DNA of 55,177 nt from Bacteroidetes bacterium RIFCSPLOWO2_12_FULL_35_15 (GTDB lineage: Bacteria; Bacteroidota; Bacteroidia; 2-12-FULL-35-15): NCBI GenBank assembly GCA_001769385.1, contig MEPB01000058.1, positions 77,166-132,342 on the forward strand, written 5' to 3'. Below, in pieces: positions 1 through 55,177 of this stretch. Each line of letters opens with the position of its first letter. The stretch's first letter is position 1. A program made the translations under genes and the position numbers. Under the pieces are notes generated by a model. It had not been told where the DNA came from, did not search any database, and was given only the letters and a program-made list of their open reading frames with translations.

Positions 1-55
1 GCTATATTATTTGCCGTCAGCTTAATTCGAATAAATTCATTTTTCGCATTAACAC

Positions 56-152
56 CAAAGTGAAATATAAAATAGTCCATTTTTAAAACCTCACCCAACC
101 CTCTCCTTGCAAAAAGGAGAGGGTTGGGTGAGGTTTTATACTTCACTTTTGG
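56..152. repeat. Nested perfect hairpin repeat
   Basis: A 24-base arm at 85-108 is perfectly complementary to 114-137, leaving a 5-base loop. An outer arm at 56-65 (CCAAAGTGAA) pairs with 142-152 with one extra base. The arms read as CCTCACCCAACCCTCTCC and its complement, a palindrome type common between Bacteroidota genes. No gene is visible in 1-482 apart from possible upstream sequence of bcp. The hairpin could terminate transcription from an upstream gene outside the window, but the long stem and outer arms fit a dispersed repeat better. Confidence 0.8.
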
Positions 153-173
153 ATAATACAATCGTACATTCAT

Positions 174-209
174 GGTCACCCTGAGTTTGTCGAAGGGCGT
201 ATTTCGTAG
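174..209 (+). repeat. REP-like repeat, CCCT/AGGG stem variant
   Basis: A hairpin of the form GTCACCCTGA...TCGAAGGGCG, followed by TATTTCGTAG. The reverse complement of 27008-27042 is the same sequence with two differences, so this is a dispersed repeat present in both orientations. It stands alone here, with no facing partner. Confidence 0.75.
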
Positions 210-397
210 ATTGTTCCATACAAAAGAAAATTAAAAAATAAAAATAATGCTACGTTTTTTAGTATTGTGATGTTTTTTTATCCTCTTGTTAATAATTATC
301 AGACCTTCGTTTTAAGATTAGAAATTTATTGAAGTATTTTTGATAAGAATTAAATTGAAAAATGTTTTTCTTAATTGACGAACAAACAATATGGATT

Positions 398-420
398 CAT
401 TCCGACCGAAGTGGAGGAAT
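398..420 (+). repeat. REP-like repeat, solo copy
   Basis: A single hairpin with arms ATTCC and GGAAT around GA-CCG-AAG-TGG-A. It matches the right-hand unit at 42348-42376 and the unit upstream of the GIY-YIG gene. It lies about 60 bases before the bcp start and no inverted partner is visible. Confidence 0.7.
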
Positions 421-482
421 TTTTATACTAGTTAAAAAAAATTGTACAGGAGTAAAAAAATCTCGACAAGTAAAATTAAATT

Positions 483-953
483 ATGGCAAATCATATTACA
501 AAAATTAAAGTTGGAGATAAAGCCCCTGATTTTAAAGGAAAAGATCAGGACGGCAATTTTGTTTCTTTAAATGATTTTAAAGGAAAAAAACTGGTCTTGT
601 ATTTTTATCCGAAAGACAATACTCCCGGCTGTACACTGCAAGCTTGTAATTTGCGTGATAATTATGAAGCCTTGCTAAAAAAAGGATATGCAATTGTTGG
701 GGTAAGTGCAGATGATGAAACAAAACATAAAAAGTTCATTGAAAAATACAGTTTGCCATTTCCTTTATTGGCTGATGTTGATAAAACTATACTTAAAGCT
801 TATGATGTGTGGGGAAAGAAAAAATTTTTAGGAAAAGTGTATGATGGAATAGTTCGTACAACTTTTGTAATCGATGAAAAAGGGGAAATTGAAAAAGTGA
901 TCACCGATGTAAAAACAACAAATCATACAGCTCAAATTCTGGAGGGTAATTAA
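483..953 (+). CDS. bcp: Thioredoxin-dependent thiol peroxidase, BCP/PrxQ type
   Basis: A cytoplasmic peroxiredoxin of 156 residues, the normal length for the BCP/PrxQ family, which reduces hydrogen peroxide and organic hydroperoxides using thioredoxin. The AhpC/TSA fold covers the whole protein. The active-site stretch YPKDNTPGCTLQACNLRD carries the peroxidatic cysteine C50 and the family's nearby resolving cysteine C55, so it should form an intramolecular disulfide. The ATG at 483 is preceded only by A-rich sequence without a Shine-Dalgarno, as is usual in this phylum. It lies 179 bases upstream of recA on the same strand, but a tandem repeat separates them, so co-transcription is uncertain. 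Confidence 0.95.
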   Translation: MANHITKIKVGDKAPDFKGKDQDGNFVSLNDFKGKKLVLYFYPKDNTPGCTLQACNLRDNYEALLKKGYAIVGVSADDETKHKKFIEKYSLPFPLLADVDKTILKAYDVWGKKKFLGKVYDGIVRTTFVIDEKGEIEKVITDVKTTNHTAQILEGN

Positions 954-1007
954 AAATTCACAATTAAGAATGCAGAATTCACATTTTAGATTTAATATTT
1001 ATAAATC

Positions 1008-1118
1008 CAGTTTAATAAATTAGTAACAATTCGTTTATTCGTAACCAAACTTTAACAAACACAGTTTAGTAAATTAGTAACCATTCGTTAATTCGTAACC
1101 AAAACAACGTAACAAACA
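1008..1118 (+). repeat. Tandem direct repeat upstream of recA
   Basis: Two consecutive copies (1008-1061 and 1062-1118) of a roughly 54-57 base unit starting CAGTTTARTAAATTAGTAAC and containing ATTCGTTWATTCGTAACC. The second copy ends 14 bases before the recA start codon. It could be a simple duplication of an intergenic repeat or a doubled regulator site. The sequence alone does not decide. Confidence 0.8.
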
Positions 1119-1132
1119 AAATCAACATAAAA

Positions 1133-2200
1133 ATGAGCAAAGAAACCAAAGAAACAAAAGCGGCTAATTCAGCAAAAGAGATCAACAAGGAAAAATTAAA
1201 AGCCTTGCAACTAACCATTGATAAATTAGAAAAAACGTATGGCAAAGGATCTATAATGAAAATGGGAGATACAGCTATCGAACAGGTAGAAGTAATTCCA
1301 ACAGGTTCATTAGGATTAGATATTGCATTAGGTATTGGCGGTTTACCAAAAGGAAGAGTGATTGAGATCTATGGACCTGAATCATCAGGTAAAACAACCT
1401 TAACTATGCATGCTATTGCCGAAGTTCAAAAAGCAGGTGGTATAGCGGCATTCATTGATGCAGAGCACGCGTTTGATCGTACTTATGCAGACAAATTAGG
1501 GATCGATACGGAGAATTTATTAATATCTCAACCTGACAATGGAGAACAAGCATTGGAAATCGCAGAAAACTTAATTCGTTCTGGAGCTATTGACATCATT
1601 GTAATTGACTCCGTTGCTGCACTCGTTCCAAAAAGTGAAATAGAAGGAGAAATGGGTGATTCAAAAATGGGATTACATGCTCGTTTAATGTCACAAGCTT
1701 TGCGTAAATTAACCGGAACAATTAGTAAAACAGGCTGTTGCTGTATTTTTATCAATCAGTTACGCGAAAAAATAGGAGTAATGTTCGGTAATCCTGAAAC
1801 TACCACCGGTGGAAATGCTTTAAAATTTTATGCTTCTATACGACTTGATATTCGCAGAATAGGACAAATTAAAGATGGAGATGCTGTTATCGGAAATCGT
1901 ACACGTGTAAAGGTTGTGAAAAATAAAGTTGCTCCACCTTTCCGTATGGCAGAATTTGATATCATGTATGGCGAAGGAATTTCTAAAATTGGCGAGATCG
2001 TTGACTTAGGTGTTGAACATAATATCATCAAAAAAAGCGGATCGTGGTTTAGTTATGGTGATACCAAATTAGGGCAAGGTCGTGATGCAGTGAAGGCTCT
2101 TTTTAAAGATAATTATGAATTGTGTGATGAAATTGAAGGAAAGATCAGAGAAGCATTAAGCGCTGTTACTGCTACACCAGAATTGGTTGCTGCAAAATAA
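1133..2200 (+). CDS. recA: Recombinase RecA
   Basis: RecA of 355 residues. It forms ATP-dependent filaments on single-stranded DNA, catalyses strand exchange in recombinational repair, and in many bacteria triggers LexA cleavage. The Walker A motif GPESSGKT is at residues 81-88, the MAW signature region follows, and the DNA-binding loop L2 reads [17 protein letters not shown]. The first 20 or so residues are a lysine- and glutamate-rich extension typical of Bacteroidota RecA. Start at 1133 is preceded by ACAAAATCAACATAAAA. A candidate terminator follows at 2321-2376. No recognisable LexA gene is in the window. Confidence 0.98.
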
Positions 2201-2210
2201 TAGAATAAAT

Positions 2211-2300
2211 GTCATGCTGAACGATTGAAGTATCTGTTCTTGTAGCTGATTGTTTGCATAAAGTAATAAAGGAAAGATTCTTCGTTTCACTCAGAATGAC
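2211..2300. repeat. Inverted pair of REP-like hairpins (MITE-like)
   Basis: A 90-base unit starting GTCATGCTGA and ending TCAGAATGAC. The right half, read in reverse, is a hairpin with arms ATTCT and AGAAT followed by CTTT, the same scaffold as the units at 10340, 10706 and 42291. The left half is more diverged. It lies between recA and its candidate terminator. Confidence 0.7.
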
Positions 2301-2320
2301 AATTGCTTCAAATCAAAATA

Positions 2321-2376
2321 ATGTCATCCCCAATAGCATTGTAATTAACACATTGCGAAAAGGGATGACATTTTTA
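2321..2376 (+). terminator. Candidate terminator after recA
   Basis: Ten-base arms ATGTCATCCC (2321-2330) and GGGATGACAT (2362-2371) are perfectly complementary, followed by a T-rich run. The 31-base loop is long for an intrinsic terminator, and the arms also resemble the dispersed GTCAT repeats, so it may be a repeat acting as a terminator. Confidence 0.5.
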
Positions 2377-2391
2377 TTTATTTTTGTTAAT

Positions 2392-3426
2392 ATGAAAATT
2401 AAGATAAATTTATGTTTAATTGCAATTGCAGGTATTTTCATTCTTGCATCCTGTGGAGGGAATTCAAAAAAGGAAGAAATAAAATCTTCCGATTCACTTA
2501 ATACAACTACAACAAAAATTCCTGAGGAATTAAAAGCAATCAATGAACAATTGGATGCGAATCCCAATAGTGCCGATTTGTATCATCAACGTGCAAAATA
2601 TTATTATAAGAATAAAGATTTTAAAGCCGGTTTGGAAGATATGATGAAGGTGATGCAAATTGATAGTACAAAAGCAGACTATTTTTTAACCTTATCTGAT
2701 CTGTATTTTGTGATCAATAAAACAGGTAATGCAAAAGCGGCTCTTGAAAAATGTATAAAACTTGACGAAAAAAATGTGGATGCAATGCTTAAACTGGCGG
2801 AGTTATATTTGTATGTTCGTAAAAATGAAAAGTCGATCGAATATATTAACATGGCTTTAAAAGTTGATAAATACAATTCAAAAGCATACTTCATGAAAGG
2901 CATGAATTATAAGGATATTAAAGATACTGCCCGTGCCATATCCAGTATGCAAACAGCAGTGGAGCAGGATCAGCAATATTACAATGCGTATATGCAACTT
3001 GGTCTTTTAACTGCTGCTCAAAAAAATCCTTTGGCTATTCAGTATTATAAAAATGCAATTCGTATTCAACCAAAAAGTAGTGAGACCTGGTATGCTCTTG
3101 GGAAATTTTATCAGGATATGCAGGATTGGAATAACGCAATAACTAGCTATACAACATTACTGCAATTTGAGAATAATAAATTTGTACATTATAATATGGG
3201 TGTAATCTATCTCGAAAAAATAAAAAAACCGGATATTGCTATCAATCATTTTTCTGAAGCAATAAAACTTGACCCTAATTATATTGAGTCGTATTTTGGT
3301 CGGGGATTAACCTATCAGTCAATTCATAATATAAAATTAGCTTCTGAAGATTATCAGGCTTGTTTATCAATTGATCCCAATTATCAACCTGCTCTTGGTG
3401 CCTTGCATCAATTAAAAAAGAACTGA
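2392..3426 (+). CDS. TPR-repeat lipoprotein
   Basis: A predicted lipoprotein of 344 residues. The start at 2392 is chosen because it gives a clean lipoprotein signal (MKIKINLCLIAIAGIFILASC) with the lipidated cysteine at residue 21. The longer in-frame reading from 2254 runs through the terminator-like repeat and is not credible. The rest is a run of about seven or eight tetratricopeptide repeats (for example DAMLKLAELYLYVRKNEKSIEYI and SETWYALGKFYQDMQDWNNAI), a protein-protein interaction scaffold. It probably sits at the periplasmic face of a membrane. Partners are unknown. A hairpin followed by T-rich sequence lies downstream at 3480-3512. Confidence 0.85.
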   Translation: MKIKINLCLIAIAGIFILASCGGNSKKEEIKSSDSLNTTTTKIPEELKAINEQLDANPNSADLYHQRAKYYYKNKDFKAGLEDMMKVMQIDSTKADYFLTLSDLYFVINKTGNAKAALEKCIKLDEKNVDAMLKLAELYLYVRKNEKSIEYINMALKVDKYNSKAYFMKGMNYKDIKDTARAISSMQTAVEQDQQYYNAYMQLGLLTAAQKNPLAIQYYKNAIRIQPKSSETWYALGKFYQDMQDWNNAITSYTTLLQFENNKFVHYNMGVIYLEKIKKPDIAINHFSEAIKLDPNYIESYFGRGLTYQSIHNIKLASEDYQACLSIDPNYQPALGALHQLKKN

Positions 3427-3479
3427 TTTTGTATTCTTTTTTTCTTTGGTTTAAAGAAATAAAACAAGACCCCAAAATA

Positions 3480-3512
3480 GTATTCCGGAACTATTCGGAA
3501 TATTTTTTATTT
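3480..3512 (+). terminator. Intrinsic terminator
   Basis: Seven-base stem TATTCCG (3481-3487) / CGGAATA (3496-3502) with an 8-base loop, followed by TTTTTTATTTTT. It ends the TPR lipoprotein transcript. Confidence 0.7.
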
Positions 3513-3713
3513 TTAATAATATCTTGAAAGGGTAATGCTTTTTATTTAAAGATCTTATTCTTTACCTCTCCATCTGATTTTCGAAAATTTATTTCATGTA
3601 ATTAATGTTTCGTGCTATAAGTCATCTTTTTAATTGACAAAAATCAAGAAAAACTTTGTTTTTATGACGGTATTTTGCAAAAAAATTTTAAATAATCATA
3701 AAAATAAGAAAAC

Positions 3714-5303
3714 ATGAAAAAAAACTTTACACTATCAATTGCAACATTATTTGCTCTTGGATTAATGTCATTCGACATTTTGTATAGTACAGGTGAACCT
3801 GACTATACAGGATCGCCTGCAGATGGAGGAGCTGATTGCACTAGCTGCCACTCAGGGATTGTTAATACAGGAGAAGGATCTGTAACTATTGCGTCATCTC
3901 CTTCACTTGCAACCGGATACGCTGCAGGCGCAGATTACACAATAAGCATTACCGTAGCTAAAGCAGGTCAAACAGCATTTGGTTTTGGTTTTGAAGCGCT
4001 TAAAAGCGGAAATACTGATGGAGGTATCCTTTCAGCAATTAATGCAGGTTCACAAAGTCTGGTTGGCACCGGACCAACAAACATGGTACATAATGGCAGT
4101 GGTATTGGAACAGGAACCTTCACATTTACATTTAATTGGAAAGCTCCTGCTGCAAGTACCGGAACTGTTACTTTTTATGCCGCTGGTAATGCAAGCGATG
4201 ATGATGGTACATCTAGTGGAGACTTTGTTTATACCACTTCTTTAGTTGTTAACGAAGCTGCTGCTGCCGGAATCACAATTACAAATGCAGATTTTACCAA
4301 TCTTCCTGTTAACAATTTTCAAAATACAGATACCTTGCCTGTTGTCGCCATCTCACCAGGTGCAGCGGGAGCAAATGTAACATGGGATTTTACAGCTTTA
4401 AATGCCGATATAAATATTTCGAATAATATTATTACTCCTTCAGGTGGATTATTGGCTTCATTTTTTCCTACAGCTAACAGATGTTTAAAGCAAGGAACTA
4501 CTGATCATTTTTATTTTGATGAACAACCTTCAGAACTTAATTTATTAGGTTATGCAGGTGATATTTTACAAAATGGAACTCCTTATGAAGCAGTTGTTTT
4601 AAGTAATCCTGAAACAATAATTACTTTTCCATCCACTTATAATACAACTTTCAATGATGTTTCAGCCTATGATGTGAAATTTGAATATAATGGAACTTAT
4701 TCCGGTTTTCAGATTGACTCAGTAAGAGAAAAGGAAACCATTACTATTTCTTCTTTAATTGATGGTTACGGAACTGTTATAACTCCCACCCATACAACAG
4801 GCTTCCCTTGTATCCGTCAATTTGTAACAAAAGTTTCTGTTGACAGTACCTGGGCCAAAATAGTAAATCCTCTTTCCGGATTACATTACTGGATCAATAC
4901 TTCAGGAACTACCAGCACTTTCAAATCTTACTCGTATATCACCAACTCGTTTGGACCAATTGTCGACATTCAAATGAAAGCTGATGCAACCGGTAGTGCA
5001 AATACAGATATTTCTGAAGTGAAATGGAACCCGGCTACTCCCGTTGGAATTGCTAAATACAGCAATTCAGATATCACGGTTTATCCGAATCCAGCTGCCG
5101 AATATCTAATTGTCAACAAAACTTCAAATGAGAATTTAAATGTAGTGATGTACGATATCATGGGAAGAGAAGTTTTAACAAGCACAGTAAACGGTCAATC
5201 AGCTAAAATTTCAATTGCTTCACTTGCTAATGGAACATACATTTTGAAAATGTTCAACAAAGGAGCAATTGTACAAACAAATAATTTAATAATTAACAAT
5301 TAA
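3714..5303 (+). CDS. Secreted T9SS-sorted protein with N-terminal CxxCH domain
   Basis: An exported protein of 529 residues. Residues 1-24 are a signal peptide. The region after it carries DCTSCHSG (C42, C45, H46) followed by a beta-rich domain to about residue 180, which resembles the Reeler-like 'choice-of-anchor V' domain. CxxCH could bind c-type heme, though one motif alone is weak evidence. Residues from about 183 to 440 resemble the secreted protein at 40546-41595 (shared pattern: ITIT at the start, W.F..L, FPTAN, L.LLG..GD, ITFPS.Y.TTF). The last 75 residues (VYPNPAAEYLIVN...LANGTYILKM) are a T9SS type A sorting domain, so the protein should be exported through PorV/T9SS and cell-surface attached or released. 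Function is unknown. Confidence 0.85.
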   Translation: MKKNFTLSIATLFALGLMSFDILYSTGEPDYTGSPADGGADCTSCHSGIVNTGEGSVTIASSPSLATGYAAGADYTISITVAKAGQTAFGFGFEALKSGNTDGGILSAINAGSQSLVGTGPTNMVHNGSGIGTGTFTFTFNWKAPAASTGTVTFYAAGNASDDDGTSSGDFVYTTSLVVNEAAAAGITITNADFTNLPVNNFQNTDTLPVVAISPGAAGANVTWDFTALNADINISNNIITPSGGLLASFFPTANRCLKQGTTDHFYFDEQPSELNLLGYAGDILQNGTPYEAVVLSNPETIITFPSTYNTTFNDVSAYDVKFEYNGTYSGFQIDSVREKETITISSLIDGYGTVITPTHTTGFPCIRQFVTKVSVDSTWAKIVNPLSGLHYWINTSGTTSTFKSYSYITNSFGPIVDIQMKADATGSANTDISEVKWNPATPVGIAKYSNSDITVYPNPAAEYLIVNKTSNENLNVVMYDIMGREVLTSTVNGQSAKISIASLANGTYILKMFNKGAIVQTNNLIINN

Positions 5304-5393
5304 GATTTGAATAAGGCTTACCAAAACAGAACACTCTTTTTGGACAGCACTCATATCAAATAAATAAAAAACAGAAAACAAATAAATAAAACT

Positions 5394-6590
5394 ATGAAAA
5401 CAATGAAGCTTTTTAGATTATTCTCAATAACTGCGATAGTAGCAGTGGGATTAGTTTTTTCTCTTTCCAACTGTAAAAGAGAAAAAGAAATTATAGTGGT
5501 AAATGTACATGACACACTTAAAGGAAAAGACATTACAGGTCTTTGTATTTATCCTGATTACACAAATGCAATGGTTCCTGCAAAAGGAGCAGCTCTTTTG
5601 CTTTATAGCGGTTCATCTGCTACAGGGAGCGCTGTTGCTAGTGCTTTTTCAGATTCTTTAGGGAACTATTCTTTCAAATATTTATTGCCGGGGACATATT
5701 TTGTTACTGCAACTTATAATACGGATAACGTAAATTATAAAGATTTTCTTCATGGAATTAACTTTGTTTTTGATGGTGTTGTGATCACTATGGGTTCCAG
5801 TAATATTACACAAAACATCACTCTTGCAACTGTTGCTGCTCCAGGGGTGTTAAAAATCGCATTAGATACCATTATAGCAGGACCTTCCTACAGATTAGTT
5901 ACTTTGGAATCTCATAGCAAAGCTTCTTGGGAAGGAAATTGGGCGTATGGAACTACCACAAATTTACCATCCTTGGGGATGCAAGGAGGATTCAATGTAT
6001 TTAAGTTTACAAAATTTGATTTTGATGAAGCTAATCCTGCTAACATTGTGATAAATGCTTATGTTCAAACATCATCTATCAATACATTTGAGCCTGTTCG
6101 TGATGCATTAGCAGGTGGTTGTGTGAGAAAAACACTAAATGTAGATACTATGATGGTAGGTACTGTTGTAACTCCATTACCAGAAACTGATACAATTCGA
6201 TTTTATGCTAATGCAGGTGAAGTTGTAAGATATGGAAAAGGTTATTTGGCACATGGCCATATGAAAGGGTTTTACAAACATCCTTATGGACAAACGGGTA
6301 TTGGTGGATCAGGAGCATCTGATTTCCTTCCTGCTGATACTTCTTATATGCAAGCTAATGATGGAATTCCTTACGGAACAACAATTGACAAACCTGTTGA
6401 TATGTATTTTGAATACATAAGCAAAAACAAAAAATGGTCTGGTACAAATTATAACTGGATGTTTGTTTTTGAAGGAAAGTTTGTTATTGATATAAGAAAT
6501 TCTTTTTATATTAAAACAGGTTCACTAAGAGACATAATAACTGTTACACCACATGTTAATATGATGGGTACTACTAACAGGGAATACTAA
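5394..6590 (+). CDS. Lipoprotein with carboxypeptidase-regulatory-like domain
   Basis: A lipoprotein of 398 residues, or 395 if the ATG at 5403 is used. The signal ends in SLSNC with the lipidated cysteine at residue 27. Residues about 45-110 look like a CarboxypepD_reg/SpaA-like beta-sandwich (GAALLLYSGSSATGSAVASAFSDSLGNYSFKYLLPGTYFVTAT), a fold often used as a stalk in surface proteins. The remaining roughly 280 residues match nothing I recognise. It follows the T9SS protein by 90 bases on the same strand, so both may be expressed together at the cell surface. A strong terminator follows. Confidence 0.75.
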   Translation: MKTMKLFRLFSITAIVAVGLVFSLSNCKREKEIIVVNVHDTLKGKDITGLCIYPDYTNAMVPAKGAALLLYSGSSATGSAVASAFSDSLGNYSFKYLLPGTYFVTATYNTDNVNYKDFLHGINFVFDGVVITMGSSNITQNITLATVAAPGVLKIALDTIIAGPSYRLVTLESHSKASWEGNWAYGTTTNLPSLGMQGGFNVFKFTKFDFDEANPANIVINAYVQTSSINTFEPVRDALAGGCVRKTLNVDTMMVGTVVTPLPETDTIRFYANAGEVVRYGKGYLAHGHMKGFYKHPYGQTGIGGSGASDFLPADTSYMQANDGIPYGTTIDKPVDMYFEYISKNKKWSGTNYNWMFVFEGKFVIDIRNSFYIKTGSLRDIITVTPHVNMMGTTNREY

Positions 6591-6629
6591 ACTTGATTTA
6601 GGAGTCCAAGATTCTTAAAATAATTAATG

Positions 6630-6674
6630 AACCCGACAGGTTTTCTATACAAGAAATCTGTCGGGTTTTAAATT
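6630..6674. terminator. Intrinsic terminator
   Basis: A perfect ten-base stem AACCCGACAG (6630-6639) / CTGTCGGGTT (6658-6667) followed by TTAAATT. It lies after the lipoprotein, which reads towards it. The convergent DUF4199 gene ends about 160 bases further on. Confidence 0.75.
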
Positions 6675-6832
6675 GAAGTAAATAATAAATCAGAATAAAC
6701 TGAAGTAGAAATTATTGTAAGAGTTTTAATCCGGGTTTTTAATGAACTTTTCTAAGATTCGCATTAGAAAGTTTTCTAATCCCAATTGTAAAATTCATAT
6801 TCGCAAAGTCGTTGCTCAATAGAAATAATTTT

Positions 6833-7342
6833 TTAATTCGCACTAAATTTATGCGGATCACTCTTTCTCAACAATGCTCCGGTAATTAAGGATGAAATAA
6901 GTCCGAAAAAAAGAACAGGGGGCAATAGTTTTAATGAACTGAAATTGTTTCTTTCAGAATTTAAATAAAAGGGAATATCCTGAGGTTTAACTTTGTTTTC
7001 TATCAATTTATTTTTCGCTTCACTTAAAAAAAAATCAATTGTATCCGGTGAAATATAATGATAATAGATGTAATTGAAAATGGATAAAATCAGAGCAAAA
7101 ACGAAGGTGTAAATTAATCCTGTTTTTATTGCTTCTTTAAAATCTAAAAATCCCTGGTTTTTTCTTTTCAAAAAATAAATAGATAAAATTACTCCGCTTA
7201 CTAGCATTGCAAACGTAATATAGTTTCTGTAAATATAAACTTCAATAACATAAAATCCTTTTGTGACAGCTAAAATATACCACATAAGGCAATTGAGGGA
7301 TCCTAATAATAACCCTAATTTAATATTTAATCCAATTTTCAT
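6833..7342 (-). CDS. DUF4199 family membrane protein
   Basis: A protein of 169 residues with four hydrophobic segments, two near the N-terminus, one in the middle (TGLIYTFVFALILSIFNYIYYHYISP) and one near the C-terminus. The pattern LDFKEAIKTGLIYTFVFALILSIFNYIYY followed by an aspartate-rich segment matches the Bacteroidota-specific DUF4199 family as I know it. No biochemical role is established. I prefer the start at 7342 (MKIGLNIKLG), which begins just before the first membrane helix. An in-frame ATG at 7396 would add 18 polar and hydrophobic residues. It lies downstream of the AsmA-like gene, separated by a solo REP-like repeat. Confidence 0.75.
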   Translation of the reverse strand: MKIGLNIKLGLLLGSLNCLMWYILAVTKGFYVIEVYIYRNYITFAMLVSGVILSIYFLKRKNQGFLDFKEAIKTGLIYTFVFALILSIFNYIYYHYISPDTIDFFLSEAKNKLIENKVKPQDIPFYLNSERNNFSSLKLLPPVLFFGLISSLITGALLRKSDPHKFSAN

Positions 7343-7404
7343 TTTTTTATTTTTACCGTCAATTACGAGAAACGAAGTAATCTCAAGTAAAAGCATTATT
7401 TAAA

Positions 7405-7429
7405 GATTGCTTCGCTCCTTGCAATGGCG
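7405..7429 (-). repeat. REP-like repeat, TGC/GCA stem variant
   Basis: Read on the minus strand this is CGCCATTGCAAGGAGCGAAG followed by CAATC, with arms ATTGC and GCAAT. It is the same unit as the right arm of the pair at 42435-42506. It lies between the AsmA-like gene and the DUF4199 gene. Confidence 0.65.
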
Positions 7430-7442
7430 TGTTATTAAAAAT

Positions 7443-10259
7443 TTATTTCAATTTGTTGTCGGATTCCGCTTTTGCTTTTAACAAAACATCGTCCGCTTTT
7501 TTATTTGCTTCATCCAGGATCTTCTGAACTTTTTTATCCACTTCTTTTTTTGCAGCAGGAGCAGCAGCTTTTGCAGCCACTTTTGCAACAGGATTGTTTG
7601 CTTCATTCACTGTTTTATCAACAGCCGCATATCCTTCGGCTTTTGTTTTGTCAGCCAATATTTTAGCATCTGCTTTTATTTTATCTGCTTGTGCCTGTGC
7701 ATCCTTCATTATTTTTTCTGCTTCTTCACGTGCTTTCTCTTTCGCCATATCAACGCCTTGAGTAATTATTTCTTTCACTTGTTCTTTGGCACTTTGTTCT
7801 GAATTAAACAGATCAGTTTTTATGGTTGGTTTTGAAACAGTACCACCGAACAAAGCTTTGATCTTCACTTTATCCCCCAGTTTCACATTGGTGCCGGCTT
7901 GTTTGTTGAGTTGATCAAGGGCACTTCCTGCAGCTGCATTTGCAGTTGAGCCGAATTCAGAACGAGGAATTTCTAATACCCAGGTATAATCAATAGTTTG
8001 ATCAAATCCGGTGGAGCCTTTTACTTTTCCGGTTATGTTTCCTGATTTTATTGGCATTTCATCTACTTCAACTCTTCCATCTTTAAATTTAAAACTAGCA
8101 TTGACATTTTCAAAGGTTAGTTTTTTATACTTCGGTTGCTTTAATGCATCAGCTAGTTTATTGATGGGTTCGAAGCCTTCCACCGAAACTGTTTTTGTTT
8201 GCAATTTACCATAACCGGCTAATGTATTTAATGCCGGACTCATATGTTCATCCAATTGACTTGCAAATTTTACGGTGGCACTCATTTTCCCTTTTGCATA
8301 TTTAGCAATAGGAGCAAGCTTTTCAACAGTGTTAAATGTTTTTACAGTTTTAGGGATATCAAAATTTGCAATGTCCATATCCATGTCAACCACAGGTTTC
8401 CTAGGGTTTTGTGTGTTATACATTCCACTCATTGACAATGTTCCTTCCACGTCATTCATTGTTAATTTCAGATCATCCAATTTCATTTGGCTGTCTTTAA
8501 TTGCCACACCGCCACTAACATTGGTGATAGTTAATTTATCATATAATAATTTTGAAATGGTAGTATTTAATTTAACATCAAGATTAGATGGAACCTCCAC
8601 AACTGCCATTGATGCTGTATCAGCTGCAACAGGAGTTGCAGGTTTTGCTGTTTCAGTACTTCCCATCAATTCATTGATGTCCATTAACGATGATCTTAAA
8701 TTAAATGAACCTTTTAATAAAGAATCTTTCAAAGCATATTGCAAAAAGTTTTCGATCTTCCCATCCAATTGAATATCGCTCTTACCCAGCTTTGCATCAA
8801 ATTGTGACAGCTCCACAAATTTTGGTGTAAAGTTTAAATACAATTTACTTATTTGAGTTGGATAACTTACTGTTTTTGATTTATAATTCATATCCAAAAC
8901 GGTAAGTGTTCCTTTGGCATCAAAATTTTCGTATTGTTGTTTTTCAATCGCACTCATTCTGCCTTTCATCTTAATGTCGGCTGTGATCATTCCATTCAGG
9001 TCATCTCCTTTTTCAAGAGGAATAACATCTTTTATAGTTGCTAAATTTATTTTAGCCAATACTTCTGTAATAATATTTGCATCCGAAACAGGAGTAGAAA
9101 CATGCATCTTCGCATCCACAGGATTTCCTCCCAACTCCACATGAAATTTATTTAAGTCGATAATGGTTGCATCAGGTATTCCTGTTTTATTATCAACTAC
9201 TAAATCAATTTGAATATTAGTTGCTGATTTTGGTAAAGCAGGATATTGGAACATCGCATCTTTCACCATTAATTTAATGCCGAATGCAGGCATCTTTTTG
9301 TCATTGTAGATCCCTTTTGCATAGCCATCCAATGCTAATGATCCTGTTGTTTTTACTTCTTTGAAATCTGCTGTATAAACGCCCGGGATGAGTGACAAAA
9401 TATTCTTAAATTCAGTTTGATTAGCTTTGAATTTCAGATCCATATCCATGTCATCTTTTGGCATTGCGAAGTATCCATCCAATCCTAAAGTTAGTTCATT
9501 GAATGAAAACTCATTTTCCTTAAATGTGAATTTGAAATTTGGCATATCTGCATCCATATCAACCTTTAGGCGGGTTTTTACTTTGTTCATGTAAGTTACA
9601 CCACCATAACTTAATGTGAATTTTTCAATCTCAGTTAATGTTTGCAAAAGAAAATTATCAGAAGTAAAATCACCACTTAACGTATGATTCATATTATACA
9701 ATTCAGTTTTCATTCCTAAAGAAGCATCATCATAAACAATGTAACCTCCTTTTATTTCAAACTTTTTCAATGTCATTTTGAATTTACTCGGCTCCTCCGC
9801 TGTTGCAGCTTTTGTGGTGTCGGTAGAAGGTTTGGTAATATCCCAGTTTGCTTTTCCATCTTTCAGAACCAATGCATGTATGCGAGGTTGGTCAATTACT
9901 ATCGTATTGATCTTGTATTGATCACCTTTTAGTACGCTCATCAGATTTAAACCAACAGTTAAGTTTTTTGAATACAACAAGGTGTCGCCAGCAAAATCAC
10001 CTGTGTTTGCAATGCTTACACTATCGATAGAAAGTGTAAAGTCCGGGAATGAACTGATCAGCGTGAGATCAAATTTTCCAAAGTTTACTTTAGCATTCAG
10101 GTTTTTATTGGCTTCATCTTTTACAAATTGCACAATTTGTTTTTTGAAAAGAAATGGTGCTGCTATAATTAATATCAGCAATACAAGAAAAGTAATTCCT
10201 GTCCATTTTAATATTCTACGGAATAAACTTTTTTTCTTTTTTAGTGTTTCAGTTGCCAT
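7443..10259 (-). CDS. AsmA family protein
   Basis: A large envelope protein of 938 residues with one N-terminal membrane helix (about residues 17-38) and a long periplasmic part. The segment after the helix (VKDEANKNLNAKVNFGKFDLTLISSFPDFTLSIDSVSI) is a typical AsmA N-terminal domain, and the beta-repeat region continues to about residue 800. AsmA-like proteins belong to the bridge-like lipid transfer group with TamB and YhdP and are linked to phospholipid movement to the outer membrane. That role is inferred here. The last 120 residues are an unusual alanine- and lysine-rich coiled coil (MAKEKAREEAEKIMKDA) not found in enterobacterial AsmA. The start at 10259 gives the basic residues KKKKSLFRR before the helix. 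Confidence 0.85.
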   Translation of the reverse strand: MATETLKKKKSLFRRILKWTGITFLVLLILIIAAPFLFKKQIVQFVKDEANKNLNAKVNFGKFDLTLISSFPDFTLSIDSVSIANTGDFAGDTLLYSKNLTVGLNLMSVLKGDQYKINTIVIDQPRIHALVLKDGKANWDITKPSTDTTKAATAEEPSKFKMTLKKFEIKGGYIVYDDASLGMKTELYNMNHTLSGDFTSDNFLLQTLTEIEKFTLSYGGVTYMNKVKTRLKVDMDADMPNFKFTFKENEFSFNELTLGLDGYFAMPKDDMDMDLKFKANQTEFKNILSLIPGVYTADFKEVKTTGSLALDGYAKGIYNDKKMPAFGIKLMVKDAMFQYPALPKSATNIQIDLVVDNKTGIPDATIIDLNKFHVELGGNPVDAKMHVSTPVSDANIITEVLAKINLATIKDVIPLEKGDDLNGMITADIKMKGRMSAIEKQQYENFDAKGTLTVLDMNYKSKTVSYPTQISKLYLNFTPKFVELSQFDAKLGKSDIQLDGKIENFLQYALKDSLLKGSFNLRSSLMDINELMGSTETAKPATPVAADTASMAVVEVPSNLDVKLNTTISKLLYDKLTITNVSGGVAIKDSQMKLDDLKLTMNDVEGTLSMSGMYNTQNPRKPVVDMDMDIANFDIPKTVKTFNTVEKLAPIAKYAKGKMSATVKFASQLDEHMSPALNTLAGYGKLQTKTVSVEGFEPINKLADALKQPKYKKLTFENVNASFKFKDGRVEVDEMPIKSGNITGKVKGSTGFDQTIDYTWVLEIPRSEFGSTANAAAGSALDQLNKQAGTNVKLGDKVKIKALFGGTVSKPTIKTDLFNSEQSAKEQVKEIITQGVDMAKEKAREEAEKIMKDAQAQADKIKADAKILADKTKAEGYAAVDKTVNEANNPVAKVAAKAAAPAAKKEVDKKVQKILDEANKKADDVLLKAKAESDNKLK

Positions 10260-10339
10260 AAATTTTTAGTTTAAAATTTAATTTTGTAAGTTTAATTTAT
10301 GCTATGTTTTGTGTCATTAATTATCATTCTTTCCTCCGT

Positions 10340-10368
10340 GTCATCTCGACCGCAGCGGAGAGATCTTT
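10340..10368 (+). repeat. Left REP-like terminal inverted repeat of the GIY-YIG unit
   Basis: A hairpin ATCTC-GA-CCG-CAG-CGG-A-GAGAT preceded by GTC and followed by CTTT. It matches the reverse complement of 10706-10734 at 24 of 29 positions. Four of the five differences are paired changes that keep the stem intact (CT/AG against TC/GA). Confidence 0.85.
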
Positions 10369-10390
10369 ATATTCGTAGCTGAAATTCCTA

Positions 10391-10699
10391 TTAAAAAGCA
10401 CCCTCCGAAAATACATTGTGATTCATAAAAATCCAATTCGGATTCATTGTCGAAATTAAATTTTCTTTTTTCTTTCTACTCCAATTTTTTAATTGTGTTT
10501 CTCTTGCAATTGCATATTTAGCATTCAGAAACCTTTCCCAATAAATTAAATTGTAACAATAATATTCTCCAGCAAATGTTCCAGTTTTTCCTTTGTTTTC
10601 GTAATGTTCCGAAAGTCTTCTTTTTAAATTATTTGTAATGCCTATGTATAAAACTTCTTTATTCGGATTTGTTGTAATGTAAATAAAATAGTTTTTCAT
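10391..10699 (-). CDS. GIY-YIG nuclease family protein
   Basis: A small single-domain GIY-YIG protein of 102 residues. The motifs are in order: FIYITTN (the GIY strand), LYIGITNNLKRRLSEH with the catalytic tyrosine and arginine, the conserved glutamate in AIARETQLKNW, and MNPNW near the end. All catalytic positions expected for the UvrC/Uri-like fold are present, so the enzyme is probably active on DNA. Proteins of this length are multicopy in many Bacteroidota. The start codon is 7 bases downstream of the right-hand repeat, whose end supplies AATCTTTG, one base from the TAnnTTTG promoter element. The gene is thus packaged between inverted repeats and may act on them. Its natural target is unknown. 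Confidence 0.85.
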   Translation of the reverse strand: MKNYFIYITTNPNKEVLYIGITNNLKRRLSEHYENKGKTGTFAGEYYCYNLIYWERFLNAKYAIARETQLKNWSRKKKENLISTMNPNWIFMNHNVFSEGAF

Positions 10700-10705
10700 A
10701 AATAC

Positions 10706-10734
10706 AAAGATTCCTCCGCTTCGGTCGGAATGAC
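10706..10734 (-). repeat. Right REP-like terminal inverted repeat of the GIY-YIG unit
   Basis: Read on the minus strand: GTC then the hairpin ATTCC-GA-CCG-AAG-CGG-A-GGAAT, then CTTT. It is inverted relative to 10340-10368. Its tail, AATCTTTG, could double as part of the promoter of the GIY-YIG gene. Confidence 0.85.
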
Positions 10735-10740
10735 TTCCAA

Positions 10741-11823
10741 TTAAATTTTCGAATTAATTTTATTTCGTAATAAATGATCCATAAGAACGATTGCTGCCAT
10801 TGCCTCCACAACAGGAACAGCACGGGGCAATACGCAAGGGTCATGCCTTCCTTTACCTGTTATTTCAGTTTCCTCGCCTTTTGAATTAATTGTATTTTGT
10901 TTTTGCATGATCGTAGCAATTGGTTTAAATGCTACTCTGAAATAAATATCTTCGCCATTACTTATTCCTCCTTGTATTCCACCCGAATGATTTGTTTTGG
11001 TTTTTACTTGATCATCATTTATAATAAAAAGATCATTGTGTTGGGAGCCCAACATTTTTGTTCCTTCAAAACCACTTCCGTATTCAAACCCTTTCACGGC
11101 ATTAATACTTAACATAGCCTTTCCAAGATCTGCATGCAATTTATCAAACACGGGCTCACCCATCCCAACGGGTGTTCCTTTGATTACACATGATATAACC
11201 CCACCAATTGTATCACCTGATTTTCGGACCTGCTCAATTTTTTGGATCATTGCTTCCGCAACTAATTCATCCGGGCAACGAACAAGGTTGGATTCTGCTT
11301 TATTCAAATCAAGATGATGGTAAGCCTTTAATAATTTAATATCACCAACTTGCGAAGTGTAAGCTTTTATGCTAATTCCATTTTGCTTCAAAAATAATTT
11401 TGCAATTGCTCCGGCAACAACCCTGCTAACTGTTTCTCTTGCTGATGATCTTCCGCCACCACGAGGGTCACGCATTCCGTATTTTGCATCGTAAGAGTAA
11501 TCTGCATGTGAAGGGCGATACACATCTATATTGTTTTCGTAATCGTTTGATCGTTGATTTTCATTACGGATGATAAAACCAATTGGTGTTCCTGTAGTTT
11601 TACCTTCGAAAATTCCGGAAAGGAGTTCTACTTTGTCGCCTTCTTTACGCTGAGTGGTGATGTGTGATTGCCCGGGACGTCTTCTGTCCAATTCGGATTG
11701 AACAAAATCCAGATCAATTTGCAATCCGGCAGGACAACCATCAATGATGCCTCCCAAGGCTGCGCCATGAGATTCGCCAAAGTTGGTTAAAGTAAATAGT
11801 TTTCCAAAGGTATTACCTGCCAT
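10741..11823 (-). CDS. aroC: Chorismate synthase
   Basis: Chorismate synthase of 360 residues, full length. It converts 5-enolpyruvylshikimate 3-phosphate to chorismate using reduced FMN, the last shared step of aromatic amino acid, folate and quinone synthesis, in the cytoplasm. Signature regions are the N-terminal GESHGAALG (residues 16-24), [16 protein letters not shown], and [22 protein letters not shown], and the FMN-binding stretch continues to [18 protein letters not shown]. The last codons (NKINSKI) lie 6 bases from the GIY-YIG element, so that element sits just behind the gene without breaking it. A TAnnTTTG element lies upstream at 11841-11848. Confidence 0.97.
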
Positions 11824-11840
11824 AAGAGTTTTATAACAGG

Positions 11841-11848
11841 CAAATTTA
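11841..11848 (-). promoter_or_regulatory. Candidate -7 promoter element for aroC
   Basis: TAAATTTG on the minus strand matches the Bacteroidota -7 consensus TAnnTTTG, 17 bases upstream of the aroC start codon. The nearest TTTG upstream is about 24 bases away, further than ideal. Confidence 0.35.
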
Positions 11849-11939
11849 ATGAATAAATGGTTGATATTTTTTCAAATCAAAAAAATAAAAATCAAATGAT
11901 TTTCTTCACTATATTCGTATCTTTCTGCCCTATTTTTGA

Positions 11940-13205
11940 ATGATGAAGATCCTTATTAAAAACATAAAACAATTAGTTCAAGTCGAAGAAAATCCGCAAT
12001 TAAAAATTGTTGGAAAGGAAATGAAAATTTTACCTTGCATCAATGATGCTTGGCTTGCCATCGAAGATGATAAAATTGCAGGATTCGGAAAGATGGATGA
12101 TTGGGAAGGAATTACTGATTGGACAAATTTAACAGTTATTGACGCTTCAGATAAAATAGTGATGCCATCCTATTGTGATAGCCATACACATATAGTTTAT
12201 GCAGGAAGCAGAGAAGGGGAGTTTGTTGACAGAATTAATGGTTTGACCTACGAACAAATTTTTGAGCGGGGAGGAGGAATTTTAAATTCCGCAAAAAAAT
12301 TAATGGAAGCTACAGAAGAAGATTTAATTGAAAGTGCCCTGAAACGTTTGAATGAAATTATGTTGCAAGGTACCGGAGCAGTTGAAATTAAAAGCGGTTA
12401 CGGCTTAAGTATAGAGGCTGAATTAAAAATGTTGCGGGTTATAAAAAAGTTAAAAACAATTTCTCCATTAACAATTAAAGCAACTTTTCTTGGGGCACAT
12501 GCACTGCCAAACGAATACAAAACCAGGAAATCAGATTACATAAAATTGCTCATAAACGAAATAATGCCTGTGATTGCCAAAGAACAACTCGCAGATTATT
12601 GCGATGTTTTTTGCGAACAAAATTATTTTACAAAAGAGGAAACTATTGAAATTTTGACGAATGCAAAAAAGCATGGTATGACTCCAAAAGTACATGCCGA
12701 ACAATTGAGTAATTTCGGTGGTGTGTTGGCTGGAGTGGAAGTAGGTGCAATAAGTGTGGATCATCTTGAATTTATTTCTGATAAAGACATTGAAGCATTA
12801 AAAAATTCTAAAACAATGCCTACTATTTTACCGGGTGCTGCTTTCTTTCTGAATTTACCTTTGCCACCGGCACGTAAAATGATCGATGCAGGCTTGCCTG
12901 TTGCCATAGCCAGTGATTACAATCCGGGAAGCTGCCCTAGCGGGAACATGAATTTTATGATGTCGATTTGTTGTATCCAATACAAAATGACTCCCGAAGA
13001 AGCTATTAATGCCGCAACCATAAATTCAGCTTATGCCATGGACTTAAGCAAAACGCATGGAAGCATTGCTATTGGCAAACTAGCAAATGTATTTATCACA
13101 AAAGAAATTCCGGGTTATGGGTTTATTCCGTATTCATTCGGAAGTAATTTGATCGAAACAGTTATAATTAATGGGGAAGTTATAGAAACTAAAAAAGTAA
13201 AATAA
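11940..13205 (+). CDS. hutI: Imidazolonepropionase
   Basis: An amidohydrolase of 421 residues (420 from the second ATG at 11943) that hydrolyses 4-imidazolone-5-propionate to N-formimino-L-glutamate, the third step of histidine degradation. Metal ligands are in H82-T-H84 of SHTHIVYAGSREGEF, the histidine of HAEQLSNFGG, and the aspartate of ASDYNPGSCPSGNM. The YEQIFERGGGI stretch is typical of HutI. It is followed 69 bases later by the fused formimidoyltransferase gene that uses its product, so the two form a half hut operon. hutH and hutU are not in the window. TATTTTTG lies directly before the start codon, so a leaderless or very short-leader transcript is possible. Confidence 0.95.
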   Translation: MMKILIKNIKQLVQVEENPQLKIVGKEMKILPCINDAWLAIEDDKIAGFGKMDDWEGITDWTNLTVIDASDKIVMPSYCDSHTHIVYAGSREGEFVDRINGLTYEQIFERGGGILNSAKKLMEATEEDLIESALKRLNEIMLQGTGAVEIKSGYGLSIEAELKMLRVIKKLKTISPLTIKATFLGAHALPNEYKTRKSDYIKLLINEIMPVIAKEQLADYCDVFCEQNYFTKEETIEILTNAKKHGMTPKVHAEQLSNFGGVLAGVEVGAISVDHLEFISDKDIEALKNSKTMPTILPGAAFFLNLPLPPARKMIDAGLPVAIASDYNPGSCPSGNMNFMMSICCIQYKMTPEEAINAATINSAYAMDLSKTHGSIAIGKLANVFITKEIPGYGFIPYSFGSNLIETVIINGEVIETKKVK

Positions 13206-13218
13206 GTTAATTGGTTTA

Positions 13219-13235
13219 TTTAGGCTTAGCCTAAA
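13219..13235 (+). other. Small perfect hairpin between hutI and ftcD
   Basis: TTTAGGC (13219-13225) and GCCTAAA (13229-13235) with a 3-base loop. No T-run follows, so it is more likely an mRNA processing or attenuation structure inside the hut transcript than a full terminator. Confidence 0.4.
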
Positions 13236-13274
13236 TTTCCTAATTAACCATTCAACCAATAAATTAATTAACCA

Positions 13275-14969
13275 ATGAACAAATCAACAAATCAACTAAT
13301 AGAATGTGTTCCAAATTTTTCAGAAGGAAACGACTTAAACATTATCAAACAAATTACTAATGAAATTGAATCGGTAGAAGGTGTAAAATTATTAAATGTT
13401 GATCCGGGTAAGGCAACCAATCGGACTGTTGTAACATTTGTTGGAAACCCAGAAGCCGTTATTGAAGCAGCTTTTCTGGCAATTAAAAAAGCAAGTGAAG
13501 TGATTGATATGAGTAAACACAAGGGCGAACATTCACGAATGGGAGCAACTGATGTTTGTCCGCTTATTCCTATTGCAGGGATTTCAATGGAAGAAACGGC
13601 TGAATATGCAAAGAAGCTTGGTGCAAGAGTTGGTAAAGAATTAAATCTTGCTGTTTATATGTATGAAGCTGCGCAAGAAAATAAAGAGCGTAACAATCTT
13701 TCTGTGATTCGTGCAGGAGAATATGAAGGATTCTTTAAAAAAATTAAATTATCGGAATGGAAACCGGATTTTGGCCCTGCTGAACATTCTGTAAAATCAG
13801 GATCTACGGTGATTGGTGCCAGAGATTTTTTGGTTGCATACAATGTAAATTTAAATACTACATCTACCAGAAGAGCAAATGCGATTGCTTTTGATGTGCG
13901 TGAAGCCGGTCGTGTTAAACGTGAAGGCAATCCTGTTACCGGAAAAATTATAACTGATGAAAAAGGTAATCCGGTAAATATTCCCGGCTCATTAAAATCA
14001 GTTAAAGCTATTGGTTGGTTTATCGAAGAATATGGTATTGCTCAGATATCAATGAACTTAACCAATATCAATATAACGCCTGTTCATATTGCTTTTGATG
14101 AAGTTTGTAAAAAAGCAAGTGAACGAGGCATCAGAGTTACAGGTTCTGAATTGGTTGGTTTAATTCCACTTAAAGCCATGTTGGATGCAGGAAAATACTT
14201 TCTCGAAAAGCAACAACGTTCAACAGGTGTTTCTGAAAATGAACTGATTAAAATTGCTGTTAAATCACTTGGTTTGGATGAATTAGCACCTTTCAGGGCA
14301 GAGGAACGAATCATTGAATATTTATTGAAAGATGACTCGAAAAGTCGATTGATTAAAATGAATTTGATTGAATTTGCTGATGAAACAGCAAGTGAAAGTC
14401 CTGCACCCGGAGGAGGTTCAATCTCGGCATATATTGCTTCTTTAGGGATTTCTTTAGGGACAATGGTTGCCAATCTTTCGTCTCACAAACCGGGTTGGGA
14501 TGATCGTTGGAAAGAGTTTTCTGACTGGGCCGAAAAAGGTCAAAATTATAAAAACGAATTATTAAAACTTGTTGATGAAGATACCAATGCATTCAATAAA
14601 ATTATGATTGCATTCGGTTTGCCTAAATCAACAGATGATGAAAAAAAAGCAAGAACACAAGCCATCCAGGAGGCTACCAGGTATGCTACTGAAATTCCAT
14701 TTAAGGTAATGCAATTAGCAGGTGAATCAATGGAAATAATTAAAAAAATGGTAGAGATCGGAAATCCAAATTCTATTACAGATGCCGGGGTTGGTGCCTT
14801 GTGCGCACGTTCGGCAGTGATAGGCGCCTTTTTAAATGTGAAAATAAATGCAAAAGGCCTTACAGATAAAGCCTTTGCCGCGCAACTTATTGCAAAAGGA
14901 AGCGTAATAGAGAGCAAAACTCAGGAACTGGAAAATGAGATCTTGAGAATAATTAATTCTTCTATTTAA
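13275..14969 (+). CDS. ftcD: Bifunctional glutamate formimidoyltransferase / formimidoyl-THF cyclodeaminase
   Basis: A fusion protein of 564 residues. Residues 1 to about 330 are glutamate formimidoyltransferase (ECVPNFSEGNDL at the start, HKGEHSRMGATDVCPLIPIAG around the catalytic histidine, TGSELVGLIP). The C-terminal part from about residue 362 (FADETASESPAPGGGSISAYIASLG) is the cyclodeaminase domain. Together they move the formimino group from formiminoglutamate to tetrahydrofolate and release ammonia, giving 5,10-methenyl-THF and glutamate. This completes the route begun by hutI just upstream. The fused architecture is like the mammalian enzyme and is usual in Bacteroidota. The patatin gene follows after only 2 bases. 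Confidence 0.95.
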   Translation: MNKSTNQLIECVPNFSEGNDLNIIKQITNEIESVEGVKLLNVDPGKATNRTVVTFVGNPEAVIEAAFLAIKKASEVIDMSKHKGEHSRMGATDVCPLIPIAGISMEETAEYAKKLGARVGKELNLAVYMYEAAQENKERNNLSVIRAGEYEGFFKKIKLSEWKPDFGPAEHSVKSGSTVIGARDFLVAYNVNLNTTSTRRANAIAFDVREAGRVKREGNPVTGKIITDEKGNPVNIPGSLKSVKAIGWFIEEYGIAQISMNLTNINITPVHIAFDEVCKKASERGIRVTGSELVGLIPLKAMLDAGKYFLEKQQRSTGVSENELIKIAVKSLGLDELAPFRAEERIIEYLLKDDSKSRLIKMNLIEFADETASESPAPGGGSISAYIASLGISLGTMVANLSSHKPGWDDRWKEFSDWAEKGQNYKNELLKLVDEDTNAFNKIMIAFGLPKSTDDEKKARTQAIQEATRYATEIPFKVMQLAGESMEIIKKMVEIGNPNSITDAGVGALCARSAVIGAFLNVKINAKGLTDKAFAAQLIAKGSVIESKTQELENEILRIINSSI

Positions 14970-14971
14970 TA

Positions 14972-17251
14972 ATGGCTATTTTAAATTCCATAAAAAGTGC
15001 TTTTCTGAAAAACTCATCTTTTCGCAGGATATTTTTTTCATTTTCTTTTCGTCTAATAATGCTCGATCTGAAAAAAAATCAACTATTGTTGATTTTTTGG
15101 CTTGTCTTTTTTGGAATGATCACTCATAATGTTGCAATGCGTTACGGCTTGTCATACCTCTTCCTTGGCCCTGAATATTTTGATAAGATCAGCGCCTTGG
15201 CTTATTTTATTGTCGGTTTTTCATGTGGTGGATTTATTATGGCTTATAATATTTCCAGTTTTATAAAAAATGCTTTTCGTTTTCCTTTTTTGGCATCACT
15301 TCGTTATCCTTTCCTGAAATATTGTATAAACAATTTTGTAATTCCATTCTTGTTTGTCATTTTGTATTGTATTCAAATCTTCTTTTTCTTGAAGGGTGAA
15401 AATATAATGTCTACTGGTAAAATTCTATTAATGATTTTATCTTTTTTATCCGGTTTAGGTATTCTTATTATATTATCATTTACCTATTTTTTTAGAGCGA
15501 ATAAAGATATTTTTAAACTTTATGGAATTCAGCAAAAAGAAGATAGACCAATCAAAACTGCAAAAGCTATCACTGGTGAGCGTAATCCCCGATTGATTAA
15601 AGAATCTCGCGATTGGTACGTGGAGACCTATATTAGTAATCCTTTTAAAATTAGATTAGTTCGCTCTGTTCATCATTATAAAAAGGAAATGTTAAGAGAT
15701 GTAATTAAGCGAAATCATCATTCTGCTTTCATTTTTCAAATGATCACCATTATCTGCTTGCTGGGCTTAGGTTTTTTTGGTGAAACAAAAGCATTTGAGA
15801 TTCCTGCCGGGGCAAGTATTTTTCTTTTGTTTACTATGTTTATCATGTTGTTCAGCTCTTTTTACCGTTGGTGGAGAAGTTGGTCAACTGCAATTTTTAT
15901 ATTGTTTTTATTAGCATTTAATTATTTACATACCATTGATTATTTATCCATTGAAAATCATGCTTATGGGTTGAATTATGATACCAAAAAGGCAGATTAC
16001 AGTTATGATAATTTCAAAAAGGGGGATAAAAAATTTGATTGGTATGACCAGGATATTCAACAAACGCTTACGATTTTAAATAAATGGAAAACGAAAAATA
16101 CTTTTTTGAATGAACCATTAAAAAAACCAAAACTTGTTTTTATAAATACCAGTGGCGGAGGTTTGCGTTCTTCTTTATGGACCTTTTATACCATGCAATA
16201 TGTTGATAGTTTGCTTAATGGAAAACTGATGAGTCAGATACAACTTATCACTGGTTCTTCGGGAGGGATGATAGGTGCTGCATATATCCGCGAACTTTAT
16301 TTGCAAAAACAAAAACAAAAAATCAAAAGCTATTATGGGCCTGAATATCTGGATAATATCTCAAAAGATATATTAAATCCGATCGCATTTCGAATTGCCA
16401 CCACCGAATGGCTATTCCCAATGCAGAGTTTTATTGTGGATGGGAAAAAATATCCCAAAGATCGCGGGTATTCAATGGAACAAAAACTGGAAGAAAACAC
16501 AAATAACATTTTTAACAAACGTTTAAGTGATTACCAATTGCCTGAAGCTAATGCCTATATTCCGATGATGATATTTTCTCCTTCAATTGTTAATGACGGG
16601 CGGAAATTAATAATATCTCCTCAACATGTTTCCTACATAACTCAAAATTCAAGAGCAGAAAAGGTTTCATATAATAAGTTATTTGATGCTGTTGAATATT
16701 TACGGTTTTTTGAGAAACAAGATGCTTCTAAAACTTTATTCACAAGTGTTTTACGTATGAGTGCTACATTTCCATACATTTCCCCGGTAGTTTCATTGCC
16801 AAGCGAACCCCGCATCGAAATACTGGATGCCGGCTTGCGTGATAATTATGGGTTGGAAACCAGTTTGCGCTTTATTAAAGCGTTTAATGATTGGATAGCT
16901 GAAAATACAAGTGGAATTGTAATCATTCAAATTCGTGATAAACATAAGAATGTGCCTATTGAAGAAAATCCTTCTCAAACATTGGTACAGGCATTAGGGC
17001 GACCCATGGACAGTTTTTATGGCAATCTTTTCGAAATTCAGGATTACAATCAAAATCAACAAGTACAAACCACTGATCTCTGGTGTAAATCGAAAATTGA
17101 GTTTATCGACCTGCAATTGCGTAACGAAAAACATGATCGGATTTCTTTGAGTTGGCATTTGACAAACAAAGAAAAAAAGAAAGTGCTTCAATCACTTGAC
17201 CTCCCTGAAAACCAGGCAGCAATAAAACGCATTGTCGAGTTATTAAAATAA
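14972..17251 (+). CDS. Membrane-anchored patatin-like phospholipase
   Basis: A protein of 759 residues. The first 330 or so residues contain about six to eight membrane helices with a short loop region. The rest is a patatin-type serine hydrolase domain. Its elements are visible: the oxyanion region NTSGGGLRSS near residues 391-400, the nucleophile elbow GSSGGMIGAA with the serine at about residue 430, and the DAG dyad aspartate at about residue 619 (LDAGLRDNYG). All catalytic residues are present, so it is probably an active lipid acyl hydrolase facing the cytoplasm, though its substrate is unknown. It starts 2 bases after ftcD, implying translational coupling with the histidine-degradation genes, whose link to it is obscure. 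A bidirectional terminator follows. Confidence 0.8.
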   Translation: MAILNSIKSAFLKNSSFRRIFFSFSFRLIMLDLKKNQLLLIFWLVFFGMITHNVAMRYGLSYLFLGPEYFDKISALAYFIVGFSCGGFIMAYNISSFIKNAFRFPFLASLRYPFLKYCINNFVIPFLFVILYCIQIFFFLKGENIMSTGKILLMILSFLSGLGILIILSFTYFFRANKDIFKLYGIQQKEDRPIKTAKAITGERNPRLIKESRDWYVETYISNPFKIRLVRSVHHYKKEMLRDVIKRNHHSAFIFQMITIICLLGLGFFGETKAFEIPAGASIFLLFTMFIMLFSSFYRWWRSWSTAIFILFLLAFNYLHTIDYLSIENHAYGLNYDTKKADYSYDNFKKGDKKFDWYDQDIQQTLTILNKWKTKNTFLNEPLKKPKLVFINTSGGGLRSSLWTFYTMQYVDSLLNGKLMSQIQLITGSSGGMIGAAYIRELYLQKQKQKIKSYYGPEYLDNISKDILNPIAFRIATTEWLFPMQSFIVDGKKYPKDRGYSMEQKLEENTNNIFNKRLSDYQLPEANAYIPMMIFSPSIVNDGRKLIISPQHVSYITQNSRAEKVSYNKLFDAVEYLRFFEKQDASKTLFTSVLRMSATFPYISPVVSLPSEPRIEILDAGLRDNYGLETSLRFIKAFNDWIAENTSGIVIIQIRDKHKNVPIEENPSQTLVQALGRPMDSFYGNLFEIQDYNQNQQVQTTDLWCKSKIEFIDLQLRNEKHDRISLSWHLTNKEKKKVLQSLDLPENQAAIKRIVELLK

Positions 17252-17257
17252 AAAAAA

Positions 17258-17288
17258 CGTTCAGCAATTTTTTTGCTGAACGCTTTCA
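17258..17288. terminator. Bidirectional terminator
   Basis: A perfect ten-base stem CGTTCAGCAA (17258-17267) / TTGCTGAACG (17273-17282) with a 5-base loop. An A run precedes it and CTTTC follows. It lies between the patatin gene and the convergent small gene. Confidence 0.8.
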
Positions 17289-17303
17289 AAATTCTTTAAC
17301 CTT

Positions 17304-17495
17304 TTAGTTTAACACCATTTCAAAATTCTTCATGCTTTTTGATCTGCGAATGCTCAATGCTTTTGAATAATTCAGAATGTTATTGATAACATTCTTTCCC
17401 GGTTCAAAAGGAAATTCTTTTTTGTTATCAAGTTGTTCATTCATTTGTGTGTTAATTGGTTCAGTAATTTTTTTAGAAGTAGAAGTTTTATTCAT
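17304..17495 (-). CDS. Small conserved-looking protein, unknown function
   Basis: A polar protein of 63 residues without signal or membrane segment. The N-terminal half is low-complexity and rich in N, K, T and E. The C-terminal half, PGKNVINNILNYSKALSIRR followed by SKSMKNFEMVLN, matches a pattern I associate with very short Bacteroidota proteins (INNIL.YSKAL....S....N..LVLN). That family recollection is unverified. The gene is isolated between two terminators, convergent with the patatin gene and about 310 bases downstream of the sigma factor gene. It has its own stop, and no larger frame competes with it. Confidence 0.6.
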   Translation of the reverse strand: MNKTSTSKKITEPINTQMNEQLDNKKEFPFEPGKNVINNILNYSKALSIRRSKSMKNFEMVLN

Positions 17496-17742
17496 TCAAA
17501 ATTTGTTTTGATTTATAAGAATAACGATAACCAATCTTAGATATTGTATGAATTATAAAATACTTTTTAAATCCTTTTGAAATGTCGGTACCCAAGGTTT
17601 TTTGTTGTTTGAAGCTTAGATTTTTGAAGATTAACATTTTTTTTTATTAGCTCTAACCCTGTCCAAAAAATTCTACATTATCGAATATATTAATTAAGTG
17701 TTTTATAGTAAATTTTAAAAGAAAGCAAAAGTTTGGACAAAT

Positions 17743-17778
17743 AAAAAAGCTGTTCCTTTTCGGAACAGCTTTTTTTTA
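17743..17778. terminator. Bidirectional terminator after the sigma factor gene
   Basis: GCTGTTCC (17749-17756) / GGAACAGC (17762-17769) with a TTTTC loop, an A run before and nine T after. It terminates the ECF sigma gene, read on the minus strand. The AT-rich stretch 17496-17742 shows nothing else. Confidence 0.9.
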
Positions 17779-17803
17779 AAAGTCTCTCGTCCTGAAGTAA
17801 CAA

Positions 17804-18406
17804 TTAGTAACTAACAACGATTTCTTTTTCTTCAATCATTTTTCGCATGTTAATTAAGGCATAGCGCATTCGTCCCAAGGCAGTATTGATACTTACATTG
17901 GTTTGTTCAGAAATTTCTTTAAAGCTCATGTCAAAATAATGACGCATCATTAATACTTCACGTTGGTCGGCCGGTAAGCGTTCGATAAGCTTGCGAATAT
18001 CTTTACGTACCTGATGCTGGATTATTTCCTGCTCAATGGTCTTATCATGTTTCCCTAAAAGGTTGAAAATGTCAAATGCTTCACCATCATCATTGGTGCC
18101 ACCGCTTATGGTCGGCATGCGTTTGTCCTTTCTGAAGGTGTCAATTATAAGATTATGTGAAATTCGTAAGATCCAGGGAAGGAATTTCCCTTCTTCATTA
18201 TACTCACCTTTTTTTAGAGTGTTGATCACTTTGATGAAAGTGTCCTGAAAGATGTCCTCAGCCAGGGCTTTATCTTTAACAGTATGCATTATGTAGCTGA
18301 AAATTCTACGTTTGTGGCGTTGTATTAATGTAGCTAGGGCTGATTCTTCACCACCGATGTATTGATTAACGAGTTCCTGATCGTCAACGATTTGTTGAAT
18401 TTGCAT
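17804..18406 (-). CDS. ECF-type RNA polymerase sigma factor
   Basis: A sigma-70 family factor of 200 residues with only regions 2 and 4, the ECF layout. Region 2 is LIQRHKRRIFSYIMHTVKD to AEDIFQDTFIKVINTL with the -10 recognition segment WILRISHNLIIDTFRKDKR. Region 4 is LPADQREVLMMRHYFDMSFK followed by EISEQTNVSINTALGRMRYA, a helix-turn-helix for the -35 element. No anti-sigma gene is adjacent, so regulation may be by a distant partner or by expression level. The gene has a strong Shine-Dalgarno at 18411-18419, rare in this genome. It is transcribed divergently from uvrA. Confidence 0.93.
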   Translation of the reverse strand: MQIQQIVDDQELVNQYIGGEESALATLIQRHKRRIFSYIMHTVKDKALAEDIFQDTFIKVINTLKKGEYNEEGKFLPWILRISHNLIIDTFRKDKRMPTISGGTNDDGEAFDIFNLLGKHDKTIEQEIIQHQVRKDIRKLIERLPADQREVLMMRHYFDMSFKEISEQTNVSINTALGRMRYALINMRKMIEEKEIVVSY

Positions 18407-18410
18407 AGAT

Positions 18411-18419
18411 ACCTCCTTT
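18411..18419 (-). promoter_or_regulatory. Strong Shine-Dalgarno before the ECF sigma gene
   Basis: On the minus strand AAAGGAGGT precedes ATG with about 5 bases between GGAGG and the start codon. Other genes in this window have A-rich leaders without such a site, so this one may be translated by a different initiation regime. Confidence 0.8.
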
Positions 18420-18673
18420 TTAAATTATGATTAGTAATAAAAAGTAAAAGTGTATCTATATCAGGTCTCCTTTAATTAAGAGGCTTTCACAAATTTTGTT
18501 AAATAGCCTCGGGTGAATAATAAATTGAAATTAACTCTCTTAACGAAAAATTTGTTTAAATGTTGCATCAAACCAAAAATAATTCTTCATTATAACAAAT
18601 ATAGAACTATTTATCAATAAATCAAATGCGTAAATTGATTAATTTTGCAATCCTTAAATATTTGAATAAAAAA

Positions 18674-21574
18674 ATGGCATTGCCCGAAAATATAGAAGAA
18701 TTAAATTCGAAAGAATATATCATCATTAAAGGTGCTCGCGTTCATAATTTAAAAAATGTGGATGTGGCGATTCCTCGCAATAAACTAGTGGTTGTAACCG
18801 GTTTATCGGGTTCAGGGAAATCATCTTTGGTGTTTGATACCTTATATGCAGAAGGTCAGCGGAGATATGTGGAAAGTCTTTCATCTTATGCTCGCCAGTT
18901 TTTGGGAAGAATAGATAAACCGGAAGTAGATTATATAAAAGGAATTTCTCCGGCAATTGCTATTGAGCAAAAAGTAAATTCCAGAAATCCGCGTTCAACG
19001 GTTGGTACATCAACAGAAATTTATGATTATCTGAAATTATTGTTTGCACGCATCGGGAAAACCTATTCTCCTGTTTCGGGTAATATTGTAAAACGAGATG
19101 CTGTTAGCGATGTAATGAATTACATTAATTCATTAAAACCCGAAACAAAAATTTTAATTCTTTGTCCAATAAAAAAACAAGCGGATAAAACATTTACAAA
19201 ACAATTAGAATTATTGGCTCAACAAGGTTTTACACGAATTCAGCAAAATGGTAATGTTCTTAGGATCGAAGAATTTATTGAAACAAAATTTTCAGAAAAA
19301 GATCCTGTTAACCTTGTAATTGACCGCGTGAGTGTTAAACCGGATGATGAAGATAATGAGAACCGGATTTCTGATTCATTGCAAACTGCTTTTTTTGAAG
19401 GAGAAGGAGAGTGTTCAATAGAAGTTATAAGTTCGGATGTTCAACCTTCAAAGTTGACTGAAGCGAAAAGCAAAACTCATTCGGAGAGGAAGGGGGCGAG
19501 GTCTTTCTCCAATAAATTTGAATTGGATGGAATGGCATTTGAAGAGCCAAGCACACATTTTTTTAGTTTTAATAATCCTATTGGTGCATGTAAACATTGT
19601 GAAGGATTTGGTAGTGTAATTGGCATTGATGAAGATCTGGTTATACCAAATAAAAATTTATCAGTTTACGAAGATGCAATTGTTTGCTGGAAAGGTGAAA
19701 AAATGAGCGATTGGAAAAATGTGTTGGTGATGAATGCGCACAAATTTGATTTTCCAATCCATCGTTCCTATTATGAATTGTCAGCAAAAGAACGAAGACT
19801 CTTATGGACAGGGAATAAATATTTTGAAGGCTTAACGGATTTTTTCAAACACTTGGAAGCACAAGCTTATAAAATTCAATACCGTGTAATGTTATCCCGT
19901 TATCGGGGAAAAACAGTATGTCCTGAATGCCTTGGGACACGTTTGCGAAAAGACGCTTCGTATGTTAAAGTGGATGGTAATTCAATTACTGATATTGTGT
20001 TGATGCCGGTAAAGAATTCATTGGGATTTTTCAAGAAAATTAAATTATCTGAATTTGATACTACCGTTGCGAAACGCATTTTGGTAGAGATCACTAATCG
20101 TTTGCAATTTTTGGATGATGTTGGGTTGGGTTATCTTACCTTAAATCGATTGTCGAATTCATTGTCTGGCGGTGAATCACAGCGCATCAATCTAGCGACA
20201 TCCTTAGGTAGCAGTCTTGTTGGCTCGATGTATATTCTGGATGAGCCAAGTATAGGGTTACATTCAAGGGATACACAGCGATTAATAAAAGTGCTTACTT
20301 CTTTGCGTGATATTGGAAATACAGTAATTGTTGTGGAGCATGATGAAGAAATAATGTATGCTGCCGATCAACTTATTGATATAGGTCCATTGGCCGGAAC
20401 ACATGGCGGAGAACTGGTTTTTCAGGGAACCCACAAAGATCTTGAAACGGAAGAAAAAAGTTTAACAGCACTTTATCTAACAGGAAAAGAAAAAATTGAA
20501 GTTCCAGGTAGCAGAAGAAAATGGAATAGATTCATTGAAGTAAAAGGTGTTCGTGAAAATAATCTTCAGGGTATTGATGTTAAATTTCCACTTAACGTAA
20601 TGACAGTAGTTACCGGTGTTAGCGGTTCGGGAAAAACATCATTAGTAAAACGGGTTTTATATCCCGCATTAAAAAAAATACATGGTGGTTATGGCGAACA
20701 AACCGGAAGTTTTGATAAGTTGCTTGGTGATATAAATGCTGTTGCTGCAGTGGAGATGATTGATCAAAACCCGATTGGTAAATCTACCCGCTCTAATCCG
20801 GTTACGTATGTTAAAGCCTATGATGAAATACGAGCCTTGTTTGCTGACCAACCTTTAGCAAAAAATCGTGGATATAAACCATCTTTCTTTTCATTTAATG
20901 TGGATGGAGGACGTTGCGAAGTATGTGAAGGTGAAGGTGAAGTGCAAATTGAAATGCAGTTCATGGCTGATATTCATTTGGTTTGTGAAACTTGCGGTGG
21001 AAAAAGATTTAAACAGGATATTTTAGAAATTACTTATACTCCACCAAATTCAACTATTACAGAGGGCAAAAACATTTCAGATATATTAAATATGACGGTG
21101 GATGATGCGATCGATTTTTTTGATTCATCACAGCGGCCTGGTAATCATGAAAAGAAAATAGTGCAGAAATTAAAACCATTATCTGATGTTGGTTTGGGAT
21201 ATGTTCATTTAGGTCAACCTTCCAGTACATTAAGTGGAGGTGAAGCACAACGTATTAAGCTGGCTTCTTTCTTAGGAATGGGACAAAGCACAAATTCGCC
21301 TACACTTTTTATTTTTGATGAACCTACAACCGGCTTGCATTTTCATGATATTTCTAAATTGCTTCATGCGTTTAATGCGTTGATAAAACAAGGGCATTCT
21401 ATCATCATCATCGAACACAATGTGGAGATAATAAAGTGCGCTGATTGGATAATAGATCTTGGCCCTGAAGGAGGAACTGATGGTGGGAATATTGTTTTTG
21501 AAGGACTTCCAGAAGATCTGATTAAATGCAAAGGCTCCTATACAGGTAATTATTTGAAAAGTAAATTGAAATAA
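18674..21574 (+). CDS. uvrA: Excinuclease ABC subunit UvrA
   Basis: UvrA of 966 residues, the damage-recognising ATPase of nucleotide excision repair that loads UvrB on DNA. The first ATP site is GLSGSGKSS, followed by [15 protein letters not shown]. Zinc-finger cysteines appear in CKHCEGFG and CPECLGTRL, and in [10 protein letters not shown] and CETCGGKRF. The two ABC signatures are LSGGESQRI and LSGGEAQRI. The start at 18674 ([10 protein letters not shown]) fits the family; an ATG at 18626 would add 16 residues. Between [10 protein letters not shown] and SNKFELDGM there is an insertion of about 25 residues ([14 protein letters not shown]) whose DNA resembles intergenic repeats. The reading frame is intact. 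The TMTC-like gene starts 15 bases downstream. Confidence 0.97.
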
Positions 21575-21589
21575 ATTCATAGCATCCCT

Positions 21590-23188
21590 ATGCTAACAAA
21601 AGCAATCAATAAAAATTATCTGATCTTTATTTTAGTTGCTTTGTCGTTTGTGTTATACGTCAGAACCATTAATTATGGCTTTGTTTGGGATGATGAACGA
21701 ATTCATCTTTCAGCAAATAAGCAATTGATGGAAGGAGATATAAAATCATTTTGGGAGCAACCTTATTCGGGAATGTATATTCCTGTGACTTATTCCACCT
21801 GGACCATCATAAAAAATGTTTTTACCGATAAAAATAAACTTTCTCCAAAAGTATTTCATTTAGTAAATGTGATCACTCACAGTATCAATTGTATTTTACT
21901 TTTTCAGTTATTACTAATTTTATTTAAAGATCGAACACAAGCATTTTTTGGAAGCTTAATTTTTTTGCTGCATCCAATGCAGGTAGAATCAGTTGCCTGG
22001 ATATCTGAGTTTCGCGGACTTTACAGTGCATTGTTTTCATTTTTAGCATTGTTGACTTTATTTCGGTATTTGGAAAAAGAAAAAATGTTTTCTGCTTTCA
22101 AATTTCCGGCTACAAAGCATTTTTTATTTTCTACTGCATTTTTTTTGTTGGCTCTTTTAGCAAAACCATCGGCAATTGTTTTACCTTTTGTTGCAGGCGT
22201 TTTAGTCTGGTGTTTTTATAGAGATAAATTTATTTCGGTTTTAAAAAGTTTAACTATATGGATTTTATTTAGTATTCCAATCGTTTTAATAACACAGCAT
22301 TCGCAGGAAAATGAATTGATTTTCGAAAATATTTCAATTCTCCAAAGGGTATTGATAGCAGGAGATTCCTTGTTCTTTTATTTTCAAAATTTTTTCATTC
22401 CATATCCTTTGGTAGCATGTTATGGTTTTACACCGGAATATATTTTAAATGAAAAAATAATTTATTTCACAACAGCAATTTGTATCTCATTATTTCTATT
22501 CCTGTTTATAAAACGAAGAGCATATCCAATATTATTTTCGTCTTTTACAATTATTTTCATTTGTTTGTTGCCTGTCTTGGGTATTGTTCCATTTGAATAT
22601 CAAAAACATTCTAATGTTGCGGACAGATACATTTATTTCGCAACATTAGGTTTTATTCTGTTAGTTCCCTTGTTTGCAATTTATTTGAAGAAAATAAAAT
22701 ATTCCATTTATAGTATTGGGCTTGTTTTTTTATTGTATCTGATAGTTAATATTAAACAAACAGCAACCTGGAAAAATGAATTTACGGTATGGGATAACAC
22801 GCTTTCTCATTATCAAAATAGTTCGAATGTATATTACAACAGAGGCGTTGAATATTCAAAAATGGGAAAATTTCCGGAAGCTATCAATGATTATTCACAT
22901 TCTCTTTTGCTAAAAAATAATTACCTCGATGCCTTATTTAACAGAGCAAATGCATATGAAAATGTTGGGGATATTAATTCAGCTTTTATTGATTACAATA
23001 CCTATTTAACAATTGATTCTACCGATGGTTCGGTTTATTATAAACGGGCCTATTTATTTTACAAATCCGGAAATATTGTTGCGGCAATGAATGATGTGAG
23101 AAAATCAGAACAATTAAACTTTCCTGTCAGTTTAAAATTTAAAAAAACTTTACAAAAAGAGATTGTAAAGTTTAGGGAGAAAAAATAG
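21590..23188 (+). CDS. TMTC-like membrane glycosyltransferase with TPR tail
   Basis: A protein of 532 residues with about 10-12 membrane helices over residues 1-390 and two to three tetratricopeptide repeats in the last 140 residues. The first luminal loop has YGFVWDDERIHL with the D34-D35 acidic pair typical of GT-C/PMT-type transferases that use lipid-linked sugars. HPMQVESVAWISEFRGLYSAL is very close to the signature of the TMTC/DUF1736 family of O-mannosyltransferases. The likely activity is protein O-glycosylation at the cytoplasmic membrane, outer face, but the donor and acceptor are unknown. The gene begins 15 bases after uvrA, so it is probably read from the same transcript, an odd functional pairing. 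Confidence 0.75.
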   Translation: MLTKAINKNYLIFILVALSFVLYVRTINYGFVWDDERIHLSANKQLMEGDIKSFWEQPYSGMYIPVTYSTWTIIKNVFTDKNKLSPKVFHLVNVITHSINCILLFQLLLILFKDRTQAFFGSLIFLLHPMQVESVAWISEFRGLYSALFSFLALLTLFRYLEKEKMFSAFKFPATKHFLFSTAFFLLALLAKPSAIVLPFVAGVLVWCFYRDKFISVLKSLTIWILFSIPIVLITQHSQENELIFENISILQRVLIAGDSLFFYFQNFFIPYPLVACYGFTPEYILNEKIIYFTTAICISLFLFLFIKRRAYPILFSSFTIIFICLLPVLGIVPFEYQKHSNVADRYIYFATLGFILLVPLFAIYLKKIKYSIYSIGLVFLLYLIVNIKQTATWKNEFTVWDNTLSHYQNSSNVYYNRGVEYSKMGKFPEAINDYSHSLLLKNNYLDALFNRANAYENVGDINSAFIDYNTYLTIDSTDGSVYYKRAYLFYKSGNIVAAMNDVRKSEQLNFPVSLKFKKTLQKEIVKFREKK

Positions 23189-23239
23189 GTTAAGTAAAAC
23201 GATAAAGGCAATCACTTAGCTTAAAAGTAGCGAAAATTA

Positions 23240-25009
23240 TTATGCGTTAAAAAGTTCGTCCTTAAACTGCAATTCAAACAAGTGTTTATAGTGCTTATTA
23301 TTTTTGAGTAATTCCTGATGATTTCCCATTTCAATAATTTCGCCTTTATCGAGTACAATTATTTTATCTGCTCGTTGGATGGTAGCTAAACGGTGTGCAA
23401 TTATGATGGAAGTGCGATTTTCGGTTAGTTTATCAATGGCGTATTGAATCAGTTTTTCTGATTCTGTATCAATGGAAGAAGTTGCTTCGTCAAGCACTAA
23501 GATTTTTGGATCATAAACATATGCACGAATGAATGAAATTAATTGCCGCTGTCCGACCGAGATCATCGCTCCCCGTTCCATTACATTGTAGTCGTAGGCA
23601 TTTGGAAGCCTGCTGATGAAATCATGAGCCCCGACTATTTTTGCTGCCTCGATGATTTGTTCCCTGGTTATTGAAGGGTTATTTAATGAAATATTATTTG
23701 CAATGGTATCTGAAAATAAAAAAACATCCTGCAAAACAACTCCAATGTTTTTTCTTAGAGAGGTTAATTCGTAATCACGTATGTTTATTGAATCTATTGC
23801 TATAATGCCTTTGTTATATTCATAAAAGCGGTTCAGTAAATTTATGATGGATGATTTTCCTGCACCTGTTGCACCAACCAGTGCAATTGTTTCACCGGGT
23901 TTAACAGAAAAGGATAGGTTTTTTAAGATCCATTCTTCTTCATTATAAGCGAACCAAACATTTTTGAATTCAACATTCCCTTTTATATTTTCTGCAATCT
24001 GTTTCCCTTTGTTTGTAATGGATTCCTTTGTATCCAGAACATTAAATACACGGTTGGATGAAACTACTCCCATCTGCAAGGTGTTGAATCTATCTGCGAG
24101 TTGACGTATAGGGCGAAACATCATGTTTGTGAACATAATAAATTCAACTAATTGTCCGATGGAGGTTGTGTTTTGCAAAACTCCTTTACCTCCCCACCAA
24201 ATGAGTAACCCCAAGGAGGAGGCGGAAAGCATTTCTACAACAGGAAAAAATATGGAGTATGCCATAATCGAACGAACGTTTGCATCGCGATGTTTGGCGT
24301 TGATAGTTTCGAAATTCTTCATTTCTGCATCTTCTCTATTGAAGATCTGAACGATATTCATACCGGTAATATGCTCCTGAACAAAAGCATTTAAACGAGC
24401 AACCTGTGTGCGTACATCAAGAAAAGAGGCTTGCACTCTTTTTTTAAAAAGATACGTTGCAACTAATAATATAGGGATTGGAATAAGAACAATACAGGTA
24501 AGTTTAAAATTAATGAAAAACATGACAACAAGTATAACCGTTACTTTTAACAGGTCACCAATGATAACAATCAATCCTTCCGAAAAAATGTCGGCAATTA
24601 CTTCAATGTCTGATACTGCACGTGTAACAAGCGTTCCGATGGGCGTGTTGTCATAATATTTTAATCTTAACCCGATAACATGTTTATATAATTGTATTCG
24701 TAGATCTTTGATAATATATTGTCCAAGGCGGTTGGTTAAAAAGGAATCGGCAAATTGCATAACAGCCTCTAACATTAATAAAGCTACTAATATAAGTGTC
24801 ATGTTAAGCAACATACCCGTATTGGATTCTGTTACATAATTATCGAAGGTGTATTGAATTAAATAGGGGCGAAGTGGCGATATTAAGGCGAGAGTAACAG
24901 TAGTAAAAACAGCAAACCCGAAATTTTTGCGATAAGGTTTCACATAAGAAAATATCCTTTTCAAAATTTCAAGGTCAAGCGCTTGACCGATATTTTTCTT
25001 TTTTGACAT
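23240..25009 (-). CDS. ABC transporter, MsbA-like exporter half
   Basis: A fused permease-ATPase of 589 residues from the ATG at 25009 (an ATG at 25024 would add 5). Residues about 30-320 hold six membrane helices of the type 1 exporter fold. The C-terminal ATPase has the Walker A GATGAGKSS, the Q-loop VLQDVFLFSDTIANNIS, the signature ISVGQRQLI, the Walker B ILVLDEATSSID and the switch histidine in IIIAHRLATI. Such homodimers export lipids, lipid A precursors, peptides or drugs. The cargo cannot be told from the sequence. The signature ISVGQ differs from the usual LSGGQ, a variation also seen in other YheH/YheI-like exporters. It lies 9-24 bases after truA on the same strand. Confidence 0.92.
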   Translation of the reverse strand: MSKKKNIGQALDLEILKRIFSYVKPYRKNFGFAVFTTVTLALISPLRPYLIQYTFDNYVTESNTGMLLNMTLILVALLMLEAVMQFADSFLTNRLGQYIIKDLRIQLYKHVIGLRLKYYDNTPIGTLVTRAVSDIEVIADIFSEGLIVIIGDLLKVTVILVVMFFINFKLTCIVLIPIPILLVATYLFKKRVQASFLDVRTQVARLNAFVQEHITGMNIVQIFNREDAEMKNFETINAKHRDANVRSIMAYSIFFPVVEMLSASSLGLLIWWGGKGVLQNTTSIGQLVEFIMFTNMMFRPIRQLADRFNTLQMGVVSSNRVFNVLDTKESITNKGKQIAENIKGNVEFKNVWFAYNEEEWILKNLSFSVKPGETIALVGATGAGKSSIINLLNRFYEYNKGIIAIDSINIRDYELTSLRKNIGVVLQDVFLFSDTIANNISLNNPSITREQIIEAAKIVGAHDFISRLPNAYDYNVMERGAMISVGQRQLISFIRAYVYDPKILVLDEATSSIDTESEKLIQYAIDKLTENRTSIIIAHRLATIQRADKIIVLDKGEIIEMGNHQELLKNNKHYKHLFELQFKDELFNA

Positions 25010-25033
25010 ATATGAACCAACCAATAAAAAATT

Positions 25034-25789
25034 TTAACTAAAATATCCTTCAGGGTATTCCACTTTTGTTAAATACAAACCACATGCATGTGCCGAAAGT
25101 CCGGCATTGGAACGGGTTTTGCTTTCGATAACTTTTTTTAAATCAGCAATCGAAAGTTTGCCTTTGCCAACATCTAATAAGGTACCAACAATTGCTCTTA
25201 CCATATTTCTTAAAAAGCGGTTGGCCGTTATGGTGAAAATTAATAAGTCTCCTTCTTCCTTCCATTCCGCTTTATATAAATTACAGATATTGGTTTTGTT
25301 TTGGGTATTACTTTTGGCAAATGATGAAAAGTCGGAATATTCAAATAATACTTTGGCCGCATTGTTCATTGCTTCCACATTCAAATTTCCATAAAGGAAA
25401 CAAGCCTTACTAATTTCAAAGGGATTCTTTTTTTTTGTAATGATATATTGATACGTTCTGGAAATTGCATCATAACGGGCATTCGCTTTTTCATTTACTT
25501 TAACTATTTTTTGAATAGCAATATCCTTTGGCAATGCATGATTAAATTTTAATATCCAATAATTCTGGTCGTTCATCAAATCGACTGATGAATCAAAATG
25601 AGCAAAATATTCCCTGGCATGCACCCCTGTATCTGTGCGGCCACAACCCATTACGGTGGTTGGTTCATTCAATAACCGGGATAGCATCTCATTTATTATT
25701 TGCTGAATGGTGTGGGCAGAGTTTTTTTGAACCTGCCATCCACTGTATGCTGTTCCGTTATATGAAAGTTGAATAAAATAGCGTTGCAA
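25034..25789 (-). CDS. truA: tRNA pseudouridine synthase A
   Basis: TruA of 251 residues, which converts uridine 38-40 of the tRNA anticodon stem-loop to pseudouridine. The catalytic aspartate is D53 in MGCGRTDTGVHAREYFAHFD. FLRNMVRAIVGTLLDVGKG and the C-terminal AGLSAHACGLYL are family hallmarks. The start codon is TTG at 25787-25789 (then CAA CGC TAT, giving MQRYFIQLSYNG). No ATG or GTG lies upstream in frame close enough to fit the family's N-terminus. A TACCTTTG promoter element lies 43 bases upstream. truA and the ABC exporter form a two-gene operon. Confidence 0.95.
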   Translation of the reverse strand: MQRYFIQLSYNGTAYSGWQVQKNSAHTIQQIINEMLSRLLNEPTTVMGCGRTDTGVHAREYFAHFDSSVDLMNDQNYWILKFNHALPKDIAIQKIVKVNEKANARYDAISRTYQYIITKKKNPFEISKACFLYGNLNVEAMNNAAKVLFEYSDFSSFAKSNTQNKTNICNLYKAEWKEEGDLLIFTITANRFLRNMVRAIVGTLLDVGKGKLSIADLKKVIESKTRSNAGLSAHACGLYLTKVEYPEGYFS

Positions 25790-25832
25790 AATATGCAGAT
25801 TTAATAGTTTATAGGCGATAGCGTGATCAGCG

Positions 25833-25840
25833 CAAAGGTA
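25833..25840 (-). promoter_or_regulatory. Candidate -7 promoter element for truA operon
   Basis: TACCTTTG on the minus strand fits the TAnnTTTG consensus, with TTTTTC just upstream. It leaves a leader of about 35-40 bases before the TTG start codon. Confidence 0.55.
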
Positions 25841-25930
25841 GAAAAAGTATCGGAAAATTTTTAATTAATCTCTTGCTGCCATTAACAAATTTTAACATCA
25901 AAAAGCATTTAAAATTGTCACTTTTAGTGT

Positions 25931-25938
25931 TAATTTTG
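25931..25938 (+). promoter_or_regulatory. Candidate -7 promoter element for the moxR-bat operon
   Basis: TAATTTTG matches TAnnTTTG. The leader to the moxR start would be about 75 bases and contains an imperfect hairpin, CCTACT (25961-25966) with AGTAGG (25986-25991). Spacing to an upstream TTG is short, so confidence is limited. Confidence 0.4.
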
Positions 25939-26019
25939 TCACATCAAAAAAACAGGTGTAACCTACTCTTAGAAAATATATCAAAAAGTAGGAATGGTTT
26001 AACAAATTAATCAAAAACA

Positions 26020-27006
26020 ATGACTGACATTAAAGAATTAAACGAGCGGATTCAACGGGAGAGTGCTTTTGTTGACTTACTGACTATGGAAATGGACAAA
26101 GTAATTGTGGGGCAGAAATACATGGTTGAACGTTTATTAATCGGATTACTTTCGAACGGGCATATTTTATTGGAAGGAGTACCAGGATTGGCAAAAACTC
26201 TTGCCATTAAATCGCTTGCGTCCACAATTCATGCAAATTTTAGCAGGATTCAATTTACTCCGGATCTTTTACCTGCCGATCTGATTGGGACAATGATCTA
26301 CAGTCAAAAGAGAGAAGAATTTACTGTTAAGCATGGCCCTATTTTCGCCAACTTTATTTTAGCTGATGAGATAAATCGTGCTCCGGCAAAAGTTCAGAGC
26401 GCTTTGCTTGAAGCAATGCAAGAGAGACAAGTTACTATTGGCGAAGAAACATTTAAATTGCCAAATCCTTTTTTAGTTCTTGCAACACAAAATCCAATTG
26501 AACAGGAAGGTACGTATCCATTGCCGGAAGCTCAGGTTGACCGTTTTATGTTAAAAATAGTAGTTGGTTATCCAAGCAAAGAAGAAGAACAAAAGATCAT
26601 TCGTCAAAATCTCGCTAACGAATATCCTACTGTAAATGCAATATTGTCGCAAGAAGATATTTTGAAAGCACGCAGGGTGGTGAAAGATGTATATATGGAT
26701 GAAAAAATTGAAAAATATATCATTGATATTGTTTTTGCAACACGTTACCCACACGAATATAAACTTGATAAATTCAAAGGTCTGATCAGCTTTGGTGGAT
26801 CACCAAGAGCAAGCATTAATCTGGCAATTGCTTCAAAAGCTTATGCATTCATTAAACGCAGAGGATACGTTATTCCTGAAGATGTACGCGCCATCTGTGC
26901 GGATGTATTGCGCCACCGTATCGGATTGACATACGAAGCAGAAGCTGAAAATATTACTTCCGAAATGATCATTAACGAAATTTTAAATACGGTAGAGGTA
27001 CCTTAA
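26020..27006 (+). CDS. moxR: MoxR family AAA+ ATPase
   Basis: A MoxR-type AAA+ ATPase of 328 residues. The Walker A is GVPGLAKT (residues 53-60). The Walker B region is FILADEINRAPAKVQSALLEAM, followed by the sensor 1 stretch LATQNPIEQEGTYPLPEAQVDRF and the sensor 2 arginine in FGGSPRASINLA. MoxR ATPases act as chaperones that work with von Willebrand factor A (VWA) proteins to mature or remodel membrane or metalloenzyme complexes. Here it opens a typical Bacteroidota cluster, moxR, DUF58, BatD-like, batA, batB, batC, batD, batE. A REP-like repeat at 27008 directly follows the stop codon. Confidence 0.95.
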   Translation: MTDIKELNERIQRESAFVDLLTMEMDKVIVGQKYMVERLLIGLLSNGHILLEGVPGLAKTLAIKSLASTIHANFSRIQFTPDLLPADLIGTMIYSQKREEFTVKHGPIFANFILADEINRAPAKVQSALLEAMQERQVTIGEETFKLPNPFLVLATQNPIEQEGTYPLPEAQVDRFMLKIVVGYPSKEEEQKIIRQNLANEYPTVNAILSQEDILKARRVVKDVYMDEKIEKYIIDIVFATRYPHEYKLDKFKGLISFGGSPRASINLAIASKAYAFIKRRGYVIPEDVRAICADVLRHRIGLTYEAEAENITSEMIINEILNTVEVP

Positions 27007-27007
27007 T

Positions 27008-27046
27008 CTACGAAATACGCCCTTCGACAAGTTCAGGGTGACTACG
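27008..27046 (-). repeat. REP-like repeat, CCCT/AGGG stem variant
   Basis: The inverted counterpart of 174-209: the reverse complement differs at two positions over 35 bases. It starts 2 bases after the moxR stop, inside the moxR-bat operon, where a hairpin could modulate mRNA stability between the genes. Confidence 0.75.
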
Positions 27047-27124
27047 AATAAACGAAACCGAGTTTGCTACACTTGGTCTTTTAAAATTGCAATACTGAAT
27101 TGGTTTTTTATAAATGAAAATTAG

Positions 27125-27988
27125 ATGGAAACATCAGAGCTGCTGAAAAAAGTCAGAAAAATCGAAATTAAAACACGTGGACTTTCTAACCAGATATTTT
27201 CCGGAGAATACCACAGTGCTTTTAAAGGACGTGGTATGACCTTTAGTGAAGTTCGTGAATACCAGCCGGGTGATGATATTAGATCCATCGATTGGAATGT
27301 AACTGCTCGTTTTAATACTCCATTTGTAAAAGTATTTGAAGAAGAACGCGAAATGACAGTTATGCTCTTAGTGGATGTGAGCGCATCCGGTGAATTCGGA
27401 ACTCAAAAACAATTGAAACAGGAATTAATTACTGAGTTGTGTGCAGTACTCGCTTTTTCTTCCATTCAGAATAATGATAAGATCGGTATCATTTTCTTTA
27501 CCGATAAAATCGAAAAATTTATTCCTCCTAAAAAAGGGAAGAGCCATGTATTACGAATTATTCGTGATCTGATTGAATTTGAGCCGGAACATAAAAAAAC
27601 AGATATTCAATTAGCATTAAAATATTTGACAAGTGTTATAAAAAAAAGAAGTATTGCTTTTGTCATTTCAGATTTTATGGCGGATAATTTTTCTGATGCC
27701 ATGAAGATCGCAAATAAAAAACATGATCTTGTAGCATTGCGGATATATGATAAACGTGAGCATGAATTACCAAATATCGGTTTGATAAAAATGATGGATG
27801 CTGAGTCAGGGACATTGAAATGGATAGATACATCTGATAAAAGTGTACGTGTTCATTTTGCAGCAAATGCTAAACGTCATGAAGCTTATTTAAAAGAATT
27901 GTTTACTAAAAGCGGTGTTGATACTGCAAATATTAATACTTCAGAATCATACATTCAGCCTTTAACAAATTTGTTTAAGAGAAGATAA
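27125..27988 (+). CDS. DUF58 domain protein
   Basis: A protein of 287 residues. The segment YHSAFKGRGMTFSEVREYQP, continuing GDDIRSIDWNVTAR, is the DUF58 signature. It is followed by a VWA-like fold (LLVDVSASGEFG, a metal-site-like DxSxS) covering about residues 75-260. No membrane helix is present, so it is cytoplasmic and probably bridges MoxR to the membrane Bat proteins. It is the second gene of the cluster, 118 bases after moxR because a repeat has been inserted between them. The exact biochemical role of DUF58 proteins is not established. Confidence 0.92.
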   Translation: METSELLKKVRKIEIKTRGLSNQIFSGEYHSAFKGRGMTFSEVREYQPGDDIRSIDWNVTARFNTPFVKVFEEEREMTVMLLVDVSASGEFGTQKQLKQELITELCAVLAFSSIQNNDKIGIIFFTDKIEKFIPPKKGKSHVLRIIRDLIEFEPEHKKTDIQLALKYLTSVIKKRSIAFVISDFMADNFSDAMKIANKKHDLVALRIYDKREHELPNIGLIKMMDAESGTLKWIDTSDKSVRVHFAANAKRHEAYLKELFTKSGVDTANINTSESYIQPLTNLFKRR

Positions 27989-28000
27989 AAAAAACTCAGC

Positions 28001-28043
28001 CCTTAATCCCTTCTCCACAAGAGAGGGGGCGATAGGTGAGAAG
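28001..28043 (+). repeat. Intergenic palindromic repeat of the CTCTCC/GGAGAG type
   Basis: CCCTTCTCC-ACAA-GAGAGGG forms an imperfect hairpin, followed by GGCGATAGGTGAGAAG. The pattern recalls the repeat at 85-137 and the insert inside uvrA at 19477-19510. It occupies most of the gap between the DUF58 gene and the next gene of the operon. Confidence 0.5.
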
Positions 28044-28050
28044 CTAAAAA

Positions 28051-29109
28051 ATGAATTATACTATAAAAAAAGAGAAGAAACAATTGTTTCAATGTTCCCA
28101 AATGAAGCTTGTGCGAGGGAACTCCGTTCCTATAGGGAAGTGCTGGGGATGGGCTTTTGTTTTTTTATTGTTTTCTTTTACTGCTTCAGCTCAGGAAATA
28201 AAAGCAACAGCAAAACTTGATAGTAGCAGTATAAAAATTGGTCAGCAGGTAAAATTGCAATTAAGTGTTCAATATAAAGCAGATAATGGTAAACATATTA
28301 AAATTCAATGGCCGGAAATTGCCGACACGATCCGTAAAGAGGTAGAAGTGGTTGGCCAGTCAAAAATTGACACATTAATTCCGGATAAGAACGATCCATT
28401 CCAATTCGTTCAAACAAAAACACTTTACATTACTTCTTTTGATTCCGGTTATTGGGCCATTCCGCCATTCAAATTTAGTGTGAATACGGATACAAATGGA
28501 ATTTTTACTGAACCTTTATTATTACAGGTAAATGGTATGGCCGTTGATACAACCATTGCTATTAAAGATATAAAACCTCCATACGCTGAAGATTATACCT
28601 GGATCGATTGGTTAAAAGATCATATGTATGTGGTATATGGATCTTTGGTTACACTACTAATAATTATAATTGTAATATTCCTGATCAGGTATTTCAAAAA
28701 AGTAAAACCACCAATGGTATTTATTGAAACACCAAAAATTCCTGCCCATATTATTGCATTTGGTAAATTAGAAGTTTTGAAGAGTGAAAAACTTTGGCAG
28801 GAAGGAAAATTAAAACAATATCATAGTTTGCTCACTGATATAGTTCGGGAGTATATTGAGAATAGATATAAGATACAAGCCTTGGAACAAACAACGGATG
28901 AGATTTTGTGGAGCTTCCGAAATGTGGCAATAGATGAAGAAAGTAAAACAAAATTAAAACGTGTTTTAGTTTTAGCCGATCTGGTAAAATTTGCCAAAGA
29001 AATTCCCTTGCCAACTGAAAATGAAATGAGTTTAACAAACAGTTACGATTTCATAAATGGTACGAAAAGAGAAGAGGAAAAAACAGACAGTAAACAAGAT
29101 ACAAAGTAA
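28051..29109 (+). CDS. BatD-like membrane protein of the Bat operon
   Basis: A protein of up to 352 residues. After a hydrophobic segment ending FSFTASAQ (residues about 33-48), a beta-sandwich region (EIKATAKLDSSSIKIGQQVK) resembles the N-terminal domain of BatD. A membrane helix follows at about 192-215 (YGSLVTLLIIIIVIFLIRYF), then a cytoplasmic helical region with DIVREYIENRYKIQALEQTT, similar to DUF4381-like tails. The signal segment is preceded by an odd 30-residue leader whose DNA looks repeat-derived, so the true start may be the ATG at 28105 or a later codon. Its position between DUF58 and batA implies a role in the same complex. Confidence 0.75.
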   Translation: MNYTIKKEKKQLFQCSQMKLVRGNSVPIGKCWGWAFVFLLFSFTASAQEIKATAKLDSSSIKIGQQVKLQLSVQYKADNGKHIKIQWPEIADTIRKEVEVVGQSKIDTLIPDKNDPFQFVQTKTLYITSFDSGYWAIPPFKFSVNTDTNGIFTEPLLLQVNGMAVDTTIAIKDIKPPYAEDYTWIDWLKDHMYVVYGSLVTLLIIIIVIFLIRYFKKVKPPMVFIETPKIPAHIIAFGKLEVLKSEKLWQEGKLKQYHSLLTDIVREYIENRYKIQALEQTTDEILWSFRNVAIDEESKTKLKRVLVLADLVKFAKEIPLPTENEMSLTNSYDFINGTKREEEKTDSKQDTK

Positions 29110-29157
29110 TTTAAGAGGTAAGCAATTTAACAATTCTGTAATACAACAATAAAATTA

Positions 29158-30168
29158 ATGTTCAGTTTCTTTAACGATATCACATTTGCAAACAAGGAAT
29201 TATTTTGGTTATTACTGATAATCCCCGTAATTATTGGGTGGTATATTTGGAAGAACAAAACATATTCTGCCGAACTAAAAGTATCGTCATTCAAAGGATT
29301 TGAAGGAATAAAAAAATCCTATAAACATTATCTGCGTCATTCATTGATTGCCACGCGGTTAATTGCAATTGCTTTGTTTATAGTTGTTTTGGCTCGTCCT
29401 CAATCACGTTCCAGTTATAAGGATGTTAAAACGGAAGGAATTGACATTGTTATGGCATTGGATATTTCGGGAAGTATGTTGGCAAAAGATTTTAAACCAA
29501 ACAGAATTGAGGCAGCCAAGGAGGTAGCGCAGGATTTTATTGACAGTCGTCCAAATGATAGGATTGGTTTAGTAATATTTAGTGGAGAAAGTTTTACGCA
29601 ATGCCCATTAACTACTGACCATGCAGTTATAAAAAATTTATTTTCAGGAATTCACACGGGTATGGTTGCTGATGGTACAGCGATTGGAAATGGTCTGGCA
29701 ACAGCAGTTACAAGAGTAAAAGATAGTAAAGCGAAGAGTAAAGTAATCATTCTTTTAACGGATGGTGTAAATAATCAAGGATCTGTTGCACCATTAACTG
29801 CTGCTGAAATAGCAAAAGCATTTAGCGTTCGTGTTTATACAATCGGGGTAGGAACTATTGGGAAAGCACTTGCTCCAATTGCGATGTATCCTGATGGAAG
29901 TTATGAATATGGGTATGTTGATGTAAATATTGATGAGAAAGTGTTGAACTCTATTTCTGATATGACCGGAGGAAAATATTTCCGTGCGACTGATAATGAT
30001 AAATTAAAAGACATCTATAAAGAAATCGACCGACTTGAAAAAACAATTTTTGAAGAAAAGAATTTTACAAATAAAGCCGAACATTTTTTGCCTTTTGCAT
30101 TAGCCGCAGCTTTGTTTTTATTAGTAGAATTTGCATTAAAAAATACACTATTTAAAAGTATCCCATAA
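29158..30168 (+). CDS. batA: BatA, VWA domain membrane protein
   Basis: A protein of 336 residues with an N-terminal BatA-type helix pair (FWLLLIIPVIIGWYIW and LIATRLIAIALFIVVLARP), a VWA domain from about residue 95 (VMALDISGSMLAKDFKPNRI, a full DxSxS metal site, and LLTDGVNNQGSVAP) and one C-terminal membrane helix (FALAAALFLLVEFAL). BatA belongs to the Bacteroides aerotolerance cluster, although a direct oxygen function has been questioned. It is better viewed as an envelope stress complex with MoxR. The VWA domain should lie in the cytoplasm or periplasm between the helices. Three copies of a 14-base repeat separate it from batB. Confidence 0.93.
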   Translation: MFSFFNDITFANKELFWLLLIIPVIIGWYIWKNKTYSAELKVSSFKGFEGIKKSYKHYLRHSLIATRLIAIALFIVVLARPQSRSSYKDVKTEGIDIVMALDISGSMLAKDFKPNRIEAAKEVAQDFIDSRPNDRIGLVIFSGESFTQCPLTTDHAVIKNLFSGIHTGMVADGTAIGNGLATAVTRVKDSKAKSKVIILLTDGVNNQGSVAPLTAAEIAKAFSVRVYTIGVGTIGKALAPIAMYPDGSYEYGYVDVNIDEKVLNSISDMTGGKYFRATDNDKLKDIYKEIDRLEKTIFEEKNFTNKAEHFLPFALAAALFLLVEFALKNTLFKSIP

Positions 30169-30174
30169 AAGAAT

Positions 30175-30216
30175 AAGCAAAAGACAGTAAGCAAAAGACA
30201 GTAAGCAAAAGACAGT
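30175..30216 (+). repeat. Three 14-base tandem repeats between batA and batB
   Basis: The unit AAGCAAAAGACAGT is repeated exactly three times (30175, 30189, 30203), followed by a degenerate copy. It probably expands and contracts by slippage and changes the batA-batB spacing. Confidence 0.9.
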
Positions 30217-30287
30217 AAAGCAATAGGCGTAAAAAAAATAACACAAAGAACAATTAAAGAGTAAAAAAATTAAACAATTAATATAGA

Positions 30288-31325
30288 GTGTTTCAATTAG
30301 AAAATAAATATTACTTATATGCATTCGGTTTGATCCCGGTATTCGTTATCGTTTATTGGTTAGTGTCCCGATGGAGAAAAAAGGCCCTGGCCGCCTATGG
30401 TGATATTTCTATCATTCAAAGATTGTTTCCGGATGTTTCAAATTCAAAACGTATTTGGAAATTTATTTTATTCCTATTCGCATTTGCATTGATGATCATT
30501 GGAATAGTAAATCCGCAAGTTGGAACAAAATTAGAAGAAGTAAAACGTAAAGGTGCCGATCTGATGATCTGTTTGGATGTTTCGAACAGCATGAAGGCAG
30601 AGGATCTGCAACCGAATCGTTTAGAAAAAGCAAAACAAGCGATCTCAAAATTACTGGATAAGTTGGAGGGAGACAGAATTGGAATAATTGTTTTCGGTGG
30701 TGAGGCGTATGTGCAATTGCCTATTACCACTGATTATTCTGCAGCAAAACTGTTTTTGGAAAGCATTAATACGGATATGATCCCAACTCAAGGTACTGCA
30801 ATAGGAGCAGCTATTGATCTTTCAATAGAATCATTTGGAAAAGATGAAGGGAAAAACAAAGCAATTGTAATTATCACTGACGGAGAAAACCATGAGGATG
30901 ATGCAGTGAAAGAAGCAGAAAGAGCGGCAGAAAAGGGGATAGCCGTTCACACAATTGGTATGGGATCAGTGGAAGGAGCTCCAATACCGGTTTACAAAGG
31001 CAATGTGCGCGAAGGTTTCAGAAAAGATAAGGAAGGAAATACAATTGTAACAAAATTGGATGAAAAAAATTTACTGGATATTGCAAGTGCCGGAAATGGA
31101 ATAACTGTTCGTGCATCTAACTCAGATGCAGGTTTAAATAACGTGTTGGATGCAATAAATAAATTAGAGAAGAAGCAATTTGAAAGTAAAATGTATAGTG
31201 ATTACGAAGATCGTTTCCAATGGTTTATTGCTGCTGCATTTTTGTTGTTAGTAATAGAAACATTTTTGACAGAACGTAAAAGCAAACTTTATAATCGATT
31301 AAATTTATTCGGAGAAAAGAAATAA
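30288..31325 (+). CDS. batB: BatB, VWA domain membrane protein
   Basis: A protein of 345 residues with the same layout as BatA: N-terminal helix pair, a VWA domain (LMICLDVSNSMKAEDLQPNR with the DxSxS site, IVIITDGENHEDDA) and a C-terminal helix (FQWFIAAAFLLLVIETFL). The start is a GTG codon at 30288 (then TTT CAA TTA GAA). It fits the family's N-terminus (FQLENKYYLYAFGLIPV), and no ATG lies close upstream in frame. The protein ends exactly one base before the batC ATG, so the two are translationally coupled. BatA and BatB are paralogues and probably pair in the membrane. Confidence 0.93.
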   Translation: MFQLENKYYLYAFGLIPVFVIVYWLVSRWRKKALAAYGDISIIQRLFPDVSNSKRIWKFILFLFAFALMIIGIVNPQVGTKLEEVKRKGADLMICLDVSNSMKAEDLQPNRLEKAKQAISKLLDKLEGDRIGIIVFGGEAYVQLPITTDYSAAKLFLESINTDMIPTQGTAIGAAIDLSIESFGKDEGKNKAIVIITDGENHEDDAVKEAERAAEKGIAVHTIGMGSVEGAPIPVYKGNVREGFRKDKEGNTIVTKLDEKNLLDIASAGNGITVRASNSDAGLNNVLDAINKLEKKQFESKMYSDYEDRFQWFIAAAFLLLVIETFLTERKSKLYNRLNLFGEKK

Positions 31326-32054
31326 ATGAGTTTGAGCAGAAAAAACAGATTTTTTAGTTTAGCACAATTTATTATTGTTGCTTATTTCCTGTTCCCACTA
31401 ACTTCTTTTGGACAGAAAGAGAAGCAGTTTATTCATGAAGGGAACAAACAATATGATTCGAAGAAATATAGCGATGCGGAAAGAAATTATAACCAGGCAT
31501 TAACTAAAAACAAAGATTCATACAAGAGCATTTTTAATCTCGGTGATGCTTATTACAAGCAAAATAAATTTGAAGAAGCCGCAGAACAATTTCAGATACT
31601 AACCCATAAAGCAACTTCGAAAGATACACTTTCGAAAGCATATCATAATTTGGGTAATTCGCTTTTAAAATCAAAAAAATACCAGGAAAGCATTGATGCC
31701 TATAAAAATGCTTTGAAAAATAATCCAAATGATGAGGATACTCGGTATAACTTGTCATATGCCCAGCAAATGCTGAAACAACAACAACAGCAACAACAGC
31801 AAAAACAAGATAAGGATAACAAGGACAAGAAAGATAACAAGGATCAGAAAAAGGAAGATAAAAAGGAGCAGGAGAAAAAAGACAATAAAGATAAAAAGGA
31901 GCAGGAAAAACAAGAAGAACCCGAAAATAAAATCTCGAAAGAAGATGCTAAAAGGCTATTAGATGCTTTACAAAATGACGAAAAAAATCTTCATGATAAA
32001 ATGAAGAAACAAAAAATAAAGGGAGTTAAGGGACAGATCGAAAAAGACTGGTAG
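31326..32054 (+). CDS. batC: BatC, TPR protein with charged tail
   Basis: A protein of 242 residues. A signal peptide or anchor (residues 1-29, ending FPLTSFGQ) precedes about three to four tetratricopeptide repeats (residues 35-145). A low-complexity tail follows: a glutamine run encoded by CAACAACAGCAACAACAG units, then a long lysine, aspartate and glutamate block, and finally KEDAKRLLDALQNDEKNLHD, a motif shared by BatC proteins. The repetitive tail may be hypervariable in length. It starts directly at the batB stop codon. It is predicted to be periplasmic and to link the VWA proteins with BatD/BatE. Confidence 0.88.
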   Translation: MSLSRKNRFFSLAQFIIVAYFLFPLTSFGQKEKQFIHEGNKQYDSKKYSDAERNYNQALTKNKDSYKSIFNLGDAYYKQNKFEEAAEQFQILTHKATSKDTLSKAYHNLGNSLLKSKKYQESIDAYKNALKNNPNDEDTRYNLSYAQQMLKQQQQQQQQKQDKDNKDKKDNKDQKKEDKKEQEKKDNKDKKEQEKQEEPENKISKEDAKRLLDALQNDEKNLHDKMKKQKIKGVKGQIEKDW

Positions 32055-32096
32055 GTTTTTAAAAAAATTAATTTGAAGTTTGAAAGTTTTTTCTAA

Positions 32097-33914
32097 ATGA
32101 AAAAAATAGGTTACATAATATTCATTTTCCTGTTTACAAGTAATGTAATCATTGCTCAAAAATTTGTTGCTCAAACGAGCAGAACAAAAGTTGCTGCCGG
32201 TGAAACATTTCAAATCCAATTTTCACTGAATGCAAACGGTTCTAATTTTAAGGCACCTGCATTAAATGATTTTGATGTGTACTCCGGTCCAAATCAATCG
32301 ACTAGTATGTCTTATGTAAATGGGACAATGAGTCAGTCGGTTACATTGTCTTATGTTATTGCCGGAAAAAAGGAAGGGAAATTTACAATTGGCCCTGCAA
32401 GTGTAACTGTAAACGGTGCAACAATTCAATCGAATTCAATCGTTGTTGAAGTTTCAAAGGGTAATGCCAATACACAAAACCAAGGGAGTGGAAATCAGGC
32501 ACCACAAAACCCTTCTGCTCCAACAACCGAAAATGTCAGTGATAATTTATTTGTAAAAACCGTTGTAAATAAAACAAAAGTTTTTCAGGGAGAGCAAGTG
32601 GAGGTTAGCCACAAAGTATATACAAGGTATCAGTTAAGAGGTTTTCAGGATATAAAATTTCCTGACTATAATGGTTTTTGGGCACAGGATGTTCCGGTTA
32701 ATAATCAGCAAATACAAGTTTCTAACGAAAATATTGATGGCGTCAATTATCAGGTTGCTGAAATAAAAAAAACTTATTTGTTCCCGCAGCGAATTGGGAA
32801 ATTAGTTATACAACCAATGAATGTGGAGTGCGTTGTGAGAAAACAATCGAATAAAAGACCAAGAGATATTTTTGAACAGTTTTTTGGGGGCGGTTATGAG
32901 GATGTTGTTTATGCAGTAAAAAGTAAACCAATCACTATCGATGTTTCTGCGGTCCCTGAAGTAAATAAGCCAGCTGATTTTGCAAATGCTGTTGGTGATT
33001 TTTCTTTTAAAGCAGAATTAAATAAAGACAAAGTAAAAGCAAATGATGCGATCAATCTTACCATCACCTTAACCGGAAGAGGAAACATAAAACTGGTTGA
33101 TCCTTTAAAAATTAATTTTCCTGAAGATTTTGAAACTTACGATCCGAAAGTAAAAGACAATGTTACAACTTCGGCTACCGGAGTGAGTGGAAGCAAAACA
33201 TTTGATTACCTTATTATTCCCCGTCATGAGGGGGATTATAAAATAGAAGGAATTAATTTTACGTATTTCAATCCTGAAAAAAAACAATACATCACCATTC
33301 CTTCCCCTGAATTTAATATTCATGTTGAAAAAGGAAGTGAACAGGATGTGGCGGCCAATGTTTTGAATCCACGAAGTAAAGAAGATGTAAAGGTGTTAGG
33401 AAATGATATTCGTTATATTAAGACCAAGAACATTGATTTGAAACCAAAAGGAAATTATTTTTTCGGTTCCGCATTGTTTTATGTTGGTTTAATAAGTCCG
33501 TTTCTGGCATTTCTTGGCTTTATTTTTATTCGTAGAAAAAACATCGAACTTAATAAAGATGCTGTTGCTGTCAGAAGCCGGAAAGCTACAAAAATGGCTA
33601 AAAAGAGATTGTTTATTGCAGAGCAACATCTAAAACTAAACAACAAAGAATTATTTTATATCGAGATATTTAAAGCATTGTACGGTTATATAAGTGATAA
33701 ATTAAATATGCCTGTTGCTGATCTTAATAAAGAACATATTTCCGAAACCTTACAAACAAAAAATGTAAGTGCGGATATAATTTTAAAATTGATAACTACA
33801 CTTGATAACTGCGAGTATGCCCGTTATGCACCAAGTGCAGTGTCTGGCGACCTTAATGGTATTTATAGCAATACAGTTGAACTTATTACGAAAATTGAAG
33901 ATGAAATTAAATAA
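32097..33914 (+). CDS. batD: BatD, oxygen-tolerance family protein
   Basis: A protein of 605 residues. The signal peptide is MKKIGYIIFIFLFTSNVIIAQ. Periplasmic beta-sandwich domains follow (VAAGETFQIQFSLNANGSNF near residue 35, VVNKTKVFQGEQVEVSHKVY near residue 155), then a membrane helix at about 455-480 and a cytoplasmic helical tail. It matches the BatD family along its length. An N-terminal domain of the same kind occurs in the gene at 28051, suggesting an ancient duplication in this operon. It overlaps the start of batE by 14 bases, which implies translational coupling. Confidence 0.92.
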   Translation: MKKIGYIIFIFLFTSNVIIAQKFVAQTSRTKVAAGETFQIQFSLNANGSNFKAPALNDFDVYSGPNQSTSMSYVNGTMSQSVTLSYVIAGKKEGKFTIGPASVTVNGATIQSNSIVVEVSKGNANTQNQGSGNQAPQNPSAPTTENVSDNLFVKTVVNKTKVFQGEQVEVSHKVYTRYQLRGFQDIKFPDYNGFWAQDVPVNNQQIQVSNENIDGVNYQVAEIKKTYLFPQRIGKLVIQPMNVECVVRKQSNKRPRDIFEQFFGGGYEDVVYAVKSKPITIDVSAVPEVNKPADFANAVGDFSFKAELNKDKVKANDAINLTITLTGRGNIKLVDPLKINFPEDFETYDPKVKDNVTTSATGVSGSKTFDYLIIPRHEGDYKIEGINFTYFNPEKKQYITIPSPEFNIHVEKGSEQDVAANVLNPRSKEDVKVLGNDIRYIKTKNIDLKPKGNYFFGSALFYVGLISPFLAFLGFIFIRRKNIELNKDAVAVRSRKATKMAKKRLFIAEQHLKLNNKELFYIEIFKALYGYISDKLNMPVADLNKEHISETLQTKNVSADIILKLITTLDNCEYARYAPSAVSGDLNGIYSNTVELITKIEDEIK

Positions 33915-34788
33915 AGAAACCTATAGTTCAGGTTGTATGTTTGTTTCAGCCAAACTGGCACACAGCCGGAGAGTTTTGCAAAACCTTTTTGATTTTTCTT
34001 GGCGTCATTGCGCCTTAGCGGCAAAACTTTTAATTCGTCCCGGTAATTTAACAATTGCTTTTATATTTATTGGTTTCTTTGCAAAAGCTGATCAGCCTGT
34101 TATAATGCTCGACAGTGCAAATACAGCGTATTCAAAAGGTGATTTTTCTAAAGCAATTGAACTCTACGAGGGTATTGCAAATAAAGGATTAGAATCATCT
34201 GAATTGTATTTCAATATAGGTAACGCGTATTTTAAATCTAATAATATTGCTTTGGCGATCCTGTATTATGAGCGTGCGAAAAAACTGAATCCGAGTGATG
34301 AAGATATTATTGTAAACTTAAAATTAGCCAATCAAAAAGTAGAAGATAAAATTGAGGCTGCACCGCAATTATTTTTAACACAATGGAAAAATGGAATTGT
34401 GGATATGATGAGCGAAACGGCCTGGTCAGTATTTTGTATTATCCTGTTTGCAATGGCTTTAATATTGTTTTCAATTTTTATAACTTCAGGTAATCGTAGT
34501 TTAAAGCAGACAGGCTTTTTTGGCGGTATGGTTTTTATAATTTCTGCGGTTGTTACTTTATTTATTGCGCAACAGAAATATACCCAAACAAAATACAACA
34601 GTGATGCCATTATTACCTCTGCATCAGTCACCGTGATGGGTTCACCCAATGAAAAGGGAACTAAACTTTTTGTTTTACATGAAGGTATCAAAGTGAATGT
34701 TACCCAGGAAAATGATGGATGGAGCGAAATTAAAATTGCTAATGGAAATGTCGGTTGGGTAAAAAGGAAAGATGTAACTGCTATATAA
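33901..34788 (+). CDS. batE: BatE, TPR and SH3-like protein
   Basis: A protein of 295 residues from the ATG at 33901, which overlaps the batD stop. An upstream in-frame ATG at 33802 lies deep in batD and is unlikely. The first 50 or so residues (TYSSGCMFVSAKLAHSRRVL) look repeat-derived. The natural signal segment is probably NLTIAFIFIGFFAKA. Two or three TPRs follow (LDSANTAYSKGDFSKAIELY), then two membrane helices (FCIILFAMALILFSIFI and GGMVFIISAVVTLFIA) and a C-terminal SH3-like domain (GWSEIKIANGNVGWVKRKDV). This is the standard BatE arrangement and ends the operon. Confidence 0.88.
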   Translation: MKLNKETYSSGCMFVSAKLAHSRRVLQNLFDFSWRHCALAAKLLIRPGNLTIAFIFIGFFAKADQPVIMLDSANTAYSKGDFSKAIELYEGIANKGLESSELYFNIGNAYFKSNNIALAILYYERAKKLNPSDEDIIVNLKLANQKVEDKIEAAPQLFLTQWKNGIVDMMSETAWSVFCIILFAMALILFSIFITSGNRSLKQTGFFGGMVFIISAVVTLFIAQQKYTQTKYNSDAIITSASVTVMGSPNEKGTKLFVLHEGIKVNVTQENDGWSEIKIANGNVGWVKRKDVTAI

Positions 34789-34877
34789 TTTTTTTGTAAT
34801 GATTTTCATCGTACGTCTAACCTAAACGAATTCTTCCATTCTAAACGGCACTGAGCAGGCTAAATCTGTTTGATTTG

Positions 34878-35246
34878 TTAAAACAGATTTTTTTCCAAGT
34901 AAATCTTCCTTTGCTTTATCTGAAAATTATTTTCCGAAATTATTATTTTTAAAGAGTTTATGAAATCTTCTTTGGTTATTCTATTTCTGGCAAGGTCTTT
35001 AGCTGTGTTTGCATTTTGAAGAAGAAAATTATCAGGATTAAAATTGATCAGCGTTTCCAGTTCTATATTTAACTCTACTGCAATTAATGAAACCCTTTCA
35101 AAATCCAATTTTGTTTTTCCTGTTTCAATTTTTTGAAATGCCTGTTGAGATATTCCTAAGCAACGTGCAATAGCATCCTGTGAAATCCCTTTCAATTCTC
35201 TTAACGTTCTGATTTTTACTCCTAGATCATTTTTTCTGTCTTTCAT
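34878..35246 (-). CDS. XRE-family HTH regulator
   Basis: A protein of 122 residues. Residues about 5-65 are a Cro/C1-type helix-turn-helix (IRTLRELKGISQDAIARCLG, SQQAFQKIETGKTKLDFERV), and the remaining half is helical and unassigned. The start at 35246 (MKDRKNDLGVK) fits the domain. The ATG at 35282 would add 12 residues without homology. It is divergent from the phosphoesterase gene, with a 278-base AT-rich gap (35247-35524) in which I see no clear operator. No toxin-like gene is next to it. It may be an orphan regulator or a remnant of an addiction system. Confidence 0.8.
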   Translation of the reverse strand: MKDRKNDLGVKIRTLRELKGISQDAIARCLGISQQAFQKIETGKTKLDFERVSLIAVELNIELETLINFNPDNFLLQNANTAKDLARNRITKEDFINSLKIIISENNFQIKQRKIYLEKNLF

Positions 35247-35524
35247 TTTAGTAAATATTGTTCGGTTTACAGGGAGTAGCATGTTAGTATTTATCCAGAT
35301 TATTTTGGGCCAATTTTAATAACAATTTATTAAAAAGTTGTAAGTCCCAAAAGCTTTACAAGAATAAGTAAAAAGCAAATAAATAAGTGGGATTCTTATC
35401 TAATGGTCGGTTTATTTATTTAACGGTATTTTTTTAATAGAATCTTACACAACTTTCATCGATTTAAAATAAATTTCTTTCCTGTTTTTTATAAATCCTT
35501 ATCTTTAATCAAATTTATTTTTCA

Positions 35525-36022
35525 ATGCAACGGATAGCTTTACTCTCCGACACACATAATTATTTAGATCCTAAAATTTTTAAATATTTTGAAACTTGTG
35601 ACCAAATTTGGCACGCAGGGGATTTGGGTACAATTTCCATAACTGGTGAATTATCGAAAATTAAACCGGTGATTGCGGTTTATGGCAATATTGATGGGCA
35701 GGATGTGCGAAGAGTACACCCAAAAGATCAACGATTTATGTGCGAAAAGGTGGATGTTTTTATGACACATATAGGTGGTTATCCGAATAATTATTCGCCG
35801 GATGCTTTAAAGGAGATTGAGCTGAAAAGGCCAAAGTTGTTCATTAGCGGACATTCCCATATTTTAAAAGTTCAATTCGATCAAAAATATCAATTGTTAC
35901 ATATTAATCCGGGGGCAGCAGGTAATTATGGATTTCATACTGTAAAAACACTTGTCCGGTTTACAATTGATGCTGATAAGATTTTAGATCTGGAAGTAAT
36001 TGAACTGGGTAAGAGAATTTAA
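35525..36022 (+). CDS. YfcE/MJ0936-type metallophosphoesterase
   Basis: A protein of 165 residues with the calcineurin-like phosphoesterase motifs in order: LLSDTHNY (D9, H11), WHAGDLG, AVYGNIDG (the GNxD-like motif), MTHIGGYP and ISGHSHIL. The family hydrolyses phosphodiesters with two metal ions. The physiological substrate of this subgroup is not settled. It is probably monocistronic. A TATCTTTA element close to the -7 consensus lies about 15 bases upstream of the start. Confidence 0.92.
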   Translation: MQRIALLSDTHNYLDPKIFKYFETCDQIWHAGDLGTISITGELSKIKPVIAVYGNIDGQDVRRVHPKDQRFMCEKVDVFMTHIGGYPNNYSPDALKEIELKRPKLFISGHSHILKVQFDQKYQLLHINPGAAGNYGFHTVKTLVRFTIDADKILDLEVIELGKRI

Positions 36023-36029
36023 ATTTAGT

Positions 36030-36125
36030 CACAGATTCATAGATTTCGAAGGTTTAATAGTTAGCATTTCCAAAGCCATTTATTGTATAATATATTTCCA
36101 TTTATTTTTAATCAGTGAGTCTGTG
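36030..36125. repeat. Imperfect inverted repeat upstream of rho
   Basis: CACAGATTCA (36030-36039) and TGAGTCTGTG (36116-36125) pair with one mismatch across an AT-rich spacer. This is a third kind of intergenic repeat. The rest of the 322-base gap before rho is AT-rich and shows nothing recognisable. Confidence 0.5.
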
Positions 36126-36344
36126 GCAATTTATTGAGGCTTTTTTGAGTGTTTAAGAATAATTTAGCTTGTATATTAAAAATTCTTTGTATTATTGTAA
36201 TGCGTTTCTGCTGTTATAAATTCTTATAGCACATTACTGTCGAAAATTTTATCGAAAAACATTAAATCAAAAAACTAATTTCTTTTATTCTATCCTAAAA
36301 AAACATCAATCATCAGAATTGATTTATTAACCAAACAAAAAACT

Positions 36345-38042
36345 ATGTACGACATTATTGAATTAAACAACAAACTTGTTGGAGAGCTTAAAGACATTGC
36401 TAAGAGTTTGAACATCCCCAAATTCGAACTTTTAAAAAAGCAAGATCTTATCTACAAGATCCTCGACCAGCAAGCAATTAATCCTTCGCCAGAAGCAAAA
36501 CCGATCAACCAAAAACCAGAACAGCAAAAAATTCTTCGTCCGCGAAAGCCACGTACAGAAACGAATCATACTGAACAGAAAATTGTTCAACAAGAAAAAC
36601 CATCAAATATACCGGAAGAAATTTTTTCCCAGGAAATTGAAAAAACAGAAAATGTAAAGATCGATTTCAATTCACATGAAATGGAACATAAGTCAGCCGA
36701 TCAGCATGTTGAACCAATAAGTGATCCGGTTTCTTTAAATACTGAGACTGTAACTACTGAAAATACAATTTCAGAAAATACAACTTCAGAAAACACAACT
36801 TCTGAAACAAGTACTTCTGAAAATCAAGAGGCTCAACCCAATGTTGAGAATCAAAATCCGGAACGAAAAGATAATCAAAATAAACCCCGTTACGGAAATC
36901 AGCGTCAGGAGCCATCATACAATTTTGATGGCATTGTTGCAAGTGAAGGTGTATTGGAAATAATGCTCGATGGTTACGGATTTTTACGTTCCTCTGATTA
37001 TAATTATTTGAATTCACCGGATGATATTTACGTTTCGCAATCTCAAATAAAATTATTTGGTTTAAAAACAGGTGATACTGTCCGTGGTACTATTCGTCCG
37101 CCAAAAGAAGGTGAAAAATATTTTCCATTAATTAAAGTTGAAAAAATAAATGGTCGTGAACCGGCTTTTGTGCGTGATCGTGTACCATTTGATTATTTAA
37201 CTCCCCTTTTTCCGTATGAGAAATTTAAATTAACCGGACATCCGCAGCAAAACTTATCTTCCCGTATTTTTGACTTGGTCACCCCAATTGGAAAAGGACA
37301 ACGTGCTTTAATTGTTGCTCAGCCAAAAACAGGTAAAACGGTTTTATTGAAAGATATTGCAAATGCTATTGCAGCAAATCATCCTGAAACGTATTTGATT
37401 ATTTTATTGATCGATGAACGTCCGGAAGAGGTTACTGATATGGCACGCAGCGTAAAAGCAGAAGTGATCGCATCAACATTTGATGAACCGGCCGATCGTC
37501 ATGTGAAGATCGCAAATATAGTGTTGGAAAAAGCAAAACGTATGGTTGAGTGCGGACATGATGTGTGTATCTTATTAGATTCAATTACTCGTTTAGCGCG
37601 TGCATACAATACCGTTCAACCGGCATCAGGTAAAGTGTTAAGTGGAGGTGTGGATGCAAATGCATTACACAAACCGAAACGTTTTTTTGGAGCTGCCCGT
37701 AAAGTGGAAGGTGGCGGATCACTTACTATCATTGCAACAGCACTTACTGATACGGGTTCAAAAATGGATGAAGTTATCTTTGAAGAATTTAAAGGAACCG
37801 GTAACTCTGAGATCCAGTTGGATCGTAAATTGGCTAACAAACGTGTTTATCCGGCAATCGATATTGTTGCCTCAAGCACCCGTAGAGATGATCTGTTGGT
37901 TGATAAAGAAACATTACAACGTGTTTGGATCTTGCGTAAACACTTATCGGATATGAATCCTGTGGAAGCGATGGAGTTTATGAGAGACAGAATGAAGAAT
38001 ACCCAGACAAATGAAGAGTTTTTAATTTCTATGAATGGGTAG
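36345..38042 (+). CDS. rho: Transcription termination factor Rho, long form
   Basis: Rho of 565 residues, about 145 longer than the E. coli protein. The N-terminal domain ([20 protein letters not shown]) is followed by a long disordered insertion, roughly residues 50-190, rich in E, N, T, Q and S and including TSEN tandem repeats. The RNA-binding cold-shock-like domain begins at [20 protein letters not shown]. The ATPase domain has Walker A PKTGKT (residues 327-332) and [14 protein letters not shown], with Q- and R-loop segments intact, so it should be an active RNA helicase. Large insertions in this place are known in Bacteroidota Rho and are linked to RNA binding or phase separation. Confidence 0.96.
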
Positions 38043-38108
38043 AAATCTAGAATCAAGACACAAGATTTAAGATTGTGGAATTGATTTATATAATATTATA
38101 AATAGGAT

Positions 38109-38194
38109 GTCATTTCAACTCCTTCGAATTTGTTCAGGATAAGCTCCGGGAAAAATCTAATTTAAAAAAAGATTTTGCCTGTGGTCGAAATGAC
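38109..38194. repeat. Inverted pair of REP-like hairpins (MITE-like)
   Basis: An 86-base unit starting GTCATTTC and ending GAAATGAC. The right half, read in reverse, is GTCATTTCGACCACAGGC then AAAATC, the same scaffold as the GIY-YIG element ends. The left half contains an extra TTCGAATTTGTTCAGG segment. It lies between rho and the PorE-like gene. Confidence 0.65.
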
Positions 38195-38252
38195 AAAGAA
38201 CAAAAAGATCCCTTACAATTAATCACATCGTTTCAAAAACATATTTGAAATA

Positions 38253-40271
38253 ATGAATATTCAAATTAGAAAAATAGTTTTCCTTTTATTGATTGTCATT
38301 GCTATATCTTCATTCGGACAAGATGAAAAAAAGTGCCAGGAGATAGATAATAAAAAAGCTGAAAAGCTTTACGAACAAGGGATTGATAAAAAAAATAAAA
38401 AAGAAGAACGATTAGCATTTTTAAAGCAGGCTATTGAAATGGAGCCCGATTATGTGGATGCCAATTTTGCTTATGCCGAAGAACGGATCAAAACGTTAAT
38501 TTATGAAGATGCCCCCTTTAAACCTACCGAACTTTACTTTAAAAAAGTAATCGAAATTTGCCCGAAATATCATTCAGACCCTTATTATTATTTAGGTTTT
38601 ATTTATTATGAAGAAGAGAATTGGGTAGAAGCGGAAAAATATTTAAAACTGTTTTTAAACTTTAAGGAAGATGATGAGACAAAGTACAATAAAACGTATG
38701 AGGCCTATCTTTCGCAAGCAAAAGAAATGATTCGTTATGCAAAACTGTTTAATGAAATTTATAAAAATCCGGTTCCTTTTGATCCCATTCCTGTTCCTGG
38801 AATTTGCACCGAAAAAGATGAATACCTTCCTATTATAAGTGCTGATAACACCATGATGCTTTTTACACGTAAAGTTCCATTTGTTCAAAAAGCGATTGCC
38901 TGGGATTCGGATAAGGAGATGGAATTATTCAGTAAAAGCACACGAAACAAAATCACAGGTGAATTTGATAAAGGGCAAGGAATGCCATTTCCTTTTAATA
39001 AAGGAGCAGGTGAGGGTGGAGCAACCATGTCGATCGACAACAAACATTTGTTTTTTACGATAATTAATAATGAAGCAGGAGTGGTAAATGCAGATATTTA
39101 TTTTTCTGATTTTTCTGTTTTAGATGGTGAATGGTCAGTACCCAAAAAAGTTCCGGGAATAAATGATCCTGAGCGATGGGATTCACAGCCTTCTCTTGCC
39201 TCAGATGGAAAAACACTTTACTTCGCAAGTGATAGAAAAGGCGGACGAGGTGGGGTGGATCTGTATTTAACAATTAAGGATCCTGTTTCAGGAGAATGGA
39301 GCAAACCCGAAAATTTGGGGCCAACCATTAATACCAATGGTGATGAAATGTCGCCATTCATGCACTCCGATTTTCAAACACTTTATTTTTCTTCGAACGG
39401 ACAGCCGGGTGTTGGCGGTTATGATATTTTCTTTGCGCGAAAAGGTGCAGATGGGAAATGGGCAGAACCCAAAAATATTGGTGTTCCAATTAATACAACA
39501 GGGGATGATCTTGGTTTTTTCGTAAGTACGGATGGCAATTTAGGATATTTTGCATCCAATCTTCCATCACGTGCAAAAGGAAAATCGGTAGGTAAATATG
39601 ATATCTATTCCTTTGAATTATACAAAGAAGCAAGACCGGATGAAGTAGCATTTATCAAAGGAAAAGTGGAAGATCAGGCGAATGTTGAAAAAAAAGATTT
39701 CAAAGTAGAAGTAAAAGATGCTGTCACAAAAAAAGTTACTTATGCGATGGTTGATACCATAACAGGAGATTATGCGGTGGTGGTAAATACAAAGGAGAAA
39801 CATGATCAGATTGTGACAGTTAAAAAAGATAATTACGCGTTCAGTTCTCAGTTAATCTTAAAGGATTCCATGGTTAATGCAAAACCAATCACTGTAAATG
39901 TGGCTGTCGATACATTTAAGGTAGGCGAAACATATCCGCTTAACAATATTTATTACAAAACGAATTCGGCTGAACTGGATCCTCGTTCATTGATAGTGAT
40001 AGAAGAGTTTATAGAATTCTTAAAAAACAATCCCACAATAAAAATTGAGATGAACGGTCATACTGATAATGTCGGAAATGATGCTGCAAACCTTGCATTA
40101 TCAACTGACAGAGCATTTACCGTTCGGGATATTTTGTTGGCAAAAGGAATAGAAGAAAGCCGGTTGATTGCATTCAAAGGTTTTGGCGCCTCCAAAGCAA
40201 TTGCTGATAATAGCACGGAGGCAGGAAGAGCAAAAAACAGAAGAACAGAATTTGTGATCGTAGATAAATAA
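38253..40271 (+). CDS. PorE-like OmpA protein with TPR and beta-propeller
   Basis: A protein of 672 residues. A signal peptide (ending SSFGQ) is followed by a TPR-like region (residues about 30-150), PD40/WD40-like propeller blades (residues about 190-450, e.g. LYFASDRKGGRGGVDLYL, LYFSSNGQPGVGGYDIFF), a carboxypeptidase-regulatory-like domain (VAFIKGKVEDQAN onward, about 465-540) and a C-terminal OmpA peptidoglycan-binding domain (IEMNGHTDNVGNDAANLALS). This domain order is that of PorE, a T9SS component that links the secretion machinery to peptidoglycan. Many Bacteroidota have several such paralogues, so assignment to T9SS is likely but not certain. Three T9SS substrates are encoded in this window. 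Confidence 0.8.
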   Translation: MNIQIRKIVFLLLIVIAISSFGQDEKKCQEIDNKKAEKLYEQGIDKKNKKEERLAFLKQAIEMEPDYVDANFAYAEERIKTLIYEDAPFKPTELYFKKVIEICPKYHSDPYYYLGFIYYEEENWVEAEKYLKLFLNFKEDDETKYNKTYEAYLSQAKEMIRYAKLFNEIYKNPVPFDPIPVPGICTEKDEYLPIISADNTMMLFTRKVPFVQKAIAWDSDKEMELFSKSTRNKITGEFDKGQGMPFPFNKGAGEGGATMSIDNKHLFFTIINNEAGVVNADIYFSDFSVLDGEWSVPKKVPGINDPERWDSQPSLASDGKTLYFASDRKGGRGGVDLYLTIKDPVSGEWSKPENLGPTINTNGDEMSPFMHSDFQTLYFSSNGQPGVGGYDIFFARKGADGKWAEPKNIGVPINTTGDDLGFFVSTDGNLGYFASNLPSRAKGKSVGKYDIYSFELYKEARPDEVAFIKGKVEDQANVEKKDFKVEVKDAVTKKVTYAMVDTITGDYAVVVNTKEKHDQIVTVKKDNYAFSSQLILKDSMVNAKPITVNVAVDTFKVGETYPLNNIYYKTNSAELDPRSLIVIEEFIEFLKNNPTIKIEMNGHTDNVGNDAANLALSTDRAFTVRDILLAKGIEESRLIAFKGFGASKAIADNSTEAGRAKNRRTEFVIVDK

Positions 40272-40383
40272 AAATGATTCCAAAAGTAAACCGCCTGAAG
40301 AGTATCTACGTTTAATTATTTTTTATTTCATTCAAGAATAGATTTTTCCGGAGTGCCCATCATGTTTCATTTTACCTCTTTTG

Positions 40384-40418
40384 CATTATACAAATTGTAT
40401 TATACAAAATGTATAATG
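40384..40418. other. Inverted and direct TATACA repeat, operator-like
   Basis: CATTATACA (40384-40392) and TGTATAATG (40410-40418) are perfect inverted repeats, with another ATTATACAAA in the middle giving direct repeats. It lies between two convergent genes, where an operator is unexpected. The rest of 40272-40490 shows nothing else. Confidence 0.4.
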
Positions 40419-40492
40419 AATTGTTTTTTTTGAGGGTTGCTTGTGATTTGTTTTCAAAATGATCTTTGACTTTTAAGATGTTGAGAAAAATA

Positions 40493-40527
40493 AAAATGGG
40501 CAGGAATTAAAAACTCCTGCCCATTTT
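40493..40527. terminator. Bidirectional terminator
   Basis: A perfect 13-base stem AAAATGGGCAGGA (40493-40505) / TCCTGCCCATTTT (40515-40527) with a 9-base loop. Read on the minus strand it ends in TTTTTATTTT. It serves the T9SS gene at 40546 and probably also the PorE-like gene. Confidence 0.9.
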
Positions 40528-40545
40528 ATTTAAGAAATTTATAAA

Positions 40546-41595
40546 TTATTTAGCAACAACAAATTTTCCTTTGCTAATATTGTTTTTGTCTTTATCAATT
40601 ACTTCGTAAAAATAAATACCGTTTTCATAACCCGAAATATTTATAGGTGTATCACTATTTTTAAGGTATGTGCTTTCAATTAATTTACCGGTAATATCAA
40701 AAATATTCAAAGAAGAAGTTTCTGTAAGTCCGGCAATGGTTATAATAGCAGAAGCAGGATTTGGAAAAATAGCAATGTTATCATTTTCAGCCTGTTCTTC
40801 TATTCCGGTTGCTGTTTGTATGAACAAGTAAGTTGCACTGGTAACTGTTCCTGCTGCATTTGTTCCTATTTCAGCCAAGGGATATTTTTTTGTGTTGCTC
40901 CACCAGGAATAATCATAAGTGGTATCAATAGTCGGGGCACCTTGTTGCACCCATGTTCCTCCAATCATATGTGTATAACTTGTATTAGTGCTGATAGTTC
41001 TTTTATACTGACGCAAACATGCAACATTTGAAAAAGCGGGTGTGGTAATAGTTCCCCATCCATCCATAGTACTTGTGTAATTTTCAGAAGTAGTTGCCTT
41101 AACAGAATCTATCCCCGGATAAGCAGCTGCGTATTTAATTTCATAGGAAGAAGTTCCGCTAAAAGTAGTCAGGTAGGACGATGGAAATGTAATGTGTTTC
41201 TGAGCCGGAGTAAACTTAAGGGCAGTAAAACCAAGAGGTGGGCCAAAGTCGCCATAAACGCCAAGAAGATCCAGCGATGATGAATTGAAATTAATAAATA
41301 TATTTGCATCTCCATCACTTATTGCAAGATTAGCAGTCGGGAAATTACTTGAACCGGTAAGTGAGCCCGGACTAACAAATGCTGATGTATCTTTTTTGTT
41401 GTTTAATAAACCTGCAAAGTTCCAGAATTTATTGGTGCCACTTGCTCCAACCGAAATGCCACTAAGAACTGTGTCGTTGGCCGAAACGAAAACCTTACCC
41501 ACAGAAGGCATATCACTTTGCGTGATCGTAATTTGTGCATTTGCAGTAAATAAGGAAAGTACAAAAGCGCTAAAAAAAAGTAGATGTTTTTTCAT
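40546..41595 (-). CDS. Secreted protein with T9SS type A sorting domain
   Basis: A protein of 349 residues with signal peptide MKKHLLFFSAFVLSLFTANA and a C-terminal T9SS sorting domain (IAIFPNPASAIITIAGLTET... GYENGIYFYEVIDKD). The middle part (ITITQSDMPSVGKVFVSAND, FPTANLAISD, LDLLGVYGDFG, ITFPSSYLTTFSG) is similar in order and pattern to the middle of the protein at 3714-5303, so the two share a paralogous extracellular domain. No enzymatic motif is visible. It is likely a cell-surface or secreted structural or adhesive protein. Confidence 0.8.
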   Translation of the reverse strand: MKKHLLFFSAFVLSLFTANAQITITQSDMPSVGKVFVSANDTVLSGISVGASGTNKFWNFAGLLNNKKDTSAFVSPGSLTGSSNFPTANLAISDGDANIFINFNSSSLDLLGVYGDFGPPLGFTALKFTPAQKHITFPSSYLTTFSGTSSYEIKYAAAYPGIDSVKATTSENYTSTMDGWGTITTPAFSNVACLRQYKRTISTNTSYTHMIGGTWVQQGAPTIDTTYDYSWWSNTKKYPLAEIGTNAAGTVTSATYLFIQTATGIEEQAENDNIAIFPNPASAIITIAGLTETSSLNIFDITGKLIESTYLKNSDTPINISGYENGIYFYEVIDKDKNNISKGKFVVAK

Positions 41596-41712
41596 GTTTT
41601 TAAATTTAAGGGTTAATAGATCAGAAAATTATCATAGCTAATTTATAAAAAATTTAGAAACTATCTTTTATTTTTTTTCAGAAGATTCACCAGAAGAATC
41701 AAAATAATTATT

Positions 41713-42216
41713 TTATTGCCTTATCGCATAAATAAGCTCATCCAGATATTCCCCATTCTTAAAAAATGTTTTTTCAAAACGTGCTTCAAGTGTAAAGCCT
41801 GCCTTTTCGAGAACCCGTTGGGAAGCAATGTTTGGTCCGAATGGCCTGGCGAAAATTCGTGTGATATCAAATGTTTTGAATCCATACTCAACCATTTGAA
41901 TAATGGCTTCCGGCATAATTCCTTTTCCCCAATATTCTTCCGATAACAAATAGCCAAGTTCTGCATTTTTGCACGCAATATCTTCTTGTGGAAAAATTCC
42001 TATCGAACCAACAGCTTCGTTATTTACTTCTATGGCCATTACTTTAACCGGAAACTCAGTATTGAAAGACTCTATAAATATTCTGGCATCTTCAATTGTA
42101 TAGGGTGAAGGGAATTTGTTGGTCAGGTTTTTAGCAATGTTTATATTGTTTGCAAATTTTGCTAAGGTCTCAATATCGTTGCTTGTCCAGGGGCGGAGTT
42201 TAATGTGTGTCGTCAA
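41713..42216 (-). CDS. GNAT family N-acetyltransferase, RimJ/RimL-like
   Basis: A protein of 167 residues covering the full GNAT fold. The acetyl-CoA-binding region is AELGYLLSEEYWGKGIMPEA (the Q/RxxGxG-like loop being WGKGIM), followed by MVEYGFKTFDITRIFARPFG and the C-terminal SQRVLEKAGFTLEAR, which is characteristic of the RimJ/RimL/alanine acetyltransferase group. It probably acetylates an amino group of a protein, antibiotic or small molecule. The substrate is unknown. It is not obviously co-regulated with its T9SS neighbours. Confidence 0.9.
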   Translation of the reverse strand: MTTHIKLRPWTSNDIETLAKFANNINIAKNLTNKFPSPYTIEDARIFIESFNTEFPVKVMAIEVNNEAVGSIGIFPQEDIACKNAELGYLLSEEYWGKGIMPEAIIQMVEYGFKTFDITRIFARPFGPNIASQRVLEKAGFTLEARFEKTFFKNGEYLDELIYAIRQ

Positions 42217-42290
42217 TTTATATTAGTTTTATTATAGAATCTATTAAGGATGCTGTTTAAATTTAAGTTAAACATTCTATTGTAAGCTTT

Positions 42291-42376
42291 GTCATTTCGA
42301 CCAAGCGGAGAAATCTTTCCAATGTTTATAATTGTGCTGATAAATTTAAAGATTCCTCCACTTCGGTCGGAATGAC
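42291..42376. repeat. Inverted pair of REP-like hairpins, best gene-free copy
   Basis: An 86-base unit. The left hairpin (GTC-ATTTC-GA-CC-AAG-CGG-A-GAAAT-CTTT) and the right hairpin (read in reverse GTC-ATTCC-GA-CCG-AAG-TGG-A-GGAAT-CTTT) face each other around about 30 AT-rich bases. The ends match those of the GIY-YIG element at 10340-10734, so this looks like its gene-less version. Confidence 0.8.
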
Positions 42377-42434
42377 ATTATATTAGTTAAATTTAAAACA
42401 GCGTTTAAATGAAAAACGAAAACAATATTTTAAT

Positions 42435-42506
42435 CGTCAATGCGAGGATGTTAACAATCTGGTATATTGGCTGTGTTTGAGATTGCTTCGTTCCTCGCAA
42501 TTGACG
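42435..42506. repeat. Inverted pair, TGC/GCA stem variant
   Basis: Starts CGTCAATGCGAGGA and ends TCCTCGCAATTGACG. The right arm read in reverse is CAATTGCGAGGAACGAAGCA then ATC, the same unit as 7405-7429. Together with 42291-42376 it fills most of the 308-base gap between the acetyltransferase and the subtilisin gene. Confidence 0.7.
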
Positions 42507-42524
42507 TAATAAGAAAGTAAATTA

Positions 42525-44210
42525 TTAATAAATAACTACTTTCTGCACATCCGATTTCTTGTTTTTCGAGATGATACTCACAAAATAAATTCCTTTTCCG
42601 AATGAACTAATATCAATATGACTATGTTGAATTCCTTTTGTACTTGAATCACCAGGTATGCGTTTTATTTCTTGTCCCAATACATTTACAATACTTATCT
42701 CAACCGATTCATTAGTTTTATATACAATGTTGAGTAGGTTAGTTGCAGGGTTCGGATAAATACTTGTTATTTCAAAACTCTCATTTTCATTGTATTCATC
42801 TACAGAATTTGCGTTACAATAATTTTGAATAGCTTTTACAGAGTTGAATAAATTTAATCGGCCACCCGTAACTGTTAATCCTCCGCTTAAAGCAGAAATT
42901 ACATCTACCGTACCAAGTAATGAATCCTTCAGCAACAATGCAATGCCGGCAGGGTCTGCTTTGTAATCAGCAATAAATTTTGCACATGGAACCGAATACA
43001 TTAAAGCAATTGCACCTGCTACATGAGGTGTTGCCATTGATGTTCCGGAAATAGAAGAGTAGGTATTCGATGGATAAGTAGAATTAACAGTTGTGCCCGG
43101 AGCGCCTAAATCTATAGTTGTAGTTCCATACCCACAACTATTGTTTTTGGCATCTGTTCTCGTGGTATTAGTAACGGTAACCAGCCAATCGCTTGAACAA
43201 GCTGTTGGAATATCTCCCTGAACATCTACATTGTAATTGGCATTCGCAGTTGCTCCGGCACTTAAGATGCCTACAGAGCCCAGCGAATCATACATGGCAC
43301 ACCAAAGCGGGTAAGAGGAAGGCATTGCCAGATCTACCCCAAAAGATGAATTTGTAGAAACAATAAATGATCCTTTTGTGCCATTGGTTTGATTGTACAA
43401 TTTGCGTTGTTCCATTACATAGGCATAAGATGCAACAACATTTGCTTCGAACGAGCTTCCTGAGCCTCCTCCATAAGAAATGGGCAAAACTTTTACATTC
43501 CAGTTTACTCCGGTAACACCAATACCGTTGTTCCCTTTTGCCCCCACAGTACCTGATACATGGGTTCCATGACTTTGTGCAGAAAAATTATCAGTGGCTG
43601 TCTGTCCGTTCCATCCATCGTAATCATCCATAAAACCATTTCCATCTTCATCAATTCCATTGTTGGGGATCTCCCCATAGTTTTTCCAGAAATTCAGATC
43701 TTCCTGGGTGAGATCGAAACCTCCGTCAATAACTGCTACAACAATAGTATCACCTTGTGCTGTCAATCCTCCGGTAGTAATATCCCATGCTTCCGGAGCA
43801 TCAATGTCGGCATCAGCAACACCACCGCTTTGTCCTGTATTATTCATGTCCCACATGCTGCCAAATAAAGCATCGTTCGGGATAGTTGCCCGTTCCTGAA
43901 ATGTGTGGTTAAATTGTGCAATTTTTACATGGGGATTTGTTTTAACAGCTTGAAGGATCTGTTCCTGATTTATAATGGAAGCATTAAAATCAAACAAATA
44001 AATATGCATAGCTTGAGAAAGGATCCGTTCCATTTTCAAATCGGTTTTTGCTCCATTTAAAAATTCCAGATCCTTTTGAATTTGTTCGATGGAATTGTCA
44101 GCATCTAACATAATCAATAAATTGCCGGGAACAATATTGGTTTCCTGGGCAAAAAGGAAGGTGTTCGAACTTAGTACTATGGAAAGAAGGATCGTAAAAA
44201 TGTTTTTCAT
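42525..44210 (-). CDS. Subtilisin-like (S8) serine protease with T9SS sorting domain
   Basis: A secreted protease of 561 residues from the ATG at 44210, where the signal peptide MKNIFTILLSIVLSSNTFLF begins. An in-frame ATG at 44276 would add a 22-residue leader. After a prodomain-like region (to about residue 120) comes the peptidase S8 domain with the full triad: D162 (VAVIDGGFDLTQEDL), H214 (SHGTHVSGTVGAKGN) and S391 (GTSMATPHVAGAIAL). EDGNGFMDDYDGWNG resembles a calcium loop. The last 75 or so residues (SIYPNPATNLLNIVY...GKGIYFVSI) form the T9SS type A sorting domain. It probably degrades proteins outside the cell. Confidence 0.93.
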   Translation of the reverse strand: MKNIFTILLSIVLSSNTFLFAQETNIVPGNLLIMLDADNSIEQIQKDLEFLNGAKTDLKMERILSQAMHIYLFDFNASIINQEQILQAVKTNPHVKIAQFNHTFQERATIPNDALFGSMWDMNNTGQSGGVADADIDAPEAWDITTGGLTAQGDTIVVAVIDGGFDLTQEDLNFWKNYGEIPNNGIDEDGNGFMDDYDGWNGQTATDNFSAQSHGTHVSGTVGAKGNNGIGVTGVNWNVKVLPISYGGGSGSSFEANVVASYAYVMEQRKLYNQTNGTKGSFIVSTNSSFGVDLAMPSSYPLWCAMYDSLGSVGILSAGATANANYNVDVQGDIPTACSSDWLVTVTNTTRTDAKNNSCGYGTTTIDLGAPGTTVNSTYPSNTYSSISGTSMATPHVAGAIALMYSVPCAKFIADYKADPAGIALLLKDSLLGTVDVISALSGGLTVTGGRLNLFNSVKAIQNYCNANSVDEYNENESFEITSIYPNPATNLLNIVYKTNESVEISIVNVLGQEIKRIPGDSSTKGIQHSHIDISSFGKGIYFVSIISKNKKSDVQKVVIY

Positions 44211-44266
44211 TATTGTTTGAGTCTGTTGTAAATAGAATATTAATTTGTAGATATGCTTTCCCTCGT

Positions 44267-44321
44267 TTCTCGACAAACTCGAAAGGACTTCGCGCGATAG
44301 TCAATTCGAGTTTGTCGAGAA
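44267..44321. repeat. Perfect 17-base inverted repeat
   Basis: TTCTCGACAAACTCGAA (44267-44283) and its exact complement at 44305-44321, with a 21-base spacer. It resembles the TTTGTCGA core of the repeat at 174-209. It lies upstream of the subtilisin gene and upstream of the divergent helicase gene, so it could be read as an operator, but it looks like a dispersed repeat. Confidence 0.7.
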
Positions 44322-44422
44322 TAATTGGGCGGATATCAAATTATGTTGAAAATAAATTCTTTATAATCGCTTATACAATAATACTCAATAAATGAGTAAT
44401 TTGCAAGACTATTCATCCTAAA

Positions 44423-47400
44423 ATGTCGGACAAAAATTTTACTATTTATAAATCTTCAGCGGGTTCCGGTAAAACGTTCACGCTCGTAAAAGAGTATTTG
44501 GCATTGGCATTGAGTGATGAGGAAAATCCCCCCAGATCATACCGGCATATTTTAGCGATCACCTTTACCAATAAAGCTGCGGCTGAAATGAAGGAACGCA
44601 TCATCAAAGCATTGAAAGAACTTTCTCAGGAAGATTATACAAAACTATCAGGTGGAACAAAAACGCTTTTAAGTGAATTAAAAAAACATATAAAGCTAAA
44701 TTCGAAAAAGCAATTAGAGGATGTTATCATTCGGAAAAGAGCCAATAACGTGTTGAGCGCTGTGTTACACAATTACTCTGATTTTGCGATTGGAACCATA
44801 GATAGCTTTGTACATAAGATAGTTCGCACTTTTGCATTCGATCTGAAGATCCCTATGGCATTTGATCTGGAAATGGATGCGGATAAACTTTTGACGCAAG
44901 CCATTGATATGCTGATCGCACAAATAGGAACAGACGAAAAGCTAACAAAAGCATTAGTTGAATTTACCGAAAGTAAAACCGATGATGAAAAGAGCTGGCA
45001 CATTGAAAATGACTTGTTATATTTTGCTAAAAATTTATTGTCGGAGGAAGGATCTATACATATAGATAAATTACGTGAATTGAGTGTTGATGATTTTTTT
45101 TCAATTAAAGATACACTGCAAAAAGAAATAAAGTTATTTGAAAATAATATTATAAAGGAGGCTGAAATTGCTTCTCAGGAAATAAAAAAAGGTGGATTAA
45201 CGAATAAAGATTTCTATCAGGGCGATAAAGGGATTGGTGGCTATTTTGAAAAATTGGCAAAGGGGAATATTAAATCCATTTCTCCAAACTCTTATGTTCA
45301 GGCAACTATAGGAGAAGATAAATGGTATTCCGGAAAAATAACGGAGCAGGCCAAATCAGATATCGATACCTTGAAATCCCAATTGTTGGATTCTTTCAAT
45401 AGCATTCAAATATTAAAAGAAGAAGGATATTCGGATTATATATTATTTGCCCTTATCAATAAAACAATTTATTCTTTAGCGGTATTAAATGAAATCGAAA
45501 AATTGTTGAACGAATACAAAGCACAAAATAATATTTTGCATATCTCTGAATTCAATAAGATGATCGCAAAGATTGTGTTAAATGAACCTATTCCTTTTAT
45601 TTATGAGCGTTTGGGAGAAAAGTATAATAATTATCTGATTGATGAATTTCAGGATACTTCTGTTTTACAATTTCAAAATTTATTGCCTCTGATCGATAAT
45701 TCCTTAGCAGCAGGTCATTTTACGATGCTTGTGGGAGACGGAAAACAATCTATTTACCGATGGCGCGGAGGTGAAGTGGAGCAATTTGCAAGTCTGCCCA
45801 ATGTTTTTGCACATCATGATAACCCTCTGGTCCTTGAGCGTGAAGAAGCATTGATAAGAAATTACAATCCACAAGTTCTTGATAAAAATTATCGGAGTAA
45901 ACGGGAAATAATAGAATTCAATAATGCAATTTTCAGAACACTTGCAAATAAGTTAAACCCAAAATACCAGCGTATTTATGCGAGTCTGGAACAAGGCTTT
46001 AATCCCGACAATATTGGTGGATACGTACAAGTAGAATTTTTGGCAGCTGAAAAAGAGGAAGCCCGCGAACAACATTTAGAAAGAACTTTTCAAATCGTTC
46101 AGGACCTGGTTAATAAAAATTATCAGTTAAAAGATATTGCTGTTCTGGTGCGTAAAAATACGGATGGACAGGATGTGGCAAATTATTTATCTCAAAACGG
46201 AATTGCTGTTATTTCTTCTGATTCTTTATTGTTAAGCAATTCAGCCGAAATAAATTTTATTCATTCAGTACTAAAATATTTGAATGATACAAAGGATCAG
46301 ATTATTCATGCCGAATTATTAGCTTATTTTGTTGCTTCTAAAAAATTGTTGGATTCAAATATGAATCACTATTTGTTGGATCAGGTTCAAAGAGATTTTT
46401 CTTCGGTCATTAAAAAAGTTGCAGCCGGATTTAATGCTAATGCGCTCCAGAAAATGGCCTTGTATGAGCTATGCGAAGAGTTGATTCGTTTGTTTAAATT
46501 GAATGCAAAACCTTCTGCATACATTCAATTTTATTTAGATGAAGTATTGAACTTCACATTAAAACAAAATAATAATCTGAATGATTTTATCGAATACTGG
46601 GAAGATAAAAAAGAGAAAGCATCCCTGATCGTTCCACAGGGAATGAATGCTGTAACCATCATGACTATCCATCGTGCAAAAGGTTTGGAATTTCCAGCTG
46701 TTATATTACCATTCTCAAATGGAAGAGTTGAAAAAGGGAAAAAACATTTATGGGTGGATATTGAAAATGCAAAAATTCCTCAACTGCTATCAGCATTAGT
46801 CCCTGCTTCTGAAGAGCTGAACGAAACACCTTATGGGGATTTGTATGAGGAAGAGAAAAATAAATCCTTATTGGATAATTTAAATGTATTGTATGTTGCA
46901 CTTACCCGACCGGAAGAGTCTTTGTATGTGCTCACGGGGAAACCTTCGAAAACACCCGCGAATTTAACCACAGTTACAGATATGTTTGCTTATTATTATC
47001 AATCTGTTGGTGAATGGCAAGAATCAAAAACGGTTTATTCATTTGGAATCGAAAATGATCATGTTCTACGTGTTCAGGCGCATGAACATGCCAATTTTGA
47101 ACTGGACACATTTGCCTCCAATCAATGGCGCGAAACAATCAAAATGCGATCGGCTGCTCCAAGTATCTGGAACCTGGAAGCGATAGAAAGAAAAAAAGAT
47201 TATGGTGTAATGGTGCATACGGCATTAGCGAAAATAAAAACAAGTGACGATCTGGAAGCTTCCTTAAATTCAATGATGTCAGAAGGGTTGATAAATGCTG
47301 ATGAAAAAGAAAAATTATTTATTACGCTTTCGCGAATCATAGAACTTCCGCAATTGAATGTTTATTTCAAGCAAGGTTTGAATATAAAAAATGAAGCAGA

Positions 47401-47611
47401 AATAATTACAATAACCGGTAAGTCATTCCGTCCTGACCGGGTGATACTACATGGAAATTCAGCTGTAATTATAGATTATAAAACAGGAGAAGAAAAAGCG
47501 ACTCATAAAAAACAGATCCTCGAATATGCTGATTTGTTAGTAGAGATGGGTTATTCAGTTGCCGAAAAATTGTTGGTGTACATTGAAGAAGAGAAAGTGG
47601 TTTCTTGCTAA
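44423..47611 (+). CDS. RecB/AddA-type UvrD helicase-nuclease
   Basis: A protein of 1062 residues. The UvrD/RecB helicase motifs are in order: motif I SSAGSGKT (residues 11-18), ILAITFTNKAAAEMKERI, motif II LIDEFQDTSVLQF, GDGKQSIYRWRGGE, then MTIHRAKGLEFPAVILP and VLYVALTRPEESLYVL. At the C-terminus a PD-(D/E)XK nuclease domain shows FRPDRVILHGNSAVIIDYKT and QILEYADLL. The likely role is processing of double-strand breaks before RecA loading, as in AddAB/RecBCD. No AddB/RecC-like partner is adjacent. In many Bacteroidota the AddB-like gene is near, so it may be elsewhere or this protein may work alone. Confidence 0.9.
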   Translation: MSDKNFTIYKSSAGSGKTFTLVKEYLALALSDEENPPRSYRHILAITFTNKAAAEMKERIIKALKELSQEDYTKLSGGTKTLLSELKKHIKLNSKKQLEDVIIRKRANNVLSAVLHNYSDFAIGTIDSFVHKIVRTFAFDLKIPMAFDLEMDADKLLTQAIDMLIAQIGTDEKLTKALVEFTESKTDDEKSWHIENDLLYFAKNLLSEEGSIHIDKLRELSVDDFFSIKDTLQKEIKLFENNIIKEAEIASQEIKKGGLTNKDFYQGDKGIGGYFEKLAKGNIKSISPNSYVQATIGEDKWYSGKITEQAKSDIDTLKSQLLDSFNSIQILKEEGYSDYILFALINKTIYSLAVLNEIEKLLNEYKAQNNILHISEFNKMIAKIVLNEPIPFIYERLGEKYNNYLIDEFQDTSVLQFQNLLPLIDNSLAAGHFTMLVGDGKQSIYRWRGGEVEQFASLPNVFAHHDNPLVLEREEALIRNYNPQVLDKNYRSKREIIEFNNAIFRTLANKLNPKYQRIYASLEQGFNPDNIGGYVQVEFLAAEKEEAREQHLERTFQIVQDLVNKNYQLKDIAVLVRKNTDGQDVANYLSQNGIAVISSDSLLLSNSAEINFIHSVLKYLNDTKDQIIHAELLAYFVASKKLLDSNMNHYLLDQVQRDFSSVIKKVAAGFNANALQKMALYELCEELIRLFKLNAKPSAYIQFYLDEVLNFTLKQNNNLNDFIEYWEDKKEKASLIVPQGMNAVTIMTIHRAKGLEFPAVILPFSNGRVEKGKKHLWVDIENAKIPQLLSALVPASEELNETPYGDLYEEEKNKSLLDNLNVLYVALTRPEESLYVLTGKPSKTPANLTTVTDMFAYYYQSVGEWQESKTVYSFGIENDHVLRVQAHEHANFELDTFASNQWRETIKMRSAAPSIWNLEAIERKKDYGVMVHTALAKIKTSDDLEASLNSMMSEGLINADEKEKLFITLSRIIELPQLNVYFKQGLNIKNEAEIITITGKSFRPDRVILHGNSAVIIDYKTGEEKATHKKQILEYADLLVEMGYSVAEKLLVYIEEEKVVSC

Positions 47612-47670
47612 AACTTTAATCATTTCAACTTCTTGGTTATCTATAATCTAAATATTAAAAAAAACATGCA

Positions 47671-47711
47671 GCAAAGGCGCTAAGAAATATTAATAAACTT
47701 TGCGCCTTTGC
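47671..47711. repeat. Inverted repeat GCAAAGGCGC / GCGCCTTTGC
   Basis: A perfect ten-base inverted repeat with a 21-base AT-rich spacer between two convergent genes, followed by GTCTTCGCGGTAAAAAAAA. The wording (TTTGCGTCTTCGCGGT) recurs in Bacteroidota genomes as a dispersed repeat. A degenerate relative is inside the batE leader at 33999-34027. It could also act as a terminator. Confidence 0.55.
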
Positions 47712-47753
47712 GTCTTCGCGGTAAAAAAAAAATCATGCAATTGAATGGAACAA

Positions 47754-48572
47754 TTATTTTTTCTTATTCTTATCCTGAAAATCAAGTGATTTAATCCCGA
47801 TAGCTTTTAAAAACTTTTTGATATTTATTTTTAGAGTTTCTTTTACTTCGGTAATAGCAGTTTTTGTAATGCTTTCATCAGGCCTTGATTTAAATCGGGA
47901 ATCACGATACACAAAATCTTTTCCTGCAGGTGTATAATAGTAACAATAAAATGATTTTCGGCTTTCTCCTTCCGGAATATTTATTTTCGAATATCCATGA
48001 TAGGATGTTTCATCAGTAACCATGATGGCTGCTCTGTTAAAGTTTGGAAGCACTGATGAAACACAGTTTTTTACATCCTTATCCCAAAACTCCAATGCGC
48101 CACCGTATTCATCTTTCCAGTTTTTGTTTAAATAAATAAGTAAATTAATTCTCCGATGCAGCTGAGCCGCAGGATTCATATTAATATCCACATGCACATC
48201 CACAAAACTACCTTGTCCTCCCTGGTGAACGCCCGAACCTAACGAATCGTAGGTGGAGCGCAAATCTGCAATGCCGGTTATTTTGCTTATCCATTCATAC
48301 ATTTCGGGAGTATTCAAAAAGTCACGCACTTCACTGAATTGAGGATGAAAATTCTCAAAATGATATTCTTCTGATTTATATTCATTAATACTTTTACGTT
48401 TTACATTCAACTTTTCCAGTTTAGGGAAGTTTTCGTAAAGTTTATTCGCAACATCATCCAATAAAAAATTATCTAAAGCTATATGTTTACAGGGTTCTGC
48501 GCTTTCAAATTGCTTACGTAACTCATTAATTTTTTCTTCGCTTAAGTAATCCGGATTTAATAAATTTTTCAT
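47754..48572 (-). CDS. 2-oxoglutarate/Fe(II)-dependent oxygenase
   Basis: A protein of 272 residues from the ATG at 48572. A GTC-rich reading from 48593 would overlap a promoter-like element, so the shorter start is preferred. The iron ligands are H127 and D129 (VDVHVDINMNP) and H192 (SYHGYSKINIPEG), with the 2-oxoglutarate-binding arginine in SRKSFYCYYYTPAG. This is the 2OG-Fe(II) oxygenase superfamily, prolyl 4-hydroxylase-like branch. The substrate is unknown. It stands alone, convergent with the helicase gene. Confidence 0.85.
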   Translation of the reverse strand: MKNLLNPDYLSEEKINELRKQFESAEPCKHIALDNFLLDDVANKLYENFPKLEKLNVKRKSINEYKSEEYHFENFHPQFSEVRDFLNTPEMYEWISKITGIADLRSTYDSLGSGVHQGGQGSFVDVHVDINMNPAAQLHRRINLLIYLNKNWKDEYGGALEFWDKDVKNCVSSVLPNFNRAAIMVTDETSYHGYSKINIPEGESRKSFYCYYYTPAGKDFVYRDSRFKSRPDESITKTAITEVKETLKINIKKFLKAIGIKSLDFQDKNKKK

Positions 48573-48590
48573 TTTGTGTAATTTGTCATA

Positions 48591-48598
48591 CAAAAATA
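48591..48598 (-). promoter_or_regulatory. Candidate -7 element for the oxygenase gene
   Basis: TATTTTTG on the minus strand matches TAnnTTTG and lies 18 bases upstream of the ATG at 48572. Confidence 0.35.
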
Positions 48599-48862
48599 GC
48601 GAAATGTTGCGTATTGCAGCTTTAATGTTTTTTTATGTTCATTCTGTTGAAACGAAGAATCTCAACCTCGTTTTGACTCAGTTTAAATAGATGCTTCAAC
48701 CGTACAGCAGGACAAAAAAATCTTATTACCATTCAAAAACAGTTTGACATTTGAATGTATGAGAAATCTTATGTTCTATGGGGTGTCAGTTCTGAGGGGG
48801 TAATTTTATAGAAAAAAAGCAATATAAAAATGACGATAATTTTGATGCTTGCAGGATCATGT

Positions 48863-48898
48863 CCCCCTTTGTCCGAAGGACTCCTTTGGAGAAGGGGG
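48863..48898. repeat. Palindromic repeat CCCCCTT / AAGGGGG
   Basis: Arms at 48863-48869 and 48892-48898, with an inner GTCCGAAGGAC and TCCTTTGGA. It is one of several palindromes filling the 634-base non-coding stretch 48573-49206. Confidence 0.6.
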
Positions 48899-48933
48899 CA
48901 GGTGGTAATAATTTTAATTCATAGAGATTATAA

Positions 48934-48987
48934 AACACGTCAACGGTATAACCTTCCTTTTTCAGGAAGGTATATCGAAAACGTGTT
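48934..48987. repeat. Nested palindromic repeat
   Basis: Outer arms AACACGT (48934-48940) and ACGTGTT (48981-48987) and an inner stem ACCTTCC (48951-48957) / GGAAGGT (48965-48971). It is followed by repeat-like sequence to about 49060 (GATACCCTCCCGGAG, GTCGAAGGAGTCGCACTCGA). No gene is visible in 48573-49206. Confidence 0.6.
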
Positions 48988-49172
48988 GAAACTTCTCTCT
49001 CCCTAATTTCGATACCCTCCCGGAGTTGATCCCGAGCAAAGTCGAAGGAGTCGCACTCGATGACCACACGCTTTTATTCTACCCTGTTTTTATCTGAATA
49101 AAATTTAGTCCACTATTAATAATTTTTAACTCTTTTATTTTTAACCACTAATTTTTGAAAGTCCTTTTAGTT

Positions 49173-49180
49173 TATATTTG
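49173..49180 (+). promoter_or_regulatory. Candidate -7 promoter element for the YfhO-like gene
   Basis: TATATTTG fits TAnnTTTG, with TTTTTG 16 bases upstream, slightly closer than the usual spacing. The predicted transcript would begin just before the ATG at 49207, which supports that start. Confidence 0.5.
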
Positions 49181-49206
49181 TGCTTATTCAATTCAAAAAA
49201 AACTGT

Positions 49207-51723
49207 ATGAAAGATTTTAATTTCAAAACACTTATTCCGATTTTAGCTGCAATCGCAATTTTTCTTGTTTTAACATTCGGATATTTTACTCCATTGTTAA
49301 AGGGGAAAGTGATAACTCAGAGTGACATGACGCTTCATTCCGGGATGGCAAAAGAGATTAGTGATTTTCGGGATCAATATCATGAAGAGCCATTATGGAC
49401 CAACTCCATGTTCGGTGGTATGCCTGCTTACCAGATCTCCATCCATTATCCGGCCAATTTAACAGTCCCTTTGTTTTACGCATTCATGTTATGGTTGCCA
49501 ACTCCGGCAAATATGGTATTTACATATATGCTTGGTTTTTTTATTTTGTTGTTGGTTCTCAAAGTTGATAAATGGCTGAGTATTGTCGGAGCCATTGCTT
49601 TTGGATTTTCTGCATTTTTCTTTCTTATTATAAATGCCGGACATAATACCCAGGCAATTGCAATTGGATTCATGGCCCCTGTTTTTGCCGGTGTCATATT
49701 AATTTGTCGTGGGAAATATTTACTGGGTACTGCATTAACAGCATTATTTATGTCATTGGAATTGCTGAGTAACCATGTTCAAATTACTTATTATTTAGTT
49801 CTGTTTTTGACTGTTTATGTGATTTTCGAATGGGTTTCGTATTTAAAGGAAAAAAATTATTCTGCAATTTTAAAAACATTAACCTCATTTATTATTGCTG
49901 CTGTTTTAGCTGTCGGATGTAATGTTACAAATCTGTGGAATACCTACGATTATGCTAAATCTACTATTCGTGGACCATCTGAATTAACTTCAGATAAGGA
50001 AAATAAAACATCCGGTTTGGATAAAGATTATGCAACTCAATGGAGTTTGGGCAAAGCAGAAACAATGACCTTGATGATCCCTGGTTTTAAAGGTCGTTCT
50101 TCGAGCATTAATATTTCAGAAAATAAAAGCGCATTAAAAAATGTAGATCCTCAAATGCGTGAAGGAGTTGGAAGTATGAATCAATATTGGGGAGATCAAC
50201 CATTTACCGATGCCCCATATTCCGGGGCAATCATTGTGTTTTTATTTGTTCTTGGTTTATTTATAATTCCGGGTCGTTTTAAATGGATGTTACTGACAGT
50301 TTCTATCCTCTCGGTATTTTTATCCTGGGGTAAAAATTTTATGTGGCTCACCGATATTTTCTTAGATCATTTCCCCGGATATAATAAATTCAGAGCTGTA
50401 TCCATGATCCTGGTACTTGCTGAGTTTGCGATCCCTGTTCTAGCAATACTTGCGGTTGACAAGTTTTTGAAGGAGCCGGATTTTTTTAAGAAAAAGATTA
50501 AACTTGCATTTACAAATAAAGAAATAACTGTTCAAAATGCTTTTTTTATATCCTTTGGTTTAACAGGAGGAGTATCGTTATTGTACTTCATAATGCCGGC
50601 TTTAACTGATTTCTCTTCTGTTAACGATGACAGGATATATGAATATTTTTCAAAAAGTAATGGAAATGATGTAGCACAAAAGTTTATTGATAATTTAGAA
50701 ACGGCACGTATTGCGATCTTTAGAAGAGAAGCCATTCGTAGTTTCTTTTTTATTACAATTGCAGCAGGAGCTATCTGGTTGTATTTAAAATCGAAAATAA
50801 ATAAAACTATTCTACTTTCTTTACTTGGCGTTTTTATCTTGATCGATCTTGCTTTAGTTGATAAAAGTTATTTGAATGAAAAAGACTTTACAAGTAAACA
50901 AGAAGCAAAAAATCCTTTTCCAAAAACAGCGGCTGATGAAGCCATTTTGGAAGATACAGATCCTGATTTCCGGGTTTTAAATATAGCAGTAAATACATTT
51001 AATGAAACCAGCACATCGTATTATCATAAATCATTGGGAGGTTACCATGCTGCGAAATTAAGGCGCTACCAGGATCTGGTGGATGCACATATTCAAAACA
51101 GTATTCAAAATATCAATAACACTTTAAAATCGAGTCCAACAGATTCATCTATCCGTGCAACGTTTGCTCAACAGGGTGTTTTAAATATGTTGAACACAAA
51201 ATATATTATTTATAATCCGGATGCGGCTCCATTGCAAAATCGGTATGCATTAGGTAATGCCTGGTTTGTACAGGATATCAAAATGGTAAAAAATGCGGAT
51301 GAAGAAATAAAAATGGTGGGAGAAATAAATCCGGCAACTACTATTATTGTTGATGAGCGTTATAAGAAGGAGCTGGAGGGTTTTACCCCAAAAGTAGATG
51401 CAAGTGCAAAAATTAAACTGACAAATTATAAAGCGAATGATTTAAAATATGAATCGAATACAGCTTCTGAGCAATTGGCTGTATTCTCTGAAATATATTA
51501 CAAAGCAGGTTGGAACGCATACATTGATGGAGAATTAAAACCCCATTTTGCAGCTGATTATGTATTGCGTGCGATGAGAATCCCTGCAGGAAAGCATATT
51601 ATTGAATTCAAATTTGAGCCTGCAAAATATTATACCGGAGAAAAAATATCTTTAGCATCTTGTTTATTATTATTTGTATTTGTTGGAGGAGCCTTGTTTA
51701 TGACCTGGAAGAAGAAGGAATAA
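49207..51723 (+). CDS. YfhO-like multispanning membrane protein
   Basis: A protein of 838 residues with about 12-14 membrane helices in residues 1-560, one near the C-terminus, and a large extracytoplasmic region between. The first loop (GKVITQSDMTLHSGMAKEIS... WTNSMFGGMPAYQIS) and the C-terminal beta-rich part (FSEIYYKAGWNAYIDGELKP, VLRAMRIPAGKHIIEFKFEP) match the YfhO family, GT-C-like proteins linked in Bacillus to glycosylation of lipoteichoic acid. In Bacteroidota it may glycosylate a cell-envelope component. The start at 49207 fits the promoter element just upstream. An in-frame start at 49180 is a GTG inside that element. This is the last ordinary chromosomal gene before the island. 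Confidence 0.8.
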   Translation: MKDFNFKTLIPILAAIAIFLVLTFGYFTPLLKGKVITQSDMTLHSGMAKEISDFRDQYHEEPLWTNSMFGGMPAYQISIHYPANLTVPLFYAFMLWLPTPANMVFTYMLGFFILLLVLKVDKWLSIVGAIAFGFSAFFFLIINAGHNTQAIAIGFMAPVFAGVILICRGKYLLGTALTALFMSLELLSNHVQITYYLVLFLTVYVIFEWVSYLKEKNYSAILKTLTSFIIAAVLAVGCNVTNLWNTYDYAKSTIRGPSELTSDKENKTSGLDKDYATQWSLGKAETMTLMIPGFKGRSSSINISENKSALKNVDPQMREGVGSMNQYWGDQPFTDAPYSGAIIVFLFVLGLFIIPGRFKWMLLTVSILSVFLSWGKNFMWLTDIFLDHFPGYNKFRAVSMILVLAEFAIPVLAILAVDKFLKEPDFFKKKIKLAFTNKEITVQNAFFISFGLTGGVSLLYFIMPALTDFSSVNDDRIYEYFSKSNGNDVAQKFIDNLETARIAIFRREAIRSFFFITIAAGAIWLYLKSKINKTILLSLLGVFILIDLALVDKSYLNEKDFTSKQEAKNPFPKTAADEAILEDTDPDFRVLNIAVNTFNETSTSYYHKSLGGYHAAKLRRYQDLVDAHIQNSIQNINNTLKSSPTDSSIRATFAQQGVLNMLNTKYIIYNPDAAPLQNRYALGNAWFVQDIKMVKNADEEIKMVGEINPATTIIVDERYKKELEGFTPKVDASAKIKLTNYKANDLKYESNTASEQLAVFSEIYYKAGWNAYIDGELKPHFAADYVLRAMRIPAGKHIIEFKFEPAKYYTGEKISLASCLLLFVFVGGALFMTWKKKE

Positions 51724-51949
51724 AAAATACAATTCGTTCGAAAAAGGGGTTTCTCAAATTAAAATTTTCGTGTCTTTCGGTTGAGTCTGCTCTGAGCAGG
51801 ATCAGTTTGTGTATTTTTATTTTTTTGAAAAATGATTCGAAAATGTGTGAGAAGGCTTTGATATTAAGAAGTTTTCGATTGCTCCTCCACTTATCCGCCA
51901 AAATAGTGACAATTCATCACGGTTGGCAAACAAGTCTTTCGTCTTTTTC

Positions 51950-52302
51950 TTACTTGCTGCTTTTCTTCTTAGGTGGATTTAATTTTATCTTTTCTTTTTG
52001 CTCAATTGTTTTAATACTACTTTCGGCAGGCAAATTTTCTGGCATTGTTCCGCCTATTTCTTCAATAGTTTGGCGCACTTTTTTCCCAATTTCGTAATGT
52101 GTTTTATTGGCATTTGAACAAATCAGAGAAGTTGACCCAAGTAAAAAAGTGGTGGCTCAAATGACAAGCTACAAATGATACCAACTCGTTGGCTTCAACG
52201 AGATGGTTTTCTATAAGCTGCTCACTGTTTTTACACGCTTCTTTTGCTTATGACGGTAAGAAAATTTCTAAAATCAGTATATTCTATTGCTTTAGCAAGT
52301 TT
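51950..52302 (-). pseudogene. dinD-like gene remnant, frameshifted and internally deleted
   Basis: On the minus strand three pieces of DinD (DNA-damage-inducible protein D) can be read in different frames. 52302-52246 reads KLAKAIEYTDFRNFLTVI. 52244-52179 reads KEACKNSEQLIENHLVEANE, continuing LV. 52120-51950 reads CSNANKTHYEIGKKVRQTIE, continuing EIGGTMPENLP to a lysine-rich end and stop. A normal DinD has roughly 280 residues, so most of the middle is missing, with at least two frame changes. It is a decayed gene at the edge of the island. The overlapping plus-strand open frame there is not a gene. Confidence 0.8.
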
Positions 52303-52363
52303 TCTTTATTTCAGTAACTTATAAATTTCAGGTCGGGTAACCCAAAAACTTTAGCTTAATTCA

Positions 52364-52413
52364 TTCAACATATCCAAAATATATGTTGAAATAATCGCAA
52401 ATATTCAACATAT
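52364..52413. other. Iteron-like cluster TTCAACATAT
   Basis: TTCAACATAT at 52364-52373, its exact inverse ATATGTTGAA at 52381-52390 and a third direct copy at 52404-52413; a TTAACATAT partial copy follows at about 52435. It lies between the dinD remnant and the tRNA fragment. Such arrays are typical binding sites for a regulator or for an excision or recombination factor. The binding protein is unknown. Nothing else is evident in 52303-52535. Confidence 0.55.
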
Positions 52414-52535
52414 TAAAAAAACAGGTGAATCGGGTTAACATATTTGTAAAATCCAACAATTACCAGAGCTAGATTCTATTCAATTAAAATAATCTTACTT
52501 ACCTTCGGTGTATCGTAGATTTGTATTCAGAAAAA

Positions 52536-52592
52536 GCGGAATAGAGCATTACACTAATGTAGGGGTCCTGGGTTCGAATCCCAGCGGGATCA
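52536..52592 (+). tRNA. tRNA 3' fragment lacking anticodon triplet (probable att remnant)
   Basis: The sequence contains the 3' part of a tRNA: D-arm half (GCGGAATAGAGC), anticodon stem TTACA/TGTAG, a GGGTC-type variable region, T-arm CTGGG-TTCGAAT-CCCAG, acceptor 3' strand CGGGATC and discriminator A. The anticodon loop reads only C-T-A-A, so three positions, matching 34-36, are missing. The 5' acceptor strand (it should read GATCCCG) is not found upstream. It is therefore not a functional tRNA. Tyrosine integrases often use tRNA 3' ends as att sites, and one follows directly. The amino acid cannot be assigned. Confidence 0.75.
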
Positions 52593-52626
52593 TTAGAAGC
52601 AACTGAAATTGATGTAAATTTTATGA

Positions 52627-53457
52627 GGGACAAAATTTTACAGAGACTTTACCGATTATTTATATGATGATCTTGATTGTTATGACAATTATGTTGGAAG
52701 CTGTATAAAACGCTTACGCGCATTTTTTAATTATCTGATCGAGGAAAAGGATTTAAATGTGGGATCTTTTCATAAGAACTTTTATTCCCATAATGAAGCA
52801 ATTGAAATTATTACTCTAATTCCTGAACAGCTGCATTATTTGATTTATAATAAGATATTTGAAGAATCCCTTCCTGAACATTTAAAAAAAACAAAGGATA
52901 TGTTTGTCTTTGGATGCACTGTTGCATTGCGTGTTTCTGATATTTTGAAACTTTCGAGAAAAAATATTGAATATCTAAATGGGAAACATTATTTAAAAGT
53001 TAGTTCCCAGAAAACCAATACACTTACCCGGACTCTTCTTCCAGATTATGCAATTGACATCATTAACAAATATCCTAAAAATCGTAAAACTATATTTCCG
53101 GAAATTTCCATTGCTCAGTTTAATAAGAATATCAAATCGTTGATTGAACGAACTAGTTGGACTAATGAACAGATAAAAACCCGACAAAAAAGAGGACAGC
53201 CGGTCATTGTATATAAAAACAAAAAGAATAAAGAACCTTATCGTTTTTGTGACCTTATTACTACGCATACTATGCGAAGAACTGCAATTACAACTATGCT
53301 ATGTTTACATATGCCAGAAAATTTAGTAAGAAAAATTTCAGGACATGCAGCCGGAAGTAAAGAGTTTTTTCGGTATGTGGAATTGTCACAAAAATACATG
53401 GATTCTGAAACAGAAAAAATACATGATCAAATTAGAAATAAAGAGTTGTTTTCTTAG
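52627..53457 (+). pseudogene. Tyrosine recombinase (phage-type integrase), 5' truncated
   Basis: An open frame without an ATG runs from 52627, giving FYRDFTDYLYDDLDCYDNYV as the core-binding domain. The only good start is a GTG at 52759 (232 residues), which would drop that domain. The catalytic domain is complete: arginine in ALRVSDILKLSRKNI, HTMRR (H-x-x-R), SGHAAGS and the nucleophile tyrosine in FFRYVELSQKYMDSE. Upstream, LEATEIDVNF right after the tRNA fragment lies in another frame, separated by an 8-base direct repeat AAATTTTA (52616 and 52633). It therefore seems to be an integrase that lost its N-terminus and frame at the tRNA junction. A shorter active product from 52759 cannot be excluded. 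Confidence 0.75.
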
Positions 53458-53607
53458 TAAAATATTAATAGTTTTGATTGTGCAATTTGCATTGCAAAAA
53501 ATGACATAATTTACGCGTTAATTACATATTATTAAAAAAAACGTTCTTTGTAAACAACTGATTTTAAACTAGTAGTATCAATTATTTACTATCCGTTCGG
53601 TGTAGTA

Positions 53608-54609
53608 ATGTCTGGTAGAAACTTTACTTCTGAAAATGGATATAGGTACGGATTTAATGGCCAAGAGAAGGATGATGAGATAATGGGTAAAGGCAATAGC
53701 CTTGAATTTCTTTATCGAATATATGACCCACGATTAGGTAGATTCTTAAGTCTGGATCCAATGGCAAAAGAATTCCCTTGGAATTCACCATACTCATTTG
53801 CTGAAAATAGGGTGATTGATGCAAATGAATTAGAAGGCCGTGAATTTAATTTGGTAAATTCTGTTGACAATCAAGTTCAAAAGCAAGTTGCCCAAATAAA
53901 GAAAGTAGGGCTAAATGATGCCACATCTACAGTACAAATTCAAGCTGGTGCGGGAATGTCTGTATTGTATACTATTGAAGGTACAGCAAACTTAACTACA
54001 TCAGCTGGGCAACTTCAATTTGGAAGGACTGTTGTTAATAATTATGTTAATTACACAAAAACTCCAGAAGGACGTGTAGCAAATTTAATTAATCCTGTTT
54101 CAACATTTTTCTATACAACTTTCTTTAAAAGTGATGTTGATAATTTATCAACAGCTATTGAAAACAAGGATTATTATAATGGTTCAAAGGCTGCAACAAA
54201 TATTGCTATAACGAGTGCTTCAATGGTAACAATGTTTAAAGGATTGTTAAAAGGCTCTCCTGTTGAAGTAGCAAAAGTTTCTAATAATGTAGCATCTGAA
54301 TTCATGTCAAGTGCGACACAAGAATGGGGGAATGGTCTAACGGAAGCTGGCCGTGCACTGCAAAAGCATGCTGGTAGAGCAGGTTCATCTTTTGCTGATG
54401 AAAAATTTTATCAAAAAACGGGGAACGATGCTGCAATTAAATTAATTAATGATATTACAAATTCAAGTGATAAAATGACAAGGGCTGCACCGAGAGGAGG
54501 TCTTGAAGTTTATGACACAAAAACAGGAAAAGGGTACGCAATTTCAAGAGAAGGAAAATTTAATGGATTTAGAGATTTAAAAGAAATTAAAAAAGATGAA
54601 AAGCATTGA
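53608..54609 (+). CDS. Orphan RHS tip with C-terminal toxin-like domain
   Basis: A protein of 333 residues from the ATG at 53608; the frame is open from 53554 and the homology begins at the PFG codons at 53593. It starts within the RHS repeat-associated core (MSGRNFTSENGYRYGFNGQE, RIYDPRLGRFLSLDP) and lacks all preceding RHS repeats. After the core motif comes a variable linker, then a C-terminal domain of about 100 residues (GNGLTEAGRALQKHAGRAGS, and GLEVYDTKTGKGYAISREGK) that resembles small ribonuclease-like toxin tips of RHS/CDI proteins. The family is a recollection, not a search result. The module has no secretion signal, so it is probably a displaced tip kept for recombination with a full RHS gene. 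Confidence 0.8.
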   Translation: MSGRNFTSENGYRYGFNGQEKDDEIMGKGNSLEFLYRIYDPRLGRFLSLDPMAKEFPWNSPYSFAENRVIDANELEGREFNLVNSVDNQVQKQVAQIKKVGLNDATSTVQIQAGAGMSVLYTIEGTANLTTSAGQLQFGRTVVNNYVNYTKTPEGRVANLINPVSTFFYTTFFKSDVDNLSTAIENKDYYNGSKAATNIAITSASMVTMFKGLLKGSPVEVAKVSNNVASEFMSSATQEWGNGLTEAGRALQKHAGRAGSSFADEKFYQKTGNDAAIKLINDITNSSDKMTRAAPRGGLEVYDTKTGKGYAISREGKFNGFRDLKEIKKDEKH

Positions 54610-54811
54610 ACTAGTAGTTGGTAGTCCAGTTGATTATAAAGAATTAGTTGTCTACCTCAGGTACGAAGAACAATATCTAGCTTTGATACAAAAGGAAGAT
54701 GGTATTGACAATATGAAAATTGAATTCTTTGAATTGGAAAAGGAAGCTAAGTTAGATTTAAATGAATTTTTGTCTGCCATACAGGAGGCGAAAAAGACAT
54801 TACTTAAGTAA
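54596..54811 (+). CDS. Probable immunity protein for the RHS toxin tip
   Basis: A small cytoplasmic protein of 71 residues. It overlaps the toxin gene by 14 bases, as usual for immunity genes. The sequence (MKSIELVVGSPVDYKELVVY, ALIQKEDGIDNMKIEFFELE) fits a recurrent small-protein pattern found after RHS/CDI toxins (LVVGSP.DY..L, EDG.....IEF, EAK). It would neutralise the C-terminal domain of the preceding gene. Physical order and overlap support the assignment. The family name is not known to me. Confidence 0.7.
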   Translation: MKSIELVVGSPVDYKELVVYLRYEEQYLALIQKEDGIDNMKIEFFELEKEAKLDLNEFLSAIQEAKKTLLK

Positions 54812-54822
54812 ATCCTGTGTTT

Positions 54823-54896
54823 AAAATCACCGTAGGCACTAGCTGGCAGGGGCTAAGATGAAGCGTTGGGGAAGTGTGGTAGGTCTTAGTGATTTT
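54823..54896. repeat. Inverted repeat AAAATCAC / GTGATTTT after the immunity gene
   Basis: Arms at 54823-54830 and 54889-54896 enclose a GC-richer segment (TAGCTGGCAGGGGCTAAGAT) with CTAAG/CTTAG inner pairing. The composition is unlike the AT-rich surroundings. It may be a structured RNA, a terminator-like element or a small inserted repeat separating the two RHS tips. The stretch 54897-55027 shows nothing recognisable. Confidence 0.45.
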
Positions 54897-55027
54897 GTTG
54901 CATATAAGTTCTGCTTATAAAATAAAATTGTTGGTGTTATAGAACAATTTGCAATAAATATTTCAATCGTTTTTGAGTATTTTTATAACACAGTTCTTTG
55001 AATAAAAATGAAGCAAAAACCGTGTGA

Positions 55028-55177
55028 CCGTTCGGTGCAGAAATGCCGGGTAGAAACTTTACTTCTGAAAATGGCTATAGGTACGGCTTTAATGGAAAAG
55101 AGAAGGATGACGAGGTTAAAGGAAATGGAAACAGTTTGGATTTTGGAGGAAGGATATATGACTCTCGTTTAGGCAGA
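55028..55177 (+). CDS. Second orphan RHS tip, partial at window end
   Basis: An open frame starting right after a TGA at 55025 with PFGAEMPGRNFTSENGYRYG, then FNGKEKDDEVKGNGN and RIYDSRLGR, to the window end. The ATG at 55043 gives MPGRNF. It parallels the first tip from the same PFG codons, with many shared bases, but its upstream sequence is unrelated. It is thus another RHS C-terminal module without the repeat body. Its toxin domain lies beyond the window. Confidence 0.75.

Follow-up and report, generated by a model that had tools for sequence, protein, structure and literature searches.

The window, the whole stretch of 55,177 nt that was analysed, is part of a 5.39 Mb draft genome (G000). 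At 10340-10734 it contains a unit in which a GIY-YIG gene is the sole gene between two inverted hairpins, with the GTCA tags of the hairpins outermost. The neighbours of the unit, named by reading their sequences, are aroC (10741-11823) and the gene of an AsmA-like protein (7443-10259). The features of the unit and the other hairpins of the window are as follows.

10340..10734, no strand, 395 bp: whole unit, GIY-YIG gene between inverted hairpins
10340..10368, plus strand: distal hairpin, on the 3' side of the gene; tag GTCA, stem ATCTC/GAGAT, inner CCG-CAG-CGG, ends ATCTTT
10391..10699, minus strand: GIY-YIG nuclease gene, 309 nt with stop, 102 aa
10706..10734, minus strand: proximal hairpin, on the 5' side of the gene; tag GTCA, stem ATTCC/GGAAT, inner CCG-AAG-CGG, ends ATCTTT
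42291..42376, no strand: gene-less inverted doublet of the window hairpin family (REPIN-like)
398..421, plus strand: single copy of the window hairpin, tag eroded
38109..38194, no strand: decayed GTCAT-tagged inverted pair, GTCATTTC...GAAATGAC
2211..2300, no strand: GTCAT-tagged inverted pair of another stem family; 2278-2300 on the minus strand reads GTCATTCTGAGTGAAACGAAGAATC, left arm decayed
175..197, plus strand: hairpin of the CCCTGA..TCGAAGGG family
27020..27042, minus strand: hairpin of the CCCTGA..TCGAAGGG family

The initial annotation had placed a 309-base GIY-YIG gene between 29-base inverted units (10340-10368 and 10706-10734), and these coordinates are exact. It had also read four of the five differences between the 29-nt arms as compensatory; they are two base-pair swaps (ATCTC/GAGAT versus ATTCC/GGAAT), and the fifth lies in the loop. 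The tag is found in the context G-T-GTCA on one side and is preceded by A on the other. The gene-less pair at 42291-42376 had rightly been assigned to the window hairpin family, and over 46 nt at its right it is an 85% match to the corresponding end of the gene-bearing unit. Two further pairs (38109-38194 and 2211-2300), reported as more diverged copies, are GTCAT-tagged inverted pairs, but of other stem families or decayed and not simply diverged copies. No match to Rfam was obtained in the window at gathering thresholds. The window also contains a perfect 25-nt inverted repeat with a 5-nt loop at 84-138 (TAAAACCTCACCCAACCCTCTCCTT) and a direct repeat of 117 nt with 82% identity (53593-53709 and 55028-55144).

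The 102-aa protein matches PF01541 (E 2.2e-17). Y7, Y18, G20, R28, H32 and E67, which we take from the GIY-YIG literature to be the catalytic residues, are invariant among 15 aligned sequences chosen from the R clade (see below), and the protein is by domain and conserved residues a member of the GIY-YIG superfamily. It is not an IS200/IS605-like HUH Y1 transposase of the kind found in REP-RAYT systems; PF01541 and the GIY-YIG fold are present instead. The AlphaFold2 model has a pLDDT of 93. The top match by both structure and sequence is UPF0213 1zg2 (E 2.3e-4), followed by Slx1 (E >0.02). Slx1-type GIY-YIG nucleases cut branched DNA. NCBIfam gave no match over the cut-off, and PADLOC gave weak matches only (best E 0.0012), which make no case for a known defence system. 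The weak matches in PHROGs include homing endonuclease families (best 8.3e-5).

A degenerate pattern of the window hairpin (up to three mismatches) was found at three places in the window and in none of 100 dinucleotide shuffles. With looser criteria, set for hairpins of this general shape, nine places were found versus a shuffled mean of 3.4 (maximum 6, 30 shuffles); some of the nine, perhaps those at 44300 and 48650, may be due to chance. Hairpins of the general form are common in the source genome (40 in 220 kb versus 9-18 in five shuffles), and the pattern of the window family has 23 exact fits there, the reversed control pattern none.

Genome G000 contains 12 PF01541 matches. Six of them are short genes (L001, L002, L003, L004, L006, L007) between GTCA-tagged hairpins, L001 only loosely so, and the stem sequence of the hairpins varies from gene to gene. 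The window hairpin was considered as the one family of this genome and rejected as such, the six R-clade genes having different hairpins. Three matches (L005, L010, L009) lie at tRNA genes, L009 apparently being a further copy of L010 that lies at another contig end, and the other three are within open frames of 607, 456 and 735 residues. Around the nuclease gene of L002 (about 1190-2080) an array of GTCATTTCGAAC-type hairpins is present in both orientations on both sides. Of nine PF05635 (23S IVP) loci examined in the same genome, four (L344, L345, L347, L348) are flanked by inverted sequences with scores of 16-25, in most cases simple A+T-rich motifs; PF05635 is possibly another small gene with repeats of its own.

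Association of the nuclease genes with tagged hairpins

Homologues of the nuclease were found by protein search in 30 of 36 genomes, all placed in one genus. Flanks were taken from 88 matches, and both were at least 150 nt long in 83; the two fragments of the G006 gene were combined into one, and a second fragment of the G031 gene was left to its neighbour. When the two flanks of a locus were compared consensus-free, an inverted match of score 16 or more was obtained in 55/83 loci versus 5.1% of 956 flank pairs from different genomes. By eye, most of these arms hold GTCA at or near their start. Matches in direct orientation reached the same score in 38/83, because many loci hold arrays or tRNA repeats. 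With the GTCA tag required, a score of 16 was reached in 42/83 loci versus 3.5% of 1448 mismatched pairs, and a start-anchored tagged score of 10 in 52/82 versus 1/79 and 1/81 at positions shifted by 900 nt.

The R clade comprises 69 tree rows and one fragment (70 rows), of which three have short flanks and 67 full ones; a GTCA-tagged inverted pair is present at 52 of the 67 in the 36 genomes. Class T, 17 tree rows outside the R clade and mostly at tRNA genes, has the pair at none of the 14 loci with full flanks. It was likewise absent from the one long-ORF match (L008, 0/1), from control ORFs of at least 150 residues in the window and a 220 kb control sequence (0/175), and from the surroundings of E. 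coli yhbQ. Among ORFs of 80-135 residues it was found at 1/112, and that one is the window nuclease gene. The proposal of the initial annotation depended on flanking above chance, which is what the R clade displays (52/67 versus 0/175 controls); an enzyme gene between inverted copies of a dispersed repeat is also the arrangement of REP-RAYT systems. Against this reading count the 15/67 R-clade genes without a detectable tagged pair at the threshold used. Some of them have looser or one-sided hairpins, and they include the closest homologue of the window nuclease (L012, 74% identity), with cognate hairpins only downstream.

The loci of class T have an organisation of their own. At L038, L078, L079, L082, L083, L086 and L088 (about 1380-1900 in gene orientation) a tRNA and a terminator, partial in L078, precede the GIY-YIG gene, and a partial tRNA copy follows in which the anticodon arm is replaced by a hairpin, e.g. 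TCCCGAC..GTCGGGA. The tRNA genes are of several isotypes, and direct repeats score at least 27 in 12 of 15 loci with flanks. Beside the GIY-YIG genes of L005 (about 1351-1500) and L086 (about 1171-1460), fragments derived from tRNA are repeated, with hairpins inserted or swapped, and resemble small tRNA-derived repeats.

An alignment of 15 R-clade proteins was scanned, by protein alone, against bacterial and archaeal genomes, and the best 80 of at least 520 confirmed places were kept. Some of the 80 belong to the same genus, and L161, L164, L165, L168 and L172 repeat places from the genus search. Among these best 80 of at least 520, the consensus-free score of 16 was reached in 45/77 versus 5.4% of 1483 mismatched pairs, and the tagged pair was found at 52 of 74 full-flank loci versus 1/70 and 2/77 at shifted positions. 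GTCA was present upstream in 68/74 and TGAC downstream in 74/74; at the shifted positions GTCA and TGAC occurred in 25 and 36 of 70 and in 39 and 40 of 77. When flanks of different genera are mispaired, a score of 10 is reached in 12.6% of 1353 pairs, a rate explained by the sharing of hairpin families and still far below 52/74; at a score of 16 the figures for the best 80 of at least 520 are 34/74 true pairs and 2.3% of the mismatched pairs from different genera.

Records not labelled Bacteroidota have the tagged pair in 12/18 and the remaining records in 40/56, again among the best 80 of at least 520; the former include Nitrospinaceae, Hydrogenophilus, Desulfobulbaceae, Fibrobacter and Acidobacteria. 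Without four doubtful placements (L171, L217 in Ignavibacteriales, L238, and L234 in Limnohabitans, possibly a binning error) the count outside Bacteroidota is 8/14. In the alphaproteobacterial class of G036 the nuclease occurs in 61/190 genomes. There, 28 of 29 further loci have full flanks, and 13/28 have the tagged pair versus 0/27 and 0/28 at shifted positions. The arrangement is found again in several bacterial phyla, where nuclease and hairpin are likewise of matching types. A REPtron-like role of the nuclease in this lineage had been suggested by the initial annotation, and the flanking together with the co-variation and the unoccupied sites described below supports the role, but the system is not confined to the lineage.

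Hairpin type, nuclease type and copy number

In a maximum-likelihood tree of 87 proteins (88 columns) the genes are largely grouped by hairpin family, as expected if nuclease phylogeny tracks hairpin sequence; many forks are unsure, and L060 stands beside L001 as an exception. Protein and hairpin distances at 45 loci are correlated (Mantel/Spearman rho 0.46, reached in 0/2000 permutations), also for the 912 pairs below 70% identity (Spearman 0.33, 0/2000 permutations). In 58 of 65 comparisons, the hairpin is more similar to that of the nearest nuclease in a foreign genome than to that of a more distantly related paralogue in the same genome.

For the shape of the hairpins, 180 distinct arms were used, from those loci of the three sets that pass the arm-to-arm test. 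Folding of 30-nt arms gave a mean z of -0.94 (controls -0.10), with 22% versus 5% in the best 5%. Thermodynamic folding is thus only modestly better than in shuffles, which was counted against the best reading, and since this plain energy result is weak, stem compensation was tested directly. In 155/180 arms the reverse complement of the 4-mer behind GTCA occurs downstream, versus 17% with the four bases of another arm and 20% in shuffled tails; 30 different stem 4-mers are present, of which 24 find a partner. The 5' stem is followed by GA in 142/180 arms, and GA is the commonest pair of letters before the 3' partner (84 cases). These letters suggest a GA-containing internal loop in the hairpin. 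The window family and others have a stem of 4-5 bp and then an internal loop; several alphaproteobacterial, CCCGTG and TCCTGAA types have a stem of roughly 8-9 bp opening with A-T and a loop of 4-5 nt. The window arms begin with GTCA and not with GTAG, the tag of REP-RAYT systems.

Copies of the ATTGC type are present in 9/9 genomes with the matching nuclease clade versus 10/27 without it, those of the CCCGTG type in 7/7 versus 4/29, of the TCCTGAA type in 5/5 versus 3/31 and of the GCGGAGTC type, covering only the subfamily with three bases at that place, in 3/3 versus 5/33. The figures with nuclease are partly trivial because they include the flanks of the genes themselves. When two copies are subtracted for every nuclease gene, they become 8/9 for ATTGC (rank test 4e-4), 7/7 for CCCGTG (9e-6), 2/5 versus 3/31 for TCCTGAA (Fisher p 0.13, rank test 0.024) and 3/3 for GCGGAGTC (0.001), all p values being optimistic because the genomes are related. 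Equal abundance of the repeats in genomes lacking the gene, which the initial annotation had named as evidence against its proposal, was not found: copy number is higher with the cognate nuclease, clearly in three of the four tested hairpin families and weakly in the fourth.

Counted against the best reading are the weak TCCTGAA result and ATTGC hairpins in genomes without a detected cognate nuclease, with 17 copies in G012, 16 in G008 and 14 in G034. The window hairpin type occurs in 13/36 genomes (23 copies in G000, 26 in G035, 5 in G017). G007 (83% complete) has a nuclease of the window's clade (L041) and 0 copies of the strict window hairpin pattern, which also counts against the reading.

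Occupied and unoccupied sites and the ends of the units

The gene aroC is present in 34/36 genomes, and loci were obtained from 30. The AsmA-like gene follows in 27 (26 by motif scan, G027 by eye); G019 and G025 differ, and G011 ends. Among these 27 genomes only G000 has the gene-bearing unit. At the same site G035 has a gene-less doublet of the ATTTCGACC type, G008 and G026 have ATTGC-type doublets, and G031 and G027 have half-decayed doublets. G023, the nearest genome by aroC (88%), has a lone distal hairpin and about 20 nt of the unit interior, a sequence that looks like a remnant of a gene-bearing unit. In the other 20 of the 27 genomes a tagged hairpin was not seen in the gap, G009 perhaps having a decayed one.

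The L007 unit of G000 has matching inverted ends, and its flanks (88% and 86% identical) abut within 5 bp in G023; the short intergenic stretch is diverged there, and the junction can be placed only to within a few bases. Flank matches overlap or lie within 23 bp of each other in twelve further genomes (G035, G032, G034, G019, G004, G033, G015, G011, G030, G028, G020, G022), and G002, G027 and G031 have a single hairpin of another family at this site. The protein match of L007 contains a stop, so this copy may be dead. At least one unit is a lineage-specific insertion, and the comparison of occupied with empty sites proposed in the initial annotation gave both, between species, at the aroC and L007 sites.

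The ends were analysed on 20 gene-less doublets from G029 and G013, chosen as doublets. Such doublets are numerous, have GTC tags pointing outward and are 68-70 bp long in G029 and 80-82 bp in G013. Identity in the spacer is 0.69 and 0.73 versus 0.40 when shuffled; just outside GTCA...TGAC it is 0.44 in G029 and about 0.3 in G013. For at least 3/9 doublets of G029 (L296, L299, L300) the similarity continues past the tag, which places them inside a longer repeat; this counts against the best reading, and the ends are better defined in G013. A target duplication of at least 3 nt was found in 0/20 doublets (k = 3, 4, 5), and one of k = 2 in 1/20. GTCA is preceded by C at 29/40 doublet ends and by T at 7/40 in the two genomes, as in the CGTC/TGTC tag that CGTC-tagged REPs carry at one end.

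The element-like ends continue inward. By eye, 11 CCCGTG doublets of G013 have an ATCTGT end in 8/11 and an ATCTCAT or ATCTCAC end in 10/11, and CCCGTG gene-bearing units of several genomes have ATCTG[TC][TC]AA on the gene start side in 7/8 and ATCTCAT on the other side in 5/8. The unit of G013 itself (L023) is of the ATCTGT type on either side, unlike the asymmetric doublets of that genome; this counts against the best reading. From the shared subterminal ends, the gene-less form would seem to have arisen from the gene-bearing one by deletion.

At the lysC site of G026 (L326, G026:C8:6450-7130) a small ORF lies between inverted GTAGGCAATTG-type repeats; its product, named by sequence reading, looks like a 23S-rRNA-IVP four-helix-bundle protein. 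Three genomes (L328, L329, L330) have at this site a doublet of the CACACCCCT..CCCCTCTCAAGAGGGG type, which is a different repeat family.

Interpretation and comparison with known systems

The unit is probably a gene-bearing (autonomous) mobile repeat with a GIY-YIG nuclease specific for its own hairpin family, by which gene-less doublets would be moved in trans. The tagged hairpin would extrude on single-stranded or cruciform DNA, and the nuclease, which shares its fold with the branched-DNA nuclease Slx1, would recognise the stem and, in many families, the GA internal loop and would cut at the GTC foot of the hairpin. The piece bounded by GTCA...TGAC would be released, or a copy made of it, and host repair would join it in at another place without duplicating the target. 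The gene-less doublets, of about 65-86 bp and with the same ends, would be internal-deletion derivatives moved in trans. Binding, the position of the cut, the joining step and the nuclease as the mover are the parts of this scheme that we infer. We know of no GIY-YIG enzyme that joins DNA, so another factor would be needed.

Hairpins of the general form are frequent in the source genome (the 40 in 220 kb noted above), and generic intergenic hairpins such as terminators or REPs might merely happen to flank small genes. Such a chance or local effect is hardly credible: it was rejected on the shifted positions, the control ORFs and the genes outside the R clade, which give 0 to 3%, while even mismatched pairs from different genera (12.6% of 1353) stay far below 52/74 and nuclease and hairpin types co-vary. 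It is improbable, if less extremely so, that the nuclease serves the host in trimming hairpins or in repair, stays beside its substrate and limits the repeats rather than spreading them. The fold match to Slx1-type nucleases, with their activity on branched DNA, would fit such an enzyme, as would E. coli YhbQ, which is small, chromosomally encoded, of the GIY-YIG type and annotated as a nuclease of the DNA damage response. However, yhbQ has no tagged pair alongside, a genome holds several divergent gene copies, some with stops, at least one unit is a lineage-specific insertion, and copy number is higher, not lower, with the cognate nuclease.

A somewhat stronger, though still unlikely, alternative is that the doublets are moved by another agent (an IS200/RAYT-like HUH enzyme in trans, or template switching in replication) and that the GIY-YIG gene is a homing-type parasite which took up residence in doublets and propagates itself by cutting those of its own family that lack the gene. 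The homing endonucleases among the weak PHROGs matches (best 8.3e-5), the large excess of hairpin copies over gene copies and the hairpin populations without a detected cognate nuclease speak for it. The common subterminal ends of gene-bearing and gene-less forms speak against it, as do the apparent remnant at the aroC site of G023, which would be gene loss rather than insertion, and the copy number that clearly follows the nuclease in 3/4 families; in addition, the published survey of CGTC units, as far as its accessible text goes, has no RAYT or IS200 transposase flanked by them (PMC3733652). The autonomous mobile repeat with its own nuclease is preferred.

The repeats are closest to those of Di Nocera et al. 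2013 (PMC3733652), whose accessible text describes CGTC-tagged palindromic repeats in five phyla, with Bacteroidetes and Proteobacteria among them, with a CGTC/TGTC tag, opening A-T pairs and dimers, apparently without a dedicated transposase and with no RAYT or other IS200 transposase flanked by the units. Compared by description only, the tag, the phyla and, broadly, the A-T opening are as in the hairpins reported here, among which inverted dimers also occur. L252, L253 and L281 match the form given in the accessible text of the survey including the CCA tails, and L258, L279 and L283 are close to it; several families here differ from that form by shorter stems and a GA internal loop, and some by TCT tails or by GTCAG/GTCAC in place of GTCAT (PMC3733652). 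On the best reading the GIY-YIG protein would be the missing enzyme of the CGTC-tagged REPs, cleavage and movement being ascribed to it. The initial annotation knew of no description of the system. Among the open-access papers listed in a literature search, none was found that links GIY-YIG proteins to REP-type repeats, which does not prove absence; the hairpins, however, resemble the named CGTC-tagged REPs as far as the survey is accessible. The repeat side and the architecture are already known, and the enzyme side would be new.

Palindromic REP repeats are a common feature of bacterial genomes. CGTC-tagged REPs are one of the two published superfamilies and, in the accessible text, were reported without a dedicated transposase (PMC3733652). 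The candidate is one gene of 100 residues, type-matched to the hairpin, in Bacteroidota, Pseudomonadota and other phyla, and the question of the missing transposase is now testable with one protein and one oligonucleotide. If true, the reading points to a function for many small GIY-YIG genes that stand alone. The many nuclease-hairpin pairs that co-vary form a natural data set on how a small nuclease reads a DNA hairpin. More tentatively, with chances a little below even, GIY-YIG nucleases may be an unrecognised enzymatic class of bacterial DNA transposition that mobilises CGTC-tagged REPs in many phyla by cutting the tagged hairpin, with hairpin-specific variants from co-evolution of stem and protein and with related nucleases at home in tRNA genes with a swapped anticodon-arm hairpin.

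Other known systems share single traits with the unit. UPF0213 / YhbQ proteins are small GIY-YIG proteins of the fold and size of the window nuclease and differ in that E. coli yhbQ is without a tagged hairpin pair alongside. Free-standing GIY-YIG homing endonucleases are likewise small, selfish-looking nuclease genes with unoccupied sites in relatives; here, unlike in them, the unit ends are hairpins, many gene-less copies lie elsewhere and a fixed home gene was not seen. MITEs and IS elements have inverted ends and gene-less derivatives of a gene-bearing element, and they are unlike the present system, in which target-site duplication is absent (0/20 doublets, at least 3 nt) and the unit has no other gene. 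The closest likeness in architecture is to REP/REPIN-RAYT systems (TnpA_REP; REPtrons), in which REPINs are thought to be moved in trans by RAYTs: small tagged hairpins, inverted pairs, doublets of near-fixed length scattered within a genome, and an enzyme gene between inverted copies with the enzyme type matched to the hairpin type. The enzyme there is a Y1 HUH transposase and the tag GTAG, whereas here the enzyme is GIY-YIG (PF01541) and the tag (C)GTCA, many hairpins having GA on both sides of the inner loop. Because enzyme class and tag differ, the unit is a REPtron-like element and not a member of REP-RAYT; by this analogy, and as the best reading, a GIY-YIG nuclease would play the part of the RAYT in it.
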